Below, one piece after another: positions 1-64,000 of a stretch of 64,000 nucleotides of DNA (positions are counted from its first letter, which is position 1; each line of letters begins with the position of its first letter). Location of the stretch: assembly GCF_037153975.1 (NCBI RefSeq), contig NZ_JBBAYJ010000005.1, positions 62,001 through 126,000 of the forward strand. The letters run 5' to 3'. The notes beneath the pieces are model-generated. The model saw only the letters and a program-made list of their open reading frames with translations, was not told where the DNA came from and ran no database searches. A program made the translations under genes and the position numbers. This stretch comes from Aquipuribacter sp. SD81. Its GTDB lineage: Bacteria; Actinomycetota; Actinomycetes; Actinomycetales; JBBAYJ01.

Positions 1-300
1 TTCACCGTCAACAACCTGTTCGACGACGGCCGGTCGGTGGACGGCCCGGGCGGCCCGTCCTACTTCAGCACGGACGGCGTCTACGTCCTCGACGGAGCGG
101 AGGGCACCCGCCACCTCGCCGCCTACGACTCCGGGGGACGGTGCGTCTGCTCCGACGCCCTCAACTCGGTCGCGGGGCTGCAGGAGGGGTCCAGCGTCGT
201 GCTGACCACGACGATGGCCGCCCCGCCGGAGTCGACGAGCACCGTCGACGTCGTCATCCCCGGCGTCGGCGCCTTCGCCGACGTCGCGCTCGAGCGGTGA
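1..300 (+). CDS. C-terminal part of a conserved protein preceding an OmpA gene (partial)
   Basis: Only the last 99 codons are inside the window; the frame is open from base 1 to a TGA at 298-300. The visible part has a short Cys-Val-Cys element (GRCVCSD) and a beta-rich end containing VDVVIPGVGAF. From memory, actinobacterial OmpA-type genes are often preceded by a secreted beta-sandwich protein with this kind of tail, but I cannot name the family. The stop shares the bases GTGA with the next start, so the two genes are translationally coupled. A cell-surface role is inferred from the neighbour only. Confidence 0.6.
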   Translation, partial: FTVNNLFDDGRSVDGPGGPSYFSTDGVYVLDGAEGTRHLAAYDSGGRCVCSDALNSVAGLQEGSSVVLTTTMAAPPESTSTVDVVIPGVGAFADVALER

Positions 301-923
301 GCCGGCCCGCTCGGCGCCACCGCTCCGGTCCGGTCGGCGCCGCCGCCGGAGCGACCGGCCTCCTCGGTGTCCTCCTGCTCGGTCAGGGTGCGGTCGCCGC
401 CACCTCGCCCGAGGTGGCGCCCCTGGTGGCCCGACCACCCGCCGTCGCCTCCGGCGACGGGGTGATCGCCTCGGTCGACGCGGCCGCCGTCACGGTGGAC
501 GGCGTCATCGCCGAGGTCGTGCCGCGCACCTCTTCGGAGGACGGCGCCCTCGAGCAGGAGGGCACGAGCGACTTCACGCTCGCGGGCGACGTCTACTTCG
601 CCTTCGACTCCGCCGACCTCGCCCCGCGGGCCGCGGGCGACCTCGCGGCCGTCGCGGCGCAGCTGAGCGAGGCGGGGGTCGAGGACGTCCTCGTCGTCGG
701 GCACACCGACTCCATGGGCTCCGACTCCTACAACCAGGAGCTGAGCGAGGCGCGGGCCGCCGCCGTGGTCACGGCGCTCGAGCCTCGGCTGCCGGGCGTC
801 ACGCTCACCGCCGAGGGACGCGGGGAGTCCGAGCCCGTCGCGGAGGAGCGGACGGAGACCGGTGCGGACGACCCGGAGGGGCGCGCGCTCAACCGTCGCG
901 TCACCATCAGCCCGGCGGGGTAG
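297..923 (+). CDS. OmpA family protein with C-terminal peptidoglycan-binding domain
   Basis: 208 aa from a GTG at 297 that overlaps the upstream stop. An Arg-rich start and a hydrophobic segment at about residues 18-37 look like a signal peptide or membrane anchor. The last ~110 residues are an OmpA-like domain: YFAFDSADL, GHTDSMGSDSY, SEARAAAV and the closing NRRV are the usual landmarks of the fold that binds diaminopimelate-containing peptidoglycan. In a Gram-positive this would be a membrane-anchored wall-binding protein. The central segment (about 40-95) is not recognised. The GTGA overlap with the preceding gene suggests a functional pair. Confidence 0.85.
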   Translation: MSRPARRHRSGPVGAAAGATGLLGVLLLGQGAVAATSPEVAPLVARPPAVASGDGVIASVDAAAVTVDGVIAEVVPRTSSEDGALEQEGTSDFTLAGDVYFAFDSADLAPRAAGDLAAVAAQLSEAGVEDVLVVGHTDSMGSDSYNQELSEARAAAVVTALEPRLPGVTLTAEGRGESEPVAEERTETGADDPEGRALNRRVTISPAG

Positions 924-936
924 CGCGACCCGGTCG

Positions 937-1839
937 TCACCGTCCGTCGAGCGCGGAGGCGAACGGCGAGGCGTAGCCGGCGGCACCCGACAGCACCCGG
1001 TCGACGTCGTCGGCGTCGAGCGCGGCCGGGGTCCCGGCCCGCTCGACCGCCCGGACCGTCGCGCCGAGCAGACGCACGTCGCCGGGGGAGGCGATGGCGG
1101 CGACCCCCGGCTCGGCGAGCGCGAAGGCGACCGCCGCGTCGACGTGCTCGGGGTCGTCCCACGGCTCGTACCAGGTGGTGTACGTGTGCTCTGCGCCGTC
1201 CGGCCACAGCCGGCGCGAGACGGTCTTGATCGTGCGCAGCCCCACGTCGCGGGCCTCGCAGTCGGCGACCAGGCCGTGGAACTCGGCGGCGTAGTCCGGG
1301 CGTCGGGCCAGCAGGTGGTTCCACGGCGACAGGACCGTGTCGAAGTCGTGGCGTCGCAGCGCCTCACGGTGCACGGCGGGCGCGGCGTGTCCGTGGCCCG
1401 TGATGCCGACGAAGCGCGTGAGCCCCTCCGTCTGCGCCCGCAGCACCGCCCCGAGCGCGCCCGAGGTCGCCGACCGCGGACCCGTCACCTGGTCGAGCAC
1501 CTCGGTCTCGCCGACGGCGTGCACCTGGAGCAGGTCGACCCGGTCGACTCCCAGTCGGGCGAGCGAGCGCTCGATCGACGCCCACGCCGCCTCGTAGCCG
1601 CGCTCCTCGACCTTGGTCGCGAGGAAGACGTCCGGCGAGGAGAGCCGGTCCGCCCACGGCCGCAGCCGCTCCTCGGACGCGCCGTAGCTCGCCGCCGTGT
1701 CGAACGACGTGATGCCGGCGTCGAACGCCTCCTGCACGGAGGCGTCGGCGGTGTCCTGGTCGACGTCGGACAGCATCGCCGCGCCGTACACGAGCACGGA
1801 CCCGTCGAACCCGGTGCGACCGAAGCGTCGTCGCTGCAT
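937..1839 (-). CDS. Aldo/keto reductase family oxidoreductase
   Basis: 300 aa from the ATG at 1837-1839; the frame is open further upstream but the family start is MQRRRFGRTG. Visible are the substrate-barrel start (LVYGAAMLSD), FDTAASYGASEERL with the Asp-Tyr pair, a KVEER catalytic-Lys region, and DLLQVHAVGE. These fit the TIM-barrel NADPH-dependent aldehyde/ketone reductases. Its stop lies 14 bp from the convergent OmpA stop. It is divergent from the YndJ operon, so the operators at 1910-1935 could also control it, although its start is 71 bp away. Confidence 0.85.
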   Translation of the reverse strand: MQRRRFGRTGFDGSVLVYGAAMLSDVDQDTADASVQEAFDAGITSFDTAASYGASEERLRPWADRLSSPDVFLATKVEERGYEAAWASIERSLARLGVDRVDLLQVHAVGETEVLDQVTGPRSATSGALGAVLRAQTEGLTRFVGITGHGHAAPAVHREALRRHDFDTVLSPWNHLLARRPDYAAEFHGLVADCEARDVGLRTIKTVSRRLWPDGAEHTYTTWYEPWDDPEHVDAAVAFALAEPGVAAIASPGDVRLLGATVRAVERAGTPAALDADDVDRVLSGAAGYASPFASALDGR

Positions 1840-1909
1840 GGCAGCCACGGTCCTCCCGACCGCGGAGCCGCGCCACCCATGCGGGCCACTGGTGTTGCGC
1901 CACATCATC

Positions 1910-1935
1910 TGAACGTGTTCAACTGAACGTGTTCA
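1910..1935. promoter_or_regulatory. Tandem TetR-like operators
   Basis: Two exact copies of TGAACGTGTTCA at 1910-1921 and 1924-1935, 14 bp apart. Each copy has inverted arms TGAAC/GTTCA around a GT centre, a layout typical of TetR-family operators. They end 13 bp before the ATG at 1949 and directly abut the ribosome-binding site, so a bound repressor would block transcription of the YndJ operon. No TetR gene is present in the window, so the regulator is elsewhere. Confidence 0.6.
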
Positions 1936-1948
1936 GAAGGAGGTCGCC

Positions 1949-2011
1949 ATGCCCGACACCCGGTCGCCCGTCGCCGACGTGCTCGACCCCGACCTCGAGG
2001 CCCGGCCGTGA
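1949..2011 (+). CDS. 20-codon micro-ORF leading the YndJ operon
   Basis: ATG at 1949 is preceded by a strong Shine-Dalgarno sequence (AAGGAGG at 1937-1943) at good spacing. It encodes MPDTRSPVADVLDPDLEARP and stops with TGA at 2009-2011, which overlaps the GTG start of the YndJ-like gene at 2008. The best ribosome-binding site of the operon therefore serves this ORF and the membrane protein is probably translated by coupling. It could be a true small protein, a leader peptide, or the remnant start of a longer lost gene; no homologue is recognised. Confidence 0.45.
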   Translation: MPDTRSPVADVLDPDLEARP

Positions 2012-2877
2012 GCCCCGCGACCGGCGACCCGGCCGCGGTGGCGGTCGCGCTCGTCGTCGCGCTCGGCGCGGTCGTCCTGCTGCCGCTGGGGCTACGGCTG
2101 CTCACCGCGCCCGGCCTCGCGCCGCTGGCCCGGGTGTGGCCGCTGCTGGGCCTCGCCGCCGCGGCCGCGCCGTGGCTGCCCCGCGGAGCCGTCGCGGTGG
2201 CGCTGGCGTCGGCCTACCTCACCGCGACCCTCGCGCTCGCCGGCTGCGGCCTGACCCGCGCGCTCACGTGGTGGCGCCGCGGTCGACCCGGGCCGCTCAC
2301 CACCGAGGTGGCCGTCCTCACCGCGCTCGGCACCCCGAGCGCCGGGGCGCTCGCCCTGGTCGCCGAGCGGGCGGGCGTCGAGCTCTTCGGCTTCGACCTC
2401 GCCGTGCTCGCCCTCACCGCGCCGCACCTGCACTACGCCGGGTTCGTCGCCGCCCTCGTCGCCGCCCTCGTGCACGCCGAGGTGGGCGCGTCGCGCTGGG
2501 CGCGGTTCGGGGCGTGGACCGTGCCGGTCGGCACGCTGCTCGTGCTCGGCGGGTACTTCGTCGGTGACGCCGCGGAGCTCGTCGGCACGGTGGTGCTGAC
2601 GGCCGGCACGTGGGCGGTCGCAGCGCTCGTGCTGTCGCGGCTGGACGCACTGGCGCCCCGGCGCGGCGCCGTCCGGACCGCCCTCGTCGGGTCCGTCGCC
2701 CTCCTGCCCGTCACCATGCTCCTCGCCCTCGGCTGGGCGGTGACCCGTGTGGCGGACCTGCCGTGGCTCTCGGTCGAGGCGATGGTCCTCACGCACGGGC
2801 TCGGCAACGCGCTCGGCCTGGGGTTGTGCGGTGTCCTCGCGTGGTACGCCCTGCGGCGGACGGCGGCCCCGCTGTGA
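2008..2877 (+). CDS. YndJ-like polytopic membrane protein
   Basis: 289 aa from GTG 2008, with eight or more hydrophobic helices and almost no soluble loops. The central APHLHYAGF motif followed by helices, and the late VLTHGLGNALG, are what I recall of the YndJ family of predicted transporters/membrane proteins; its substrate is unknown. Both ends use GTGA overlaps: with the micro-ORF upstream and with DUF1990 downstream. YndJ next to DUF1990 is a pairing I recall from other actinobacteria, which supports the call. Confidence 0.7.
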   Translation: MSPATGDPAAVAVALVVALGAVVLLPLGLRLLTAPGLAPLARVWPLLGLAAAAAPWLPRGAVAVALASAYLTATLALAGCGLTRALTWWRRGRPGPLTTEVAVLTALGTPSAGALALVAERAGVELFGFDLAVLALTAPHLHYAGFVAALVAALVHAEVGASRWARFGAWTVPVGTLLVLGGYFVGDAAELVGTVVLTAGTWAVAALVLSRLDALAPRRGAVRTALVGSVALLPVTMLLALGWAVTRVADLPWLSVEAMVLTHGLGNALGLGLCGVLAWYALRRTAAPL

Positions 2878-3386
2878 GCGCCGGACGGTCCGGGCCGACC
2901 TACGAGCCGGTCGGCTGCACGGAGGCGGTGCTCGCCGGCGGGCCGTCGCCGGCCGGCATGCGGTCGCTGCACGTGGTGCGGGCCCTCCGTGCCGTCGCCT
3001 TCGAGGAGGCGGCGCACCGGCTGCTGCGCTGGCAGGTGCACGAGGCCGCCGGGGTCCGGGTGCACCGTCCCGCCGACCCGGTGGTGCTCGGGCAGCACGT
3101 GACGACGCTGCTCGGCGTCGGACGCCTCGCGCTCGCCGCACCGTGCGAGGTGGTGCGCGTGTGGGACGGGCCGGACCTCGCCGGGTTCGCCTACGGCACG
3201 CTGCCCGGGCACCCCTTCGCCGGCGAGGAGGCGTTCGTCGTGCGGCGCACCGCCGACGGCGTGCGGTTCGAGGTCGTCGCCGCGAGCCGCCCCGCGACCT
3301 GGTGGTCGGCGCTCGCCGGTCCGGTTGCTCCTCTCCTGCAGGGCGCGTACGCCCGGCGCCTCGCCCGAGCGGCGGACCGGGCGTGA
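2874..3386 (+). CDS. DUF1990 family protein
   Basis: 170 aa from GTG 2874, overlapping the YndJ stop. Landmarks of DUF1990 are the early YEPVG, the central Trp in RWQVHEAAGVRV, CEVVRVWD, and FAYGTLPGHPFAGEEAF followed by VRRTADGVRFEV. The family is soluble, of about this length, and related to the START/SRPBCC-like lipid-binding folds; no reaction is established. Its position between two membrane-protein genes in one coupled operon suggests it works at the membrane, possibly on a lipid, which is inference. Confidence 0.8.
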   Translation: MSAGRSGPTYEPVGCTEAVLAGGPSPAGMRSLHVVRALRAVAFEEAAHRLLRWQVHEAAGVRVHRPADPVVLGQHVTTLLGVGRLALAAPCEVVRVWDGPDLAGFAYGTLPGHPFAGEEAFVVRRTADGVRFEVVAASRPATWWSALAGPVAPLLQGAYARRLARAADRA

Positions 3387-3904
3387 GCGGGCCGTGGGAC
3401 CTGCCCGGGCCGGGGTGGGGCCGACCGCGCGTGGGGTCCCGTCTGCTCGGGCGGGCGCTGCTCGAGGGCCTGGTGGCCGGGCTCGTCACCGGGGCCGTCT
3501 CCGGGGCCGTCTCCGTGGCCGCGATGCTGGGTGACGGGTGGTGGTTCGCCGGCGACCTGGTCGACGGCTTCCTCACCCTCGGGGACGTCCTGGCCCTCCT
3601 CTGGGTCCTCGGTGTCGGCGGCCTGGTGGGTGGCGCGTTCGGGGCCGTGGCGGGAGTGGCCGGCGGCGCGGTCGCGGCGATGGTCCTGGGCGCGGTGTGG
3701 TCGGTCTGCGGCCGCGACTGGTCGCGGGTACGTCCCGCGCTGCCCGTCGCCCTGGTCGTCGGGGGGTTGGGCGGTGGTTCCGGGCTGCTGCTGCTCGGGT
3801 CGCTCCCGGCCGCTGCCGGCCTCGCCGTCGTCGCGGGCCTGGGCGGTGCCTGGCGCGCTGACCGGGCGGTGCGCCGCGTCCGAGCCGTCGGGACGCTGGC
3901 GTGA
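3383..3904 (+). CDS. Small polytopic membrane protein (paralogue 1)
   Basis: 173 aa from GTG 3383, overlapping the DUF1990 stop (GTGA). Four or five Gly/Ala/Val-rich hydrophobic segments are separated by a conserved hydrophilic loop GRDWSRVRPALP. The protein at 4026-4493 carries the near-identical loop GRDWTRVRPSLP and the same helix order, so the two arose by duplication. No functional family is recognised. It is the last gene of the coupled YndJ operon. Confidence 0.65.
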   Translation: MSGPWDLPGPGWGRPRVGSRLLGRALLEGLVAGLVTGAVSGAVSVAAMLGDGWWFAGDLVDGFLTLGDVLALLWVLGVGGLVGGAFGAVAGVAGGAVAAMVLGAVWSVCGRDWSRVRPALPVALVVGGLGGGSGLLLLGSLPAAAGLAVVAGLGGAWRADRAVRRVRAVGTLA

Positions 3905-4025
3905 CGCCGCGGCCGGCTGCCGCCTCCGCCCCCGCGGCGGTTCGCTGCCGCATCCCGCGGCGCCGGCACCCTTCGGGGTCGCTGTGGTCGACGACGCGGC
4001 GCGGCGCTGCCCGCGTGGTGCGGTC

Positions 4026-4493
4026 GTGAAGCCGGCAGGCGACGGGCAACCGCGGCGCCGGCCCGACACGGCTGGGCCATGGGTCCGGACGACGGGCTCC
4101 GACGCCGCCACCGGGTGGACCCTCGTCGGGGCCGCGCTGTGGGACGGCATGGTCTGGGGGGCCACGCTCGGCGCGGTGACAGCGACCGTCCTCGGGTTCC
4201 CGTACCTGCCCTTCGCCGTGCTCGGCGCGGTGGTGGGGTGTCCGGCGGGGCTGGTGGGTGGTGCGGTCGCCGCGGCCGTCCTCGGGGTGGTGTGGCGGAT
4301 CGCCGGGCGCGACTGGACGCGGGTGCGGCCGTCGCTGCCCGTCGGGCTGGTGCTGGCCGCCGCCGTCCTGGCCACCCTGTGGTGGTGGGAGCCGGTCGTC
4401 GCCCTCCCTGTCGCCGTGTCGGCCGGTGCGCTGGCGGGGTGGCGGGCGGAGCGGGCGCTGCGACGTCTGCGCGCCGCCGTGTCGGCCGGGTGA
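4026..4493 (+). CDS. Small polytopic membrane protein (paralogue 2)
   Basis: 155 aa from GTG 4026. It has the same architecture as the preceding gene: hydrophobic segments, a VWRIAGRDWTRVRPSLP loop, then two more helices and a basic tail (WRAERALRRLRAA). The two paralogues are separated by 121 bp instead of overlapping, so this copy may have its own transcript. The start is not certain: the first 20 residues are hydrophilic and a downstream start is possible. Function unknown. Confidence 0.6.
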   Translation: MKPAGDGQPRRRPDTAGPWVRTTGSDAATGWTLVGAALWDGMVWGATLGAVTATVLGFPYLPFAVLGAVVGCPAGLVGGAVAAAVLGVVWRIAGRDWTRVRPSLPVGLVLAAAVLATLWWWEPVVALPVAVSAGALAGWRAERALRRLRAAVSAG

Positions 4494-4617
4494 CGGCGGC
4501 GCCACCGCCATCGCGGCACACAGGAGGCCGAGGACGACCGCGAGCGCCCGACACGGGACTCGGGTGTGCCGCCGTGGCGGCGGGCCGCGACGGCGAAGGG
4601 CGCCTAGGGTCGGCACC

Positions 4618-5586
4618 GTGGCGGGCGGGTCCTCCAAGGCGCCGGCGGTCGAGATCGACGTCGACGGCCTCACCGTGCGCCTGTCGAGCCCGGACCGGGT
4701 CTACTTCCCCGAGCGCGGGGAGACCAAGCTCGACCTGCTCAACTACTACCTCAGCGTCGGCGACGGCATCGTCAACGCGCTGCGCGAGCGCCCGTGCATG
4801 CTCCACCGCTTCCCCAAGGGCGTGGCGGGGGACAAGGTGCACCAGAAGCGCGTGCCCGCGGGCGCCCCGCCCTGGGTCGAGACGGTCCGCGTGCACTTCC
4901 CGCGGTGGAACCGCACCGCCGACGAGCTGTGCGTCACCCACCTCGCGCAGGTCGCCTGGGCGGTGCAGATGTCGACCGTAGAGTTCCACCCGTGGAACAG
5001 CCGCCGCGCGGACACCGAGTCGCCCGACGAGTGGCGCATCGACCTCGACCCGGGCCCGCTCAGCGACTGGGGGACGGTCCGGCGCGTCACCCGCGTCGTG
5101 CACGAGGTGCTCGACGAGCTCGGCGCCGTCGGGTTCCCCAAGACCTCCGGCGGCAAGGGCCTGCACGTCTACGTACGCATCCCGCCGACGCACGGCTTCA
5201 CCGACGTGCGACGGGCCGCGCTCGCCTTCGCCCGCGAGGTCGAGCGCCGCGCCGGTGACGACGTGACGACCGCGTGGTGGCGCAAGGACCGCGACCCGTA
5301 CGCGCTGTTCGTCGACTACAACCAGAACGCCCGCGACCACACGATCGCCGCGGCGTACTCGGTTCGCGGGAACGCCGTCGGCACGGTGTCGACGCCGGTG
5401 CGCTGGGACGAGGTCGACGACGTCGAGCCCGACGACTTCACCATCGCGACGGTGCCGGCGCGCTACGCCGAGCTCGGCGACCTGCACGCCGACATCGACG
5501 ACCACGGGTTCGACCTCGCGCCGCTGCTGGAGTGGGCCGAGCGCGACGAGCGGGAGGGCGCGGAGACTCCGCCGGAGCCCGACTAG
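4618..5586 (+). CDS. LigD-type polymerase domain protein (archaeo-eukaryotic primase family)
   Basis: 322 aa from GTG 4618. It matches the polymerase module of bacterial NHEJ ligase D: RVYFPERGETKLDLLNYY near the N-terminus, FHPWNSR (about 123-129), the metal-binding DLD of RIDLDPGP (142-144), SGGKGLHVYVRI (177-188) and a late VDYNQNARDHTIAAAYS. The enzyme adds nucleotides, preferentially ribonucleotides, at DNA ends. Here it stands alone: no ligase or nuclease domain is fused and no ku gene is in the window, as in the PolD1/PolD2 proteins of mycobacteria. It may act in end joining with unlinked partners or in gap repair. Confidence 0.88.
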   Translation: MAGGSSKAPAVEIDVDGLTVRLSSPDRVYFPERGETKLDLLNYYLSVGDGIVNALRERPCMLHRFPKGVAGDKVHQKRVPAGAPPWVETVRVHFPRWNRTADELCVTHLAQVAWAVQMSTVEFHPWNSRRADTESPDEWRIDLDPGPLSDWGTVRRVTRVVHEVLDELGAVGFPKTSGGKGLHVYVRIPPTHGFTDVRRAALAFAREVERRAGDDVTTAWWRKDRDPYALFVDYNQNARDHTIAAAYSVRGNAVGTVSTPVRWDEVDDVEPDDFTIATVPARYAELGDLHADIDDHGFDLAPLLEWAERDEREGAETPPEPD

Positions 5587-5610
5587 CGCCCGTTCGAGAC
5601 CGACAGTGGT

Positions 5611-6372
5611 TCAGGGGACCTGCACGCCGGAGCGGAGAGCGTCGATCTGCTCCATGCGGAGTCCGGCCACGGAGCCGTCGAACCTGCTGATGCGCGCCGC
5701 CAGGTCAGCGGCGTTGCGCGAGAGCGTCTCGGTGAGCCGAAGGCGGGACGTGGGGTCCCACGACCGCCCCAGGCTCCTGCCCGCCCGGAACGGCCCCATG
5801 AGCACGGGGTCGTAGTCGCACCTCACGCCCGCCGCCTCGTCCTGCCACAGCTCGTCGCCGAAAGGACCGCGGTGGGTGACGTCGAACAGCACACCGATGT
5901 CTCGCGCGTCCTTGTCGGTGAGCTCCTGGCGGTAGCCCCAGGCGATCACCTTCAGACCGATCATGTCGGCGAGCTGCGGCACGCACACGACCAGGTCGTC
6001 GACGACCACGCGCTCGGCGCCGGCGACTGCCTCGCGCATACCCGTGACGTCGAGTGTCACGCCGGGTGTCGTCTCGACGATGCCGTCCGTCTCGAGTCCG
6101 CCGTAGGGGATGACGTCGACCTCGAACCCGAGCACCTTCACGACCGAGTCCCGCGGCCCGGCCCCCAGCGCCGTCAGCACCCGCCGATACTCCTGCAGCG
6201 TGTCGACCAGAATCGTCACGTCGACGTCCAGCGTCACCGCGACGCGGTTGACGTCGGCCACGCAGAGCGCCCAGTAGTCGCGCGCGAAGGAGCCGATGAC
6301 GGTCGGTACCGGCAGGACGGTCGTCAGGGCACGCAGGACCTCCACGGGGAGGACCTCCGCGGCCGTTCTCAC
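5611..6372 (-). CDS. Nucleotidyltransferase, probable toxin of an AbiE-like pair
   Basis: 253 aa from a GTG whose first bases overlap the upstream stop (GTGA at 6369-6372). A nucleotidyltransferase-fold signature is visible: GSFARD (27-32) followed by VTLDVDVTI with two acidic residues (49 and 51). The rest is a helical region with LKVIAWGYRQELTDKDARDIGVLF, common in this family. With the AbiEi-like gene directly upstream it fits a type IV toxin-antitoxin or abortive-infection module, where the toxin transfers nucleotides to tRNA or protein. The exact target is unknown. Base composition is less GC-rich than in neighbouring genes. Confidence 0.72.
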   Translation of the reverse strand: MRTAAEVLPVEVLRALTTVLPVPTVIGSFARDYWALCVADVNRVAVTLDVDVTILVDTLQEYRRVLTALGAGPRDSVVKVLGFEVDVIPYGGLETDGIVETTPGVTLDVTGMREAVAGAERVVVDDLVVCVPQLADMIGLKVIAWGYRQELTDKDARDIGVLFDVTHRGPFGDELWQDEAAGVRCDYDPVLMGPFRAGRSLGRSWDPTSRLRLTETLSRNAADLAARISRFDGSVAGLRMEQIDALRSGVQVP

Positions 6373-7364
6373 CTGAACGAGTCGAGGTAGGCGGGCAGCA
6401 GGGCACGGGCGGCGTCCACCTCACGTGGTTCGAGACTTCCCAGGCCGTCTGCGACAGCAAGGAGCTCGGGCACGTACCTGCTGACCTCGGTGGGCTTCCA
6501 GAACTGCTCGCGCAGCTCGACCTCGAACACGTGCGCGGTGCCCTGATCACGACGAGGAACGAGCTGAGCGTGCCGCCGCAGCTCGTGCCAGGGCGGATGA
6601 CCGAAGACGACGGTTCTCGCCGGCAGCAGGTCGGCTCCGTAGTGGCGCAGCGCCGCTCCGCCGCTGAGAAGCCCTCCGTCGAGCGGCGCATCCTCCTTCC
6701 ACCACCACTCGGGTGGCGGGCCGGAGAAGACCGAGCGCTGCAGGCGCGGTTGCAGCACGAGTCGGTAGCCGTCGATCCAGTCCTCCACCATGCGGGGGAC
6801 GTCCACGAGGGCTCGCGTGGGAGATGCGGTGACGAAGCCGGCGCGTGTGAGGCCGGCCATGGCGTTGACCACGCTGCCCTTGGAGACGCCGGCTCGCTGG
6901 GAGAGCTGCTCGTACGGCACGTGCAGAGCGTCCGGGTCGACCAGGAGAGTGAAGGCCACACGGAGCCCGGACTTGGTAGCCATGGGCAGGTCGTTGCCCG
7001 CCGTCGCGCCGCCAGGCGGTTTGCGGCCCTCCACCTGCACGAGCAGTCCGGGTAGCCGTAGGTGGGCGTTGCCCCCGCTGTCGAGGTACTGGATGCCGGC
7101 GGCCCGGTACCTCTCACCCGTCGCCCGGCTCACGTGATGCACCCCGAGCACCAGTGGGCCGAGATGCTGATGTCGGTTCCGCCAACGCTCGAGCTCGGCT
7201 GGCCCCATCGGGTTGGTCGAGGTGCGCGCCAAAAGCGGGAGCCGTCGTTCGCCGTCCACCACGGGGACGACGACATACAAGTCCACGTCCGACTCGTGCG
7301 CCTCCTCGACCGTGAGTCCGAGCGCCTCGACCGCTGATGCCAGCCGCTCGGTCAGATTTTGCAC
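6369..7364 (-). CDS. AbiEi-like antitoxin with internal winged helix
   Basis: 331 aa if it starts at GTG 7364, chosen because translation upstream is compositionally nonsense. It contains YLDSGGNAHLRLPGL (93-107) with a following EGRK, and a helix-turn-helix QLSQRAGVSKGSVVNAMAGL (153-172), the pattern of AbiEi-type antitoxins that neutralise the partner and repress the operon. The toxin gene overlaps its 3' end. No Shine-Dalgarno precedes the start, and a possible -10 (TATCGT) lies 8 nt upstream on the minus strand, so a leaderless mRNA is possible. The region has more A+T than its surroundings, suggesting transfer. Confidence 0.72.
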   Translation of the reverse strand: MQNLTERLASAVEALGLTVEEAHESDVDLYVVVPVVDGERRLPLLARTSTNPMGPAELERWRNRHQHLGPLVLGVHHVSRATGERYRAAGIQYLDSGGNAHLRLPGLLVQVEGRKPPGGATAGNDLPMATKSGLRVAFTLLVDPDALHVPYEQLSQRAGVSKGSVVNAMAGLTRAGFVTASPTRALVDVPRMVEDWIDGYRLVLQPRLQRSVFSGPPPEWWWKEDAPLDGGLLSGGAALRHYGADLLPARTVVFGHPPWHELRRHAQLVPRRDQGTAHVFEVELREQFWKPTEVSRYVPELLAVADGLGSLEPREVDAARALLPAYLDSFR

Positions 7365-7383
7365 ATGGTCAACGATAGTGGCC

Positions 7384-7645
7384 GACTGGTCCAAGTGACC
7401 CGTCCTCGACCGACCAGGCGTGCGCCGGCGATCGCTGCGTCCGGCTGCGGCAGGCGGCGTGCTCGGTGCGTGGCTCGCCCAGCAGGCGCCTCCGGCCGTG
7501 GCAGGCCTGACGGTCGCGATCCTCTGCGAGGGAGGTGATGACCACGACCGTGGGACCTGCCGACCCCGCAATAGCTGCTGACCGGGGTGAGGCGGGCGCC
7601 GTTGATGTCGAGGTCTACCCATGTCTGCACGCGCTGCTAGACACT
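7384..7645. other. Intergenic stretch without recognised gene
   Basis: Between the AbiEi-like start and the AAA ATPase hairpin I see no credible gene. A short frame beginning with ATG around 7535 behind GGGAGG runs into the ATPase gene in the wrong frame and gives a sequence without family resemblance. Composition is mixed and may represent decayed coding sequence. Confidence 0.35.
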
Positions 7646-7683
7646 CGTAGAGAAGGCACGACACGCCGATGGCCTTCTCTACG
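7646..7683. promoter_or_regulatory. Perfect 12-bp inverted repeat upstream of the AAA ATPase
   Basis: Arms CGTAGAGAAGGC (7646-7657) and GCCTTCTCTACG (7672-7683) match without mismatch and flank a 14-nt loop. No T-run follows on either strand, so it is not a classical terminator. It ends 42 bp before the ATPase ATG, a good place for an operator or a 5'-UTR hairpin. A recombination scar cannot be excluded. Confidence 0.55.
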
Positions 7684-7725
7684 GAGTTCTGCGACGACGG
7701 CTAGACGGGCGCATACCGTCCTCGC

Positions 7726-8940
7726 ATGGACCCCGTCCGCAACCCCTACGCGCCCGGCGCGGGCCAGCGCCCGCCCGAGCTCGCCGGCCGCGACAGCGAG
7801 CTCGAGGCCTTCGAGGTGCTCCTCACCCGCGTGGGCCGGGGCCGGCCCGAGCGGAGCATCGTGCTGACCGGGCTGCGCGGGGTCGGCAAGACGGTCCTGC
7901 TCAACACGCTGCGCTCGCAGGCCGTCCGTCGCGGGTGGGGGACCGGCAAGGTCGAGGCCCGGCCGGGGCAGTCGCTGCGCCGCCCGCTCGCGGCGGGCCT
8001 GCACCTCGCGGTCCGGGAGCTCGGGGCACCGGCGAGCGAGACCGAGCACGTGCTCGGGGTGCTCAAGTCCTTCGCGCTGCGCCACAACGACGCCGACGCC
8101 AAGGTGCGCGACCGCTGGCAGCCGGGCATCGACGCCCCCGTCGTGCCGGGTCGCGCGGACTCCGGCGACATCGAGATCGACCTCGTCGAGCTGCTCGTCG
8201 ACATCGGCGGGCTCGCGGGCGACTGCGGCAAGGGCGTCGCGGTGTTCCTCGACGAGATGCAAGACCTCGGCACCGACGACGTGTCCGCCCTGTGCGCGGC
8301 CGCGCACGAGATCAGCCAGGCGGGCCTGCCGTTCGTCGTGGTCGGTGCCGGTCTGCCGCACCTGCCGGCGGTGCTGAGCGCGAGCAAGTCCTACAGCGAG
8401 CGGCTGTTCCGCTACGTCGGCATCGGGCGGCTCGCGCGCGAGGCCGCCGACCGCGCGCTCGCCGCGCCGGCGAAGGAGGAGGACGCCGAGTTCACCCCCG
8501 ACGCGCTCGACGCGATGTACGAGGCGACCGCCGGCTACCCGTACTTCGTGCAGGAGTACGGCAAGACGGTGTGGGACGTCGCGACCACGAGCCCGATCAC
8601 CGCCGACGACGTGCGGGTCGCCGTGCCGCGCGCCGAGTCCGAGCTCGCGGTCGGCTTCTTCGGCTCCCGCTACGAGCGCGCGACCCCGGGCGAGCGGGAG
8701 TACCTGCGCGCGATGGCCGACGTGCTCGCCGAGGTCGAGCAGGCCCACGACGGGCCGGGCGACCCGGACGAGGCCGTCCCGACCGCGGCCGTCGCCGCCG
8801 CGCTCGGCCGCAAGCCGCAGTCGCTGTCGCCCGCCCGCGACGCCCTGCTCAAGAAGGGGCTCGTCTACAGCGCGGAGCGCGGGCTCATCGCGTTCTCGGT
8901 GCCGCACTTCGGCCGGTACCTGCGCCGGCAGGACGCCTGA
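7726..8940 (+). CDS. AAA family ATPase, Orc1/Cdc6-like domain order
   Basis: 404 aa from ATG 7726. Walker A GLRGVGKT (49-56) and Walker B VAVFLDEMQD (171-180) are intact; a GAGLPHLP sensor-like segment and a C-terminal winged-helix region (AAALGRKPQSLSPARDALLKKGLV) follow. The order AAA core then winged helix resembles Orc1/Cdc6-like and related mobile-element ATPases that act on DNA. No partner overlaps it. Its place beside the AbiE-like pair suggests an accessory block, but a defence function is only inferred. Confidence 0.78.
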   Translation: MDPVRNPYAPGAGQRPPELAGRDSELEAFEVLLTRVGRGRPERSIVLTGLRGVGKTVLLNTLRSQAVRRGWGTGKVEARPGQSLRRPLAAGLHLAVRELGAPASETEHVLGVLKSFALRHNDADAKVRDRWQPGIDAPVVPGRADSGDIEIDLVELLVDIGGLAGDCGKGVAVFLDEMQDLGTDDVSALCAAAHEISQAGLPFVVVGAGLPHLPAVLSASKSYSERLFRYVGIGRLAREAADRALAAPAKEEDAEFTPDALDAMYEATAGYPYFVQEYGKTVWDVATTSPITADDVRVAVPRAESELAVGFFGSRYERATPGEREYLRAMADVLAEVEQAHDGPGDPDEAVPTAAVAAALGRKPQSLSPARDALLKKGLVYSAERGLIAFSVPHFGRYLRRQDA

Positions 8941-8996
8941 CCGACGGCGCCCTCGGCGACCGGTAGGACCCGGCCGGCGAGCCCTACCCTGGGGCG

Positions 8997-9893
8997 GTGC
9001 CCCTGCCGCCCGTCCGTCGCCGTGGGACGGGCGAGCCGCTCGTGCTCGTGCACGGCCTCGGGGCCACGTCGGACTGCTGGCGGCCGGTGCTCGACGACCT
9101 CGCTCGACACCGTGAGGTCGTGACGTTCGACCTGCCCGGCTTCGGCGCGCAGGCCGCGCTGCCCGGGCGCTTCGCCCTGGCGGCGCTCGTCGACGCCGTC
9201 GAGGACGTGCTGCGCCGCGAGCGCCTGCTCGGCGCCGACCTCGTCGGCAGCTCGCTCGGCGGGGAGGTCGTGCTCGAGCTGCTGCGGCGCGGCCACGGCC
9301 GCCACGTCGTGTCGCTGGCGCCGAGCGGGTACTGGGGCCCGCTCGGGCGGGCGTGGTTCCTGCTCGTCGCGTGGACGGCGACCGCCCTCGTCCTCGTGCT
9401 CCGCTCGGCCGTGCCCGCGGTCGTGGGGGTCGCGGCCGTCCGGGCGGTGCTCCTGCAGCCGCTGTCCCCGCGCCCGCACGCGCTGGACCGGGACCTCATG
9501 ACGACCGCGGCCCGCCACTTCGGCACGACACCGGCGTTCCTGCCCGGGCTGCGCTGGATCGCGCGCCGCCGCGACCCGGTCCGGGTCCCGGCCGGAGCCT
9601 CCGCGGGGCGTCGGGTCACGCTCGCGTGGGGCCGTCGCGACGGGCTGTGCCTGCCGCGACAGGCGCACCGCGCCGCCGTGGCGGTCCCGGACGCGGTGCT
9701 GCACTGGTTCGACCGGTCGGGGCACCTGCCCCCGTGGGACGAGCCGGCCGCCACGGTCGACCTGCTGCTCGCGGCGACGGGCGTCGACGCCGACGGGCCC
9801 GGTGCGGTCAGCGCGGCGAGCCCCCCGTCTGCACCCCGTCCACGAAGTACCGCTGGCCCAGGAAGAACAGCAGCACCATCGGAAGGGTCGTGA
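8997..9893 (+). CDS. Alpha/beta hydrolase
   Basis: 298 aa from GTG 8997. LVLVHGLG (oxyanion region), the nucleophile elbow GSSLGG (Ser86), a WGRRDGL acid region and a late SGHLPPWDEP histidine form the hydrolase triad; two hydrophobic segments sit in the cap. The last ~35 residues are low-complexity and are encoded across the 3' end of the opposing ABC permease gene (86-bp convergent overlap). The natural end may be near 9780, with the rest an overrun after loss of a stop. Substrate unknown. Confidence 0.75.
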   Translation: MPLPPVRRRGTGEPLVLVHGLGATSDCWRPVLDDLARHREVVTFDLPGFGAQAALPGRFALAALVDAVEDVLRRERLLGADLVGSSLGGEVVLELLRRGHGRHVVSLAPSGYWGPLGRAWFLLVAWTATALVLVLRSAVPAVVGVAAVRAVLLQPLSPRPHALDRDLMTTAARHFGTTPAFLPGLRWIARRRDPVRVPAGASAGRRVTLAWGRRDGLCLPRQAHRAAVAVPDAVLHWFDRSGHLPPWDEPAATVDLLLAATGVDADGPGAVSAASPPSAPRPRSTAGPGRTAAPSEGS

Positions 9894-10746
9894 TGACGCT
9901 CGCCGTCACGACGATCTCCCACTGGAAGTTGCCGCTGCCGACGAACCGGTCGAGCAGGATCTTCAGCCCGAGCGGGATCGTGTACAGCGCCTCGTCGCGC
10001 AGGTAGATGAGCGGGCCGATGAGGTTCGTCCACGCCGCCTGCACCTCGAACAGCAGCGTGAGCACGATCGCCGGCTTGCACATCGGCAGGGCCATGCGCC
10101 AGAAGATCGTCCAGTTGTTCGCGCCGTCCATGCGCGCCGCCTCGAACACCTCACGGGGCAGGCCGAGGAAGAACTGACGCAGCAGGAACACGTAGAAGGC
10201 GCTGCCGAACAGCCCGCCCGCCCACAGCGGCACCTGCGTGTTGACGAGGCCGACGGCGTCCCAGATCAGGTACGTCGGGATCATCGTGACGGCACCCGGC
10301 AGCATCATCGTCGCGAGCACGAGCCCGAACAGGACGCCCCGCCCGCGGAAGCGGAAGTACGCGAAGCCCCACGCGACGAGCGCGCTCGACACGGTGACCG
10401 ACACCGCCGCCAGGGCCGTCACCACGAGGGTGTTGACGAGCCACAGCGCGACCGGCGCCTCCTGCCACACCGTCACGTAGTTCTGCAGCGTGAAGGTCTC
10501 CGGCACGAGCCGGTTGTCGAAGATCTGGCTGCGCGGCTTGAACGACGCGCTCAGCAGCCAGACGAACGGGTAGACGAACAGCAGCGTGACGAGCGACAGC
10601 GACGCGATCACGAGGACGCGCCCGACGACGCGCCTCGCCTTGTGACGCTCCGGTCGGCGCGCGGGCGTGCTGATGCTCTCCACGACCTCGCGGCCGGAGG
10701 GCAGCCGGCCGGGCAGCGGCGCCGCACGCGGCGCGGTCGCGGTCAC
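9808..10746 (-). CDS. Carbohydrate ABC transporter permease, MalG/UgpE type
   Basis: 312 aa from GTG 10746, overlapping the preceding permease stop. After a hydrophilic N-terminus there are six membrane helices, and the EAA-loop characteristic of binding-protein-dependent permeases is clear (REVFEAARMDGANNW then FWRMALPMCKPA). The terminus PMVLLFFLGQRYFVDGVQTG is standard for CUT1 inner-membrane components. It forms the channel with the next gene; the ATPase must be supplied from elsewhere. Confidence 0.9.
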   Translation of the reverse strand: MTATAPRAAPLPGRLPSGREVVESISTPARRPERHKARRVVGRVLVIASLSLVTLLFVYPFVWLLSASFKPRSQIFDNRLVPETFTLQNYVTVWQEAPVALWLVNTLVVTALAAVSVTVSSALVAWGFAYFRFRGRGVLFGLVLATMMLPGAVTMIPTYLIWDAVGLVNTQVPLWAGGLFGSAFYVFLLRQFFLGLPREVFEAARMDGANNWTIFWRMALPMCKPAIVLTLLFEVQAAWTNLIGPLIYLRDEALYTIPLGLKILLDRFVGSGNFQWEIVVTASVITTLPMVLLFFLGQRYFVDGVQTGGSPR

Positions 10747-11753
10747 CGGTCGCCCTCGTAGTACACGAGCTTCCGGGACACGACGAGCTGCACGGCGGTG
10801 ATGGCGAGCACGACGAGGAACAGCAGCCACGCCAGCGCCGAGGCGTAGCCCATGTTGAAGAACTGGAACGCCTGCTGGAACAGGTAGATGGCGTAGAACA
10901 ACGCGGCGTCGTTGCCGTAGCCCCCTGTCGACCCGAAGTAGGCGGTGTACGCCTCGGTGAAGGTCTGCAGGGCGCCGATGGTGTTGACCACGACGAGGAA
11001 GAACAGCGGGCCGCTCACCAGCGGGGTCGTGACGTGCCACGTGCGCCGCCAGAAGCCGGCCCCGTCGACCTTGGCGGCGTCGAGCAGCTCGCTCGGCACG
11101 TTGCGCAGGGCGGCCAGCATGATGAGGACGGACCCGCCGACCGTCCACAGGCTCATGAGGACGAGGCCCGGCTTGATCCAGAACGAGTCGGTCGTCCAGT
11201 TGGGGCCGTCGATGCCGAACCAGCCGAGGGCGACGTTGAGCAGCCCGTTCTGCCCGTTGAGGAGCAGGAGCACGAGCACACCGACCGCGACGGGCGGGGT
11301 CATGCGGGGCAGGAAGAACGCCGTCCGGAAGAAGCCGGTGCTGCGGCCCGCCTTGTCGAGCAGCAGCGCGAGCGCGAACGCGAGCACGACGTAGGTCGGC
11401 ACCTGCAGGAGCGTGAAGACCACCGTGTTCCCGAGCGCGAGCCGCACGTCCGGGTCGTTGACGAGGCGCACGTAGTTGTCGAGGCCGACGAACGTCGGGG
11501 CGTTGATGACGTCGTAGTCGGTGAGCGACAGGTAGAGGCTGTAGCCGATCGGCCACGCCGTGAAGACGAGGAACCCGATGATCCACGGGCTCATGAAGGC
11601 GAGCGCGGCGAGCACGGCCCGTCGCCGGGCGCGGCGCTGGCCGGGCCGCAGGGGCGGGCGGTCGGCCCCGCCGCCCCGTCGCAGCAGGCGGGGCCCGAGC
11701 GCGCGCAGGTCGGCCGGCGTCGACGGCGGGCGCTCGGCCCCGACCGCGCTCAC
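10743..11753 (-). CDS. Carbohydrate ABC transporter permease, MalF/UgpA type
   Basis: 336 aa from GTG 11753, overlapping the stop of the solute-binding protein gene. It starts with an Arg/Pro-rich cytoplasmic region, then SPWIIGFLVFTAWPIGYSLY and YDVINAPTFVGLDNYVRL, typical of MalF-like subunits. The EAA loop reads VPSELLDAAKVDGAGFWRR. It pairs with the MalG-like permease; all three genes of this operon are joined by 4-base GTGA overlaps. Confidence 0.9.
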   Translation of the reverse strand: MSAVGAERPPSTPADLRALGPRLLRRGGGADRPPLRPGQRRARRRAVLAALAFMSPWIIGFLVFTAWPIGYSLYLSLTDYDVINAPTFVGLDNYVRLVNDPDVRLALGNTVVFTLLQVPTYVVLAFALALLLDKAGRSTGFFRTAFFLPRMTPPVAVGVLVLLLLNGQNGLLNVALGWFGIDGPNWTTDSFWIKPGLVLMSLWTVGGSVLIMLAALRNVPSELLDAAKVDGAGFWRRTWHVTTPLVSGPLFFLVVVNTIGALQTFTEAYTAYFGSTGGYGNDAALFYAIYLFQQAFQFFNMGYASALAWLLFLVVLAITAVQLVVSRKLVYYEGDR

Positions 11754-13192
11754 CCGTCGGCTCCAGCGCTCGGCGACACCTCCGCCGGGTCCACCGGGTC
11801 CTGCGACACCTGGGCGGGGTCGCCGCCTGCGCTGTCCCACTGCTGCCACGCCTCGTCGAGCGCCGCCTGGGCCTCCTCCTGGGCGCGGGCCAGGGACTCC
11901 GCGGGCTCCGCCTGGCCGTTGAGCACCCGGTTGACGCCGTCCTGCCACGCCTGGGTGAACTCGGCGTCGGCCGGGTTGGCCGGCAGCGAGAACGTGTTCT
12001 CGTTCGCGGTGTACGTCGCCTCGATGCCGCCCTGCCACGGCTGCTCGGCCTCCTCGACGAGCTCGCGGATCTGCTCGTCGGCCTCGCGGTTGCCGGTGAG
12101 CAGGCCCGTGAAGGGCTTGCCCTCCTCCTCGCGGACGGCGATCCGGGCCTCGGCGGCGGCGAGCCAGCTGTCGACCTCCGTCATGGTGACGGCGTAGCGG
12201 CACGCGGCCTGCGGGTTCGCGCTGCCCGTCGGGATCGCCCACGAGCCACCCGAGGCGTAGGCGATGGCCTCGCCGTCACGGTCCTTGAAGGTGTCGAAGA
12301 CGACGGGTGCGTCGGGGGACACGTCGTTGAGGACGTTGATGTACCACTGCTCGATCGGGAACGCCCCGAGCGTGTTCGAGGCGAACTGGTTGCCGGCCCC
12401 GAAGAAGTCCGACGCGTCGCGCAGCGCCTGCACGTCGCCGAAGCCGCCCTGCCGCTCCAGCACCTCGACCGCGAGCTCGAGGGCCTCCACGGCGGCGGGG
12501 TCGTCGAGCTGCGCGGTGCGGCCGTCCTCGCTGATGAGCTCGGCGCCGTTGGCCCGGGCCCACAGCGGGAAGAACTCCGGCAGCTTGCTGTCGTAGCCGA
12601 TCGCGTCCGGACCGGCCGCCTCCTTGAGGGCGTCGGTGGCCTCGGGGATGGCCTCCCAGTCCGAGCCGTCGACCTGGGGGATCTCGACGCCCGCCTCCTC
12701 GAGCAGGTCGGGGTTCGCGGCGAGGACCTGCACGACGTTGAACTCGGGCAGCGCGTACACCTCGCCGTCGAAGGTGACCTGCGACAGGGCGCTGTCGACG
12801 TACTGGCCGGTGTCGACGCCCTCGCCCTCGAGGCAGCTGCTGAGGGGCCGCAGCACGCCGCGTGAGGCGAACGAGCCGATCTGGCTCCGCGTGCTGTAGA
12901 TGAGGTCGGGCGAGTCGCCGCTCGCCACGGCCGTCAGGAAGCGCTGCGGGTCGAGGCCGCCCTCGACCAGCTGGACGTCGACGTCCGACAGCGCCTCCTG
13001 CGCCCGTTCGGCGCGGGTCTCGGCGACCTCGTCGCTGAGCCCGAAGCCGAGGACCTCCAGGGTCCCCGTGACGTCGGACTCGGCGTCGTAGGTCGCCGCG
13101 TCGGTGGCGCCCCCGCCCTGGCCCTGGGCGCACGCGGAGACGGTGAGGGCGCCGACCACGGCGACGCAGACGGGTATCACACGGCTTCTCAC
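11750..13192 (-). CDS. Extracellular sugar-binding lipoprotein of the ABC transporter
   Basis: 480 aa from GTG 13192. A short basic start, a hydrophobic stretch and the lipobox LTVSAC give a lipoprotein anchored at Cys21. The mature part follows the family 1 extracellular solute-binding fold: DLIYSTRSQIGSFASRG, YALPEFNVVQVL, and the late GGSWAIPTGSANPQAA. The C-terminal ~40 residues are acidic, Pro/Ala-rich and probably disordered. First gene of the three-gene operon, under the palindromes at 13210-13260. No glycoside hydrolase accompanies it, so the sugar is unknown. Confidence 0.88.
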   Translation of the reverse strand: MRSRVIPVCVAVVGALTVSACAQGQGGGATDAATYDAESDVTGTLEVLGFGLSDEVAETRAERAQEALSDVDVQLVEGGLDPQRFLTAVASGDSPDLIYSTRSQIGSFASRGVLRPLSSCLEGEGVDTGQYVDSALSQVTFDGEVYALPEFNVVQVLAANPDLLEEAGVEIPQVDGSDWEAIPEATDALKEAAGPDAIGYDSKLPEFFPLWARANGAELISEDGRTAQLDDPAAVEALELAVEVLERQGGFGDVQALRDASDFFGAGNQFASNTLGAFPIEQWYINVLNDVSPDAPVVFDTFKDRDGEAIAYASGGSWAIPTGSANPQAACRYAVTMTEVDSWLAAAEARIAVREEEGKPFTGLLTGNREADEQIRELVEEAEQPWQGGIEATYTANENTFSLPANPADAEFTQAWQDGVNRVLNGQAEPAESLARAQEEAQAALDEAWQQWDSAGGDPAQVSQDPVDPAEVSPSAGADG

Positions 13193-13209
13193 AGTGGACC
13201 GCTACCCAC

Positions 13210-13223
13210 GAGAAGCGCTTCTC
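13210..13223. promoter_or_regulatory. CebR/LacI-like operator palindrome
   Basis: GAGAAGCGCTTCTC is a perfect 14-bp palindrome with a central CG step, the form used by LacI-family sugar regulators; the CebR operator of Streptomyces (TGGGAGCGCTCCCA) has the same core. It lies 17 bp upstream of the GTG at 13192, over the expected ribosome-binding or transcription-start region, so binding would silence the sugar operon. No LacI-family gene is in the window. Confidence 0.65.
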
Positions 13224-13244
13224 ACACACCCCGACCGCCCGAAA

Positions 13245-13260
13245 TCTTCGCGGGCGAAGA
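13245..13260. promoter_or_regulatory. Second palindrome upstream of the sugar operon
   Basis: TCTTCGC and GCGAAGA flank a GG centre, giving a 16-bp perfect inverted repeat 21 bp beyond the first palindrome. It shares the GAAG/CTTC element of the first one. It could be an auxiliary operator for the same regulator or a site for a second protein. Confidence 0.4.
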
Positions 13261-13354
13261 GTTGGGCGACCACGCACCGGTCGGCGGCGGTGCTGCGGGA
13301 GGGCCGGGCCCGCCGAGGGTGTGCCGAGCGGGCGCGCCGGGTACGGCTGCTGCC

Positions 13355-13627
13355 ATGAGCGAGCGCGACGAGCTGGACCCGGCCGACGACGGCGACATGA
13401 CCGACCGCGACCCGGTGTCGAGCAGCGCCGAGGGCGACGCCGACCCCGGCAGCGCCGCGCTCGACGAGGCGGGCAGCGGCCACGCCGGTCAGGACACCGA
13501 CCGCGCGGTCGAGGGCCGGCCGGAGCACCCCGAGGGTGTGGGCGGCGAGCCCTTCGCCGCGCACGGCCCGCCGCCCGAGGCCGCCGACGACGAGCCGGTC
13601 ACCGACGCCGCCCCGGTCGACGACTGA
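13355..13627 (+). CDS. Small acidic, probably disordered protein
   Basis: 90 aa from ATG 13355, rich in Asp, Glu, Ala, Gly and Pro with no predicted core; there are no Cys or Trp residues. It lacks a convincing ribosome-binding site. The frame carries third-position GC bias and is not overlapped by a better frame, so it is kept. No family is recognised. Confidence 0.45.
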   Translation: MSERDELDPADDGDMTDRDPVSSSAEGDADPGSAALDEAGSGHAGQDTDRAVEGRPEHPEGVGGEPFAAHGPPPEAADDEPVTDAAPVDD

Positions 13628-13690
13628 CGCGCCACCGGCCCCGGGAGGGGCAGGCGGGCGTGAGGGCGTGCGGGGTCGCGCCGCCGGACC

Positions 13691-14314
13691 TCAGCCGCGC
13701 CGCAGGTCGCCGAGCAGCTGCGTGAAGGACGGCGCGGCGTCGAACTCGTCGACGACCTGCTTGGGGTCGCGGGCGGCGACGAGGTCTGCGAGCTCGCGGG
13801 CCGCGCGCTCGACGCGCGAGGCGAGGGCGCCCGCCGCCTCACCGTCCCCGCCCCAGTCCTCGCTCGCGGCGAAGACGCCGGTGGGCACCGTCAGGGCGCG
13901 CAGGTAGCTGAACAGCGGGCGCATGGCGTGCTCGAGGGCGAGGGAGTGCCGCGCGGTCCCCGCCGTCGCCGCGAGCAGCACGGGTGTGCCGTCGAAGGCC
14001 GCCTGACCCAGCAGGTCGACGAAGCCCTTGAACAGGCCGGTGTAGGAGCCGGAGTACACGGGCGAGGCCGCCACGACCCCGTCGGCGGCGAGGACCGCGT
14101 CGAGGTCGCCCTGCAGCGACGTGCCCGCGAAGCCGGTGAGCATCGCGTTGGTGATGTCGTGCGCCCGCGGGCGAAGGTCGAGGGTCGTCACCTCGGCGGC
14201 GACCCCGCGCTCGCGCAGCGCGGCGAGCGTCGCCTCGCCGAGGGCGTCGGCGAGGCGGCGCGTCGCGGACGTCTCGCTGAGGCCGCCGCTGACGACGACG
14301 ATGCGTCGGGTCAC
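13691..14314 (-). CDS. NADPH-dependent FMN reductase, CE1759 type
   Basis: 207 aa from GTG 14314, overlapping the LLM gene stop. VVVSGGLSETSATRRLADAL is the flavodoxin-like phosphate-binding loop, and ASPVYSGSYTGLFKGFVDLL is the isoalloxazine-binding segment of the NADPH-dependent FMN reductase superfamily. It would reduce FMN for the upstream monooxygenase. The tight pairing with an LLM flavoprotein is the CE1758/CE1759 arrangement known in corynebacteria and relatives. Confidence 0.85.
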   Translation of the reverse strand: MTRRIVVVSGGLSETSATRRLADALGEATLAALRERGVAAEVTTLDLRPRAHDITNAMLTGFAGTSLQGDLDAVLAADGVVAASPVYSGSYTGLFKGFVDLLGQAAFDGTPVLLAATAGTARHSLALEHAMRPLFSYLRALTVPTGVFAASEDWGGDGEAAGALASRVERAARELADLVAARDPKQVVDEFDAAPSFTQLLGDLRRG

Positions 14315-15471
14315 GCGGACACCTCCTCGTCCTCGTCGTGGGTGAGGGCCGCCCGGGACTCGTGCGCCGGGCGCTCGGGCAGGCCCTCGGCCTCCTTGCG
14401 CGCGAGCAGCGAGGCGTGGGTCGGGGCGTCCGGCACGTGGGCCGGGCGGCCCTTGGCGAACTCCTCGCGCAGCACCGGCAGCACGTGCTCGCCGAGCAGG
14501 TCCATCTGCTCCAGCACAGTCGTGAGCGGCAGGCCCGCGTGGTCGAGGAGGAACATCTGCCGCTGGTAGTCCCCGACCACCTCGCGGAAGGACAGGGTCC
14601 GCTCGATCACCTGCTGCGGGGAGCCGACGGTCAGCGGGGTCTCGCGCATGTACTCCTCCAGCGACGGCCCGTGCCCGTAGACCGGGGCGACGTCGAAGTA
14701 CGGCCGGAACTCCCGGACGGCGTCCTGGCTGTTGGGCCGGACGAACACCTGCCCGCCGAGGCCGACGACCGCGGTGTCGGCGGGGCCGTGGCCGTACTCC
14801 TCCCAGCGCTGCCGGTAGAAGCCGACCATCCGCCGCACGTGGGAGGACGGCCAGAAGATGTTGTTGTGGAAGAAGCCGTTGCCGTAGTACGCGGCCTGCT
14901 CGGCGATCTCCGGCGAGCGGATCGAGCCGTGCCACACGAACGGCGGCACCCCGTCCAGCGGACGGGGGGTCGAGGTGAACCCCTGCAGCGGCGTGCGGAA
15001 CTTGCCCTGCCAGTTGACGACGTCGGTGCGCCACAGCCGGTGCAGCAGGTCGTAGTTCTCGATCGCGAGCTGGATGCCGTCGCGGATGTCCTTGCCGAAC
15101 CACGGGTACACCGGGCCGGTGTTGCCGCGGCCGAACATGAGGTCGACGCGCCCGTCCGACAGGTGCTGGAGCATGGCGTACTGCTCGGCGATGTGGACGG
15201 GGTCGTTCGTCGTGATGTGGGCGATCGACGTCGAGAAGACGAGCCGCTCGGTCTGCGCCGCGAGGTAGGCGTGCATCGTGGTGAGCGCCGACGGCACGAA
15301 CGGGTGGTCGTGGTGCTCACCGAGCGCGAAGACGTCGAAGCCGACCTCCTCCGCCTTCTTCCCGATCGCCATGAGCGCCTTGATGCGCTCGTGCTGGGTC
15401 GGGGTCCGTCCGGTCGTCGGGTCGGGCGTGACGTCGCCGACGCTGAAGACGCCGAGCTGGATGCCGGTCAC
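14311..15471 (-). CDS. LLM class flavin-dependent oxidoreductase, CE1758 type
   Basis: 386 aa from GTG 15471, behind a very strong ribosome-binding site (AGGAGG just upstream). Luciferase-like TIM-barrel landmarks are FALGEHHDHPFVPSA, STSIAHITTNDPVHIAEQYA and LMFGRGNTGPVYPWFG. It uses reduced FMN, presumably from the coupled reductase, to oxygenate an unknown substrate. Divergent from the serine hydrolase at 15578. Confidence 0.88.
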   Translation of the reverse strand: MTGIQLGVFSVGDVTPDPTTGRTPTQHERIKALMAIGKKAEEVGFDVFALGEHHDHPFVPSALTTMHAYLAAQTERLVFSTSIAHITTNDPVHIAEQYAMLQHLSDGRVDLMFGRGNTGPVYPWFGKDIRDGIQLAIENYDLLHRLWRTDVVNWQGKFRTPLQGFTSTPRPLDGVPPFVWHGSIRSPEIAEQAAYYGNGFFHNNIFWPSSHVRRMVGFYRQRWEEYGHGPADTAVVGLGGQVFVRPNSQDAVREFRPYFDVAPVYGHGPSLEEYMRETPLTVGSPQQVIERTLSFREVVGDYQRQMFLLDHAGLPLTTVLEQMDLLGEHVLPVLREEFAKGRPAHVPDAPTHASLLARKEAEGLPERPAHESRAALTHDEDEEVSA

Positions 15472-15577
15472 GACTTCCTCCTGAGGTAGTTGACGCTTCT
15501 ACCGACTCTGAACGCCGGGGCGCGCGCGCCTATGCCCATCAGGAAACCGCTCGACGGCGCGACCCGCGCGCGGGACA

Positions 15578-16633
15578 GTGTCGCCCGTGTCGGCGACGGC
15601 CCTGCGCGAGCTGGACGCGCGCCTGCACGAGCAGGCGGCGACCGACGGGCTGTCCGGCACCGTCCTGCTGACGGTCGACGGCGAGACCCTCCTCGAGGGC
15701 TGCTACGGCCTCGCCGACCGCGCCGCGGGGGTCCCGGTCACACCGCGGACCCGCTTCGGCACCGCGTCGCTGTCGAAGATGTTCACCGCCGTCACCGTCC
15801 TCGACCTGGTGCGCGAGGGTCTCCTCGGGACCGGCGCCCGCGTGGTCGAGGTGCTGCCCCCGGCGCGCCGGCCGACGACGCTCCACGACGACGTGACCGT
15901 CCACCACCTGCTCACCCACACCTCGGGCATCGCGGACTACGCCGAGGAGGACGCGGGCACCCCCGGCTTCGTCGAGGACTACGGGGCGCTGTGGCACGAC
16001 CTGCCCTGCTACCGGATGGAGCGCCCCGACGACTTCCTCCCGCTGTACGGCGACCGGCCGCCGTACCGCGTGCCCGGGGGCCGCTTCCAGTACTCCAACG
16101 CCGGGTTCGTGCTGCTGTCGGCCGTCGTCGAGCAGGTGACCGGCCGGCCGTTCACCGAGGCGGCGACGGAACGAGCCCTGCGGAGGGCCGGCATGATGGA
16201 CAGCGGCTACCTCCGCAGCGACGAGGTCCTCCCCGACGTCGCGGTCGGCTACGTGCGCCGGGCGGACGGCACGTGGCGCACCAACGTCTTCGACATCCCG
16301 GTGGTGGGCGGCGGCGACGGCGGGGCCCTCGTCACCGCGCGCGACGTGGACCGCTTCCTCACCGCCTACGACGACGGGACGTTGCTGGGCGACCTGCGCG
16401 ACCTCGCCCTCACCCGGCACGTCGAGGTCCCCGACGACGCCCCCGGCTACTCGATGGGCTACGGCGTGTTCCTGTACCCGGACGGGCGGTTCGGCCACGG
16501 GGGCGGCGACCCGGGCGTCGACGTCCTCGCCCAGCGCTGGCCCGAGCAGGCGGCCACCCTCGTGGTCCTGTGCAACGTCGAGGAGCCGGCCGCCGACTGG
16601 CGCGCCGCCGTGCTGGAGGCGTGGAGCGCCTGA
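15578..16633 (+). CDS. Serine hydrolase, beta-lactamase/esterase class C fold
   Basis: 351 aa from GTG 15578; a second GTG at 15587 is equally plausible. The active-site trio of the class C-like fold is present: SxxK in ASLSKMF (Ser nucleophile), YSN in FQYSNAGF, and a GHGGGDPG element replacing KTG. No signal peptide, so cytoplasmic. Members include esterases, D-aminopeptidases and penicillin-binding-protein relatives; substrate cannot be told. Its stop is one base from the stop of the convergent phosphatase gene. Confidence 0.82.
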   Translation: MSPVSATALRELDARLHEQAATDGLSGTVLLTVDGETLLEGCYGLADRAAGVPVTPRTRFGTASLSKMFTAVTVLDLVREGLLGTGARVVEVLPPARRPTTLHDDVTVHHLLTHTSGIADYAEEDAGTPGFVEDYGALWHDLPCYRMERPDDFLPLYGDRPPYRVPGGRFQYSNAGFVLLSAVVEQVTGRPFTEAATERALRRAGMMDSGYLRSDEVLPDVAVGYVRRADGTWRTNVFDIPVVGGGDGGALVTARDVDRFLTAYDDGTLLGDLRDLALTRHVEVPDDAPGYSMGYGVFLYPDGRFGHGGGDPGVDVLAQRWPEQAATLVVLCNVEEPAADWRAAVLEAWSA

Positions 16634-16634
16634 C

Positions 16635-17216
16635 TCAGCGCACGTGCCCCGTGTCGTTCCACTGCTCGACGGCCCGGTTGCCGTGCTCGTGGCCGAGCCG
16701 GCAGAGCGCGGCGGTCCCGAGGACGAAGCGGCGGCCCTCGACCGCGGGCAGCTCGAGCCAGCGGGCGGTGAGGACCCGGAGCAGGTGACCGTGCGCGACG
16801 AGCACGACGTCGCCGTCCACCTGCTCGACACGGGCGATGACGCGGTCGGCGCGCTCGCCGACGGCCTCCACGGCCTCGCCGTGCTGCAACGGGTGCGTCC
16901 AGACGGTCCAGCCGGGGACGTCCTCGGCCATCTCCGGGGTGGTGCGGCCCTCGGCCTCGCCGTAGTCCCACTCCAGCAGGTCCTCGACGAGCTCCGGCTC
17001 GCCGAGGCCCGCGAGGCGGCACGTGTCGACGGCGCGGCGCAGCGGGCTGCACAGGACGGCGGCGAAGGAGCGACCGCGCAGCGCCTCACCGGCCGCGCGG
17101 GCGTGCTCCTCCCCGGCCGGCGTCAGCTCGACGTCGGTGCGGCCGGTGTGCTTCTTGTCGCGGCTCCACTCGGTCTCGCCGTGGCGGAGCAGGGTGACGG
17201 TGCGCTCGTCGGCCAT
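16635..17216 (-). CDS. Histidine phosphatase family protein
   Basis: 193 aa; the start is the ATG at 17214-17216 (MADERTVTLLRHGETEW). RHGETEWS carries the phospho-accepting His, SPLRRAVDTC the second Arg, the acid is in LLEWDYGEAEGRT, and VAHGHLLR the second His: the complete active site of the phosphoglycerate-mutase-like phosphatases. Small soluble members act on sugar phosphates or related metabolites; this one is not assigned. Confidence 0.87.
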   Translation of the reverse strand: MADERTVTLLRHGETEWSRDKKHTGRTDVELTPAGEEHARAAGEALRGRSFAAVLCSPLRRAVDTCRLAGLGEPELVEDLLEWDYGEAEGRTTPEMAEDVPGWTVWTHPLQHGEAVEAVGERADRVIARVEQVDGDVVLVAHGHLLRVLTARWLELPAVEGRRFVLGTAALCRLGHEHGNRAVEQWNDTGHVR

Positions 17217-17260
17217 ACGGTCATCCGACCGGTCCGACGCCCGCGGCGCCACCTGGGCCC

Positions 17261-17320
17261 GAGGGGCCGCCGTGCGGGCGGCGGCCCCTCGGCCGGCGGT
17301 CGCCGGGTCGGCGGCCCCTC
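17261..17320 (-). terminator. Strong hairpin with a duplicated 5' arm
   Basis: On the minus strand, downstream of the 17319-17888 gene, GAGGGGCCGCCG (17290-17279) pairs perfectly with CGGCGGCCCCTC (17272-17261) around a 6-nt loop, a 12-bp GC stem. An identical second copy of the first arm lies at 17320-17309 and overlaps the stop codon of the gene, so two alternative stems are possible. No U-tract follows. Likely a terminator insulating the phosphatase gene. Confidence 0.6.
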
Positions 17321-17888
17321 AGGCGGCCTTCTTCAGGCGGACGGCCTGCTTCGCCCGGCCGAGGCGGCCCTTCGCCTGCGGCTCGGGGCGCTGCTGCTGG
17401 CTCTGCTGCGCGCCGAGCGCGACGATCGCGCCGGTGAGCACCGGCGTGGCCCACTGCAGGACCTTGAGCTGCTGCTGCGAGCTCGCCACCTCGTAGGGCG
17501 TGCGGCCCTCGGGCTCCGTGCTGCCCTCGACCGGGACGTGCTCCTTGCCGACCCTGGCGCCGAGGACGCCGCTCCACGCGGTGGTCGCCACGGCGGCGGC
17601 GGTCAGCAGGGTCTTGACGACGGTGTTGGCGGTGACGCCCTTCTGCTGCGCGACGCGGTCGCGGTTGGCGAGGACCAGGCCGAGCCCGCCGACGGCGTGC
17701 GCGGCGACCGCGACGACCTGGAACGGCGACCACTTGGCCCAGCCGGCCGCGGCGGTCGAGAGCTTCTCCTCGCGGTCGGTGGTGTCCGCGGCGCCGTTGA
17801 CGCCGACGGCGCCCATGAGGCTGCCGCCGAACCAGGCGGCACCGCCGAGGTCGTGGAGGGTCTGGGAGACGTACGCGGGACGAGACAT
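17319..17888 (-). CDS. Conserved membrane protein of unknown function
   Basis: 189 aa from ATG 17888. It has hydrophobic segments near residues 15-30, 55-75, 90-110 and 145-160, a Gln-rich patch (QQSQQQRP) and a basic C-terminal tail ending in KQAVRLKKAA. Members of this type occur in other actinobacteria as hypothetical proteins. No catalytic motif. It sits downstream of a sigma-factor gene on the same strand but is separated by 28 bp, so co-transcription is possible. Confidence 0.6.
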   Translation of the reverse strand: MSRPAYVSQTLHDLGGAAWFGGSLMGAVGVNGAADTTDREEKLSTAAAGWAKWSPFQVVAVAAHAVGGLGLVLANRDRVAQQKGVTANTVVKTLLTAAAVATTAWSGVLGARVGKEHVPVEGSTEPEGRTPYEVASSQQQLKVLQWATPVLTGAIVALGAQQSQQQRPEPQAKGRLGRAKQAVRLKKAA

Positions 17889-17916
17889 GGGCGCTGAGTA
17901 CCCCCCGTCCGCCGGC

Positions 17917-18954
17917 TCATGTACCGGCGGGGGTCCCGGGCTCGGGCAGCGGTGCCCCCGCGGGCAGGGTGGTCGGCAGGCCGAAGCGGGGGAACAGCCG
18001 CGTGTCGAGGAACGACGTGATGCCGCTGACGGCCCCGTCGTGCACCTCCAGCACGTGCACCGCCCACGCCGTGTGGCCCTTGGCGGGGTCCTCGAGGTCG
18101 ACCATCCGGTACTGCGCGACGGCCGGGCAGCCGTTGGCGCCGCGCGTGCGCACGAGCCGCGACCCGCGGCAGCCGTGCCCGGGTCCGAGCATCCACGCGC
18201 CGATGTCCTCCGCGCCGCGCAGCCACATGGCGAAGGGGGGCATGTTCTGGGTGGCGTCCGCGTGCAGGAGGGCGACGAAGGCGTCGATGTCGTAGCGCTC
18301 GAACGCGTCGAGGTAGCGCTCGAGGAGGAGCTGGTGGCGCTCGTCGAGGGGGTCGAGCGGGGCCTCGCGGCGCCCGTCCTGGTGCTCGGCGAGGGTCGCC
18401 CGTGCCCGCTGCAGCAGGCTGTTGGCCGAGGCGGTGCTCACCTCGAGCAGCCGGGCGACCTCCTCCGCGCGCCAGCGCAGCACGTCGCGGAGGATGAGGA
18501 CCGCGCGCTGCCGCGCCGGCAGGTGCTGCAGCGCGGCGACGAAGGCGAGCCGGACGGACTCGCGGTCGGCGGCGACGACGGCCGGGTCGACCCCCGAGGC
18601 GGCGCCGGCCGCGCCGACGGGCAGCGGCTCGAGCCACTCCTCGTGCGCGCGCACGTCGGCCAGGGACGCGGCCACCGGCTCGCTGGGGTCGCCGATCTCC
18701 AGCGGCCGGGCTCGCCGGGAGCGGCTGCCGATCGCGTCGATGCAGACGTTGGTCGCGATCCGGTACAGCCACGACCGCAGGCTCGAGCGGCCCTCGAACC
18801 GGTCGACGGCCCGCCACGCCCGGACCAGCGTGTCCTGCACGGCGTCCTCGGCGTCGTGCACCGAGCCGAGCATGCGGTAGCAGTAGCCGGTGAGCTCGCC
18901 GCGGAACGCGTCGAGGTCCACCTGTGCGGCCGCCGCGTCGAGCGTCTGCGTCAT
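17917..18954 (-). CDS. ECF-type RNA polymerase sigma factor with SnoaL-like C-terminus
   Basis: 345 aa from ATG 18952-18954. Region 2 is clear (ELTGYCYRMLGSVHDAEDAV, then SWLYRIATNVCIDA) and region 4 is LPARQRAVLILRDVLRW with VSTASANSLLQRAR. The extra ~130 residues form a SnoaL/NTF2-like domain (YLDAFERYDIDAFVALLHAD, AVHVLEVHDGAVSGIT), as in the SigJ/SigX5 groups. These factors have no dedicated anti-sigma; the C-terminal domain itself modulates activity. None is found nearby here, which agrees. Confidence 0.87.
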   Translation of the reverse strand: MTQTLDAAAAQVDLDAFRGELTGYCYRMLGSVHDAEDAVQDTLVRAWRAVDRFEGRSSLRSWLYRIATNVCIDAIGSRSRRARPLEIGDPSEPVAASLADVRAHEEWLEPLPVGAAGAASGVDPAVVAADRESVRLAFVAALQHLPARQRAVLILRDVLRWRAEEVARLLEVSTASANSLLQRARATLAEHQDGRREAPLDPLDERHQLLLERYLDAFERYDIDAFVALLHADATQNMPPFAMWLRGAEDIGAWMLGPGHGCRGSRLVRTRGANGCPAVAQYRMVDLEDPAKGHTAWAVHVLEVHDGAVSGITSFLDTRLFPRFGLPTTLPAGAPLPEPGTPAGT

Positions 18955-19131
18955 GACCGTGCCCCTCCGTCGTCGTGCTCCGCGAACGGTAGACCCCCGC
19001 GGCCGACACAGGGGGAGGCCTTTGCCCACCGTCCTCCGGACCGGGCTCCGGACCGACCCGGGTGGAGGGCCACGGGCCGGCAGACGGGTCCGGTCGGCAT
19101 GGCGGCCGCGGGCCCGGGGTACTGCCCCGGC

Positions 19132-19494
19132 ATGCCACGACACGACCTGACCGACGCCGAGCTCGACGAGCTGTGGGACGAGTTCCACACCGTCGTCAAC
19201 ATGACGAGCAAGGACCTGGCGGACTGGCTGCGCGTACGGGCTTCCGACGAGGACGCCGAGGCGTTCCTCGACGAGACCGGGCACATGCCGGGGCTGTCCA
19301 CCGGCCAGCACGTGCTGCGCATCCTCGGCCGGCGCAAGACCGACCTCGACGAGGTGGACGTGACGACCATGGCGCGGGTCGTCGAGCGCGTCCGCTCGCA
19401 GCGGCGCGAGGACCTGGAGCCCACGGCGGGCGACGCCGCCTGGCGGCACAAGCTGATGACGATCGGCCACGACCCGCTGCAGCCGGCGGACTGA
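19132..19494 (+). CDS. DUF3140 domain protein
   Basis: 120 aa from ATG 19132. Mostly helical and charged, with LWDEFHTVVNMTSKDLADWL near the start and a central ILGRRKTDLDEVDVTTM followed by WRHKLMTIGHDP, which I recognise as the actinobacterial DUF3140 pattern. A 'deacylase-like/DNA-binding' role has not been shown for the family, so no function is given. First of a rightward group that continues with the protease. Confidence 0.72.
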   Translation: MPRHDLTDAELDELWDEFHTVVNMTSKDLADWLRVRASDEDAEAFLDETGHMPGLSTGQHVLRILGRRKTDLDEVDVTTMARVVERVRSQRREDLEPTAGDAAWRHKLMTIGHDPLQPAD

Positions 19495-19540
19495 GCGCCG
19501 CCTCCGGGCGTGTGTCCGGGGGTCGGGGCAGGCTGTCGCC

Positions 19541-20560
19541 ATGCAGCTGGACCACGTGCGAGAGCTCAAGGCGGCCTGGGCGGCGTGGGCGGCCGCCCCC
19601 ACGCAGGCCCCCACCGACCGCGCCGGGGCGCGGCCCAGCGCGGCCGAGGCGCTCCCGCCGCCCGAGCCGGCCGCCGTGGCGCTGGGCGCCACGCGCACCG
19701 GGTCCGGCTACGGCCTCGCCGTGCGCTACCGGGAGGAGGGACCGGCCGTCAGCCGGCTCGTCGAGCGCATGCGCGAGGAGGTGGGCGAGGCCGAGCTCGA
19801 CGTGCGGCACGTCGGTGCGGTGCGGGCGCTCGCCCTCGACCCGCAGTGGGCACCCGACCCGTCGTCGCGCGCCGCGGTCGACGTCGGCCGCCTCCGCTCG
19901 CGGCTGCGGCCGCTCGTCGTGGGGGCCTCGGTCGCGCACGAGCGCGTCACGGCCGGCACCGTCGGGGCGTTCGTACGGGCGGACGGCGCGTGGTTCGTGC
20001 TGTCCAACAGCCACGTGCTCGCCCGATCCGGGCTCGCCTCACCGGGTGACGTCGTGCTGCAGCCCGGCCCGGCCGACGGCGGGGTCGGGGCGGACCGGAT
20101 CGGCGTCCTGGACCGGGCGGTCCCGCTGGCGGCGGAACGTGCGAACGCGGTCGACGCCGCCCTCGCGCGGCTGGACGACGGCGTCGAGGTCGACCTCTCC
20201 GGCGCACCCACGGCCACCGCGCTGCTCGACGGCGACGAGCCGGTCGAGAAGACAGGGCGCACGACAGGAGCGACGACGGGACGGGTGAGCGCGATCGAGG
20301 TCGACGACGTCGTCGTCGACTTCGGCCCGGGCGTCGGCCTGCTGCGCTTCGACGGGCAGGTCGAGGTGCAGGGCGAGGGCCGCTCCTTCTCCGCCGGTGG
20401 TGACTCCGGCTCCCTCGTCCGGCTCGCCGGCGGGGGTGCGGGCGTCGGCCTCCTCTTCGCCGGCAGCGAGCAGGGCGGGCCCGGTGGGACCGGACTCACC
20501 TACTGCAACGTGCTCGACGACGTGCTCGCCGCGCTCGGGGTGGCGCTCCCGACGTCCTGA
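19541..20560 (+). CDS. Trypsin-like serine protease, intracellular
   Basis: 339 aa from ATG 19541. The C-terminal half is a chymotrypsin-fold protease: His158 in VLSNSHVL, Asp205 in NAVDAALARL, Ser289 in SAGGDSGSLV, plus KTGRTTGATTGRVS (237-250) before the serine. No signal peptide or membrane segment is seen, so it should be cytoplasmic. The N-terminal part (about 45-145) contains a small alpha/beta module resembling the next gene's product. Such proteases without a signal are often seen in conflict or regulatory settings; target unknown. Confidence 0.8.
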   Translation: MQLDHVRELKAAWAAWAAAPTQAPTDRAGARPSAAEALPPPEPAAVALGATRTGSGYGLAVRYREEGPAVSRLVERMREEVGEAELDVRHVGAVRALALDPQWAPDPSSRAAVDVGRLRSRLRPLVVGASVAHERVTAGTVGAFVRADGAWFVLSNSHVLARSGLASPGDVVLQPGPADGGVGADRIGVLDRAVPLAAERANAVDAALARLDDGVEVDLSGAPTATALLDGDEPVEKTGRTTGATTGRVSAIEVDDVVVDFGPGVGLLRFDGQVEVQGEGRSFSAGGDSGSLVRLAGGGAGVGLLFAGSEQGGPGGTGLTYCNVLDDVLAALGVALPTS

Positions 20561-20615
20561 GCGCCGGGGCGCGCACCCCTGGCGCACGTGGCCCTGCAGG
20601 GCCGACCATGCACAG

Positions 20616-20876
20616 GTGACCGACCGGGACGCCGCTCGCGCGGCCAAGGACCACCTGCGCACCAGGCTGCAGGGGCTGCCGGGGGTCGGGGGGATCGGCC
20701 TCGGGCGCCGGCACGGCGGCTACGTCATCACCGTGACGGTCGCCCGGGAGGAGACGTGCGCCCACGTGCCGGGGCACTACGAGGGGGTCGACGTGGAGGT
20801 CCGGGTGGGCGGCGCCGTGGCGGCGCTCCCCGCGGCGGGGACGGCGGACACGCACGAGGGTGCCCGCGAGGAGTAG
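20616..20876 (+). CDS. Small protein resembling the N-terminal module of the protease
   Basis: 86 aa from GTG 20616. The order is a helix (ARAAKDHLRTRLQGL), a glycine turn GVGGIGLGRRHGGYVITVTV, then a strand-rich EGVDVEVRVGGAV. The neighbouring protease shows the same order at residues 50-95 (GATRTGSGYGLAVRY ... ELDVRHVGAV). The small alpha/beta domain may be a propeptide-like chaperone, inhibitor or recruitment module encoded in trans. This is based on pattern, not alignment. Confidence 0.55.
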   Translation: MTDRDAARAAKDHLRTRLQGLPGVGGIGLGRRHGGYVITVTVAREETCAHVPGHYEGVDVEVRVGGAVAALPAAGTADTHEGAREE

Positions 20877-20926
20877 CCCGCCCCGCCGCGCCCGCCGACG
20901 TGCAGGCCCGGACGCGCCGCCCGAGG

Positions 20927-21364
20927 ATGGCGGACGTGGAGCTCGCGACCGCCGTCACGTACGCCACCGAGAACCGCCGCAGCGTGCTCATCACGCTGCG
21001 CCGCGACGGGAGGCCCCAGTCGTCGAACGTCATGCACGTCGTGGAGGACGGCAGCCTGCTCGTGTCCGTGACCGACGACCGGGCGAAGACGCGCAACGCC
21101 CGGCGCGACCCTCGGGTGTCGCTGCACGTGAGCGCACCGGACTTCTGGAGCTACGTCGTCATCGACGGGCGCGCCGAGCTGCTCCCGCCCGCCGAGGACC
21201 CCCACGACGAGACCGTCGAGGCACTGGTCCGGTACTACCGGCGCGCGGCCGGCGAGCACCCCGACTGGGACGAGTACCGCGAGGTCATGGTGCGGGAGCG
21301 GCGTCTGCTGCTCGCGGTCCGTCCCGAGCGCGCGTACGGGATGCTGCCGGGGGCGGGCGCGTGA
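20927..21364 (+). CDS. PPOX class flavin/F420-binding family protein
   Basis: 145 aa from ATG 20927. It has the split-barrel pattern of pyridoxamine-phosphate-oxidase-like proteins: SVLITLRRDGRPQSSNVMHV, LLVSVTDDRAKTRNARRDPRV and FWSYVVIDGRAELL. The AKTRNARRDPRV segment is typical of the actinobacterial F420-dependent subgroup. It probably binds F420 or FMN and reduces an unknown substrate. Coupled to the next gene by GTGA. Confidence 0.8.
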   Translation: MADVELATAVTYATENRRSVLITLRRDGRPQSSNVMHVVEDGSLLVSVTDDRAKTRNARRDPRVSLHVSAPDFWSYVVIDGRAELLPPAEDPHDETVEALVRYYRRAAGEHPDWDEYREVMVRERRLLLAVRPERAYGMLPGAGA

Positions 21365-21807
21365 GCGGCCTGCCGCAGGACGGGCCGGACGAGGCCCACC
21401 GGGTGCCCGACGGCGTCGGTCAGGACACCGTCGAGGCGCTCGGGAAGCTGAGCGAGGCGCTGGAGGCGCTCGAGGTCGCCCGCGGGCACCTGTACGAGTT
21501 CCACCGGCTGTCCGGGCGCACCGACATCCAGCTCGGCGACGCCCTGGACGCGCTGGAGGAGGCCGGGCACGGCGACCTCGCTGCCCGCGTGCGCGAGGAC
21601 ATGCACGGCCGCAACGTGCTGGCCGGACGGTGGACGTTCCAGGTGGTCGAGGAGTACGACGACGGCTACTGGTCGCGGTTCCGGCACTGGGAGGCCACGG
21701 CCCGCGAGGAGCTCGTCGGTGGGCGCCGGCACCTGCTGGAGGCGCAGATGAAGGAGGCCGAGCGCTCCCGCGGCCGCGAGGGCCACGAGGCGCGTCCGAA
21801 CCCCTGA
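21361..21807 (+). CDS. Conserved helical protein of unknown function
   Basis: 148 aa from GTG 21361, overlapping the PPOX stop. It is strongly helical and charged with SEALEALEVARGHLYEFHRL, then DALEEAGHGDLAARVREDM and a Trp/Tyr-rich YDDGYWSRFRHWE. No motif or named family. Similar proteins occur as hypothetical in other actinobacteria. Its stop is 10 bp from the stop of the convergent peptidase. Confidence 0.6.
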   Translation: MSGLPQDGPDEAHRVPDGVGQDTVEALGKLSEALEALEVARGHLYEFHRLSGRTDIQLGDALDALEEAGHGDLAARVREDMHGRNVLAGRWTFQVVEEYDDGYWSRFRHWEATAREELVGGRRHLLEAQMKEAERSRGREGHEARPNP

Positions 21808-21817
21808 CGGGAAGGCG

Positions 21818-22699
21818 CTACAGGCCCTCGGCCGCGAACGTGTCGCACGCGGCGAGCGTGCCCTCCTCGTAGCCGCGCGTGAACCAGCGCTGCCGCTCCT
21901 CGCTCGAGCCGTGCGTCCACGTGTGCGGGTCCACCTGGCCGCCGGAGGCCTCCTGGATGCGGTCGTCGCCGACCGCCTCGGCGGCCGACAGCGCGTCCGC
22001 GAGCTGCTCGGCCGTCACCGGCTCGAGGAACGTCACCCCGGTGTCGGGATCGACCGTCGTGGCGGCCGCGCCCACCCACATGCCCGCGAAGCAATCGGCC
22101 TGCAGCTCCAGGCGGACCTGGCCCGAGCCCGAGCCGGCCTGGCTGCGGTCGGTCGAGGACATGACCCCGGTGATGTTCTGGATGTGGTGGCCGTACTCGT
22201 GGGCCGTCACGTACATCTCCGCGAGCGGGCCGTCGGAGGCGCCGAAGCGGCTCTGCAGGGTGTCGTAGAAGGCGAGGTCGAGGTAGATCGACTGGTCGGG
22301 CGGGCAGTAGAACGGGCCGGTGGCGGCGCTCGCCTGCCCGCACCCGGACTGCGTCGAGTCCTGGAACTCGTAGACCTCCGGCCGCGGCACCTCGCCCTCG
22401 GCGCCGGCCTCGGCGAGGACGCTCGCCCAGTACGCGTCGAGCGACTGCACGGTCGCCGAGAGCCGGCACCGCTGGTCGGTGTTCGCCTGCTCGGCGGTGC
22501 ACTGCCCGACGGTGCCCTCCTGCTCCTGCTGGCCGCCCCCGGCCGCCCCCTCGAGCACCGGCCCGATGTCGACGCCGGTGAACTGGAAGACGAGGAAGCC
22601 GACGACCGCGAGCAGCCCCGCACCGCCACCCGCGATCGCCCCGCCGCGCCGGCTGCGCACGCGGCCGCCCTCGAAGCTGCCGCCCTCGTTGAAGGTCAC
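21818..22699 (-). CDS. Neutral zinc metallopeptidase, YpfJ type
   Basis: 293 aa from GTG 22699. An N-terminal cytoplasmic Gly/Arg tail is followed by one membrane segment (about 20-43). The catalytic region has HEYGHH with the zinc histidines and the glutamate, then ELQADCFAG with the third ligand, the family pattern of putative neutral zinc metallopeptidases. Expected to be membrane-bound with the active site outside. Substrate unknown. Confidence 0.88.
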   Translation of the reverse strand: MTFNEGGSFEGGRVRSRRGGAIAGGGAGLLAVVGFLVFQFTGVDIGPVLEGAAGGGQQEQEGTVGQCTAEQANTDQRCRLSATVQSLDAYWASVLAEAGAEGEVPRPEVYEFQDSTQSGCGQASAATGPFYCPPDQSIYLDLAFYDTLQSRFGASDGPLAEMYVTAHEYGHHIQNITGVMSSTDRSQAGSGSGQVRLELQADCFAGMWVGAAATTVDPDTGVTFLEPVTAEQLADALSAAEAVGDDRIQEASGGQVDPHTWTHGSSEERQRWFTRGYEEGTLAACDTFAAEGL

Positions 22700-22708
22700 G
22701 ACCGGACG

Positions 22709-24025
22709 CTAGGGCCGCCCGCTCTCCCGCGCGCGCCAGGTGCCGCGGTCGAGGCGGTTCATGACCGGCGTCGAGGTGACGCCGTGCACGAGCACCGACA
22801 GCAGGATGGTGAAGGCGACCGTCGCCCACAGCTCGCTGATCTCGCTGAACGCGCCCTCGCCGGCCGCGTACGCGAGGTAGTAGATGGAGCCGATCCCGCG
22901 CACGCCGAAGAAGCCCAGCGCGAGGTGCTGCCCGCGCGTCCCCTGCGCCCCGACGAGCGACAGGACGCCGCTGACCGGCCGGATGACGAGCACGAGGAGC
23001 ACGGCCGTGGCCGCCCCCGCCCACGTGAGGTCGTCGAGCAGGCCGCGGGCCGAGGCGACGCCGAGCAGCAGGAGCAGGACCATCGTGAGGATCTGCTCGA
23101 CCTGCTCGATGAACGAGTGGAGCACCTGGTGGTACTCGTGGTCGCGCTCGTGGCGGCGGATGGCGAGGGCGGCGGCGAAGACGGCGAGGAAGCCGTAGCC
23201 CTGCAGGGTCTCGGCGACGCCGTAGGCGAGCAGGACGGCACCGAGGGCGACGACCGCCTCCCCGGCCTCCGCGAAGCGCCACTCCGGGCGGGGCGCGCGG
23301 AAGGCCAGGCGCGCGAGCACCCACCCGACGGCCCAGCCGACCGCGACCCCTATGGCGATCTTGCCGACGAGCTCCCACGCGAGCCAGCGCCAGCCCCACT
23401 CGGCGACGCTCACCGTCGAGCCGACGAAGACGGCGAGGTAGACGAACGGGAAAGCGAGGCCGTCGTTGAGGCCCGCCTCGCTCGTGAGCCCGAACCGGAC
23501 CTCGTCGTCCTCGCCGTCGTTGGGGCCCTGCAGCTGCACGTCGCCGGCGAGCACCGGGTCGGTGGGCGCGAGCACCGCGGCGAGCAGGAGCGCGCTCGCC
23601 GGCAGCAGGCCCATGAGCCCCCAGCCGAGCAGCGCGACGGCCGCGATGGTGAGCGGCATCGCGATGCCGAGCAGCCGCCACGTCGTGCCCCAGCGGCGCC
23701 ACGAGAACGGGCGGTCGATGGCGAGCCCGACGCCGAGGATGGCGGTGATGACGGCGACCTCGGCGAGGCGCTCGGTGAGCTCGTCGCCGTTGAGGACGTC
23801 GATCTCCGGCAGCGGCAGCGGCAGCAGGCCGACGAGCAGCCCGACGGCGGTGAAGCCCATCGCCACCGACACCGCGTGGTTGCGGATGAGCCGCGGCAGG
23901 GCGGCCGCGACGACGAAGCCGAGCCCACCGACGACGTACACGACGTCCGAGCTCGTGATCTCGGGGGTCGGCAGCTCTGTCGTCGTCGCCGACAGCTGCA
24001 CGACCAGGGCGTGGGGCTCCGGCAC
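22709..24025 (-). CDS. Cation:proton antiporter, CPA1/NhaP type
   Basis: 438 aa from GTG 24025, with about 12 hydrophobic helices. Recognisable elements are the acidic pair region LAPTDPVLAGDVQLQG, SEAGLNDGLAFPFVYLAV (the ND motif of Na+/H+ exchangers) and GFFGVRGIGSIYYLAYA near the end. It should exchange protons for Na+ or K+ at the membrane. Only 26 bp separate its start from the divergent gene at 24052, so the two promoters must overlap the opposing coding start. Confidence 0.87.
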   Translation of the reverse strand: MPEPHALVVQLSATTTELPTPEITSSDVVYVVGGLGFVVAAALPRLIRNHAVSVAMGFTAVGLLVGLLPLPLPEIDVLNGDELTERLAEVAVITAILGVGLAIDRPFSWRRWGTTWRLLGIAMPLTIAAVALLGWGLMGLLPASALLLAAVLAPTDPVLAGDVQLQGPNDGEDDEVRFGLTSEAGLNDGLAFPFVYLAVFVGSTVSVAEWGWRWLAWELVGKIAIGVAVGWAVGWVLARLAFRAPRPEWRFAEAGEAVVALGAVLLAYGVAETLQGYGFLAVFAAALAIRRHERDHEYHQVLHSFIEQVEQILTMVLLLLLGVASARGLLDDLTWAGAATAVLLVLVIRPVSGVLSLVGAQGTRGQHLALGFFGVRGIGSIYYLAYAAGEGAFSEISELWATVAFTILLSVLVHGVTSTPVMNRLDRGTWRARESGRP

Positions 24026-24051
24026 CGGCGAAGCCTGCCACGTACCGTGCC

Positions 24052-25314
24052 GTGGTGACGCAGCGGGAGCGGGACCTCGACGTCGTCGTCCACGGGGCGA
24101 CCGGGTTCACCGGTCGGCTCGTCGCGCGCTACCTGCGCGACGCCGCCCCCGCCGGCGTCGCCGTGGGGCTGTCCGGCCGCTCGAGCGACCGGCTGCGCGA
24201 GGCGCGGGAGGCGCTCGGCCCCCGCGCCGCCGGGTGGCAGCTGCTCCGCACCGACAGCGCCGACGACGCCGACGTCGCTGCGCTCGCCGCCCGCGCGTCG
24301 GTGGTCGTGAGCACGGTGGGCCCCTACGCCCGCCACGGCCTGCCGCTGGTGCGCGCGTGCGCGGCCGCGGGCACCGACTACGTCGACCTCACGGGCGAGG
24401 TGCCGTTCATGCGCGCGAGCATCGACGCGGCGCACGAGGAGGCAGCACGCACCGGTGCGCGGGTGGTGCACGCGTGCGGCTTCGACTCCGTGCCCTCCGA
24501 CCTCGGCGTGCACCTGCTCGCGCGGGCGGCGCGTGAGCACGGCCTCGGCACGCTGACCCGCACGAGGTTCGTGCTGACGGGCGCGAGCGGCGGGGTGAGC
24601 GGCGGCACGGTCGCGAGCGCCCGGGGCCTGCTGGAGAGCGCCGGGGAGGACCCGCGGACCCGCCGGCTCGTCGCCGACGCGTACGCCCTGAGCCCGGACC
24701 GCGGCCGGGAGCCGGACCGGACGGTGGCGGCCGGGCCGGGCGACGGCGCCGACCCCTCGGGGGTCGAGTGGGACCCGGTGACCGGCCGCTGGCTCGCGCC
24801 GTTCGTCATGCACCAGGTGAACAGCCGCGTCGTGCGGCGCTCCAACGCCGTGACCGGTTGGTCGTACGGCCGCGGGTTCACCTACCGGGAGGCGGTCGGG
24901 CTGCCCGGACGGTGGCGGGGCGCCCCGCTCGCCGCCGGGCTCGCGGCCGGCACCGCGGCCGTCGCGGCGGCGGCGTCGCTGCCGCCCACCCGTCGTCTGC
25001 TCGACGGCGTCCTCGAGCGTGTCCTGCCCGCGGCCGGGACCGGTCCGGACGAGCGGACGATGACGGAGGGGTGGTTCGCCGTCCGGCTGCACAGCACCAC
25101 GAGCACCGGCCGGCTCGTGCAGGCGCGGATCCGCTCGCAGGGCGACCCCGGGTACGTCTCGACCGCACGCATGCTCGGGGAGTCCGCGCTCGCGCTCGTG
25201 CTCGACCGCGCCGGCCTGCCCGACCGCGCGGGCGTCCTCACGCCGGCCACGGCGCTCGGCGACGTGCTCGTCACCCGGCTGCGGGCGGCCGGCACGACGC
25301 TCGAGGTCCTCTAG
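24052..25314 (+). CDS. Saccharopine-dehydrogenase-like / trans-acting enoyl reductase family protein
   Basis: 420 aa from GTG 24052 (the adjacent GTG at 24055 is possible). An NAD(P)-binding Rossmann start is clear: VVVHGATGFTGRLVARYL, then VVVSTVGPYARHG, YVDLTGEV and HACGFDSVPSDLG, typical of the family that includes mycobacterial Rv2449c/Rv2953-like enoyl reductases. A hydrophobic segment near residues 290-320 suggests membrane contact. Lipid reduction is inferred from the family. Confidence 0.82.
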   Translation: MVTQRERDLDVVVHGATGFTGRLVARYLRDAAPAGVAVGLSGRSSDRLREAREALGPRAAGWQLLRTDSADDADVAALAARASVVVSTVGPYARHGLPLVRACAAAGTDYVDLTGEVPFMRASIDAAHEEAARTGARVVHACGFDSVPSDLGVHLLARAAREHGLGTLTRTRFVLTGASGGVSGGTVASARGLLESAGEDPRTRRLVADAYALSPDRGREPDRTVAAGPGDGADPSGVEWDPVTGRWLAPFVMHQVNSRVVRRSNAVTGWSYGRGFTYREAVGLPGRWRGAPLAAGLAAGTAAVAAAASLPPTRRLLDGVLERVLPAAGTGPDERTMTEGWFAVRLHSTTSTGRLVQARIRSQGDPGYVSTARMLGESALALVLDRAGLPDRAGVLTPATALGDVLVTRLRAAGTTLEVL

Positions 25315-25787
25315 CGCGAGCGCTCCGGCGGTCCGGGCGGCGACCCCCAGTCCTGCGCCAGGACGTCCCGCAGGGCCGCGACGTGGTCCTCGCCGACCCG
25401 CTCGGCGAGCTCGGCCTCCACGGCCACCAGCTCGCGACGCGCCCGCCGCACGACGGCGGCGCCGACACGCGTGAGGCGCACGACGCGCAGCCGGGCGTCG
25501 CGGGCGTCCGCGTCGGTGGTGAGGAGGCCGAGCGACACCAGCTCGGCGACCTGGCGGTGCATGGACTGGCGGGTGACCCCGACCCGACGGGCGAGGTCGG
25601 CGGTCGTCGAGCCCGCGGGTTCCAGGGCGGCGAAGACCTGCGCCTGGCTGCGGGTGAGCGCCACCCCGCCGTCGGCGAGCCGGGCGCGCAGCGCCTCGTC
25701 GAACCAGTCGGCGGCGCGCAGCAGCGCGAGCGCGAGGTTCGGCTCCGTCGTCCCGCCCGTGCCGCTCACGCCGCCAGTGTTGCGCAT
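25311..25787 (-). CDS. MarR family transcriptional regulator
   Basis: 158 aa from ATG 25785-25787; in-frame starts upstream at 25808 and downstream at 25769 are alternatives. It has the winged helix of MarR: SQAQVFAALEPAGSTTADLA, RRVGVTRQSMHRQVAEL as recognition helix, and DARDARLRVVRLT as the wing. Divergent from 25862 with three copies of its probable operator between them, the standard layout of an autoregulated MarR controlling the adjacent gene. Its stop overlaps the preceding convergent gene by four bases. Confidence 0.87.
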   Translation of the reverse strand: MRNTGGVSGTGGTTEPNLALALLRAADWFDEALRARLADGGVALTRSQAQVFAALEPAGSTTADLARRVGVTRQSMHRQVAELVSLGLLTTDADARDARLRVVRLTRVGAAVVRRARRELVAVEAELAERVGEDHVAALRDVLAQDWGSPPGPPERSR

Positions 25788-25791
25788 GACC

Positions 25792-25850
25792 GTCAGTCCG
25801 GCTGACAATCATGTCAGCGGGGCTGACGAGTGGTCGTCAGCGGGACTGAC
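25792..25850. promoter_or_regulatory. Three MarR operator repeats
   Basis: Three 15-bp sites of the form GTCAG-N5-CTGAC at 25792-25806, 25813-25827 and 25836-25850. Centres are 21 and 23 bp apart, about two helical turns, so dimers would bind one face. They fill the whole space between the divergent marR start and the NAD(P)-binding gene at 25862. Confidence 0.78.
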
Positions 25851-25861
25851 GGGAGACGGCG

Positions 25862-26515
25862 ATGAGGATCGCGGTGACGGGGGCGACGGGTCGCACCGGC
25901 GTGCACGTGGTGCGGGAGCTGCGGGCGGCGGGGCACGAGGTCGTGGCGGTGGTCCGCGACCGTCGCAAGGCGGCGGACGTCCTGGGCGCCGCGGTCGTCG
26001 GCGGCGGGGTGGTCGTGGCGGAGGCGGACGTCACCGACCCGGGTCCGCTCGGCGCGGCCGTCGCCGGGACCGACGGTCTCGTGTCCGCGCTCGGCCCGGT
26101 GGGAGGCTCGCCGCCCGACCTCATGGCCCGCTCGGCCGACGCCGCGCTCGCCGCCGTACGGGCGCTGCCGAGGCGCCGGCTCGTGTGGCTGACCGGGGCG
26201 GGTGTGCGTCGCCCCGGCGACACCCCCGGCGTCCTGGACCGGCTGATCGTGGGCGTCATGACGGTGACGGCCGGCACAGTCCTCGCCGACAGCCGGGCCG
26301 GCGTGGCGCGCGTGGTCGCCGCCGACGACGTCGACTGGACGGTCGTGCGCGCACCCCGCCTCACCGACGGGGACGGGACCGGCTCGTGGCGCGTGGCCGA
26401 CCGTGTCGGCGGCGGGCACGGGACGCAGCTGCCGCGGGCCGACCTGGGCCGCTACCTCGCGCGGCTCGTCACGGGGGAGGAGCAGCGCCACTCCTCGCCG
26501 GTCGTCTCCTCCTGA
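25862..26515 (+). CDS. NAD(P)-binding protein, NmrA/atypical SDR type
   Basis: 217 aa from ATG 25862. It begins with MRIAVTGATGRTGVHVVREL, the NAD(P)-binding loop of atypical short-chain dehydrogenases, followed by EADVTDPGPL, RRLVWLTGAGV and DWTVVRAPRLTDG. No catalytic YxxxK is seen, as in NAD(P)-sensing or reductase members of the NmrA group. Likely induced when the MarR repressor binds its ligand. Confidence 0.83.
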   Translation: MRIAVTGATGRTGVHVVRELRAAGHEVVAVVRDRRKAADVLGAAVVGGGVVVAEADVTDPGPLGAAVAGTDGLVSALGPVGGSPPDLMARSADAALAAVRALPRRRLVWLTGAGVRRPGDTPGVLDRLIVGVMTVTAGTVLADSRAGVARVVAADDVDWTVVRAPRLTDGDGTGSWRVADRVGGGHGTQLPRADLGRYLARLVTGEEQRHSSPVVSS

Positions 26516-26526
26516 GGCGGCTCAGG
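26511..26526. terminator. Compact hairpin containing both convergent stop codons
   Basis: CCTGAG (26511-26516) and CTCAGG (26521-26526) flank GCGG. The TGA of the rightward gene (26513-26515) and the complement of the TGA of pxpC (26522-26524) both lie in the arms. As a 6-bp stem with no U-tract it would be a weak bidirectional terminator. Confidence 0.4.
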
Positions 26527-27406
26527 CGGTGAACCGGACCTGCTGACCGGGACGGCACTGCGCGAGCCGGTCGACGTCCGTCCCGGTCGACCACGGCCCC
26601 GGCTCCGCGTCGACGACGTAGGCGAGCACGGGGTACCCGCCGGTGACGGGGTGGTCGGCGAGGAACACGACGGGGCGGCCCGACGGTGGCACCTGGACGG
26701 CCCCTCGCAGCAGCCCCTCGCTCGGCAGCTCCCCGGCGTCCGCGCGCGCCGGGACGGTGCCGTCGCCCTCGCCGAGCAGCCGGGCACCCACCCGGTCGCT
26801 GTCCGGCCCGACCGTCCAGGTGGTCGTGAGCAGCGCCCCCCACGCGCCGTCGGCCAGGCGGTCCGCGCGGGGACCGGGCAGCAGCCGCAGGGGCACTGGA
26901 CCCTCGTGCAGACCGCGTCGCGGCGCGAGGTCGGTGTCCGGGACGGGCCCTGCCGGTGCGGGGCCGACCGCCGGCGCGTCGCCGGGCTCCAGCCGCGCGG
27001 GACCGAGCCCGGACAGCGTGTCGGTCGCCGCGGAGCCGAGCACGCGCGGGACGTCGAGACCGCCGCGGACGGCGACGTACGTGAGGAGTCCGGCGGCGGG
27101 CAGCCCGAGCCGCAGCTCGCCGCCCGCGCGCAGGTGGACCGCGGCGTCGACGGGGGCGCCGGCGCACGTCGCACCGGCGACGGCGACGAGCAGCGGTCGG
27201 CCGGCCCGGAGGTGCAGGCCACCGAGCGTCACCTCGAGTGCCGGTGCGCCCTCGGGGTTGCCGACGAGCCGGTTCGCGAGCCGCAGCGACGTGCGGTCCG
27301 CGGCGCCGGACCGGGTGACGCCGAGCCCCGCGTGCCCGGGACGGCCGAGGTCCTGCACCGTGCAGCGCGGGCCGGTCGCGAGGACCGTCAGCGCCGGGGC
27401 GCTCAC
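26522..27406 (-). CDS. pxpC: 5-oxoprolinase subunit C (biotin-dependent carboxyltransferase-like)
   Basis: 294 aa from GTG 27406, overlapping the pxpB stop. The start TVLATGPRCTVQDLGRPGHA with GVTRSGAADRTSLRLANRLV is the signature of the KipA/allophanate-hydrolase-subunit-2 family; the end ADHPVTGGYPVLAYVV also matches. PxpC joins PxpB and PxpA to open 5-oxoproline to glutamate with ATP. The complete A-B-C operon supports this over an allophanate-hydrolase role. Confidence 0.9.
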   Translation of the reverse strand: MSAPALTVLATGPRCTVQDLGRPGHAGLGVTRSGAADRTSLRLANRLVGNPEGAPALEVTLGGLHLRAGRPLLVAVAGATCAGAPVDAAVHLRAGGELRLGLPAAGLLTYVAVRGGLDVPRVLGSAATDTLSGLGPARLEPGDAPAVGPAPAGPVPDTDLAPRRGLHEGPVPLRLLPGPRADRLADGAWGALLTTTWTVGPDSDRVGARLLGEGDGTVPARADAGELPSEGLLRGAVQVPPSGRPVVFLADHPVTGGYPVLAYVVDAEPGPWSTGTDVDRLAQCRPGQQVRFTA

Positions 27407-28071
27407 GTGCCGACGTCCCGGAAGCGCACGCGGGTGCCGGGCGGCAGCAGGGCGGGCGGGTCGCGGTCGGTGTCCCACAGCGGCGCGTCGGTCGTGCCGA
27501 GGAGCTGCCACCCGCCGGGTGACGCCGTCGGGTACAGCCCGGTCCAGGGGCCCGCGAGCGCGACGGCGCCCGCCGGCACGCGCGTGCGCGGCTCGGCCCG
27601 ACGGGGCACCTGCCAGTCGACGGCCGGCCCGTCCGTCGCGACGCAGTACGGGAACCCGGGCGCGAACCCGCAGAACGCGACGACCCACGTGGTGGCGGTG
27701 TGCGTCCCGACTAGTGCGGCGGGGTCGAGGCCGAGGTGCGCGGCGGTCTCGGCGAGGTCCTCGCCGTCGTAGCGGACGGGCACCTCGACGGTGCGGCCGG
27801 CTGCGGTCTCCGGTCCGCTGTCGCGGTTCGGTCGGGCACGCCGGGCGGCCTCGGCCACGGCACCCGGCGTGGTGACGGCCGGGTCGAGCACGACGAGCAG
27901 GGTGCGGGCCGCGGGCACGAGGTCGACGACCCCGGGCAGCGCCAGCGCGGCGACCGCGGCGTGCAGACGGAGGACCGCCGCGGTGTCGGCGACCTCGAGC
28001 AGCACCCCCCGCGACCCGGCGGGCAGCACGCGCACCGTCGTCCCGCCGGTCGCGCTCGGTCCCTCACTCAC
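27403..28071 (-). CDS. pxpB: 5-oxoprolinase subunit B (KipI/allophanate hydrolase subunit 1 family)
   Basis: 222 aa from GTG 28071, overlapping the pxpA stop. The diagnostic stretch is FCGFAPGFPYCV, followed by VPRRAEPRTRVPAGAVALAG and TGLYPTASPGGWQLLG. This subunit phosphorylates or positions the carboxyl of 5-oxoproline together with PxpC. All junctions in the operon are 4-base overlaps. Confidence 0.9.
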   Translation of the reverse strand: MSEGPSATGGTTVRVLPAGSRGVLLEVADTAAVLRLHAAVAALALPGVVDLVPAARTLLVVLDPAVTTPGAVAEAARRARPNRDSGPETAAGRTVEVPVRYDGEDLAETAAHLGLDPAALVGTHTATTWVVAFCGFAPGFPYCVATDGPAVDWQVPRRAEPRTRVPAGAVALAGPWTGLYPTASPGGWQLLGTTDAPLWDTDRDPPALLPPGTRVRFRDVGT

Positions 28072-28844
28072 GCGAAGGCCGCCACCTCGACACCCGCGTC
28101 GTGCAGGGCGGCGCGGACGGCCCGGGCCGCCTCGACGGCGCCGGGGGAGTCGCCGTGCAGGCAGATCGAGCGGGCGTCGAGGACGATGTCGCCGCCGTCG
28201 GTGGTCGTCACGGGTGTGCCGGTGGCGACGGCGACGGCCCGGGCCACGACGGCGTCCGTGCCCGCGAGCAGGGCCCCGGGCTCCGTCCGCGGCACGAGGG
28301 TGCCGCCCGCCGTGTAGCCGCGGTCGGCGAAAGCCTCGCGGACGAAGGGCACCCCGGCCTCGGCGGCGAGCCGCTCGAGGACCGAGCCGGGCAGCCCGAG
28401 CAGCGGCACCCCGGCGCCGAGCGCGCGGGCGGCGTCGGCCGTCGCTGCGACCACGGCGCGCGCCTGCGCCTCGTGGTGCACGACGGCGTTGTACAGCGCC
28501 CCGTGCGGCTTCACGTAGCGGACGGTCGTGCCCTCCGCCGCCGCGATGCCCGCGAGCGCGGCGACCTGGTAGAGCAGGTCGTCGCGCAGCTCGCCGGGGT
28601 CGGCGTCGACGAAGCGGCGCCCGAAGCCCGCGAGGTCGCGGTACGACACCTGGGCGCCGACCGCCACGCCGCGCTCCGCGGCGAGCCGGCACACGCGGCG
28701 CATGGTCGAGGCGTCGCCCGCGTGGAAGCCGCACGCGACGTTCGCGCTCGTCACGACGTAGAGCAGGGCCTCGTCGTCGGTGAGCCGCCACACCCCGAAG
28801 CCCTCGCCGAGGTCGGCGTTGAGGTCGACGGTGCGGCGCTCCAC
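28068..28844 (-). CDS. pxpA: 5-oxoprolinase subunit A (LamB/YcsF family)
   Basis: 258 aa. The start is GTG 28844; an ATG 8 bp upstream is out of frame. DLNADLGEGFGVWR, TSANVACGFHAGD, VKPHGALYN and ICLHGDSPGAVE are the invariant blocks of the LamB/YcsF family. It hydrolyses the activated 5-oxoproline intermediate. First gene of the operon; 47 bp separate it from the sigma-like gene upstream on the same strand. Confidence 0.92.
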   Translation of the reverse strand: MERRTVDLNADLGEGFGVWRLTDDEALLYVVTSANVACGFHAGDASTMRRVCRLAAERGVAVGAQVSYRDLAGFGRRFVDADPGELRDDLLYQVAALAGIAAAEGTTVRYVKPHGALYNAVVHHEAQARAVVAATADAARALGAGVPLLGLPGSVLERLAAEAGVPFVREAFADRGYTAGGTLVPRTEPGALLAGTDAVVARAVAVATGTPVTTTDGGDIVLDARSICLHGDSPGAVEAARAVRAALHDAGVEVAAFA

Positions 28845-28891
28845 GGACCCATCGTGCCGGGCCCGCTCGGTGCCGTCGCCCCTACCGTCGC

Positions 28892-29644
28892 TCAACCCGC
28901 GCGGCGCCGCCCGAGCTCCCACGACCAGCGGCGCCACACCCGCACCCGGCGGTGGCGGCGCCACACGGTGAAGACGCGCGCCGGCCCCGGATCCGTCGCG
29001 GCGGCCGGGTCCTGCCGCAGCTCGGCGAGCAGCCGGGTCACCCCGTGGTGGCGGCGCCCTCGATCGGCCACGGCGGCAGGTGAGGCGCTCACGAGCGTGG
29101 CGACCCCGGCGGCGACGGTGTCGTGTCCCGCGTCGAGCAGCTGCTCGCCCTGCGCGGCGGTCAGTCCGAGGCAGTCGAGCGTCTCGCGCAGCTCCCAGCG
29201 CTCCACGTCGCGCAGCCACAGCACCTCGCGCTGCGGGAGCGGCAGCGAGGCGAGGGTGTCGGCGAGGTCGGCCCAGTACGTCGGTGACCAGTGCGCCGAC
29301 CAGGCGAGCGTCTCCCACGGCACATCGCCGACGACTGCCGGGTCCCGTACCGGTACGGGTCCGGCGGATGGCGCGTCTGCTCGTGGTGCCGTCACCGCGG
29401 CGGCCCTCGCGTACGTGACGAAGATGCCGGTGAGCCACGCGCGCAGGCTCGTGTGCCACGTGAACATGTCGAGGCCGGGCAGCGCGACCTGCCACGTGGT
29501 CGCGACGAGGGGGCCGACCGCGGCCTCGGGCACGTACAGCCGGCCGAGGCGTCGCATGGTCGGGTCGACGTGGTCGAGCAGCTCCTCGAAGGCGCGTCGG
29601 CTCCCGAGCCGGACCCCCTCGAAGAGGACGCCCTCGTCCGCCAT
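28892..29644 (-). CDS. Degenerate sigma-70-like protein
   Basis: 250 aa from ATG 29644. A region-2-like helix pair is recognisable (AFEELLDHVDPTMRRLGRLY, then WHTSLRAWLTGIFVTYARA), and a region-4-like LPLPQREVLWLRDVERWEL with a following helix-turn-helix. Key residues of normal ECF region 2.4 are not conserved, and the C-terminal 60 residues are Arg/Trp-rich. It may be a diverged ECF sigma factor or a sigma-like DNA-binding protein. Its nearness to pxpA may or may not be regulatory. Confidence 0.6.
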   Translation of the reverse strand: MADEGVLFEGVRLGSRRAFEELLDHVDPTMRRLGRLYVPEAAVGPLVATTWQVALPGLDMFTWHTSLRAWLTGIFVTYARAAAVTAPRADAPSAGPVPVRDPAVVGDVPWETLAWSAHWSPTYWADLADTLASLPLPQREVLWLRDVERWELRETLDCLGLTAAQGEQLLDAGHDTVAAGVATLVSASPAAVADRGRRHHGVTRLLAELRQDPAAATDPGPARVFTVWRRHRRVRVWRRWSWELGRRRAG

Positions 29645-29814
29645 GGAGGCATCGTCGTGCCGTCGACCGCGTCGGCGCTACACCTTGTCCAGATGGGGTG
29701 CCCCAGGGGGACATCCGGCCGGGCGAGGCATGCCGGGACGGCGGAGCAGAACCCGTGGTCGTGGGCTTCGTCGATGCGCACCGTCGTCGGTGGAGAGTCG
29801 GGCTGTGGGACGGC

Positions 29815-30327
29815 TCAGTCGGGCTGAGCGACGATCCAGAAGGGACCACCGTCGGGGCATGCGCTGGGGTAGTTCCATGACGGGTCCGGCGTCGAAGAAC
29901 CCTCGCCGCCGCCCAGCTCGACGGAGTCTCCGTCGGCAAGTAGCTGGGTCCGTTCGTCGCTGGTGGCGAAGATCGGCACATACGGCTGCTGGTCACCTGT
30001 TGCATCAGCCGGGACGACAACAAGGCAGCCGTCGAGAATGTCGGCCGTGCCGGCGAGGAGAGCCGAGTCGCCGCCGGCGCCGGACGGCGGGTACGAAGCC
30101 ACGGCCGCGCCGTCCTCACGGGCTGTGGAAGTCGCCCCGGCGATGGCCGACTGCCTCTCGGACGCCGCAGCCGCGCCCTCGTCCTGAGTCGTGGACGGCG
30201 ACCCGCTGCAGCCGGCGACGAGCACTGCCAGAGTCACCGTCACGAGACAGCTGACAACCGGCGGTGCCGCGGTCTCGGCGAGCTTGCGTGACGACGACAT
30301 CGGACGGCGGGCGGCGAGTCCTGCCAT
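29815..30327 (-). CDS. Lipoprotein of unknown function
   Basis: 170 aa from ATG 30325-30327 (an internal ATG at 30300 is an alternative). A basic start, hydrophobic stretch and lipobox VLVAGC mark a lipidated exported protein. The mature part is Ala/Ser/Thr-rich, with a C-terminal globular piece containing DGCLVVVPAD and SWNYPSACPDGGPFWIVAQ with two Cys that may form a disulfide. Composition is less GC-biased than in neighbours. No family recognised. Confidence 0.65.
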   Translation of the reverse strand: MAGLAARRPMSSSRKLAETAAPPVVSCLVTVTLAVLVAGCSGSPSTTQDEGAAAASERQSAIAGATSTAREDGAAVASYPPSGAGGDSALLAGTADILDGCLVVVPADATGDQQPYVPIFATSDERTQLLADGDSVELGGGEGSSTPDPSWNYPSACPDGGPFWIVAQPD

Positions 30328-30392
30328 GGACCTTCGACGCTGTGGCGCGCCGCCCGGTTCCGCCCGTATGTGACCGCTGGACGATCCCTGGT

Positions 30393-30423
30393 TGGTGACC
30401 GTCCGCCAAGCCGACGGTCACCA
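30393..30423. repeat. Perfect 11-bp inverted repeat between divergent genes
   Basis: TGGTGACCGTC (30393-30403) and GACGGTCACCA (30413-30423) flank a 9-nt loop. It lies 66 bp before the lipoprotein start and about 140 bp before the small membrane protein, in the divergent spacer. It could be an operator or a leader hairpin; no U-tract follows. Confidence 0.5.
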
Positions 30424-30560
30424 GATGCCACCCGTGACGGAGGATCGCCAGTTCGGAGGAGTCGGTGTCGTTCTCCTGGCCAGGGGTGTGCCGGGACCCG
30501 CATGCTCGGCTAATGATCTCTGGCTGGCTAGCGGGCGTGGACACAGAGGAGCGGCGGTCG

Positions 30561-30821
30561 GTGAGCTTCAATACGGCCGTCGAGGTAGTGGTCGTCTGCG
30601 TGTTTGCCGCTGGCGCTGTGTTTCTCACGGTGATCGGGGCTGCTCCCGTGGTCGTAGCCCTGGCTGCGGCGACAGCAGGGGTCGAGTTGGGCTCACTTCT
30701 GCGTGGCGATGCAGATCGGCGGCGGGCGCGACGGCGCGAGCTGAGGGTCAATGAGCCTTCAGTTGCGGAGGCGTCCAGTGTCGACGCGCCTGACGACCCG
30801 TACGTGAGCGGGCCCGCTTAG
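30561..30821 (+). CDS. Small membrane protein
   Basis: 86 aa from GTG 30561, preferred because GAGGA lies 10 bp before it; in-frame starts at 30513 or 30465 would add hydrophilic residues. Two adjoining hydrophobic segments (VEVVVVCVFAAGAVFLTVIG and the following APVVVALAAATAG) are followed by an Arg cluster and an acidic tail. No family recognised. The frame is the only plausible one here. Confidence 0.45.
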   Translation: MSFNTAVEVVVVCVFAAGAVFLTVIGAAPVVVALAAATAGVELGSLLRGDADRRRARRRELRVNEPSVAEASSVDAPDDPYVSGPA

Positions 30822-30893
30822 AGCGTCTAGTTCGTCGCCGGAATCTCATGTGAAGCGTCAGAGACAGGCACCACGTCAGTTGCGGGGCTCGGG

Positions 30894-30912
30894 AGGCCGC
30901 CCCCCGCGGCCT
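30894..30912. terminator. GC-rich hairpin downstream of the MazF-like gene
   Basis: AGGCCGC (30894-30900) and GCGGCCT (30906-30912) around a 5-nt C loop. It lies about 140 bp beyond the mazF stop on the minus strand and 73 bp beyond the small membrane protein stop on the plus strand, so it may terminate either. No T-run is present. The rest of 30822-31051 shows no credible gene. Confidence 0.4.
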
Positions 30913-31051
30913 GCCGATAATGAGGACCATCGCGCGTAGGCACATGGCTGCTGGACCGAAGTCGCGGTTGTCGACAGCGGTCCCTCTGTGGAGCGGCATG
31001 CAGAGCGTGCCGGTGACCGATCGGCTCGCGGAGAAGCCGGCCGGAGCGGCT

Positions 31052-31399
31052 TCAGAGTGCCAGGTGCAGACGCAGCGCGTCGTCGACCTCGGCCAGGTGC
31101 TGCCCGCCGAGCCGGCCCAGGGCGGCACCGATCCGCTGCACGGCAACCGACCGGACCTGTTCGGCCTGCGCCTTGGAGTCCCGTTCCAGACCCGTGTGCT
31201 CGGCACTGAGCACAACCTGGAACGGCCACACGCGCGACGTGTTGCTCGTCAAGGGCACCACCGTGACGACACTTCGCCCTGACCGTGCCGCCGCAGCGTT
31301 GGCGTGGTCGTTGCTGACGATCAGGGCGGGCCGGCGCTTGCTGGCCTCGCTCCCCAGAGCGGGGTCGAGGTCGACGAGACGGATCTCACCGCGCAGCAT
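31052..31399 (-). CDS. MazF/PemK-type toxin endoribonuclease
   Basis: 115 aa from ATG 31397-31399. LRGEIRLVDLDPALGSEASK is the MazF start (substrate-binding loop), followed by RRPALIVSNDHAN, VTVVPLTSNTSRVWPFQV and SKAQAEQVRSVAVQRIG, all typical of the family, which cleaves mRNA or tRNA at short sequences. The start lies 14 bp inside the antitoxin gene, so production is coupled to the antitoxin. The usual length is matched and no defect is seen. Confidence 0.88.
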   Translation of the reverse strand: MLRGEIRLVDLDPALGSEASKRRPALIVSNDHANAAAARSGRSVVTVVPLTSNTSRVWPFQVVLSAEHTGLERDSKAQAEQVRSVAVQRIGAALGRLGGQHLAEVDDALRLHLAL

Positions 31400-31616
31400 C
31401 GTCGAGGCCGTCCGCGGTGCTCGCTTCCCACCACGCTCGCTCGCCAGAGGCGTCCCACTCGGCGTAGGCCTCGGCGTAGGCGTGCAGCAAGTCCTTCTGG
31501 ACGAGCCGCCGCAGGGCCTGCTGAACAGCTGCGGAACGGGAGGGCAGCCCCTCGGCGCGCACGTACTCGTCGAGGGTGGCGACATCGTCCTCGGTCAGGC
31601 TGACACTCAGCTTCAT
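31386..31616 (-). CDS. Ribbon-helix-helix antitoxin partner of the MazF toxin
   Basis: 76 aa from ATG 31614-31616. KLSVSLTEDDVATLDEYV is the ribbon and first helix of RHH/CopG-like antitoxins; GLPSRSAAVQQALRRL is the second helix. The C-terminal, Trp-containing part (EWDASGERAWWEAS) would wrap the toxin. Repeats just upstream of the start are the likely autorepression sites. Confidence 0.83.
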   Translation of the reverse strand: MKLSVSLTEDDVATLDEYVRAEGLPSRSAAVQQALRRLVQKDLLHAYAEAYAEWDASGERAWWEASTADGLDDAAR

Positions 31617-31640
31617 ACCACGATGCTACCGTCTTGCTAC
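31613..31640 (-). promoter_or_regulatory. Direct-repeat operator of the MazEF-type operon
   Basis: On the minus strand GTAGCA occurs at 31640-31635 and again at 31629-31624, and GTATGA at 31618-31613 at the same 11-bp step, the last overlapping the start codon. Repeats one helical turn apart suit ribbon-helix-helix dimers binding side by side. Likely autorepression of the antitoxin-toxin operon. Confidence 0.5.
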
Positions 31641-31710
31641 TAGGCCGGGAGTCGCACCGGTCAGCGATCGACCACCGACGAGGGCCGTCGCGAGGGGATG
31701 GAGGTGGCCG

Positions 31711-31880
31711 TCACCACGGGATGAAGAGGTCGAAGGTGTCACCGATCACACGGGCCGGCGCCGGCTCCGATTCTGTAGTCGCCGATTGACCACGCTGTCG
31801 TGAGCGAGGCCGTTGCGTGGTCCGACCTCGATCTCCCGGTGATGCCACGGGTGGTGCTCGTGATCGGCGCGACAGTGACC
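31711..31880 (-). pseudogene. Decayed MazF-like toxin relic
   Basis: Reading the minus strand in three frames gives pieces of one MazF in the right order: VTVAPITSTTRGI (about 31879-31841), then in another frame HREIEVGPRNGLAHDSVVN (about 31843-31787), then a third-frame end IGDTFDLFIPW with a stop at 31711-31713. These match the VAPITST, GP-x-GL-x-x-DS and C-terminal helix segments of MazF. The start, catalytic N-terminus and antitoxin are missing. It lies 95 bp upstream of the intact pair. Confidence 0.55.
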
Positions 31881-31979
31881 CAGCGCAGCAGGTGCACCTT
31901 TGACTGCCGGGCAGGACACGAGCCGTCCGGCGGGTCCATGACGGGTCCCGCGGTCGGCCCGTCACCCTACGGTTCCGTC

Positions 31980-32411
31980 GTGGGACACGACCCCGCCGCT
32001 GTGACGGTCGCCAGGACCCACGACCTCGATGCTGTCGTCGCGCTGTACCGAGCCGTCGGCTGGACGGGCTACGCCGAGCGCCCGGACGTCCTCGCCGTAG
32101 CCCTCGCCGGCTCCTCGCGGGTGGTCACCGCCCACCGTGACGGCCGCCTGGTCGGGCTCGCCCGGGTCGTGTCCGACGGAGCGAGCGTGTGCTACCTGCA
32201 GGACGTCCTCGTGCACCCCGACGAGCGACGGCGAGGCACCGGCCGACAGCTGGTGCTGGCGGTGCTTCAGCCGTACGGCGCCGTGCGTCAGAAGGTGCTG
32301 CTCACCGACGACGAGCCCGGCCAGCGCGCGTTCTACGAGAGCCTCGGCTACTCGGAGGTGCGCGAGCACGGGGACGGCTCGCTGCGGGCGTTCGTCCGCT
32401 TCGACGGCTGA
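31980..32411 (+). CDS. GNAT family N-acetyltransferase
   Basis: 143 aa from GTG 31980; the frame is open upstream, but that part overlaps the toxin relic and carries no GNAT sequence. The fold is clear: DLDAVVALYRAVGWTGY, DGRLVGLARVVSDG, and the acetyl-CoA loop VHPDERRRGTGRQLV, then TDDEPGQRAFYESLGYSEV. It acetylates an unknown small molecule or protein N-terminus. Typical length for the family. Confidence 0.82.
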   Translation: MGHDPAAVTVARTHDLDAVVALYRAVGWTGYAERPDVLAVALAGSSRVVTAHRDGRLVGLARVVSDGASVCYLQDVLVHPDERRRGTGRQLVLAVLQPYGAVRQKVLLTDDEPGQRAFYESLGYSEVREHGDGSLRAFVRFDG

Positions 32412-32469
32412 GGCGGCACTGCGACGAGAGCCAGGAGCGCTGACTCGTCGAGCACGTCGACCACCCGTC

Positions 32470-32917
32470 CGGCGTCTCGCCTGGCGCCACGTCCTCTTCG
32501 AGGACGTCCGGGAAGGACGCACCATCGAGGGCCTGCGGCTGAGCGACGTGGATGCCACGACGTCGGTGGTGCTCCGCGCCGAGGACTCGGCCTTCCTCCG
32601 GGTGCTGCTGCCCGTCGCGCTCGACGACGGGAGCACCGTCACGTACGGCGTGTGGGTGCAGGTCTCGGTCGAGGACCAGCACCGCGCCCGCTCCGTCTGG
32701 CACGCGCCCGAGTGCGCGGACCGGCGTCTGGAGGGGCAGCTCGCCAACAACGTCCCGCCGGGAGGGGTGCTCGATGCGCCGCTCACCGTCGTCGTCCGCG
32801 ATCCCGACGAGGTTCGGCCCGACGATCTCGTCCGGGCCTGCGTGCTCGGTCCGGCGTGCCCCGGCGATCGACGTCGACGACATCGTCGTCGCGCTCCGCC
32901 GCCACGTGGTCGGCTGA
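32470..32917 (+). pseudogene. Frameshifted gene resembling DUF2199
   Basis: Frame 1 reads EDSAFLRVLLPVALDDG, TYGVWVQVSVEDQHRARSVW and GQLANNVPPGGVLDAPLTV to about 32850; this GVWV...W region and the following Pro-rich loop resemble DUF2199. The plausible C-terminus, IDVDDIVVALRRHVVG with a TGA at 32915-32917, is in the neighbouring frame, so one frameshift lies near 32840-32870. There is also no ATG, GTG or TTG start in frame 1 after the GNAT stop. Either a pseudogene or a sequence error; the family call is tentative. Confidence 0.5.
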
Positions 32918-32983
32918 GGGTGGACCGGCGCGGCCAGAGGACGGGACACGCCTGGCGGGGCGGATCACGCTAGATTCGTGTAC

Positions 32984-33262
32984 ATGACCACCCTGCCGTT
33001 GGCCGAGGTGCGGGCGCAGCTGTCCAAGCTCGTCGAGTCGGCGGTCGAGACCCACGAGCGCATCCACATCACGCGCAACGGACGCCCCGCGGCCGTCCTG
33101 CTGTCGGCGGAGGACTACGAGTCGTTGCTCGAGACGCTCGAGGTCCTCAGCGACCCCGAGGCGATGGCCGACCTCCAGGCCCACCGCGAGGCGCCTGACG
33201 ACGTCGTCTCGTCGGAGGACATGCGGCGCCAGCTGCGCGAGGCCGGCCGCCTCCGGCAGTGA
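32984..33262 (+). CDS. Phd/YefM (RelB-like) antitoxin
   Basis: 92 aa from ATG 32984 (GTG 32978 is in frame). TLPLAEVRAQLSKLVESAVE and HITRNGRPAAVLLSAEDYESL form the DNA-binding N-terminus of Phd/YefM antitoxins; the acidic tail would neutralise the toxin. A TAGATT box ends 7 bp before the ATG, which suggests a leaderless promoter. Coupled to the toxin by GTGA. Confidence 0.87.
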   Translation: MTTLPLAEVRAQLSKLVESAVETHERIHITRNGRPAAVLLSAEDYESLLETLEVLSDPEAMADLQAHREAPDDVVSSEDMRRQLREAGRLRQ

Positions 33263-33528
33263 GATCCCGCGTCGAGTACAGCGCCGCCGCACGGCGCGCC
33301 CTCGCGTTCGACCTGCCCGAGGGCGTCGCGGCTGCCGCCTTCGAGTTCATCGAGGGTGCGCTGAGCGAGAACCCCCATCGAGTCGGCAAGGCGCTTCGGG
33401 GACCGTTGACCGGGCTGCACAGCGCCCGCCGTGGCGACTACCGGGTCCTCTACGAGATCCACGACGACCGCGTGGTCGTGCGCGTCGTGCGGGTGGGGCA
33501 TCGACGTAGCGCCTACCGACGGCCGTGA
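33259..33528 (+). CDS. RelE/ParE family toxin
   Basis: 89 aa from GTG 33259, overlapping the antitoxin stop. VEYSAAARRALAFDLPEGV, KALRGPLTGLHSARRGDYRV and LYEIHDDRVVVRVVRVGHR are the conserved RelE core, an mRNA interferase that acts in the ribosome. Tyr and Arg residues of the C-terminal half (DYRVLYEI, RVGHRRSAYRR) are intact. The pair looks functional. Confidence 0.88.
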   Translation: MRSRVEYSAAARRALAFDLPEGVAAAAFEFIEGALSENPHRVGKALRGPLTGLHSARRGDYRVLYEIHDDRVVVRVVRVGHRRSAYRRP

Positions 33529-33986
33529 TGGTCGGGAGCACGCGCCATGACCTGCAGCGGGTCGCCCTGGTCGGCCTGCTCGTGACGCTCCCGGGTCTGC
33601 CGCTTCCACTCGCGCACGCAAGCTGTGTCGGCCCTCTGCTGGGCGTCGGTGCTGCGGTCGACGACACCGACCCGCCCGCGACCAGCGTGCTGCCCTTACC
33701 CGGGGCGGAGGTCGAGGTCTCCGGCGTCTGGTTCGTCGACGGCTGCGACGACACCGCAGGCGGCTGCGCCGTGCCCGTCGACGAGTCGAGACCACTGGAC
33801 GGCGTCGAGCTCTTGCTCGAGCAGGACGGCAGGGCGTGGCTGCCCGGCACCCAGGATGCCTCGGGCGAGGACGAGGACTACCGCATCTCGTGGACGGTCC
33901 AGGTGCCCGCCGACGTCCGGACCGGTCCGGCGACGCTCCGGGCGGCCGGCGCGGAGCTGGCGGTCGAGATCGCCCGACGACGTTGA
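33525..33986 (+). CDS. Secreted protein of unknown function
   Basis: 153 aa from GTG 33525 or ATG 33528, overlapping the RelE stop. An Arg-containing start, a hydrophobic core (VALVGLLVTLPGLPLPLAHA) and a cleavage site before SCVGP form a signal peptide. The mature part has four Cys (SCVGP, DGCDD, GGCAV) and a beta-rich C-terminus (YRISWTVQVPADVRTG). No family recognised; overlap with relE suggests read-through, not shared function. Confidence 0.6.
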   Translation: MMVGSTRHDLQRVALVGLLVTLPGLPLPLAHASCVGPLLGVGAAVDDTDPPATSVLPLPGAEVEVSGVWFVDGCDDTAGGCAVPVDESRPLDGVELLLEQDGRAWLPGTQDASGEDEDYRISWTVQVPADVRTGPATLRAAGAELAVEIARRR

Positions 33987-34030
33987 CGCGGCCCGCGGTC
34001 GGTGGGAGCGCGCTGCGCCAGAGTGGAGGC

Positions 34031-34447
34031 GTGTCCGTCAGCAGCCCCGAACACGTGGTGGTGGCCGGTCTGCTGCGACGTGTCGGCCGAGCCCTCCTGG
34101 TCCACCGCTCGCCGTCGCGACGCTGGTACCCCGACGTCTGGGACCTGCCGGGTGGCCACGTCCGCCCCGGTGAGCAGCCGTCACGCGCACTGGAGCGAGA
34201 GCTCGAGGAGGAGCTTGGCGTCACCGTCACGGTCGCAGGTCAGCCGTTCGCCGACGTGCACGCGGTCGACTACCGCCTGAGCGTCTGGGTGATCGACCAG
34301 TGGGAGGGCGAGCCGGTCAACCGAGCCCCTCATGAGCACGATGCCGTGGCGTGGTTCGGCCGCGCCGACGTCGGAACCCTTCGCCTCGCCGACCGTCACG
34401 TGGCGGAGCTCGTGCGGTCTGCCCTCGCGGTCACAGGCGTGCCCTGA
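34031..34447 (+). CDS. NUDIX hydrolase
   Basis: 138 aa from GTG 34031 behind GGAGG. A perfect NUDIX box spans the region from GGHVRPGEQ to RELEEELGV: G-x5-E-x7-R-E-L-x-E-E-x-G. The N-terminus VVVAGLLRRVGRALLVHRSP and WDLPGG are typical of MutT/ADP-sugar pyrophosphatase-like members. It would hydrolyse a nucleoside diphosphate derivative. Its 3' end overlaps the convergent gene by 52 bp. Confidence 0.88.
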   Translation: MSVSSPEHVVVAGLLRRVGRALLVHRSPSRRWYPDVWDLPGGHVRPGEQPSRALERELEEELGVTVTVAGQPFADVHAVDYRLSVWVIDQWEGEPVNRAPHEHDAVAWFGRADVGTLRLADRHVAELVRSALAVTGVP

Positions 34448-34776
34448 TGGAAGCGGAGCCGCCAGGCGCCGTCGCCATGTACCCACACCGACGACCGGTT
34501 CGCCCGCTGCACGTCGCCGGCCACCCCGTTCGTCTGCACCTCGCTGACGTACGTCACGAGCGCTACGCCGTCCGCGAGCAGGCTCACCCGCAGGTCCACG
34601 AGACGGGCGTCGAGGACGTCACCCGTCATGGCGAGGATCTCGGCCCGGTCCCAGCGGCGACCCGACCTGCCGAACTCCGCGAAGTCGGGCGCGAGCACCG
34701 CGTCCATGTAGCGCCGGTCGAAGCGGGTCTCCGCACGCCATAGCGACTCCTCGAGGCGTCGTAGCTCCTCCTCCAC
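34396..34776 (-). CDS. DUF4440/SnoaL-like nuclear transport factor 2 fold protein
   Basis: 126 aa from ATG 34776. RRLEESLWRAETRFDRRYMD, LAPDFAEFGRSGRRWDRAE and GDGAWRLRFHQGTPV are characteristic of the small NTF2-like proteins grouped as DUF4440. These bind small ligands or act as enzymes; no activity can be assigned. Convergent with the NUDIX gene. Confidence 0.8.
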   Translation of the reverse strand: MEEELRRLEESLWRAETRFDRRYMDAVLAPDFAEFGRSGRRWDRAEILAMTGDVLDARLVDLRVSLLADGVALVTYVSEVQTNGVAGDVQRANRSSVWVHGDGAWRLRFHQGTPVTARADRTSSAT

Positions 34777-34924
34777 GCACGGCAGCGTAGGTGGCTGGTC
34801 CCTCCGACCATTCGGGCGTCGAATGCCGCGCCGTCGAGACAGGTCGGCCCCTGTCGCTAAGGCGCCGACAGCCGCCGCCTCGTGGCCGACGGCGCGCGTA
34901 GTCGCCCGGGGCTACGTTGCGACG

Positions 34925-35843
34925 GTGACGACGGAGCCACGCCTGCGCCCCAGCTGGCAGGCGCGGGCGGTGACGCTGCTGATCCGGGCGACGCGGCGAC
35001 GCCAGTTCGCCACCGAGAGGGCCGGGCGAGCCCTGCTCGCTCGAGGGAAGACGTCTTCCAGCCCGCCGGGCTCGGTCGCCTCGCGGCTGGACGTCAGCCG
35101 CCACGAGGTCGACGGCTTCGACGTCCACGTGGTGCGACCGCGGTCGGCAGTGGTCGGCGGGCTCGGACCGGTGGTCGTGTACCTCCACGGCGGCGCCTAC
35201 GTCAGCGAGATCGTGTCCCAGCACTGGGCGCTCGTCGCCGACATGGCGGAGGCGACCGGGTGCGAGGTGCACGTGCCCGTGTACGGGCTCGCGCCAGAGC
35301 ACCAGGCGCTGCGCGCGCTGGCGCTGGTCACGACCGTCGTCCGTGACCTCGCCCGTGACGGTCGCGCCGTCCACCTCGCGGGCGACTCCGCCGGCGGCGG
35401 GCTCGCCCTCGCGGCCGCACAGGCGATGGCGGCCGAGCACCGGCCGAGCGGTCTCACCCTCCTCGCGCGCTGGCTGGACCTGCGCATGGCCAACCCCGGC
35501 ATCGACGCGGTCGAGCGGGTCGACCCGTGGCTGCACCGGGCCGGGCTGCGCCCCGTCGCCGACGCGTGGGCCGGCGACCTCGCGCTCGACGACCCGCGCG
35601 TGAGCCCGATCCTCGGCGACATGTCGGGGCTGCCGCCGGTCGACGTGTGGGTCGGTACCCGGGACATCACCCTCCCGGACTGCCGGCTGCTGTGGGACCG
35701 GCTCCCGGACACCGCCCGCGGCTTCGTCCACGTGGCACCCGGCGCCATCCACGTGTTCCCGCTGCTGCCGACCCCCGAGGGACGAAGCCGCCCGCCGCGC
35801 CCTGCTGGCCGAGGTGCGCTCGCGGGTTCACGCGACGCCGTAG
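34925..35843 (+). CDS. Alpha/beta hydrolase (HSL-type esterase) with frameshifted C-terminus
   Basis: Starts at GTG 34925. VVVYLHGGAYVSE carries the HGG oxyanion motif, HLAGDSAGGGLAL the GDSAG nucleophile, GTRDITLPD the acid and GAIHVFPLL the histidine, so the catalytic set is complete. After PTPEG (about 35780) the frame loses sense, while the neighbouring frame gives DEAARRALLAEVRSRVHATP and a TAG at 35841-35843, the expected helix. One extra base in a GGG run explains it. Unshifted, translation would continue to 36088 inside the opposing gene. Confidence 0.75.
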
Positions 35844-35852
35844 GCCCGGGCG

Positions 35853-36788
35853 TCAGCGCCCCGCGGCCACCGCCGCGATGCCGGCCACCTGCTCCGGCGT
35901 CACCCGGCAGCAGCCGCCCACGAGCCGCGCGCCCGCGGCGAGCCACCCGTCGGCGAGCCCCTCGACCGGCTCGGGGGACCCGCGCCAGACCCGGGCCGCG
36001 CCGTCCCACACCTCGCCCGAGTTCGGGTACACGACCGTCGCGCCGAGCGCGGCGGCAGTCGTCGCGACACCCGGCTCGCAGCAGTTGACGCCGACCGCCA
36101 CGACGCGCGGGTGGGCCGCGACCTCGGCGACGCGCGCGGCGTCGACGGGCTCGCCGCGGCGGGTGCGCAGCCGGGACGGCTCGGTCGGGTCGGCGACCGC
36201 GGTGAGACTCACCCACACGTCGGCGCCGGCGGCCTCGGCCGCGTCGAGCATCGCCTCGACCTCGAGCCAGCCCGGCACCGTCTCGCACGCGAGCACGTCG
36301 GCGCCCGCCTCGACGAGCAGCGCCATCCGTTCGGCGTGGAAGGCCCGGAGCGCCGCCCGGTCGAGGCGGCCGGGCGCGGACGGGTCGAGGTAGTCGCCGG
36401 TGTACTCCTGCCCGCCGGCGAGCACCGCGCCGTACGGCCCGACGGACCCCGCGACCCACACCTCGCCGGGCGCGCCACGTCCGACGAGGTCCGCCGCCTC
36501 CCGCGCCCGGGTCACCGACGAGGCGATGAGTCGGCGCGCCTCGGCCGGCGCCGCCCCGTGCGCGACGAGCCCGTCGACGCTCGCCTGGTACGACGCCGTC
36601 ACGAGCACCTCCGCCCCTGCGCGCAGGTGGTCGGCGTGGGCGGTCACGACCGCTCCCGGGTCGTCGCGCAGCAGCCGCGCGGACCACAGGTCGTCCGACA
36701 GGTCGTGGCCGAGGGTCTCCAGGTGCGTGGCGAGGCCGCCGTCGAGCACGAGGGGCCGGGTCGCCAGGGCGTCGGCGACTGCGCTCAC
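35853..36788 (-). CDS. mmuM: Homocysteine S-methyltransferase
   Basis: 311 aa from GTG 36788, overlapping the upstream stop. LVLDGGLATHLETLGHDL, LVTASYQAS, VAGSVGPYGAVLAGG and the Zn-binding cysteines in GVNCCEP and LVGGCCRVTP are the invariants of the betaine/homocysteine methyltransferase family. It makes methionine from homocysteine using S-methylmethionine or SAM. Coupling with a methyltransferase suggests recycling of homocysteine. Confidence 0.88.
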   Translation of the reverse strand: MSAVADALATRPLVLDGGLATHLETLGHDLSDDLWSARLLRDDPGAVVTAHADHLRAGAEVLVTASYQASVDGLVAHGAAPAEARRLIASSVTRAREAADLVGRGAPGEVWVAGSVGPYGAVLAGGQEYTGDYLDPSAPGRLDRAALRAFHAERMALLVEAGADVLACETVPGWLEVEAMLDAAEAAGADVWVSLTAVADPTEPSRLRTRRGEPVDAARVAEVAAHPRVVAVGVNCCEPGVATTAAALGATVVYPNSGEVWDGAARVWRGSPEPVEGLADGWLAAGARLVGGCCRVTPEQVAGIAAVAAGR

Positions 36789-37657
36789 GCGTGCTCGAGC
36801 CCGGCGGCGAGCCGCTCCAGCGGCAGCGCGCGCATCGAGCGCGGGGTCGCGAGGAACGGCACGGCCGCGTGGTACCCCCGCTCCTCCAGGACCCCGGGGC
36901 GGCGCCCGAGCGCGTCGAGCCCGGCGAGCACGGCGGGGCGCTCGTCGTCGAACATGCGCCGCTGCGTGACGGGGCAGCCGTCGGCGACCTGGACGGTGTA
37001 GCCGCGCTGCTCGAGCTCGGTGGCGACCGGGCGCAGGTCGACCCAGCGCAGCACCAGCCCGCACACCCACGGCTGCTCGTCGGCGGCGTCGACGACGCGG
37101 GCGAAGGTCCGCGCGCCGACGTAGCCGACGCCGCCCGTCACGACCGCCCCCGTCACCGGAGCGAGGACCGACAGGTCGACGTCGGGGTCGGCCTCGGTGT
37201 CGGCGGCCACGCCACCGTCGAGCAGGCCCGCGGCGAGGCCGTACTCGACGGCCGGGGCGGACGCGTCGAGGCCGAGCACCGTGACGGCGTCCGGGCGGCG
37301 CCGGGTGGCGAAGAACTCGCGGTCGCGGCGGACCAGCGCGTCGCGGTCGAGGTCGGCGGTGGCGGGGTCCGCCCAGTGAGAGAACAGCTCGTCCTCGTCG
37401 AGGTCGTGGTTGAGCAGCGCGGCGTCCTGCCCGTACGAGCAGCACACGTCCGCCACGACGCTCGCGTCGTCGCCCGGGGCGCCCGGCCCGCCCTCGCCGT
37501 CGGCGAGCGCCTCCACCAGCCGGCGGAACAGCCGCGCGCCCGTGCCGACCACGCCGTACTCGAGCGTGCGGAAGTAGGAGAAGTACGGCCGGGGGTCCGG
37601 GGCGGTGTAGAGCGCGGTGAAGTCGCGCTTTCCCGGGGTGCCCGTCGCCGTCGTCAT
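36785..37657 (-). CDS. Class I SAM-dependent methyltransferase-like protein
   Basis: 290 aa; ATG 37657 is chosen because GGAGG lies just before it, rather than the in-frame ATG 18 bp upstream. DFTALYTAPDPRPYFSYFRTLEY and VVADVCCSYGQDAALL (a modified SAM-binding GxGxG region), and later TGGVGYVGARTFARVVD, fit a family of predicted class I methyltransferases of actinobacteria. Methyl acceptor unknown. Overlaps mmuM by 4 bases. Confidence 0.7.
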   Translation of the reverse strand: MTTATGTPGKRDFTALYTAPDPRPYFSYFRTLEYGVVGTGARLFRRLVEALADGEGGPGAPGDDASVVADVCCSYGQDAALLNHDLDEDELFSHWADPATADLDRDALVRRDREFFATRRRPDAVTVLGLDASAPAVEYGLAAGLLDGGVAADTEADPDVDLSVLAPVTGAVVTGGVGYVGARTFARVVDAADEQPWVCGLVLRWVDLRPVATELEQRGYTVQVADGCPVTQRRMFDDERPAVLAGLDALGRRPGVLEERGYHAAVPFLATPRSMRALPLERLAAGLEHA

Positions 37658-37676
37658 GTCGTCCTCCCGCTCCACG

Positions 37677-39257
37677 TCAGTGCTCTCTCGACAGCACGGC
37701 GAGCGCGGCGCTTCTTCCCGGGATGCCGCTCACCCCGCCGCCGCGACGGGCGCCGGCCCCGGCGAGCAGCACCCGCTCGTGAGCGGTCTCCACGCCCCAG
37801 GAGCCGACCTCGGACGCATCGGTCGCCCACGGCCACGACAGGTCGCGGTGGAAGATGTGGCCGCCGGGCAGGCCGACCTCTCGTTCGAGGTCGACGGGCG
37901 TGCGGGCCTCCAGGCAGGGCCGGCCGTCGCCGTCGGTGGCGAGCACGTCCTCCAGCGGCTCGGCGAGCACGCTGCCGATCGAGCGGAGGGTGGCCGCCAG
38001 CGCCTCGGCGCGGGCGCGCTCCGGGTCGTCGCGGAACAGCCGGGCGGGCATGTGCAGCCCGAACAGCGTCATGGTGTGCGCGGCGGAGTTCCGCAGACCC
38101 GGACCGAGGATCGACCGGTCCGACAGCGTGTGGCAGTACACCTCGCACGGCGGCAGCGACGGGATGCGCCCGGCGTCGGCCTCGGCGAAGGCCGTCGCGA
38201 GCTGGGCCGCCGTCTCGTTGACGTGGAACGTGCCGGCGAAGGCGTCCTCGGGTCGGACGGCGTCGTCGCGCAGCCGGGGAAGGCGGGTGAGCAGCATGTT
38301 GACCTTCAGCTGCGCGCCCTCCGGGGCGGTGGCGACGTCGTGGCTGCCGGTAGCGAGTCCGTCGGCCCCGGCGCCCGCGGCGGCCAGGGCGCTCGCGAGG
38401 TGGGCGGGCGCACCCGCCCAGACGACCGTGCGGGCGGTGACGGTCTCCTCGGTACCGTCCGCGTCGACGGTGAGCCGGCCGTCGGGGTCGAGCGCGACGA
38501 CCCGCGCCCCCGTCCGCAGCGCGGCACCCGCGGCCTCGGCCGCGCGCGCGAGGGCACCGCTGACGGCGCCCATCCCGCCGACCGGGACGTCCCAGTCACC
38601 GGTGCCGCCACCGACCACGTGGTAGAGGAAGCAGCGGTTGGCGCGCAGGTCCGTCATCGTGTCGGCGAAGGTGCCGATGAGGGCGTCGGTGAGCACGACC
38701 CCGCGCACGAGGTCGTCGTCGATCCGCGACCCGACCTCGCGGCCGACGGGCTCCTCGACCAAGGCCCGCCAGAGCCGCTCCCCGACCGCCTCGCGCACGT
38801 CGCGGGCGCGGGGCAGCGGCCCGGTGACGGTCGGCCACACCACCTCGGCGAGCCGGGCGGTGTCGGCGTAGAAGGCGTCCCACGCCGCGGCGTCGGCTTC
38901 GGCGCCCACCCGTGCGAACGAGGCGGCGGTCGCGTCGCGGTCGTCGGCGACGAGCAGGCCGGTGCGCCCCTCGGTGCGCGGGTCCGGCGTGTACGACGAC
39001 ACCGACCGGCGCACGAGCCGCACGTCGAGGTCGAGCTCGGTGACGACCTGCCGCGGCAGCAGGCTCACGAGGTAGGAGTAGCGGGACAGCCGCGCGTCGA
39101 CGCCGGGGAAGACCGGCGCGCTCACGCTCGCGCCGCCGACGTGGTCGGCGGCCTCCAGCAGCAGCACGGACCGTCCGGCGCGGGCGAGGTAGGCCGCCGC
39201 GGTCAGGCCGTTGTGGCCGCCGCCGACGACCACGACGTCGTGGGAGCTCGTGGGCAC
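37677..39257 (-). CDS. FAD-dependent oxidoreductase, phytoene-desaturase/carotenoid-isomerase type
   Basis: 526 aa from GTG 39257. VVVVGGGHNGLTAAAYLARA is the dinucleotide-binding start, with LLEAADHVGGASVSAPVFPG following; the C-terminal flavin-binding signature is VLLAGAGARRGGGVSGIPG. Typical of amine-oxidase/phytoene-dehydrogenase-like proteins found singly in actinobacteria. No carotenoid genes are nearby, so carotenoid desaturation is unlikely. Ends 19 bp before the methyltransferase start on the same strand. Confidence 0.83.
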   Translation of the reverse strand: MPTSSHDVVVVGGGHNGLTAAAYLARAGRSVLLLEAADHVGGASVSAPVFPGVDARLSRYSYLVSLLPRQVVTELDLDVRLVRRSVSSYTPDPRTEGRTGLLVADDRDATAASFARVGAEADAAAWDAFYADTARLAEVVWPTVTGPLPRARDVREAVGERLWRALVEEPVGREVGSRIDDDLVRGVVLTDALIGTFADTMTDLRANRCFLYHVVGGGTGDWDVPVGGMGAVSGALARAAEAAGAALRTGARVVALDPDGRLTVDADGTEETVTARTVVWAGAPAHLASALAAAGAGADGLATGSHDVATAPEGAQLKVNMLLTRLPRLRDDAVRPEDAFAGTFHVNETAAQLATAFAEADAGRIPSLPPCEVYCHTLSDRSILGPGLRNSAAHTMTLFGLHMPARLFRDDPERARAEALAATLRSIGSVLAEPLEDVLATDGDGRPCLEARTPVDLEREVGLPGGHIFHRDLSWPWATDASEVGSWGVETAHERVLLAGAGARRGGGVSGIPGRSAALAVLSREH

Positions 39258-39289
39258 CGCCCCATCCTGCCGGGTGCGCTCAGGTCGGG

Positions 39290-40474
39290 TCAGAGGCTCG
39301 CGACGCACTCTCCGAGGGCGGCGACGGCGACGTCGAGCTGGTCGTCGCGCAGGTACGGCGCCGGCCCCAGGCGCAGCACGTCGCCGCGGGAGTCGGTGAG
39401 CACGCCGCGGCGCTGCAGCGCGACCTGCAGCGCGCCCGCGTGCGGCGAGCGCAGCGCGAGGAAACCGGCCCGCTCGTCGGGGTCGCGGACCACCACGTCG
39501 AGGACGGCCGGGTCGACGTCGAGGGCGTCGACCGCCGCGGCGAGCCGACCAACCTGGTGGCGGCTGACCGCGCGCAGGAACGCCGCGTCGAGGCCGTGGT
39601 CGTCGAAGAAGTCGAGGACCCGGGAGGCGCGGTACGTGCTCGTCGGGTCGTACGTGGACCCCGCGAACCGCTCGGGGCCGTCGCCGAAGCCGACCTCCCC
39701 GGACGGCGCCGCCGACAGGTCGGCGAACTCCGCGAACCAGCCCGTCACCACCGGACGCAGGTCGGTGCCGCGGGGCCAGCGCATCGCGCACGCGCCCTCG
39801 CCGTGCTGCAGGTACTTGTAGCCGCCGCCGACGACGACGCAGTCGAGCAGGTCCTCGTCGGTGATCGACCACTCGATCACGCCGACCGCGTGGTAGCTGT
39901 CGACCACGCACACCGCGCCGTGCCGCCGGGCGGCGGCCGCGACCGCGCCGAGGCCGGGCACGACGTGGGCGCTGCCGAACAGGACCTTCGAGACGAGCAC
40001 GCACGCCGTGCGGTCGTCGACCTCCGCGGCGACGCGCTCGGCGAGCGTGTCCACGGGCTCGGCGGCCACCCGCACGACCTCGACACCGACCTCGGCGAGG
40101 CGCGCCAGCTGGCGCCGCGCGGAGTGGAACTCCCCGTCCGTCGTGACGACGCGTGGGCGGGCGCGCAGGTCGAGCGCGGACAGCAGCCGCACGAGCAGGG
40201 TGTGGGTGGAGTCGGCGAGCGTCACCTCGCCCGAGCCGTCGTCGCCGAGCCACGAGAGCCACCCGCGGCGGACCCGGTCGACGTGGGCGAACACGCGCGA
40301 CCACTTGCCGTCGACGAGGTCGGCGGCGTCGTCGAAGGCCTCGACCTGCGCGTCGCGGGCCACGTCCGGCCACGCCTGGTGGGAGTGGCCGGTGAGCAGC
40401 AGCCGGTCGGCGACCCGGAAGCGCGAGTAGTGCCCGGCGAGGGCGGCCGGGTCCCAGCCCGCCGGCCCCACCAT
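39290..40474 (-). CDS. kynU: Kynureninase-like class V aminotransferase fold enzyme
   Basis: 394 aa from ATG 40474. PLP-binding Lys lies in VVVGGGYKYLQHGEGACAM; LTLADSTHTLLV-like and VTTDGEFHSARRQL, and CVVDSYHAVGVIEW with the Asp that contacts the pyridine nitrogen, are as expected in kynureninase-related proteins. It starts in the last base of the tryptophan dioxygenase gene. Together they would convert tryptophan via kynurenine to anthranilate. No formamidase gene lies in the window. Confidence 0.85.
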   Translation of the reverse strand: MVGPAGWDPAALAGHYSRFRVADRLLLTGHSHQAWPDVARDAQVEAFDDAADLVDGKWSRVFAHVDRVRRGWLSWLGDDGSGEVTLADSTHTLLVRLLSALDLRARPRVVTTDGEFHSARRQLARLAEVGVEVVRVAAEPVDTLAERVAAEVDDRTACVLVSKVLFGSAHVVPGLGAVAAAARRHGAVCVVDSYHAVGVIEWSITDEDLLDCVVVGGGYKYLQHGEGACAMRWPRGTDLRPVVTGWFAEFADLSAAPSGEVGFGDGPERFAGSTYDPTSTYRASRVLDFFDDHGLDAAFLRAVSRHQVGRLAAAVDALDVDPAVLDVVVRDPDERAGFLALRSPHAGALQVALQRRGVLTDSRGDVLRLGPAPYLRDDQLDVAVAALGECVASL

Positions 40475-41286
40475 CAGAACCGGCTCCGGACCGTCCACAG
40501 CGGGCCGAAGGCCGGCCGCAGCGTCGAGCGCAGGTACGCCGCGCCGGCCGAGCCGCCGGTGCCGACCTTCGCCCCGATCGTCCGCTCGACCATCTTGACG
40601 TGGCGGTAGCGCCACTCCTGGATGCCCTCGTCGAGGTCGGTGAAGGACTCGCAGAGCCCCGCGGCGGACGGGTCCTCCCGGTACAGCCGCAGCAGCATGT
40701 CCTCCACCTCGTCCTCGCCGCCGGGAGCGCCGTCGACCTCGGCGACGGGGTGGCCGGTGCGGGCGAGGTGCGCGAGCAGGGCGTCCCACAGCGACGGCGC
40801 GTCGAGGCGGCGCTGCAACCGGGCGCGCGCCTCGTCGTGCTCGGCGCGGCGCAGCGCGGCGGGGTCCTTGAGCCCGAGCACGAACTCGACCTCGCGGAAC
40901 TGCGCGGACTGGAAGCCGCTGCCGGACTCCAGGTGCGCGCGGAAGCTCGCGAACTCCAGCGGCGTCATCGTCTCCAGCACGTCGAGCTGGCTGACGAGCA
41001 CCTTGACGATGCTGCGCACCCGCCCGAGCGTGTGCGCGGCCCGCGCGCGCTCGTCCTCGCCGAGGAGCGCGACGGCGCGGTCGAGCTCCCAGAGGATCTG
41101 CTTGAACCACAGCTCGTAGACCTGGTGGATCGTGACGAAGAGCAGCTCGTCGTGCTCCGGCGGGTCGCTCGACAGGGTCTGCAGGTCGAGGAGCTCGTCG
41201 ACGCGCAGGTACGTGCCGTACGTGAGCGGACGGCCGTCGCGCCGTCGCGGGTCGGGACGGAGCGGGGCGGCCGCGTCGGTGCTCAT
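40474..41286 (-). CDS. kynA: Tryptophan 2,3-dioxygenase
   Basis: 270 aa from ATG 41286. YGTYLRVDELLDLQ, HDELLFVTIHQVYELWFKQI with the active-site and haem-pocket residues, TPLEFASFRAHLESGSGFQS and YRHVKMVERTIGAKVGTGGS are all hallmark blocks of TDO. Haem enzyme opening the indole ring to N-formylkynurenine. First gene of a two-gene kynurenine operon. Confidence 0.95.
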   Translation of the reverse strand: MSTDAAAPLRPDPRRRDGRPLTYGTYLRVDELLDLQTLSSDPPEHDELLFVTIHQVYELWFKQILWELDRAVALLGEDERARAAHTLGRVRSIVKVLVSQLDVLETMTPLEFASFRAHLESGSGFQSAQFREVEFVLGLKDPAALRRAEHDEARARLQRRLDAPSLWDALLAHLARTGHPVAEVDGAPGGEDEVEDMLLRLYREDPSAAGLCESFTDLDEGIQEWRYRHVKMVERTIGAKVGTGGSAGAAYLRSTLRPAFGPLWTVRSRF

Positions 41287-41424
41287 CGGTGACAGTCTGC
41301 CGCGCGGGACCCGTCCGCCGTCAGGGACGGACCCGCACCCGTCCGGCCGTTGTGGCGCCGGGCCCGGTGGGGGACCATGACGGGACGGCCGGGTCGTCGG
41401 CGACCCGGGGGGAGGGGCGACACC

Positions 41425-41796
41425 ATGAGCATGCTGCCGGAGTTCATCCTGCCGAACCGGTCGGTGCCCCGGCCGACGCTCGAGGTGCCGGAGGTGTCGG
41501 GCACGGAGCGACGCTGGCGCCGCCGCGGTCTGGTCGCCCTCGGCGCGGTCGCGCTCGTGATCGGTGCCGCGGTGGCCCTCGTCGTCTCGGGGGTGCTGCC
41601 GCTCGGCCCTGTGGCGACGGCGCTGGCCGTGCTCGGGCTCGGCTGCGCGGCGGCGGCCGCGGTCGTCGACGTCGGGGTGAGCCTGCGCGTGCCGCGCCGC
41701 GACGAGGGGGTGCGCCCGGGGCTGCGGGCCGCGTCCTACCTGTGGCTCGCGACGCTGGTCTGCGTCGTCGCGACGTTCGCCTTCCTCGCGACCTGA
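41425..41796 (+). CDS. Small membrane protein of unknown function
   Basis: 123 aa from ATG 41425 behind GGGGGGAGGGG. A 35-residue hydrophilic start (MLPEFILPNRSVPRP) leads into three hydrophobic segments with an Arg-rich loop (LRVPRRDEGVRPG). No family recognised. It is a stand-alone gene between divergent kynA and the convergent secreted protein. Confidence 0.6.
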   Translation: MSMLPEFILPNRSVPRPTLEVPEVSGTERRWRRRGLVALGAVALVIGAAVALVVSGVLPLGPVATALAVLGLGCAAAAAVVDVGVSLRVPRRDEGVRPGLRAASYLWLATLVCVVATFAFLAT

Positions 41797-41842
41797 GCGC
41801 TGCCCCCGAGGAGCACCCTGACCAGCCGCCCCGACGAGCCGC

Positions 41843-41870
41843 AGCCCCGCCGCCGGTCGGCGACGGGGCT
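41843..41870. terminator. Bidirectional GC hairpin terminator
   Basis: AGCCCCG (41843-41849) pairs with CGGGGCT (41864-41870), and inner CGCC (41851-41854) with GGCG (41859-41862), with one C/A mismatch and a 4-nt loop. It sits between convergent stops at 41796 and 41888 and lacks a long U-tract, as is usual in high-GC genomes. Confidence 0.6.
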
Positions 41871-41887
41871 GTCGTGCGTCGGGTGCC

Positions 41888-42583
41888 TCAGCGGGTGCGG
41901 CTGCGGCTGGTCTCGCGGAAGCTGCCGAGCTGGGCGGAGGAGTACTCGCCGTCGGCGTTGTCGAAGACCATCGCCCCGATGCGGGAACCGGCCGCGACCT
42001 GTCCGGAGCGCCCGTTGAACGTGTACCGGTAGGAGTACGTGCCGGTCTCGTCGCGGTAGGTGCCGGAGTCCGTCGAGGAGTACGTGCTGCCGACGCCGTC
42101 CACCGTGATGTCGACGGCCGGGCTCGCCCCGACGCCGTCGTGGCCGAACACGTCGATGGTGCCGTCGATGTCGGCGCGCGAGAACTTCCGGTCCATCGTG
42201 AGCGTGAGCGTGCCGCCCTCGATCCACCGGATGTCGACGAGCTCGCAGCCGTTCTCGTCGGGCGCGGGCTCCTCGCCGTGGCCGCCGCCGGGCGGGAAGT
42301 CCGGCACGACGCCGTCGGGGCACGCCACGTCGTAGACCTCGCCCCACGCGGTCGCGCGGCCCTTCGAGGTCTCCGTCACCTGCATGTAGCCGAAGTGGAT
42401 GTTGCCCTGGACGCCGCCGGGCAGCGTGCCGACCTCGAGCCAGTCGAGCATGACGGAGCGGCCGGAGCTCTTGTAGAAGGACTGCTCGGCGGCCTGGGCG
42501 GGCCCCGACGTCGCGACGAGCGCGAGACCGGCGAGGGCGGCGACGGCGGCGGTGCCGAGGCGTCGGGACACGGAACGGGACAT
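41888..42583 (-). CDS. Secreted protein of unknown function
   Basis: 231 aa from ATG 42583 behind AGAGGAA. A classical signal peptide (SRSVSRRLGTAAVAALAGLA, cleavage after PAQA). The mature part has a beta-rich pattern: GNIHFGYMQVTETSKGRAT, GGTLTLTMDRKFSRAD, GVGSTYSSTDSGTYRDETG and a lone Cys pair (VACPD, NGCEL). No family recognised. Codirectional with the haloperoxidase-like gene upstream, 108 bp away. Confidence 0.65.
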   Translation of the reverse strand: MSRSVSRRLGTAAVAALAGLALVATSGPAQAAEQSFYKSSGRSVMLDWLEVGTLPGGVQGNIHFGYMQVTETSKGRATAWGEVYDVACPDGVVPDFPPGGGHGEEPAPDENGCELVDIRWIEGGTLTLTMDRKFSRADIDGTIDVFGHDGVGASPAVDITVDGVGSTYSSTDSGTYRDETGTYSYRYTFNGRSGQVAAGSRIGAMVFDNADGEYSSAQLGSFRETSRSRTR

Positions 42584-42690
42584 GACGGTTCCTCTCGGGT
42601 GGTGGTGCGACGGGTGGAGCGGGTGGGTCGGTCGGCCGGGGGTCCGGGACGGACGGGCCGGGGCGGGGCGGCGGGACGGACGGTGCGCCG

Positions 42691-44082
42691 TCAGCGGCGG
42701 GTCCGCAGCCGGCGGAGCACGAGCGCCCCGATCTCCTCGCCCTGGGCGAGACCCGCCTCGATGCCGCGGGGGTAGTGGATGCCGCCGAACAGGCGCGAGC
42801 CCGCGGCCTCGTCCGCGGCGTCGGTGAAGTCGGAGAACGACCGTGCCGGGTAGCCGCGCTCGGCGTGCGTGTCGTCGACGAACGCGAACGAGCCGAGCAG
42901 GTCGGTGAGCACCACCGCGGCCGCCGCGGAGGACACCGAGTGCCCGCTCGTGTGCTCGGGGAACTGCGGCGTGTTGACGAAGGACAGCCACGTGGGGTCG
43001 ACGTGGCGCTGGATGTACGTGACCGGGCGCAGCAGGTTGGTGCGGTACTTGACCGTCCAGCACGCGAGGAACGCGTCGTGCAGCGTGACGCCGAGGCGGA
43101 CGTAGGCCTCCAGCGCCTCGTCCAGGCGCAGGTCGAGCAGGCGCGACGTCTGCTCGACGAGCAGCATCCAGTGCCCGCTCGGCAGGCCCGTCGGCGTGCC
43201 GAGCGGCGGGGTGAACGAGCCGGGGTTGTCCGTCCAGAACCGGGCGATCGCCCGCTCCTCGTCGCCGTTGCGGCGCGACTGCTCGAGCACGGCGACGGCC
43301 TGGTGCCAGAACTCCGAGCCCGGCTCGGCGGAGAACGGCACGTGCGGCCCGGCCGCGACCTCGTCGGTGCTGCGCAGGACGAGCGGGCGGACGTCCTCGC
43401 AGTACGGCTCGATGGCCGGCCGGTAGTTCGGCGGCGTCGACTCCCAGTGCCACGGCAAGCCGCTCGGCGGCGTGTACGGCCGGGCGCTCGCCTCGGCGTG
43501 CCCGTCCGTCGCGGTCCACGCCAGCAGGCGGGCGGCCACGGCGGCGCCGTGCGCGAGGGAGTCCGCGGTCTCGCGGGGCCCCACGCCCGCGGCGCGGCGC
43601 GAGGCGACGACATCGGCGTGGACGGCGTCGAGGTGGCTGCGCGTGAGCGGGGAGCGGTGGGGCAGCAGGCCGAGGAGCAGCCCTTTCGCGGCGGCGGACA
43701 CCGCGAGCGGCCAGTCCAGGCGCGCTCGGCCGGGGGCCGTGACCACGCCCGCGACGCCGCGACCGTCGACGGCCGGAACGAGACCGGCGAGCTGCCCCGC
43801 GAGCGTGACGTGCCCCGGCATGCCGGCGACCGCGGCCTCGTACATCGCGAGCGCCGTGTGCGCGTACGCGCGAGCGGCGGTCGGCGGGGTGAGGTTCTCC
43901 AGCAGAACGGCCCGGTAGGCGGCCCGCACCCACGTGTGGGCGACGTCGGCGCCCAGCCGTGACGCCGGCGCGTGGCCGGTGCCGGCGTACGCCGGAGCCG
44001 TCCCGCCGAGCAGCACGGCCACCGAGGTGGCGGCTCCCGTCATCAGGACACGACGACGCGACGGTGCAGCAGACCCAGCCAT
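42691..44082 (-). CDS. Vanadium-dependent haloperoxidase/PAP2-type secreted protein
   Basis: 463 aa from ATG 44082. A Tat signal is visible (SRRRVLMTG). The acid-phosphatase-like core shows KYRTNLLRPVTYIQ with Lys and Arg ligands of the vanadate/phosphate, FPEHTSGHSVSSAAAA with the Ser-Gly-His, and GIHYPRGIEAGLAQG with the apical histidine. These residues fit vanadium-dependent haloperoxidase relatives, though activity as a phosphatase is not excluded. Probably exported folded with its cofactor. Confidence 0.82.
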   Translation of the reverse strand: MAGSAAPSRRRVLMTGAATSVAVLLGGTAPAYAGTGHAPASRLGADVAHTWVRAAYRAVLLENLTPPTAARAYAHTALAMYEAAVAGMPGHVTLAGQLAGLVPAVDGRGVAGVVTAPGRARLDWPLAVSAAAKGLLLGLLPHRSPLTRSHLDAVHADVVASRRAAGVGPRETADSLAHGAAVAARLLAWTATDGHAEASARPYTPPSGLPWHWESTPPNYRPAIEPYCEDVRPLVLRSTDEVAAGPHVPFSAEPGSEFWHQAVAVLEQSRRNGDEERAIARFWTDNPGSFTPPLGTPTGLPSGHWMLLVEQTSRLLDLRLDEALEAYVRLGVTLHDAFLACWTVKYRTNLLRPVTYIQRHVDPTWLSFVNTPQFPEHTSGHSVSSAAAAVVLTDLLGSFAFVDDTHAERGYPARSFSDFTDAADEAAGSRLFGGIHYPRGIEAGLAQGEEIGALVLRRLRTRR

Positions 44083-44217
44083 CCCAGGTCCCCACCCTTC
44101 TTCCCCCTGCGCCCGTCCTCGGGCGGCAGCTCATCTGACACCGCTCGGACGCGGCGGACGAGGGAGAGGACCCACCCGTTACCGACTCGTTATGAAGGCG
44201 TGGGAGAGGATCCCCGG

Positions 44218-45735
44218 ATGAGCCGTTCGTCCCCCCTCCTGCCCCCCACGAGCGCTCCGGTCCTGGAGCCCGCCGCCGTGGCCGACGCGTGCGCGTACGT
44301 CGACTCCTGGTGGGGCCTACGGCGGCGCCACCACCGCGTCCCGGCGGTGCAGGGGGCGGTCCTGCTGCGCGGCGAGCTGCTGCTCGAGTCCGCCCACGGC
44401 ACGGCCGACGCCGACGGCCGGGTGCCCCTCACGCCGACGCACCGGTTCCGCGTCGCCTCGCACTCCAAGACCTTCACCGCCGTCGCCGTCCTGCTCCTGC
44501 ACCAGCGGGGCGTGCTGTCGCTGGAGGACCCCGTCTCGCGGTGGCTGCCCGCGGTGGCCGGCGGTCCCGTCGCCGACCGGACGCTCGCGGAGCTGCTCAG
44601 CCACTCCGGCGGCGTGACGCGGGACTCCACCGACGGCGACTTCTGGCAGCTGGCCCGCGCGTTCCCCGACCTCGACGGCCTGCTCGCAGCCGTCGCCGCG
44701 CCCGCCGACGGCGCGCCGTCACCCGCCGTGCTGGGCCGCGCCGAGCGCCTCAAGTACTCCAACATCGGCTACGGCCTGCTCGGCGCCGTCGTCGCCGCGG
44801 CGTCCGGCGGCACCTACGAGGCCTTCGTGCGGCGCGAGCTCGTCGAGCCGCTCGGGCTGGCGCGCACCGCGCCGGACCTCGACCCGGCCGACCCCGCTCA
44901 CGCCGACGCCCTCGCGGAGGTCGTGACGGGCTGGAGCGCGCTCGCCTACGCCGACGAGCGCGTGCCCGTCGACCAGACCGGCACCGGGGCGCTCGCCGCC
45001 GCGACCGGGTTCGCGAGCACCGCCTCGGACCTGTGCCGCTGGGTCGCGGCGCACCACGACGGCGGGCCGGGACCGCTCGACGACGTGCACCGCCGTCTCA
45101 TGCACCGCACGTGGTGGCAGGACGAGGGCGCGCCGGAGGGGGCGCAGCGCGGTGGCTACGGCTACGGCTGGCAGGTGACGGAGGTCGGCGCGCGCCGCCT
45201 CGTCGGCCACGGCGGCGGCTGGCCCGGGCACATCACCCGCACGCTGTCGGACCCGGCCGCGGGGCTCGCGGTGTCGGTGTGCACCGACACCGTCGACGGT
45301 CCCGCGCTGGAGCTCGCGACGGGGGCGGTGCGCCTCGTCGACCTCGCGGCCGTGCCGCCGGCCGGTGCGCTCGAGCGGGCGGCCGGCGCCGACCTCGCGT
45401 CGTTCGCGGGCCGCTGGGCGAACCTGTGGGGCGTCCGGGACACCGTCGTGCTGGGCGGGCGCCTCGTGCTCCTCACGCCCGGGCCGGACCCCGTCGCGAC
45501 CGCCGCGGAGCTCGACGTCGTCGACGACCGCACGCTGCGGGTCGTGTCCGGCTCCGGCTACGACGCGATCGGCGAGACGTGGCGGTTCGAGCGCGGTGAC
45601 GACGGCCGCGTCGTCACCGTGCGCGGCTCCAGCGGCATGACGCTGTGGCCGGCCGACGGCTTCGCGGCCCGCCTGGGCGGGTCCGACGCGCGTGTCGGAC
45701 GGGGGACGTTGTGGCGAACACCTTCCGCGGGGTGA
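44218..45735 (+). CDS. Serine hydrolase with C-terminal lipocalin-like extension
   Basis: 505 aa from ATG 44218, with GAGAGGA just upstream. Class C beta-lactamase-like catalytic elements are SHSK in RVASHSKTFTAV, YSN in KYSNIGYGLLG and GHGGGWPGHIT. The last ~130 residues (SFAGRWANLWGVRDTVVLGG, DAIGETWRFERGDDGRV) look like the beta-barrel extension found in some serine-hydrolase peptidases. It could be a D-aminopeptidase or esterase. No signal peptide. Confidence 0.83.
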   Translation: MSRSSPLLPPTSAPVLEPAAVADACAYVDSWWGLRRRHHRVPAVQGAVLLRGELLLESAHGTADADGRVPLTPTHRFRVASHSKTFTAVAVLLLHQRGVLSLEDPVSRWLPAVAGGPVADRTLAELLSHSGGVTRDSTDGDFWQLARAFPDLDGLLAAVAAPADGAPSPAVLGRAERLKYSNIGYGLLGAVVAAASGGTYEAFVRRELVEPLGLARTAPDLDPADPAHADALAEVVTGWSALAYADERVPVDQTGTGALAAATGFASTASDLCRWVAAHHDGGPGPLDDVHRRLMHRTWWQDEGAPEGAQRGGYGYGWQVTEVGARRLVGHGGGWPGHITRTLSDPAAGLAVSVCTDTVDGPALELATGAVRLVDLAAVPPAGALERAAGADLASFAGRWANLWGVRDTVVLGGRLVLLTPGPDPVATAAELDVVDDRTLRVVSGSGYDAIGETWRFERGDDGRVVTVRGSSGMTLWPADGFAARLGGSDARVGRGTLWRTPSAG

Positions 45736-45805
45736 GAGCGGCTCGCTAGTCTCCGAGCGGCCCGCCGTCGCCGCGCCGGTGGCCTGAGCGAGGGGGAGCC
45801 GCCAC

Positions 45806-46306
45806 GTGACGACGTTCGTCGTGATCGGCGTGGTCGGCCTGCTCCTGCTCGTCCTCACGCTGCTGCTCGGCGACGTCGTCGAGGGGGTCGTCGAGGGGTT
45901 CGGGCCGGACTGGCTGTCCGGCACCGCGATCGCCGCCTTCCTCGCCGCCGTCGGCTTCGGCGGCGCCCTCGCGCTGCAGCTGGGGGCCTCGGAGGGCGTC
46001 GCGACGGCGAGCGGCATCGGGGCGGGCCTGGCCGCCGGTGTGCTCGCGGGGCTCCTCACGCGCTCGCTCGCCCGGGAGGGCGGCGCCGACTCCACGCCGA
46101 GCGCCGGTGCGCTGGTCGGCCAGGTCGGCACGGTCGTGTCCGACGTCCCGGCCGACGGCTACGGCACGGTCGCGCTGACGGTCGCCGGTCACCCGACACG
46201 GCTCAACGCCCGCGCCGGCGCGCCGCTCGCCGCCGGCAGCCAGGTCCGCGTCACGACCGTCCTGTCCTCCTCGGCCGTCCAGGTCGAGCCCGTCACACCC
46301 GCCTGA
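45806..46306 (+). CDS. NfeD-like membrane protein
   Basis: 166 aa from GTG 45806. Three hydrophobic segments (first at about 4-22) are followed by a soluble C-terminal OB-fold-like domain (GALVGQVGTVVSDVPADG, TRLNARAGAPLAAGSQVRV), the NfeD arrangement. It directly precedes a flotillin gene, and NfeD-flotillin pairs organise membrane microdomains and fluidity in bacteria (YuaF/YuaG). Confidence 0.78.
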   Translation: MTTFVVIGVVGLLLLVLTLLLGDVVEGVVEGFGPDWLSGTAIAAFLAAVGFGGALALQLGASEGVATASGIGAGLAAGVLAGLLTRSLAREGGADSTPSAGALVGQVGTVVSDVPADGYGTVALTVAGHPTRLNARAGAPLAAGSQVRVTTVLSSSAVQVEPVTPA

Positions 46307-46380
46307 GCCCGGGCACCCGTCGCAGCCGCCGCACCCACCAGCCGCACCTCCCAGTCGCACCCTGAATCAGGAGCCGTCCC

Positions 46381-47913
46381 ATGCCCGGAGCCGACCTCGA
46401 CCTCGGCACGCTCGTGCCCGTCACCGGCCTCGTCGTCCTCGTCGTCCTCGTCGTCGTGGTCGTCGTGCGCCGCTACAAGGTCGCCGGGCCCGACCAGGCC
46501 TTCATCGTCACCGGTCGCCGTGGCAGCGGCGCGAAGGTGCCGGGGCAGGCGGACACCTCGGGGCAGAAGGTCGTGCTCGGCGGCGGCGTGTTCGTGCTGC
46601 CGCTCGTGCAGAAGCTCCACGTGCTCGACATGAGCAGCCGCCGCATCCCGGTGCAGATCCGCAGCGCCGTGTCCGGGCAGGGCATCAAGCTCAACGTCGA
46701 GGGCGTCGCGATCGTCAAGGTCGGCGGCAACGAGGACTCGATCCGCGCGGCCGCGCAGCGGTTCCTGTCCCAGCAGGAGGACATCACCCCGTACACGCAG
46801 GAGGTGCTCGCCGGTGCGCTCCGCTCGATCGTCGGTGCCCTCAGCGTCGAGCAGATCATCCGCGACCGCGCCGCCTTCGCCCAGCGCGTCGCCGACGAGT
46901 CCGAGAACTCCCTGACCGGTCAGGGTCTCGTGCTCGACACCTTCCAGATCCAGGACATCAGCGACGACGGCACCTACCTCGCCGACCTCGGCCGCCCCGA
47001 GGCCGCACGCGTCGGGCAGACGGCGGCGGTCGCCGAGGCGAACGCCCGGCAGGAGGCCGAGCAGGCCCGCATCCGCGCCGAGGAGCAGATCGCGATCTCC
47101 AACCGCGCGCTCAACCTCAAGCAGGCGGAGATCAAGGCGGAGATCGACGCCGCCGGCGCCCAGGCCGCCGCGGCCGGGCCGCTCGCCCAGGCCGACCGCG
47201 ACCAGGCGATCCTGCTCGAGCAGGAGAAGGTCGCCGTCCGGCAGGCCGCCCTCACCGAGCGCCAGCTCGACACGCAGGTCCGCAAGCCCGCCGACGCCGA
47301 GCGCTACCGCGTCGAGCAGGAGGCCGAGGGCCGCCGCAACGCCGACATCGCGACCGCCGAGGCGCGCAAGGCCGCCGCGATCGCCGCCGCGCAGGCCAAG
47401 GCGGAGGAGACCCGGCTGTCCGGCGTCGCGGAGCAGGGCCGCCGCGAGGCGCTCGCGCAGGCCGACGCCGTCGAGGGCGCCAAGCGCGGTGAGGCCGAGA
47501 AGGCCCGCCGCGTCGCCATCGCCGACGCCGTGCGCATCGAGGGCGAGTCCGACGCCGCCGCCGTGCTCGCGCGCGGGTCGGCCGAGGCCGAGGCGATGGA
47601 GCGCCGCGCCGCCGCCTTCAGCCACTACAACGACGCGGCCGTGCTCGAGCTGCTCGTGCAGGTGCTGCCGCGGGTCGCGCGCGAGCTCGCGCAGCCGATC
47701 TCCGCGATCGACAAGCTGACCGTCATCTCCACCGACGGCGCGGGCGCCATCCCCCGCCAGGTGACCGACAACCTCGTGCAGACCATGGAGCTGCTCAAGG
47801 GCACGACCGGCATCGACCTGCAAGACATGATGAGCCGCGCCGCGAAGGGCCGGGACGGTTCCTCCGCCGTCACCCCAGCGCCGGCACAGGCTCCGGCGAG
47901 CGCGGGGGAGTAG
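46381..47913 (+). CDS. Flotillin-like SPFH domain protein
   Basis: 510 aa from ATG 46381. One N-terminal membrane helix (about 13-30), an SPFH domain (VAGPDQAFIVTGRRGSG, GGGVFVLPLVQKLHVLDMSS, NEDSIRAAAQRFLSQQ), then a long EA-rich coiled coil with many Glu-Ala repeats (about 215-420) and a C-terminal VLELLVQVLPRVARELAQPI. Forms oligomeric scaffolds in the membrane together with the NfeD-like partner upstream. Confidence 0.9.
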   Translation: MPGADLDLGTLVPVTGLVVLVVLVVVVVVRRYKVAGPDQAFIVTGRRGSGAKVPGQADTSGQKVVLGGGVFVLPLVQKLHVLDMSSRRIPVQIRSAVSGQGIKLNVEGVAIVKVGGNEDSIRAAAQRFLSQQEDITPYTQEVLAGALRSIVGALSVEQIIRDRAAFAQRVADESENSLTGQGLVLDTFQIQDISDDGTYLADLGRPEAARVGQTAAVAEANARQEAEQARIRAEEQIAISNRALNLKQAEIKAEIDAAGAQAAAAGPLAQADRDQAILLEQEKVAVRQAALTERQLDTQVRKPADAERYRVEQEAEGRRNADIATAEARKAAAIAAAQAKAEETRLSGVAEQGRREALAQADAVEGAKRGEAEKARRVAIADAVRIEGESDAAAVLARGSAEAEAMERRAAAFSHYNDAAVLELLVQVLPRVARELAQPISAIDKLTVISTDGAGAIPRQVTDNLVQTMELLKGTTGIDLQDMMSRAAKGRDGSSAVTPAPAQAPASAGE

Positions 47914-47996
47914 CGCCGGCTCGGCCCGCGTGCGCTCGCGTCGCGGCGGGTGGCCGGGGCGCGGTACGTGGTGATCCTCGCCGCGTTCGTGCTACA

Positions 47997-48014
47997 CGAC
48001 GGCTACAGTCGTCG
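47997..48014. promoter_or_regulatory. Inverted repeat over the vapBC promoter
   Basis: CGACG (47997-48001) and CGTCG (48010-48014) flank GCTACAGT, which contains a -10-like TACAGT at 48004-48009. The ATG at 48016 follows 6 bp after that box, so the mRNA may be leaderless and the antitoxin would repress by binding over the -10. Confidence 0.45.
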
Positions 48015-48015
48015 C

Positions 48016-48276
48016 ATGTCCGAGGTGGCGGCGCGCGAGCTGAGGAACAACACCGCCGACCTGCTGCGCCGGGTGCAGGAGGGGCAGCGCGTGACGATCA
48101 CCTCGCGCGGTCGCGCGGTCGCTGAGCTCGTCCCGGTCCGCGCGGCTGCACGACGACCGCTGCCTCGCGCCGAGCTGGTCCGCAGGCTCGCCCGGTCGCA
48201 GGCGGACCCGGACCTGCGCCGGGACCTCGCCGAGCTCGCCGGCGACACGACCGACGACCTCGGCGACGTCGTCTGA
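48016..48276 (+). CDS. VapB/Phd-type antitoxin
   Basis: 86 aa from ATG 48016. SEVAARELRNNTADLLRRVQ and RVTITSRGRAVAELVPV are the Phd/YefM-like DNA-binding part; the C-terminal half (AELVRRLARSQADPDLRRDL) would bind the toxin. The stop shares one base with the toxin ATG. Confidence 0.86.
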   Translation: MSEVAARELRNNTADLLRRVQEGQRVTITSRGRAVAELVPVRAAARRPLPRAELVRRLARSQADPDLRRDLAELAGDTTDDLGDVV

Positions 48277-48677
48277 TGGTCGCACCGGAGGGCCTCCTCG
48301 ACACCAGCGTCCTCATCGCCTCGGAGACCGGGCGTTCCCTCGCGGTCGACCGGCTCCCGCTGGTCCTCTGGCTGAACCCCGTGACGCTCGCCGAGCTGCA
48401 GGCCGGCGTCCTGGCTGCGCGGGACGTCGACACCCGGGCCCGCCGGCTCGCCACCCTCGACTCGGTGGCCGACGTCGAGGTGCTGCCGATCGACGCGGCC
48501 GTCGCGGCCGAGTGGGCGCGGCTCCGGGTGCACCTGGCCGAGCGGGGCCGGCGTGTCAACGTCAACGACCTGTGGATCGCGGCGACCGCCGTGGCGAACA
48601 GCATGCCCGTCGTCACGCAGGACGGCGACTTCGACCCCCTCGAGGGGGTCCGCGGCCTCGAGGTCGTCACGGTCTGA
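48276..48677 (+). CDS. VapC-type PIN domain ribonuclease toxin
   Basis: 133 aa from ATG 48276 (TGATG junction). PIN acidic residues are intact: LLDTSVLIA near the start, TLAELQAG in the middle, and NVNDLWIAATAVANSMPVVT followed by DGDFD at the end. PIN toxins of this type cut tRNA or rRNA. Complete and probably active. Confidence 0.9.
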   Translation: MVAPEGLLDTSVLIASETGRSLAVDRLPLVLWLNPVTLAELQAGVLAARDVDTRARRLATLDSVADVEVLPIDAAVAAEWARLRVHLAERGRRVNVNDLWIAATAVANSMPVVTQDGDFDPLEGVRGLEVVTV

Positions 48678-48730
48678 CGGCTCGCGCGACACCGCCCCGC
48701 ACCCGGTCCGCCGCCACTACGCTCCGTGAC

Positions 48731-49810
48731 GTGAGCCGGCCTCCCCTGCGCGTGCTCGTGGTCGGCGGCGGCGTCGCCGGGCTGCTGCACGCCCAGCTGG
48801 TCCTCGACCGGTCCGAGACGGACGGGCGCGAGGTCGACCTCGTGTGGGCGGTGCTCCGCGACGGCTCTGCCACCGCGTCGCGCTCCGGCGGGCTCGCGCT
48901 GCGCTACGCCTCGCCCGACCCGCGGGCGGTGGGGTGGTCGGCGGCCTCGCCCGCGGTGGGTCTGCGCCTCGCCGACCGGCACCCGGTCGTGGCCGCGCAC
49001 CTCGGCACCACCCGGGCGCTGCTCGTGTCCGACCGTGCGCCCCTCGCCGGGTACGCCGGCGACGTGGTCCGGCCTGCCGACAGCGGACTGGCCCACGCCC
49101 ACGGCCTGCTCGCCGAGCCGGGGCCGCTGTGGCACACGTGCGGGCTGCTGCCGCGGTGGGCGGAGCAGCTCGCGGCCGACCCTCGGGTGCGCCGCGTGAC
49201 GCTGGCCGAGCCGCTCGCCTCGACCGCCGACCTCGTCGACCTCCACACCGACTCGGACGCCGACGTCACCCTCGCCTGCCTCGGCCTCGGCGCGCACACG
49301 CTCGGCGACCGCTCCCTCGCCGCGCGGCTCGGGGTGCTGCTCACCGGCCCGCTGCCCCCGGGGCTGCACGCCGAGCACGCCGTCATCGACGACGACGACG
49401 AGGAGCACCCGAGCTACACCGTCCCGCACGCGACCGCGGGCAAGGCGCACCTGCACGTCGGCGGCACGTACCTGCCGGTCGACGACCCCGCGGCGTGGGA
49501 CGAGCCGTCGCTGCTCGCCGCGCGCGCCCGCGCCACCGCGCCGCGGGTCCTCGCCGCGGCGAAGGAGCGTTTCCCTGCCCTCGCCGAGTGGCGACCCGAC
49601 GGCGCCGGGGCGTGGTGGGGGCTGCGCCCGGTGCGCCCGGAGGTGGCGCTGGGCCGGCTCGAGGAGCGCGCCGGCGGGCACGGCGGCACGGTCGTGGTGG
49701 CCCACGGCTGGGGCGGGTCCGGCTGGACGATCGGTCCCGCCGCCGCCGACGAGGTTGCGGCGGCAGTGGTCGAGGACCGCCTCGACGAGCTGCCCGTGTG
49801 GGAGCGCTGA
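48731..49810 (+). CDS. FAD-dependent oxidoreductase, D-amino-acid-oxidase-like
   Basis: 359 aa from GTG 48731. LRVLVVGGGVAGLLHAQLVL is the FAD-binding loop; THTCGLLPRWAEQL-type and the late ARGHGGTVVVAHGWGGSGWT with a GWTIGPA end match the DAO/thiamine-oxidase superfamily. Several active-site residues of true D-amino-acid oxidases are not evident, so the substrate is unknown. No membrane segment. Confidence 0.75.
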   Translation: MSRPPLRVLVVGGGVAGLLHAQLVLDRSETDGREVDLVWAVLRDGSATASRSGGLALRYASPDPRAVGWSAASPAVGLRLADRHPVVAAHLGTTRALLVSDRAPLAGYAGDVVRPADSGLAHAHGLLAEPGPLWHTCGLLPRWAEQLAADPRVRRVTLAEPLASTADLVDLHTDSDADVTLACLGLGAHTLGDRSLAARLGVLLTGPLPPGLHAEHAVIDDDDEEHPSYTVPHATAGKAHLHVGGTYLPVDDPAAWDEPSLLAARARATAPRVLAAAKERFPALAEWRPDGAGAWWGLRPVRPEVALGRLEERAGGHGGTVVVAHGWGGSGWTIGPAAADEVAAAVVEDRLDELPVWER

Positions 49811-49832
49811 AGCCACGACCTACCCTGCTCGG

Positions 49833-50207
49833 GTGCGCAACGCCCTCGACCCGCGGCCCCGTCCCACCACGGCCGCGCTGGCCGCCGCCTCCCTCGTGCT
49901 CGGCTTCGCGGTCGCGGAGGCGACCGGTGTGCGTGCGGCCGGAGGGGTCGTGCTGCTCGTGGGCGGCGGCCTCGCCGCGGTCCGCTGGTGGCGGCGCAGC
50001 GGTCCGGTCACGGCCGTCGGGCTGACGGCGGTGTACCTCGGCGCCTTCGCCGGCTCCCACGTCCTGGCGCGTGGCGTCGGTGCGTGGCCGGCGGTCGCGA
50101 CCGCCGCGGCTGTGGCCGGCGGCGCGGCCTACGTCGCCTCCGACCGGCGTCCCCCGCGGCCCGGGGCCGTGGCGGCGGTCCGGACGGACCGGGTCGGGAC
50201 CCGCTGA
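49833..50207 (+). CDS. Small membrane protein
   Basis: 124 aa from GTG 49833. Four hydrophobic segments dominate (LAAASLVLGFAVAEATG, GGVVLLVGGGLAAV, AVGLTAVYLGAFAGSHV and GVGAWPAVATAAAVAGGAA), ending in an Arg-rich tail. No family recognised. Its stop overlaps the probable CTG start of the next gene. Confidence 0.6.
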   Translation: MRNALDPRPRPTTAALAAASLVLGFAVAEATGVRAAGGVVLLVGGGLAAVRWWRRSGPVTAVGLTAVYLGAFAGSHVLARGVGAWPAVATAAAVAGGAAYVASDRRPPRPGAVAAVRTDRVGTR

Positions 50208-51082
50208 GCCGCCGGGGCCGGTCCGGGGCGACCGCCGGCGGGTCGGGGGTCACCGCCGTCCCGGTCGACGGCGGCCTCGCGTCGCTGGTCGACGAGCCGC
50301 GCGGCGGCACCGGCTGGACCCTCCTCGTCGACGGCGTGCCGCAGTCCCACGTCGACCTCGCGGACCCCACCGTGCTCGTCTTCGAGTACGTCCGGTGGGT
50401 CGGCGCGCTCGTCGACGCCCTGCGCCCGGCCGGCGAGCCGCTGCACACCGTCCACGCCGGCGGCGGCGCGGCGACGCTCGCCCGCTACGTCGCCGCGGTC
50501 CGGCCGGGGTCGCGACAGGTCGTGCTCGACCCCGACGGCCCCCTGCTCGCGCTCGTGCGGGAGCACCTCGGGCTGCGTTCCACCTCGCACCTGAAGGTGC
50601 GGGCGGAGGACGGCCGTGACGGGCTCGCCGGCCTGCGGGCCGGCGGGTACTCCCTGCTCGTCCGGGACGCCTTCGCCGACGCCGAGGTGCCGCACCGGCT
50701 GCGCACCCGGCAGTGGGTCGAGGCGGCCGCCCGGGTGCTCGCCGCCGACGGCGTGATCGTGCACAACCTCTCCGACGCCCACGACCTCGCGCGCAGCCGC
50801 GCCGAGGTCGCGACGCTGCGGACGGCGCTCCCGCACGTCGTGGCCGTCGTGGAGCCGGCCGTCCTGCGCGGCCGGCGCACCGGCAACGTCCTCCTCGTCG
50901 CCTCCGGTCGGCCGCTGCAGGACGTGGTCACCGGGCCGTGGGCGCGAGCCCTGCACGGGGACGCGGCCGCCCCCGTCCGGCTGCTCGACGAGGACGCCGT
51001 CCGGGACCGGCTCGGGGGCGGGGACGTGCTCGACGACGACCGTCCGGGCCCGCCGCCCGCCCCGAGGCCCTCGTGGCGCTGA
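50204..51082 (+). CDS. Spermidine-synthase-like methyltransferase-fold protein, probable CTG start
   Basis: About 292 aa. In frame there is no ATG, GTG or TTG between the upstream gene and residue GVPQSH, which lies inside the conserved N-terminus (GTGWTLLVDGVPQSHVDLADP). The best candidate is CTG at 50204, placed as CTGA over the preceding stop exactly as GTGA is elsewhere in this window. The core GGGAATLARYVAAVRPG, VVLDPDGPLLAL and SLLVRDAFADAEVPHRL fits spermidine-synthase-like proteins that may not bind polyamines. Confidence 0.68.
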   Translation: MSRRGRSGATAGGSGVTAVPVDGGLASLVDEPRGGTGWTLLVDGVPQSHVDLADPTVLVFEYVRWVGALVDALRPAGEPLHTVHAGGGAATLARYVAAVRPGSRQVVLDPDGPLLALVREHLGLRSTSHLKVRAEDGRDGLAGLRAGGYSLLVRDAFADAEVPHRLRTRQWVEAAARVLAADGVIVHNLSDAHDLARSRAEVATLRTALPHVVAVVEPAVLRGRRTGNVLLVASGRPLQDVVTGPWARALHGDAAAPVRLLDEDAVRDRLGGGDVLDDDRPGPPPAPRPSWR

Positions 51083-51107
51083 CCCGTCCGGTCCTACGAT
51101 CCGGCGC

Positions 51108-52034
51108 GTGAGGAGCGCGGCGCTCGTGTGCGCGGCCGGCCTGCTGCTGGCCGGCTGCACCGCGGCCGCGGACGGTGCCGCTCCGCCGTCCGACTCACCC
51201 TCCGCCCCGTCACCCGACCCGTCGCCTGTCGCCGTCGGCGCGACGGAGCTCGGGGCGGCGCTCGTGCAGTACCGCCGCGACGCCCAGCGCGACGTGCTGC
51301 AGGTGAAGGTGACCAACCCGGGCGAGGAGCCCGTGACGGTCCGCCGCGTGCAGCTGGACTCCGCGACCTTCACCGCGCCCGTGGTCGCGGACAAGGACTC
51401 GGTCGTGGGGCCGGGTCTCACCGTCGACCTCACGGTCGACCTGCCCGGGGCCGCCTGCGACGGGCGCGACGAGGCGCCGGTCGCCGTCGAGCTCACGGTG
51501 CTCGACGCGGCGGGCGAGGAGCACGTGGTGCGGCTGGACACCGCCCGGGGCGGGGCGGGCGGCACCACCGGCTCGCTCGCCGACGGCTCGGGTGCCGACG
51601 TGCTCGCCGAGGTGCAGGCGAGGCGGTGCGCCGCCATCACCGTCGCCGAGCACGTGCGCCTGTCGACCGACCCGGAGTGGGTGGACGGCGGGCCGCTGCC
51701 CGACGGCACCCCGACGCTGCTCGGCGCGCTCGTCGCGGAACCGGTCCCGGGCGGCGGGCCGGTCGCCCTGGTCGTCCAGGGCGCGACCACGCTGTTCACC
51801 TTCGTGACCGCCGCGGACGCCTCGCTCGCCGCCGGGGCCGAGGAGACCGTCCGCCTGCCGCTGCGCGTGCGGGTGACGCGCTGCGACCCGCACGCGGTCG
51901 CCGAGGACAAGAAGGGCTACCTCGTGCCGGTGCGCGCGAGCCTCGACGGCGCCGAGCCGCTGCTGGTGGAGGTCGCGGTCCCGGTGCCGGAGCGGGCGGC
52001 GCTGCAGGGGCTCATCGACGCGTCCTGCGCCTGA
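51108..52034 (+). CDS. Lipoprotein of unknown function
   Basis: 308 aa from GTG 51108. Signal peptide with lipobox LLLAGC (Cys17), a Ser/Pro-rich linker (PPSDSPSAPSPDPSP), then beta-rich globular sequence with ALVQYRRDAQRDVLQVKV, RRVQLDSATFTAP and several Cys (ACDGRD, ARRCAA, VTRCDP). No family recognised. Ends 59 bp before a strong terminator hairpin. Confidence 0.7.
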   Translation: MRSAALVCAAGLLLAGCTAAADGAAPPSDSPSAPSPDPSPVAVGATELGAALVQYRRDAQRDVLQVKVTNPGEEPVTVRRVQLDSATFTAPVVADKDSVVGPGLTVDLTVDLPGAACDGRDEAPVAVELTVLDAAGEEHVVRLDTARGGAGGTTGSLADGSGADVLAEVQARRCAAITVAEHVRLSTDPEWVDGGPLPDGTPTLLGALVAEPVPGGGPVALVVQGATTLFTFVTAADASLAAGAEETVRLPLRVRVTRCDPHAVAEDKKGYLVPVRASLDGAEPLLVEVAVPVPERAALQGLIDASCA

Positions 52035-52093
52035 GGGCCCCGGCCGCCCCGGACCCCGGGCGGCCCGTCGGCCCGCGCGTCGGCCCGCACGGC

Positions 52094-52129
52094 ACGGGGC
52101 CCGCCCGGCTGCTGCCGGACGGGCCCTGT
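52094..52129. terminator. Strong GC hairpin terminator
   Basis: ACGGGGCCCG (52094-52103) pairs with CGGGCCCTGT (52120-52129) with one G-U, and inner CCGG segments pair around a CTGCTG loop. It lies between the convergent lipoprotein (stop 52034) and carboxypeptidase (stop 52164) and can serve both strands. Confidence 0.65.
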
Positions 52130-52163
52130 GCTGGTGCTGGTGCTGGTGCTGCGGTGCTGGTGC
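52130..52163. repeat. GGTGCT tandem repeat after the carboxypeptidase stop
   Basis: Four near-perfect copies of the hexamer GGTGCT, with one CGG interruption, run directly into the TGA (minus strand) at 52164-52166. On the minus strand it reads as CAGCACC units. A microsatellite-like tract of this kind expands or contracts by slippage. Confidence 0.6.
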
Positions 52164-54641
52164 TCAGCCGAGGGGCGTGCCGGCCCGGCTGCCGGGGTTG
52201 CAGACGTTCGCGACGTTGACGACCTCGCCGCGGCCGACCACGACCTCCTTGACGGCCTTGACCTCACCCTTCTGGTCGGTGCAGGTGAGCGTCCACGCCT
52301 CCGGGTCGTTGACGACGCGAGGCGTCGGGCCACGGAACGTGACCGTGCCCGACCAGTCGTCGTCCGCCCCGCCGTCGTAGTTGAAGACGACGAGCGTGTA
52401 CTCACCGGGGACCGGGTCGCGCCACGTGATGACCTCGGGCTGACCGCCCGTGGCCGCGCTGCCCACCACCTGGCCCTCAGCGTCGAGGAGGTAGAAGTCC
52501 CAGTCCGCCACGGCGGCGGAGCCCCACGTGAAGCGGAGGTCGGCGAACGCGTTGTCGAAGCCCTCCTCGATCGTGACCGGGACCGACTCGTAGGCACCGT
52601 CGAAGCTGAGCGCCCGGTTCTCGGCGGGCACGCCCTCCGGGTTGGCCAGCGTCACGTCCGGCTGCGTGGGGGCCGTCGGGTCACGGCCGTCGCGGCCGGC
52701 CACGATGGGACGCGTCGACGGGTTGACCGCGAACTCGAAGCGCCCGCCGGTCGAGTCGTAGCGGCTCGACAGCGAGTCCTCGAAGCTGGATGACCTCGCC
52801 GCCGCGACCGATGACCGGCGACGTGCTCGTGAAGAACTCCTTGTTCACCTCGAGCGACCAGCCCGCGGGCATGGTGCCGACGAGCCGCGAGTGGTAGGCC
52901 GGGTCGGCCGTCGCACGCTGCATCTCGAGGTACGCGGCGCGGTTGCCACCGAGGCCGGCGCCGGCCGCGGGCTCGAGACCGAGGTACTCCGCGACGACCG
53001 CCCGCTCGAAGGCCGGGTGGAAGTTCTCGTCGCCGATCTCGGGGGTGAAGCCGATGGAGCCGGCCGTCCAGAACGCCCAGTCCTCCGTGCCGCCCGTCGT
53101 GTCGTACAGCTCGTAGGACGGGATGTTGGCGTAGCCGTTGTGCGCGGTCGCCCGCGCGCCGAGCTCCTTGTACATCGGCTCCTCGAGCGGGGCGCCGGTC
53201 GCGGCGACACCCGGCGGGCGCAGCCACAGGTTGGAGTACGTGTGGTTGGTGATGAGCGTCGTCACCGAGCGGGTGCCGATGAGGTTCTTGATGTTGCGGG
53301 TCTCCGGCTCGCTGAACGGGTCGTCACCGCGGTAGGTGTCGCTCGACCAGCTCGTGCTGGCGCCCGGACCGCCCCACAGGCCGCCGTAGTTGCGGTTGAG
53401 GTCGGTGCCACGCAGGCGCCCGGCGTTGTTCGCCGCGCACGTGCCCGTCGTGTAGTTGACCGGGGCCGTCGGGGTGTTGGCGGAGATCTTGCAGTTCTTC
53501 CGCTTGTTGTCGTACGAGAACGTGCCGAACGTGTCGGTCGTCGTCGCCTCGCGGGAGATGGTGAAGCCGTCGGGGTTCACGACCGGCACGATGATCGTGC
53601 GGGTCTCCTCGACCAGGTCGGTGATCTCCTCGTCGCTCCCGTAGCCGTTGAGCAGCTCGTACGCCCACTCCATCGCGTGCTCGCCCGAGGGCCACTCGCG
53701 GGCGTGGTGCAGGCCCATGTGGAGGAGACGGGCTTCCCGTCGTGGACGCGGTCGACGTCGGTCGTGATCTCGATGCCGTGGACCATGCGGCCCTCGACGG
53801 TGGGCTCGTCGAGCGTGATGGGACGGACCATCCCCGGGTGGTCGGCGACGAGCTGCTTCATCTCGCTCTCGTAGTCGGCGAGGCGCCGGTACTCGGTGCG
53901 GCCGCTGGGGAGGGACGTCGAGTCGTTGGCGGCGGCGAACTGCGCGTCGGCGCGGCGGTCGGCGGCGGACTGCGCCCCCAGGTCGGCGATCTCGACGTCG
54001 TAGTCGAAGCCCGCGGCCTCGAGCGCCTTCTTGTCGGCCTTGCCGTGCAGGACGACGTCGATGCTCGTCGGCGTGCCGTGCTCGGTGAGGTCGAGGTCGA
54101 GGCGCTGCAGCTTCTCCTTGTCCTTGCGCGTCGGCGTCTCGACGCTGACGAGCGTCGACGTCTCCGGCTCACCCTCGATCTCGAGGAACGCGAGGTCGAC
54201 GGTGACCTCGGCGCCCTTGCCCTTGAGCAGGCAGCCCTGCACGGTGAGCTCGGTGCCGGCGTCGACGAAGCCCGTGGCCTTCTCCCGGCCGGAGAAGCCG
54301 GCGCTCGCGGCGACGACCTCGCCCGCGTCGTCGAAGACCGCGAGGTCCCAGTCGCCCGCACCGGCGATGCCGGCCTCGACGAGGCCGCTGGTCGGGGCCG
54401 TCACGGTGTAGGAGTCGACGCCCGCGCCACGGGCGGGACCGTCGGCGCAGGTGCGCGCCTGGGCGGAGCGCACCTCGAGGACGTTGACCGGGCCGGCCTG
54501 CGCCGCGGGCACGGCGAGGACGGCACCCGACACCACGAGGGCACCGGTGACGCCGACGGCGACGCGGGTGCGGGACCTGCGTCGGCGTCGGTGACCGGGG
54601 TCCCCGGGGACGGCCGGGGGTGGAGCGGAGGAGAACGACAT
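52164..54641 (-). pseudogene. M14 zinc carboxypeptidase with two compensating frameshifts
   Basis: Starts at ATG 54639-54641: signal peptide (TRVAVGVTGALVVSGAV), then a beta region and MGLHHAREWPSGEH with the zinc HxxE, LNRNYGG, NHTYSNLWLRPPG with the third ligand and GFTPEIGDENFHPAF with the catalytic Glu. It reads in one frame to about 53726 (HDGKPV), then a neighbouring frame to about 52790, then the first frame again. The C-terminus is a PPC-like beta domain. The family M14 active site is complete, so the two single-base shifts may be errors rather than decay. Confidence 0.75.
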
Positions 54642-54726
54642 GCGTGTCGCCTTCCGCTGGTAGGTGGGGCGAAACGTAGGCGTCACCGCATGCGAGAACA
54701 AGGCTTTACCGACCGGTCGGGCACGG

Positions 54727-55146
54727 CTAGGGTGCGGCGCCCTCCGAACCGCCCGGCGCACCCGTCGGGAGGCTGCTCAGCACGCAGAACTCGTTGCCCT
54801 CGGGGTCGGCCATCACGAGCCACGTGACGTGCTCGTCGCCGCCCTGCCCGATGTCCGCGCGACGCGCGCCGAGAGCCTCCAGGCGTGCGACCTCGGTGTC
54901 CTGGTCGTCCGGTGCGAGGTCGAAGTGCCAGCGGTTCTTGCCCGCCGACTTCGCGTCCTGCACGCGCCAGAACATGACGGGGAACGCCTTGCCGCCCTCC
55001 TCCCGCGTCGCGGCGGGCGCGATGACGGCCGCGCTGCCGTCCTCGGCGGAGTGGACGAGGTGCCAGCCGAGGGCCTCCACCCAGAACCGCGCCTGCGCGG
55101 CCGGGTCGAGGGAGTCGACGGTCACGGAGTTGATGTGCAGCGCCAT
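54727..55146 (-). CDS. VOC family protein (glyoxalase-like)
   Basis: 139 aa from ATG 55144-55146. INSVTVDSLDPAAQARFWVEALGW is the N-terminal beta-alpha-beta half, and HFDLAPDDQDTEVARLEALGA with VMADPEGNEFCVL the second half with the metal-binding Glu of glyoxalase-like domains. Actinobacteria carry many such small proteins, including bleomycin-resistance-like members; substrate unknown. Confidence 0.82.
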   Translation of the reverse strand: MALHINSVTVDSLDPAAQARFWVEALGWHLVHSAEDGSAAVIAPAATREEGGKAFPVMFWRVQDAKSAGKNRWHFDLAPDDQDTEVARLEALGARRADIGQGGDEHVTWLVMADPEGNEFCVLSSLPTGAPGGSEGAAP

Positions 55147-55221
55147 GCCCGCGGACGGTAGGGGAGGGGCCGGACACTGCGCGGACGACGGCGCGGCGCG
55201 AGGCACCCGAGTCGGGCGAGG

Positions 55222-55246
55222 CGTATGCCCCCATTGGGGGCATACG
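55222..55246. repeat. Palindrome of the CCCCCATTGGGGG type (copy 1)
   Basis: CGTATGCCCCC (55222-55232) and GGGGGCATACG (55236-55246) are perfect arms around ATT. It lies in the divergent spacer between the VOC gene and metY. A related copy is at 61941-61969. The sequence translates into the VCPQWGHTP peptide seen in spurious actinobacterial ORFs, which marks it as a recurring element rather than a gene. Confidence 0.65.
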
Positions 55247-55343
55247 GCCTCACGCACGACCCTCGCCGGTCCGGTCGGCGTCGACGTCCCGGCCGCGTGG
55301 ACCGGCCGGCCGGTGCGGCGCCCACCGGTGGCACGCTTGGCGC

Positions 55344-56702
55344 ATGAGCGAGCGGCAGTTCGGGTTCCGCACCCGCGCCCTGCACGCCGGCGGCGCGCCG
55401 GACCCCACGACGGGCGCGCGGGCGGTGCCGATCTACCAGACGACGAGCTTCGTGTTCGAGGACGCCGCCGACGCCGCCAACCTCTTCGCGCTGCAGAAGT
55501 ACGGCCTTATCTACTCCCGCATCGGCAACCCGACCGTGTCGGCGCTGGAGGAGCGGCTCGCCTCCTTGGAGGGCGGCCTCGGGGCCGTCGCGACCGCGTC
55601 GGGGCAGGCCGCGGAGTTCATCACCTTCGCCGCGCTCGCCGGCGCCGGCGACCACGTCGTCGCGGGCGCGTCGTTGTACGGCGGGACGATCACCCAGCTC
55701 GACGTCACGCTGCGCCGCTTCGGGGTCGACACGACCTTCGTGCGCGGCGGCGACCCCGCCGACTTCGCCGCCGCGATGACCGACCGCACCCGGTTCGTCT
55801 TCGCCGAGGTCGTCGCCAACCCCGGCGGCGAGGTCGCCGACGTCGCGGGTCTCGCCGAGGTCGCCCACGCCCACGGCGTGCCTCTCGTCGTCGACGCCAC
55901 GACCGTCACGCCGTACCTGTGCCGGCCGATCGAGCACGGCGCCGACATCGTCATCCACTCCACGACGAAGTTCATCGGCGGCCACGGCACCACCCTCGGC
56001 GGGGTCGTCGTCGACTCCGGCCGCTTCCCGTGGGACAACGGGAAGTTCCCCTCCATGACGGAGCCCGTGCCGAGCTACGGCGACCTGCGCTGGTGGGGCA
56101 ACTTCGCCGAGTACGGCTTCCTCACGAAGCTGCGCAGCGAGCAGCTGCGCGACATCGGCGCGTCGCTCAGCCCGCACTCGGCGTTCCTGCTGCTGCAGGG
56201 CGTGGAGACGCTGCCGCAGCGCATGCGCGAGCACGCCGCCAACGCGCGCCGGGTCGCCGAGTGGCTCGAGGCCGACGAGCGCGTCAGCTGGGTCCGCTAC
56301 GCCGGCCTGCCGTCGCACCCCGACCACGAGCGCGCCGAGCGCTACACCCCCGAGGGTCCCGGGGCCGTCTTCAGCTTCGGCGTGCGCGGCGGGCGCGAGG
56401 CCGGCGAGCGGTTCATCTCCTCGGTGCGGCTGTGCAGCCACCTCGCGAACATCGGCGACGCCCGAACCCTCGTGCTGCACCCGGCGTCCACGACGCACCA
56501 GCAGCTGAGCGAGGAACAGCTCGCCGCGGGCGGCGTCTCGCCGGACCTCATCCGCATCAGCGTCGGGCTGGAGGACGTCGACGACGTGCTGTGGGACCTC
56601 GACCAGGCCCTCGACGCGGCCGTGCGCGGCGACGTGGCGAGCGCGTCGGCCGCGCCCCCGCCCGACGAGGTCGACGGCGGCACCTCGGCGGTGGCGTCGT
56701 GA
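55344..56702 (+). CDS. metY: O-acetylhomoserine sulfhydrylase (PLP, Cys/Met metabolism family)
   Basis: 452 aa from ATG 55344. FRTRALHAGGAPDPTTGARA, YSRIGNPTVSALEERLASLE, ASGQAAEFITF and IHSTTKFIGGHGTTLGG with the PLP lysine are diagnostic for the MetY group. It makes homocysteine from O-acetylhomoserine and sulfide. Coupled by GTGA to a CoA-binding protein, a frequent pairing in actinobacteria. Confidence 0.92.
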   Translation: MSERQFGFRTRALHAGGAPDPTTGARAVPIYQTTSFVFEDAADAANLFALQKYGLIYSRIGNPTVSALEERLASLEGGLGAVATASGQAAEFITFAALAGAGDHVVAGASLYGGTITQLDVTLRRFGVDTTFVRGGDPADFAAAMTDRTRFVFAEVVANPGGEVADVAGLAEVAHAHGVPLVVDATTVTPYLCRPIEHGADIVIHSTTKFIGGHGTTLGGVVVDSGRFPWDNGKFPSMTEPVPSYGDLRWWGNFAEYGFLTKLRSEQLRDIGASLSPHSAFLLLQGVETLPQRMREHAANARRVAEWLEADERVSWVRYAGLPSHPDHERAERYTPEGPGAVFSFGVRGGREAGERFISSVRLCSHLANIGDARTLVLHPASTTHQQLSEEQLAAGGVSPDLIRISVGLEDVDDVLWDLDQALDAAVRGDVASASAAPPPDEVDGGTSAVAS

Positions 56703-57205
56703 GCGCGACCCCGCGCGACGAGCGCACGTGGAGCGGCCCGAGCGCGCAGCAGCGCCAGGCGATCCTGCGCCGGACCCGGACCGTCGCCGTGGTGGGCGCC
56801 AGCGACAAGCCGTCGCGCGCGTCGTACTTCGTCTCGACGTACCTGCTGTCCACCTCGCCGTACGAGGTGTGGTTCGTCAACCCGAACGTGCGCGAGATCC
56901 TCGGCCGGCCCGTGTACTCCTCGCTCGCCGAGCTGCCCGGGGTGCCCGACCTGGTCGACGTGTTCCGCCGCCACGACGACCTGCCGGCGGTGCTGGAGGA
57001 GACCCTCGCCCTCGACGAGGGCGTGCAGACGCTGTGGCTGCAGCTGGGGCTCTGGCACGAGGGCGTCGCCCGCCGCGCCGAGGCGGCCGGCCTCGACGTC
57101 GTCATGGACCGTTGCCTCAAGATCGAGCACGCCCGGTTCCACGGCGGCCTGCACCTCGCGGGCTTCGACACCGGCGTCATCGACTCCCGGCGGCGCCGCG
57201 ACTGA
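56699..57205 (+). CDS. CoA-binding protein (Rossmann, YccU-like)
   Basis: 168 aa from GTG 56699, overlapping the metY stop. TVAVVGASDKPSRASYFV, VWFVNPNVREILGRPVYSSL, and the end GLDVVMDRCLKIEHAR with a conserved Cys mark the CoA_binding_2 family. These bind CoA or an acyl-CoA as regulators. A link with acetyl-CoA use in homoserine acetylation is inferred from the coupling. Confidence 0.85.
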   Translation: MSATPRDERTWSGPSAQQRQAILRRTRTVAVVGASDKPSRASYFVSTYLLSTSPYEVWFVNPNVREILGRPVYSSLAELPGVPDLVDVFRRHDDLPAVLEETLALDEGVQTLWLQLGLWHEGVARRAEAAGLDVVMDRCLKIEHARFHGGLHLAGFDTGVIDSRRRRD

Positions 57206-57216
57206 GGGACCACATC

Positions 57217-57264
57217 CGTCTGCGTTCGTGTCGACGTACGGCGCGTGCGTCTGCGTTCGTGTCG
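57217..57264. repeat. 17-bp direct repeat in the spacer upstream of the molybdopterin protein
   Basis: The 17-mer CGTCTGCGTTCGTGTCG occurs at 57217-57233 and again at 57248-57264, 31 bp start to start (about three helical turns). It occupies the 82-bp gap between the CoA-binding stop and the ATG at 57288. It could bind a regulator or be a leftover duplication. Confidence 0.55.
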
Positions 57265-57287
57265 TCGAGCGCGGGTTACCGTGCCGC

Positions 57288-58322
57288 ATGGCGGCGGCGA
57301 CGCGACGGCGGGGTCTGCCGCGCCGCGTGAGCAACTGGCTGCTGCTCGTCGCGACGGCCGTCGCGCTGCTCACCGGGCTGCTCACGTGGTTCGTCGTGAC
57401 GGACGCCGGCCGCTGGGTCGTCGCCGTGCACGGCGCCGCAGGGCTGCTCCTTCTGCTGCTCGTGCCGTGGAAGACGCCGGTCGTCCGCTCCGGGCTGGCG
57501 CGCGGGCGCCGCACCCGCTGGCTGTCGCTGCTGCTGCTCGCCGTGACGGTCCTCGCCCTCGTCACGGGCGTCCTCCACGCGACGGGGCTGGCGACGGCCG
57601 CGGGTGGGCAGCTGATGATGTGGTGGCACGTCGCGTCCGGCTTCACCGTCGCCGCGCTGCTCGTGTGGCACGCGCTGGCCCGTCGGCAGCCGCTGCGGCG
57701 CACCGACCTCGACCGGCGGCTCGCGCTGCGCGCCGGTGGCGTCGCGCTCGGCGCCGGGGCGATGTGGCTCGCGACGAGCACCGCCACCACCGCGCTCGCC
57801 CTGCCCGGTGAGGCGCGCCGCCCCACCGGCTCGTACCTGCTGCCGCGGCCGCGCCCGACCATCTGGCTGTTCGACAGCACGCCGGCCCGCGCCGACGCCG
57901 ACCCGGTGATCTGGCATGTCGACCTGACGGACGCCGACGGCACCCGCACCGTGCCCGTCACCGACCTCGCCGGCTCGGCGGAGCGCACGAGACGAACCGT
58001 CGTCATCGACTGCACCTCCGGCTGGGCGAGCGAGCAGCCGTGGACGGGCGTGCCGCTCGCCGCGCTCGTGCGGCCCGCCCCGGGCGACCGGTCGGCCCTC
58101 GTCCGCTCCCGCACCGGCTACGCCCGCCGGTTCCCGATCGCCGAGCTCGACGACCTGCTGCTCGCGACCGACATGGCCGACGCGCCGCTCGACGTCGTCC
58201 TCGGCGGCCCTGTCCGCCTCGTCGTGCCCGACCAGCGCGGGTTCGCGTGGGTCAAGTGGGTCGCCGAGGTCCGCACCGACCCGGCGCCGCCGTGGGCGCA
58301 GCCGCCCGTCCCGCTGCGCTAG
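57288..58322 (+). CDS. Membrane molybdopterin-type oxidoreductase with cytochrome-b-like N-terminus
   Basis: 344 aa from ATG 57288. Four or five hydrophobic helices (NWLLLVATAVALLTGLLTW, then LLLLLLVPWKT, SLLLLAVTVLALVTGVLHA, WWHVASGFTVAALLVWHAL) are followed by a soluble sulfite-oxidase-like domain with VVIDCTSGWASEQPWTGVPL carrying the molybdenum Cys and KWVAEVR at the end. His residues in the helices could bind haem. Probably membrane-bound oxidoreductase; substrate unknown. Confidence 0.8.
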   Translation: MAAATRRRGLPRRVSNWLLLVATAVALLTGLLTWFVVTDAGRWVVAVHGAAGLLLLLLVPWKTPVVRSGLARGRRTRWLSLLLLAVTVLALVTGVLHATGLATAAGGQLMMWWHVASGFTVAALLVWHALARRQPLRRTDLDRRLALRAGGVALGAGAMWLATSTATTALALPGEARRPTGSYLLPRPRPTIWLFDSTPARADADPVIWHVDLTDADGTRTVPVTDLAGSAERTRRTVVIDCTSGWASEQPWTGVPLAALVRPAPGDRSALVRSRTGYARRFPIAELDDLLLATDMADAPLDVVLGGPVRLVVPDQRGFAWVKWVAEVRTDPAPPWAQPPVPLR

Positions 58323-58454
58323 CGCCGGGCGCCCTGGACATCCGCCCGGAAGGTCGGGCACCACGACCCTGGGACCCGGGACACCGGGCGCCGCAGAGTC
58401 CTCCTCGACGCGGACCGCCCGGTCCGCCCGGTTCTCACGAGGAGACACCACGCC

Positions 58455-59201
58455 ATGAGCACCACCGCCAACCCCGCCGCCTTCGCCGCCGCCCACCCCG
58501 CCCACCCCGCCGTCCCGTCACCGGCTCACGAGGTCGCCGACGCCTCGACGCGCGCGGCAGCCCGCCGCCCCCGCGCCTGGGCCTGGACGGGCGTCGCCGC
58601 GGGCGTCCTCGGCGTCGCGGCGATCCAGATGAGCCTGCTCGTGACGCCGGTCTACGACGACGCCACCGCCGGCGACGCCGAGGCCATCACGACCGCCATG
58701 GGCGACCTCGTGCCGGCCCTGCTCGCCTTCCACCTCACGACCACGACGCTGCTCGTGCTCCTGCCCGTCGTCGCCGCCGGTCTGCACCGGCGCCTCCGTA
58801 CCGCGCTGCCCGGCACCAGCCTGCTCCCGGGGGTCGCCGCCGCGGGCCTGCTCCTGGTCGCGGCGGCCGCGCTCATGGGCTCCGCGCTCGACACGGAGTT
58901 CATCTTCGCCGCCGGCGAGCCCGACCGGGTGGTGCCGGAGTCGGTGGCCTTCTACGGGCACTGGGTCGGCACGGTGCCGTGGCTGTGGGTGGGTGCCGGC
59001 ATCAGCGGCGTGGCCGTCGCGGTCGCCTCGCTGCGGCACGGCGCGGTGCCGCGCTGGCTCGGCGTGGTCGGCCTCGTGCTCGGCGGCCTCACGCTGCTCC
59101 TCGGCGTCAGCCCCCTGCAGTACATGGCCGGCTTCACGGGTCCGGTCTGGCTGCTGGTCACCATGCTCGGCCTCGCGCTCGGCGACCGTCGGGCAGCGTG
59201 A
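58455..59201 (+). CDS. Polytopic membrane protein of unknown function
   Basis: 248 aa from ATG 58455 behind GAGGAGA. A 40-residue Ala-rich hydrophilic start precedes seven hydrophobic helices. A conserved-looking FIFAAGEPDRVVPESVAFYGH loop is in the middle. No family recognised. The two-component system that follows starts 49 bp downstream and could regulate it. Confidence 0.6.
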   Translation: MSTTANPAAFAAAHPAHPAVPSPAHEVADASTRAAARRPRAWAWTGVAAGVLGVAAIQMSLLVTPVYDDATAGDAEAITTAMGDLVPALLAFHLTTTTLLVLLPVVAAGLHRRLRTALPGTSLLPGVAAAGLLLVAAAALMGSALDTEFIFAAGEPDRVVPESVAFYGHWVGTVPWLWVGAGISGVAVAVASLRHGAVPRWLGVVGLVLGGLTLLLGVSPLQYMAGFTGPVWLLVTMLGLALGDRRAA

Positions 59202-59250
59202 GCCGAAACCCTCTCCCGGGACGCCGGTCGGTCCGTACGCTGCGCTCGCC

Positions 59251-61266
59251 ATGACAGCGACCGTCGCCGCCGGCAGCGGGACCACCACCGCCGCGCCGGC
59301 CCTCCTCGAGGGCCGGCGCGGTGGCGCGCCTGCGGCCGCCGTCGTGACCCTCGTCCTCGCCTGGGGGACCGGGGTCCTGTCGCTCCTCCTCCTGCTCGGC
59401 GCCGCCCTCCGGCCCGGGGAGGACCTGATCTTCTACGCCGTCGACCTCGCCGTCGCCGTCGTCTTCGGTGCCGTCGGGGCCGTCGTGCTGTGGCGGGTCG
59501 TGCACCCCGTCGCCGTCCTGATGTCACTGGCCGCCGTCGGTGGCGCGCTCGCGTGCCTCGGCTACGGCTACGACGCCCTCGGGCGGGAGGTCGGAGGGCT
59601 GCCCGCGCAGGATGCCGTGTACCGGCTCTTCAGCACCGCGTGGCTCCCCGGGACGTTCGCGATGTTCCTCGTGCTGCCGTGGCTGGTACGGGAGGACGGC
59701 TCGTGGCCGCCCGACCGGGCGGGTCGTGCGGGACTGGGCGCGGGCCTGTTCGTGACGTCTCTCGTGCTCGGGATCCAGTTCCTGCCCGAGACCGGTGCCG
59801 CCTTCCTCGCCTTCTCGGCTCTCACCGCGGTGGCGGTCGTCCTGGGGCTGGTCGCCGCGTGGGCGTGCGTGCGCCGGCGTCGTGACCTGCCGCCCGGCCA
59901 GCGGACGCCGTACGTCTGGCTGGCGCTCGGCACGGCGACGGTCGCCGTCTCGTTCGTCCCCTTCGCCGTGCCGCCGTTGCTCGGCGTCGTGCCCGTCGCG
60001 GTCGTCCCGTCGCTGCACCTGGTGAGCCAGGTGCTGCTGCCCGGCGCCGTCATGGTCGTGGTCCTGCGCCGCCGGCTGTGGGGGCTCGACCTCGCTCTGT
60101 CCCGCGCGGTCCTGGCGGGCGCGCTGACCGCGGTGCTCGTCCTCGCCTACGTCGTCGTCACGGCGCTCGTCGGTGCGCTCGTGCCGGGCACCGGCCTCGG
60201 CCAGCTCGCGGCGGCCGCCGCGGTCGTGGCCGCGGTCCAGCCGTCGCGGCTGTGGCTGCAGCGCCGCGTCGACCGGCTCGTCCACGGTGACGCGCACGAC
60301 CCCGCGCAGGCGGTCCGCCGCCTCGGTGCCTCCCTGGGCGCCGCGTCGTCGACGGAGGACCTCCTCGAGGGGCTCGTCGACGGCGTCGTCGCCGCCCTCC
60401 GGCTCGACGGCGCCGTGCTCGTCGTCGACGGTGAGGAGGTCCTCCGCCGCGGCCGCCCGTCGCCCGGCCCGGACACCCTCGGCGTCCCCCTGCAGCACCG
60501 CGGCGCGCCCGTGGGGCGCCTCGACGTCACCGCCCCCGGCGGGGAGCGGCTCGACGCCCGGGGCCGGGCGGCGCTCGCGGACCTCGCCGGCGTCGTCGCG
60601 GCGGGCGTGGCGCTCACCGTGGCCGCGCGCGACCTCGAGACGGCCCGGGAGAAGGTGACCGAGGCCCGGCTGGCCGAGCGCCGCGTGCTGCGCCGCGAGC
60701 TGCACGACGGCCTCGGGCCGTCGCTCGCGGGTATCCGGCTCGGCATCGGTGCGGCGCGCAACGTCGTGCGTGAGGACCCGGCGGCCGCGGCCGACCTGCT
60801 CGAGGCGCTGCAGGCCGAGCTCGACGAGCGGGTGCAGGACGTCCGCACCCTGTCCCGCGACCTGCTGCCGCCCGCGCTCGACGAGCTGGGGCTCCTGCCC
60901 GCGCTCACCGAGCTCGCGGCCCGCCACGCGACCGGCGGTCTCGACGTGCGGCTCGACCTCGACCCCGCGACGTCCGCGCTGCGCGGGCCGCTCGCCGTCA
61001 CCGCCTACGGCATCGTCGTGGAGGCGGTGACGAACGTCGCCCGGCACAGCGGCGCCTCGTGCGCCACCGTCCGGCTGCGCCGCGAGGACGACCGGCTCCT
61101 CGTGCACGTCGACGACGACGGCACGGGCATCGGTGACCGCGCGGTGCCGGGCGTCGGCACGTCGTCGATGCGGGAGCGCGCGGAGGAGGTCGGCGGCACG
61201 CTGCGCCTCGGCGCGGCGCCGGGCGGCGGCACCCGGGTGGCGGCGGAGCTGCCGTGGCCGGCGTGA
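59251..61266 (+). CDS. Sensor histidine kinase, NarL/HisKA_3 type
   Basis: 671 aa from ATG 59251. About ten hydrophobic segments in the first 330 residues, a GAF-like linker (SSTEDLLEGLVDGVVAALR to about 450), then the dimerisation helix with phospho-accepting His485 in RRELHDGLGPSLAG and the ATP-binding HATPase region (VVEAVTNVARHSGA, DDGTGIGD, GGGTRV). Partner of the next gene by GTGA overlap. Signal unknown; membrane-embedded sensor is likely. Confidence 0.9.
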   Translation: MTATVAAGSGTTTAAPALLEGRRGGAPAAAVVTLVLAWGTGVLSLLLLLGAALRPGEDLIFYAVDLAVAVVFGAVGAVVLWRVVHPVAVLMSLAAVGGALACLGYGYDALGREVGGLPAQDAVYRLFSTAWLPGTFAMFLVLPWLVREDGSWPPDRAGRAGLGAGLFVTSLVLGIQFLPETGAAFLAFSALTAVAVVLGLVAAWACVRRRRDLPPGQRTPYVWLALGTATVAVSFVPFAVPPLLGVVPVAVVPSLHLVSQVLLPGAVMVVVLRRRLWGLDLALSRAVLAGALTAVLVLAYVVVTALVGALVPGTGLGQLAAAAAVVAAVQPSRLWLQRRVDRLVHGDAHDPAQAVRRLGASLGAASSTEDLLEGLVDGVVAALRLDGAVLVVDGEEVLRRGRPSPGPDTLGVPLQHRGAPVGRLDVTAPGGERLDARGRAALADLAGVVAAGVALTVAARDLETAREKVTEARLAERRVLRRELHDGLGPSLAGIRLGIGAARNVVREDPAAAADLLEALQAELDERVQDVRTLSRDLLPPALDELGLLPALTELAARHATGGLDVRLDLDPATSALRGPLAVTAYGIVVEAVTNVARHSGASCATVRLRREDDRLLVHVDDDGTGIGDRAVPGVGTSSMRERAEEVGGTLRLGAAPGGGTRVAAELPWPA

Positions 61267-61928
61267 GCGAGGACGTCCGGGTCGCCGTCGTCGACGACCA
61301 CCCGGTCTTCCGGCTCGGGATGGTGAGCCTGCTCGGCAGCCTCGACGGCGTCGCCGTCGTCGGCCAGGCCGCCTCGGCCGCGCAGGCGGCCGACGTCCTC
61401 GACGAGACCGCGACGCCCGACCTCGACGTCGTCCTCATGGACGTCGACCTCGGCGACGGCTCCGGCATCGAGGTGACACGCGACCTGGTCCGGGCCCGGC
61501 CGGACGTCGCCGTCCTCGTCGTCACCATGCACGAGGACGACGACAACCTCGTCGCGGCCATCCGCGCGGGGGCCCGCGGCTACCTGCTGAAGAGCGCGAG
61601 CCCGACCGAGGTGGAGCGCGCCGTGCGCGCCGTCGCGAACGGCGAGGTCATCCTCGGGCCCGAGGTCGCCGCGCGAACCCTCGCGTACCTGTCGGGTGCG
61701 CGTACCGCCGCGGTCGGTGGTCCGGTTCCGTTCCCCGAGCTGACGGCCCGCGAGCGGGAGGTGCTCGACCTCGTCGCGCGCGGCCTCGACAACGCCTCGG
61801 TCGCGCGACGGCTGGTCCTGGCCGACAAGACCGTGCGGAACACCGTCGCGGCGATCACCGCGAAGCTCGCGGTGCGGGACCGGTCGGCCCTCATCGTGCG
61901 GGCACGGGAGGGCGGGCTCGGCGGCTGA
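61263..61928 (+). CDS. NarL/LuxR family response regulator
   Basis: 221 aa from GTG 61263 (GTG 61254 also in frame), overlapping the kinase stop. Receiver: VAVVDDHPVFRLGM with the acidic pair, phospho-acceptor Asp60 in VVLMDVDLGDGS, Lys in GYLLKSAS. DNA-binding domain: LTAREREVLDLVARGLDNAS with a helix-turn-helix KTVRNTVAAITAKL. Activates unknown targets when phosphorylated by the partner kinase. Confidence 0.92.
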   Translation: MSEDVRVAVVDDHPVFRLGMVSLLGSLDGVAVVGQAASAAQAADVLDETATPDLDVVLMDVDLGDGSGIEVTRDLVRARPDVAVLVVTMHEDDDNLVAAIRAGARGYLLKSASPTEVERAVRAVANGEVILGPEVAARTLAYLSGARTAAVGGPVPFPELTAREREVLDLVARGLDNASVARRLVLADKTVRNTVAAITAKLAVRDRSALIVRAREGGLGG

Positions 61929-61940
61929 GGTCCGTCGTCG

Positions 61941-61969
61941 GGCGTGTACCCCCACTGGGGGCACACGCC
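61941..61969. repeat. Palindrome of the CCCCCACTGGGGG type (copy 2)
   Basis: GGCGTGTACCCCC (61941-61953) pairs with GGGGGCACACGCC (61957-61969) with one mismatch around ACT. It lies between two convergent stops (61928 and 62001) and matches the copy at 55222 in core and flanks. In this position it could terminate both genes. Confidence 0.62.
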
Positions 61970-62000
61970 TGCTCACGAGGTGCGCCCCCGGGCAGGCTTC

Positions 62001-63203
62001 TCACGTCCAGTACAGGACCCGCAGGCCGGGCAGGCGGCGCGCGAGCTCGGCCTCGAACCAGGTCCGCAGCTCAGCCATGACGTCCTTCGGGTAGACGTAC
62101 TTCAGCGAGCCGTACCGGCCGCGCTTCTCCGTGCGGCGCGAGGGGTCCATGTCGACGCGGGTGCGCGGGTACCAGCCGAGGAGCACGTCGCGGCTGCCCG
62201 GCGTGAAGCGGTGCGTGATGAGCTCGGCGGTGAGGTCGAGGTCGGGCACGGCGTCGACGGCGGCCTCGACGAGGTCGAGCAGGTGCCCGTAGTGGGTCCG
62301 CCAGTCCTCGACCGGCATGAGCGGCGCCATCGTCAGGCCCACGGGGTAGCCGTCGAGCGCGAGCCGGCGCAGCGCGGCGAGCCGGTCCTCCAGCCGCGCC
62401 GTCCCGCCCTCGACCCGCTCGGTGACCGGCAGGCAGTTGACGCTGAAGCGGACCCGGGTGCGCCCGGCGTGCGGCAGTCCGACGAAGTCGTCGACGTCGG
62501 CGTACTTCGTCGTCCACCGCAGCTGGACGTCGGCGTCCCAGTCGCCGAAGAACTCGACCGCGCGCCGCCACGAGCCCGTGAGGTGCTCCAGCGCGAGCGG
62601 GTCGGTGTAGCAGGACGCCTCGAAGGTCGTGCCCTCGTGCGCGCGGTGCTCGCGCCGGCTCGTGACGGTCCCGCGGCCGAGGTAGGGCTCGAGCCCGGCG
62701 AGGATGTCGTCGAGGTCGGCGTACACGCGCGTGACGGGCGGGCCGGACAGCGACCCCGCGAGGTAGCAGTACTGGCAGTGGGCGGGGCAGCCCTCGGCGA
62801 GGTCGACGCGCCAGTCCGCGCTCGGGGCGATCGGCTGCAGGTCGCGGCGCGACGGCGGGCTCACGACGACGGCCATCGTCGACTTCGCCCGCGCGTAGGT
62901 CTCCCGGTCGCTCGCCCCGCGCACGCCCGTCAGCCGGTTCGACCTCAGCCGCTCGACCTCGAGGCCGAGCGCCTCGACCCGTTCCACGATGCACACCCCG
63001 TGGGGGTGCTCGAGCGCCGCCGGGGTGACCACGACCCGCTTCGGGGTCCACCGGCGGGCCGGCCGGGCGGGCGGCGCCAGGGCCGTGAGGTCGCGGGTCT
63101 CGACGACCTCCCCGCTCGCGTCGTGGGGCACGGCGGGGACGTCGACCGCGAGCGGCTCGCCGAGGTCCACGTCGGCGGGGCCCGTGCGCTGCTGGTCGTC
63201 CAC
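62001..63203 (-). CDS. Radical SAM protein, spore-photoproduct-lyase-like
   Basis: 400 aa from GTG 63203. CPAHCQYCYLAGS is the CX3CX2C iron-sulfur motif, followed by FEASCYTDPLALEHLTGSW, VRFSVNCLPVTERVEGGTAR and LITHRFTPGSRDVLLGWYPR as in the SPL family; KYVYPKDVMAELRTWF closes it. Actinobacteria that do not form endospores carry such homologues, so repair of DNA photoproducts is not assured. Confidence 0.88.
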   Translation of the reverse strand: MDDQQRTGPADVDLGEPLAVDVPAVPHDASGEVVETRDLTALAPPARPARRWTPKRVVVTPAALEHPHGVCIVERVEALGLEVERLRSNRLTGVRGASDRETYARAKSTMAVVVSPPSRRDLQPIAPSADWRVDLAEGCPAHCQYCYLAGSLSGPPVTRVYADLDDILAGLEPYLGRGTVTSRREHRAHEGTTFEASCYTDPLALEHLTGSWRRAVEFFGDWDADVQLRWTTKYADVDDFVGLPHAGRTRVRFSVNCLPVTERVEGGTARLEDRLAALRRLALDGYPVGLTMAPLMPVEDWRTHYGHLLDLVEAAVDAVPDLDLTAELITHRFTPGSRDVLLGWYPRTRVDMDPSRRTEKRGRYGSLKYVYPKDVMAELRTWFEAELARRLPGLRVLYWT

Positions 63204-63277
63204 GCCTCCACGGTGCGGTCCCGCGGGCGGGGCGGCACCTCGGCGCGCGTGTCCGGGGCGTGGGGCACGATGGTCGC

Positions 63278-64000
63278 GTGACGACGGAGACCACGGCCCC
63301 CGACAGCACCCCCGAGGCGACGGGCCCGCTCGCCCACCTCGACCCCTCGGTCCGCCCGCAGGACGACCTGTTCCGCCACGTCAACGGCCGCTGGCTCGAG
63401 ACGGCGGAGATCCCCTCCGACCGGGCCGCCCACGGCAGCTTCTACCTGCTCCGCGAGCAGTCGGAGGCCGACGTCCGCACCATCATCGAGGAGTCCGCCG
63501 CGTCGCAGCCCGAGCCGGGCTCCAACGCGCAGAAGGTCGGCGACCTGTACGCGAGCTTCATGGACACGGAGCGGATCGAGGCGCTCGGCACCGAGCCGCT
63601 GCGGCCCGTGCTCGCCCGCGTCGACGCGGCGGAGGACGTCGAGGGCCTCCTGCGGCTGTTCGGCGAGCTCGAGCGCGAGGGCATCGGCGGCGCCTTCGGC
63701 TCCTACGTGTGGGTCGACAAGGGCGACCCCACCCGCTACCTGCTCCACCTGTCCCAGGGCGGCATCAGCCTGCCGGACGAGTCGTACTACCGGGAGGAGC
63801 AGCACGCGGCCATCCGCGACGCCTTCCCCGACCACGTCGCGCGCATGCTCACCCTCGCCGGCGTCGCCGAGGGCGAGGCGGCCGAGGCGGCCGCGCGCAC
63901 AGTGCTCGCGCTGGAGACCCGGGTCGCCGCGTCGCACTGGGACACCGTCGCCTCCCGCGACGCGGTGAAGACGTACAACCTGCGCACGGGCGAGAAGCTC
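63278..64000 (+). CDS. M13 family metallopeptidase, N-terminal part (partial)
   Basis: 241 codons from GTG 63278 to the window edge. LDPSVRPQDDLFRHVNGRWLE and IPSDRAAHGSFYLLREQSE with KVGDLYASFMD are typical of the N-terminal lobe of neprilysin-like M13 peptidases (PepO/ZmpA type). The HExxH zinc motif would lie beyond the window. No signal peptide is evident, as in other actinobacterial members. Confidence 0.9.
   Translation, partial: MTTETTAPDSTPEATGPLAHLDPSVRPQDDLFRHVNGRWLETAEIPSDRAAHGSFYLLREQSEADVRTIIEESAASQPEPGSNAQKVGDLYASFMDTERIEALGTEPLRPVLARVDAAEDVEGLLRLFGELEREGIGGAFGSYVWVDKGDPTRYLLHLSQGGISLPDESYYREEQHAAIRDAFPDHVARMLTLAGVAEGEAAEAAARTVLALETRVAASHWDTVASRDAVKTYNLRTGEKL

Follow-up and report, generated by a model that had tools for sequence, protein, structure and literature searches.

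Small palindromic repeats in bacterial genomes

Small palindromic repeats that lack a mobilizing enzyme are poorly explained. The best described palindromes of similar size are REPs, which the available portion of PMC3733652 presents as hairpins of 20-40 bp, mostly intergenic, with a bias toward 3' ends and convergent gaps; copies inside genes occur occasionally, and some families are nested inside other palindromes. According to the accessible text of PMC3116915, REPs occur hundreds of times. Untagged REP-like families have been noted in M. tuberculosis, D. radiodurans, Bordetella, Brucella, and cyanobacteria (PMC3733652, in the part available). A different route to such structures is template switching, reported in the portion of PMC8794818 at hand to create long-stem hairpins and to maintain their pairing.

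The window considered here, a 64,000-nucleotide stretch of Aquipuribacter sp. SD81, contains two copies of a 23-bp palindrome that is found ten times in the assembly (G000). Several features recall REPs and REPINs: a length within 20-40 bp, multiple dispersed and mostly extragenic copies, and a placement bias with one intragenic copy that matches published REPs as described in the consulted part of PMC3733652. Other features differ. There are 10 copies rather than the hundreds given in the available text of PMC3116915; no close inverted doublets exist, the nearest two palindromes lying 6.7 kb apart; and the half-site from which the palindrome is built also has a direct-repeat counterpart. No GTAG or CGTC tag is present beyond chance: GTAG accompanies none of the ten, while CGTC lies within 8 nt of 3/10 (chance 0.16 per copy) and within 12 nt of 4/10 (chance 0.26). 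A search of the assembly (96.7% complete) for the RAYT (Y1 transposase) family PF01797 at E <= 0.001 gave no matches, and mobilization by a RAYT was rejected on that ground. Since three REP attributes were looked for in vain (a terminal tag, a RAYT, and copies by the hundred that include doublets), the family is called REP-like rather than REP. It resembles the untagged families of PMC3733652, as far as that source was available, in being small palindromes without terminal tags, a likeness at the level of description.

Two palindromes in the window

The first palindrome, W1, occupies 55223-55245 (GTATGCCCCCATTGGGGGCATAC) and consists of an 11-bp half-site, one central base, and a second, facing 11-bp half-site; like the other copy it is assigned to neither strand. 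Its hairpin extends to 55218-55251 by pairing of GAGGC (55218-55222) with GCCTC (55247-55251), G55246 being bulged. W1 sits between divergent genes: on the left a Glyoxalase_6 (glyoxalase-like) gene on the minus strand (54727-55146, with a start inferred at about 55146), and on the right a plus-strand gene for a Cys/Met metabolism PLP-dependent enzyme (55344-56702, from its open reading frame and Pfam). The divergent gap (55172-55325) is about 130 bp longer than in the congener G001.

The second, W2, at 61944-61966 (GTGTACCCCCACTGGGGGCACAC), is likewise 23 bp long, and its arms contain one position that is A.C on the plus strand and G.U on the minus strand. The extended hairpin spans 61939-61971, CGGGC (61939-61943) pairing with GCCTG (61967-61971), one G.U included. 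W2 lies between convergent genes, both assigned from reading frame and Pfam: a LuxR-type response regulator on the plus strand (61254-61928), which stops before the palindrome, and a spore photoproduct lyase-like gene on the minus strand (62001-63203), whose end faces it. The lyase-like gene (window 61928-63261) is missing at the matching place of G001, where the response regulator is directly followed by the counterpart of the gene at window 63260. Both palindromes and their contrasting contexts agree with the preliminary description of this DNA; each palindrome also has additional pairing arms.

That description also proposed that the antisense reading of the motif yields a peptide recurring in spurious annotations. 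The minus-strand frame through W1 does include VCPQWGHTP; we judge the longer open reading frame that reaches 55257 through the palindrome, on the side of the glyoxalase-like gene, to be spurious. The corresponding reading of W2 is MCPQWGYTP. The case carries a warning: a look-alike peptide read in frame, VCPQWGHTP for instance, can stem from a repeat and not from a gene.

Considered alone, the window offers little: a 13-bp core with up to two mismatches matches 5 times, against a shuffle mean of 6.3, which is not above chance. A check against Rfam, recommended in the preliminary description, returned no match in window 54000-64000 at the gathering threshold. The palindrome is judged real because whole-genome counts, and not the window count, support it.

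Copies across the assembly

The assembly comprises 3.86 Mb in 69 contigs. The exact core CCCCCANTGGGGG is present 8 times, each time with GTRTR/YAYAC arms, and is absent from the reversed control; the full 23-bp pattern GTRTRCCCCCANTGGGGGYAYAC with up to two mismatches occurs at 10 (reversed control, 0): C2:83418, C2:97579, C2:117500, C4:58713, C5:117223 (W1), C5:123944 (W2), C7:21682, C10:121472, C19:38868, and C35:15294. Looser patterns were noisier. One gave 3 control matches. The loosest matched G000 at 15 places but also both congeners and the G000 control, at 2 places apiece; its 5 additional places were left out and the family was counted as 10. The idea that the element might exist only as the two copies of the window therefore falls.

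Placement was read from a crude GC-frame gene caller with local inspection. By this measure 5 copies are convergent (W2, C2:83418, C2:117500, where the right gene is weakly supported, C4:58713, and C35:15294), 2 are tandem (C2:97579 and C19:38868), 2 are divergent (W1 and C7:21682, the latter flanked by tRNA-Arg and FMN reductase genes), and 1 is within a reading frame. Eight are wholly intergenic; the final 6 bases of the C35:15294 copy take in the stop codon of the gene on its right, and the in-frame copy, C10:121472, encodes VYPQWGHT within a Pro-rich stretch of a 587-codon frame that has no Pfam match. At least one gene end is followed by 7/10 copies, and 3/10 follow none. Pfam searches of 10 flanking proteins, 3 of them without a match, returned unrelated families with no evident common function or pathway.

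Two copies, C2:83418 and C2:97579, lie 14 kb apart and have tens of bases of flank in common; copying together with flank has therefore taken place. The long common flank GGTACCCGCGCGAGGCGG has exact matches only at these two copies. A 34-kb interval, C2:83418-117522, holds 3/10 palindromes and 2/5 of the exact direct repeats described below.

One half-site in two arrangements

The half-site GTRTGCCCCCA has 18 exact matches in the genome, all of them paired (reversed control, 1): 13 stand within palindromes and 5 in direct repeats of 11-bp period, such as GTATGCCCCCACTGTGCCCCCAC. This occurrence of one paired half-site in both inverted and direct arrangement is new here. A search for the direct form found 5 exact cases (C1:13641, C2:99433, C2:112221, C6:103386, and C9:27861) and 3 at one mismatch (C11:126864, C20:43682, and C24:15981), with 1 in the control; at one mismatch G001 has 1 (control, 0) and G002 has 2 (control, 2). 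The exact repeat at C9:27861/27872 is inside a long open frame that appears menD-like from its translation read by eye, and C24:15981 is within a called reading frame; the repeats at C9:27872 and C24:15981 may be due to chance. The closest approach of a palindrome to a direct repeat is 1.9 kb.

In 343 kb of sequence, a sample picked to include palindromes, TGCCCCC pairs no more than 60 bp apart take only two forms, direct at 11 (4 cases) and inverted at 10 (4 cases), with none everted. A count of over-represented 12-mers in the same 343 kb was dominated by common words and gave nothing informative. Among the 20 palindrome arms, half-site positions 3 and 5 are changed in 10/40 cells and the other nine positions in 3/180, under a search pattern that itself permitted purines at positions 3 and 5 plus up to two mismatches elsewhere.

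Pairing beyond the 23-bp core

In 9/10 copies the stem is longer than the core by 3-8 pairs, one mismatch or bulge allowed. Summed over the ten, outer pairing reaches 42 against 13.0 at random places. A comparison with positions drawn at random from the 343-kb sample gave 35 against 11.7, with 0/200,000 draws as high. The main control was pairing across copies in random orientation. Within-copy pairing exceeded it when one duplicate was dropped (35 versus a mean of 20.6, p 0.00035), when both were dropped (28 versus 16.6, p 0.001), and with all ten (42 versus 26.7, p 0.04), a case in which the cross-copy control is inflated by the duplicate pair. A fixed-strand version of this control gave 0/20,000, and the weaker, orientation-free one was preferred. 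The outer arms are therefore common in part, many half-sites having GGC next to them, and in part peculiar to each copy. Outer pairing is weak among the 8 direct copies (16 versus 10.4, p 0.057).

For a structure of 18 pairs, 82.8% of cells pair and the covariation score is 0.267, each equaled or exceeded in 2/500 shuffles; 20 cells are changed on both sides (7/500 shuffles). Of the 18 pairs, 8 are changed on both sides, 7 of them outside the core, a count that does not exceed what shuffling yields (mean 7.2; 218/500). Eight folds of 4/10 copies range from -27.6 to -42.8 kcal/mol, and for each 0/200 shuffles were as stable.

Distribution beyond this genome

The preliminary description took the motif for a dispersed palindromic element of actinobacteria. 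Its dispersed character is borne out by ten copies in mixed placement with copy-specific outer-arm pairing; its breadth is not. Among 396 genomes sampled evenly across the order, with G000 and the congeners G001 and G002 included, the 23-bp palindrome with up to two mismatches was present in 1, G000 itself, and in none of the other 395. Found in one sampled species, the family is therefore not a general actinobacterial element; as far as collections show it is restricted to one species, and it looks young. In a 59-genome sample, 4 other genomes had one stray core apiece, with arms absent.

An exact scan for the inner 21 bp, TRTRCCCCCANTGGGGGYAYA, covered 84,980 species with one genome for each, a design that may omit the genomes nearest to G000. 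It gave 5 single matches, of which Burkholderiales account for 4 and Sinosporangium for 1; every one reads TATACCCCCA[AT]TGGGGGTATA, with TATAC arms. Three of the 5 were inspected (L032 4443-4463, L034 1068-1088, and L036 7565-7585), with gene names taken from translations read by eye: two adjoin MNT/HEPN-like pairs (Paraburkholderia and Trinickia), and one is upstream of a ribbon-helix-helix-like gene (Sinosporangium). Judging by these three, the look-alike sites seem unrelated to the palindromes of G000 and may be operators of toxin-antitoxin modules.

Seven of the ten copies were aligned with one or both congeners, leaving out C2:97579, C2:117500, and C10:121472. At all 7 places G001 and G002 carry other sequence and no palindrome; none of the 7 provides an empty site, the intergenic DNA of the congeners being too diverged. 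Synteny with G001 is broken at W2, C2:83418, C7:21682, and C4:58713, and unbroken at W1, C19:38868, and C35:15294. A link of copies with synteny breaks was rejected, 4/7 not being clearly above background when about 8 gaps in gene content relative to G001 occur within the window alone.

Spread by viruses or plasmids was set aside as well. IMG/VR had no match to the exact palindrome pattern, and a plasmid search with W1 (58 bases) found none; a phage search with W2 and its flanks (111 bases) gave only weak matches in three records, of which one phage accounts for two (E 0.09); they cover query bases 14-47, a stretch that belongs for the most part to the end of the response-regulator gene rather than to the palindrome.

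Literature searches, with most subscription journals outside their reach, found no paper with CCCCCATTGGGGG or with CPQWGHT, none pairing GTGCCCCCAC with "direct repeat," and none on small dispersed palindromic elements of Actinobacteria.

Possible nature and origin of the palindromes

The best explanation, held with about equal measures of confidence and doubt, is a lineage-specific family of small dispersed, untagged, REP-like repeats, some copies of which are perhaps terminators. Mixed placement, occurrence in one sampled species, an in-frame copy, duplication with flank, and copy-specific stems all fit a small repeat of this kind. The unit would be the 23-bp hairpin core, two facing 11-bp half-sites GTRTRCCCCCA around one base; it would have multiplied by copying within this lineage without a resident Y1/RAYT transposase, with copies persisting where they are least harmful. 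The stability of the extended hairpins suggests that some copies may have a secondary role in ending transcripts. Against this reading stand the low copy number, the lack of a GTAG tag and of a PF01797 match, the failure to find an empty site at the 7 aligned places, and a number of pairs changed on both sides no higher than in shuffles. The direct-repeat form and the confinement of changes to positions 3 and 5 suit a protein-binding half-site no less well.

The main rival, possible though on balance unlikely, holds that the palindromes are binding sites of a lineage-specific DNA-binding protein, of regulator or nucleoid/partition type, which would recognize a pair of GTRTRCCCCCA half-sites, inverted or direct, separated by roughly one helical turn. 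The pairing of all 18 exact half-sites, the two spacings of TGCCCCC seen in the 343 kb picked to include palindromes, and arm variation that falls almost entirely on the purines of half-site positions 3 and 5 speak for it; a paired half-site in two arrangements, with constrained positions, keeps this rival alive. Yet half of the palindromes lie between convergent genes and one in a reading frame, the ten are not, going by the flanking proteins searched, placed upstream of functionally related genes, and copy-specific outer-arm pairing is not expected for an operator. A particular version can be dismissed. Operators of CsoR/FrmR-type repressors are dyads of a C run and a G run, and the palindromes share with them a C5-G5 dyad, as do the five look-alike matches (TATACCCCCANTGGGGGTATA), but they have neither a common regulon nor an adjacent CsoR gene. 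The single CsoR-family gene (PF02583), at C10:69602, and the copy closest to it (C10:121472) are some 52 kb apart, and nowhere in the 3.2-kb locus of this gene is a run of at least four C followed within 6 bases by a run of at least four G; a CsoR-type operator was rejected on this distance and the missing dyad. Three of the five look-alikes lie by genes whose translations suggest toxin-antitoxin-like or ribbon-helix-helix types, so even these look-alikes need not be CsoR operators. That the palindromes are simply bidirectional intrinsic transcription terminators with a common apex sequence is distinctly improbable. The 4 copies that were folded give very stable stems, most copies follow at least one gene end, and strong hairpins are frequent in this genome (31 at a score of at least 12 in 343 kb); but only 2 of those 31 belong to the family and the other 29 have no common core by eye, and termination requires stem stability rather than a conserved 23-bp core. 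Two copies between divergent genes and one in a reading frame also fit terminators poorly, and at C2:97579, C19:38868, and C10:121472 (copies read from a single strand) the strand that is transcribed shows an A.C mismatch and not G.U. Chance look-alikes arising from GC-rich sequence would accord with the chance-level count of loose cores in the window, but the exact core occurs 8 times with matching arms and never in the control, and the 10 copies have no counterpart in 395 related genomes, which leaves this account scarcely credible.

As to origin, a conceivable if improbable alternative to copying as units is that template switching made the palindromes where they stand, starting from an 11-bp direct repeat (two units of TRTGCCCCCAC). 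The nascent strand would snap back after CCCCCACTG and copy the first half-site and left flank in reverse. Such a process would explain one half-site in two arrangements with a fixed center, as well as copy-specific outer arms, which pair strongly in the 10 inverted copies and weakly in the 8 direct ones. Set against the template-switch hairpins of PMC8794818, as far as that source was available, the process is only proposed for these palindromes. Since the REP-like family looks young, is small enough for complete mapping, and has a direct-repeat counterpart, sister strains could distinguish spread as units from making in place.

A separate repeat family was also observed. Its 31-bp unit, about GCGCGTACGTCTGCGTTCGTGTCGACGTGCG, is tandemly repeated at many places in G000, with no congener match among the matches listed; it includes window 57210-57268, and other arrays lie at C2:177650-177964 (10.2 copies), C11:63143-63344, C9:79172-79308, C6:94524-94641, and C39:7661-7841.
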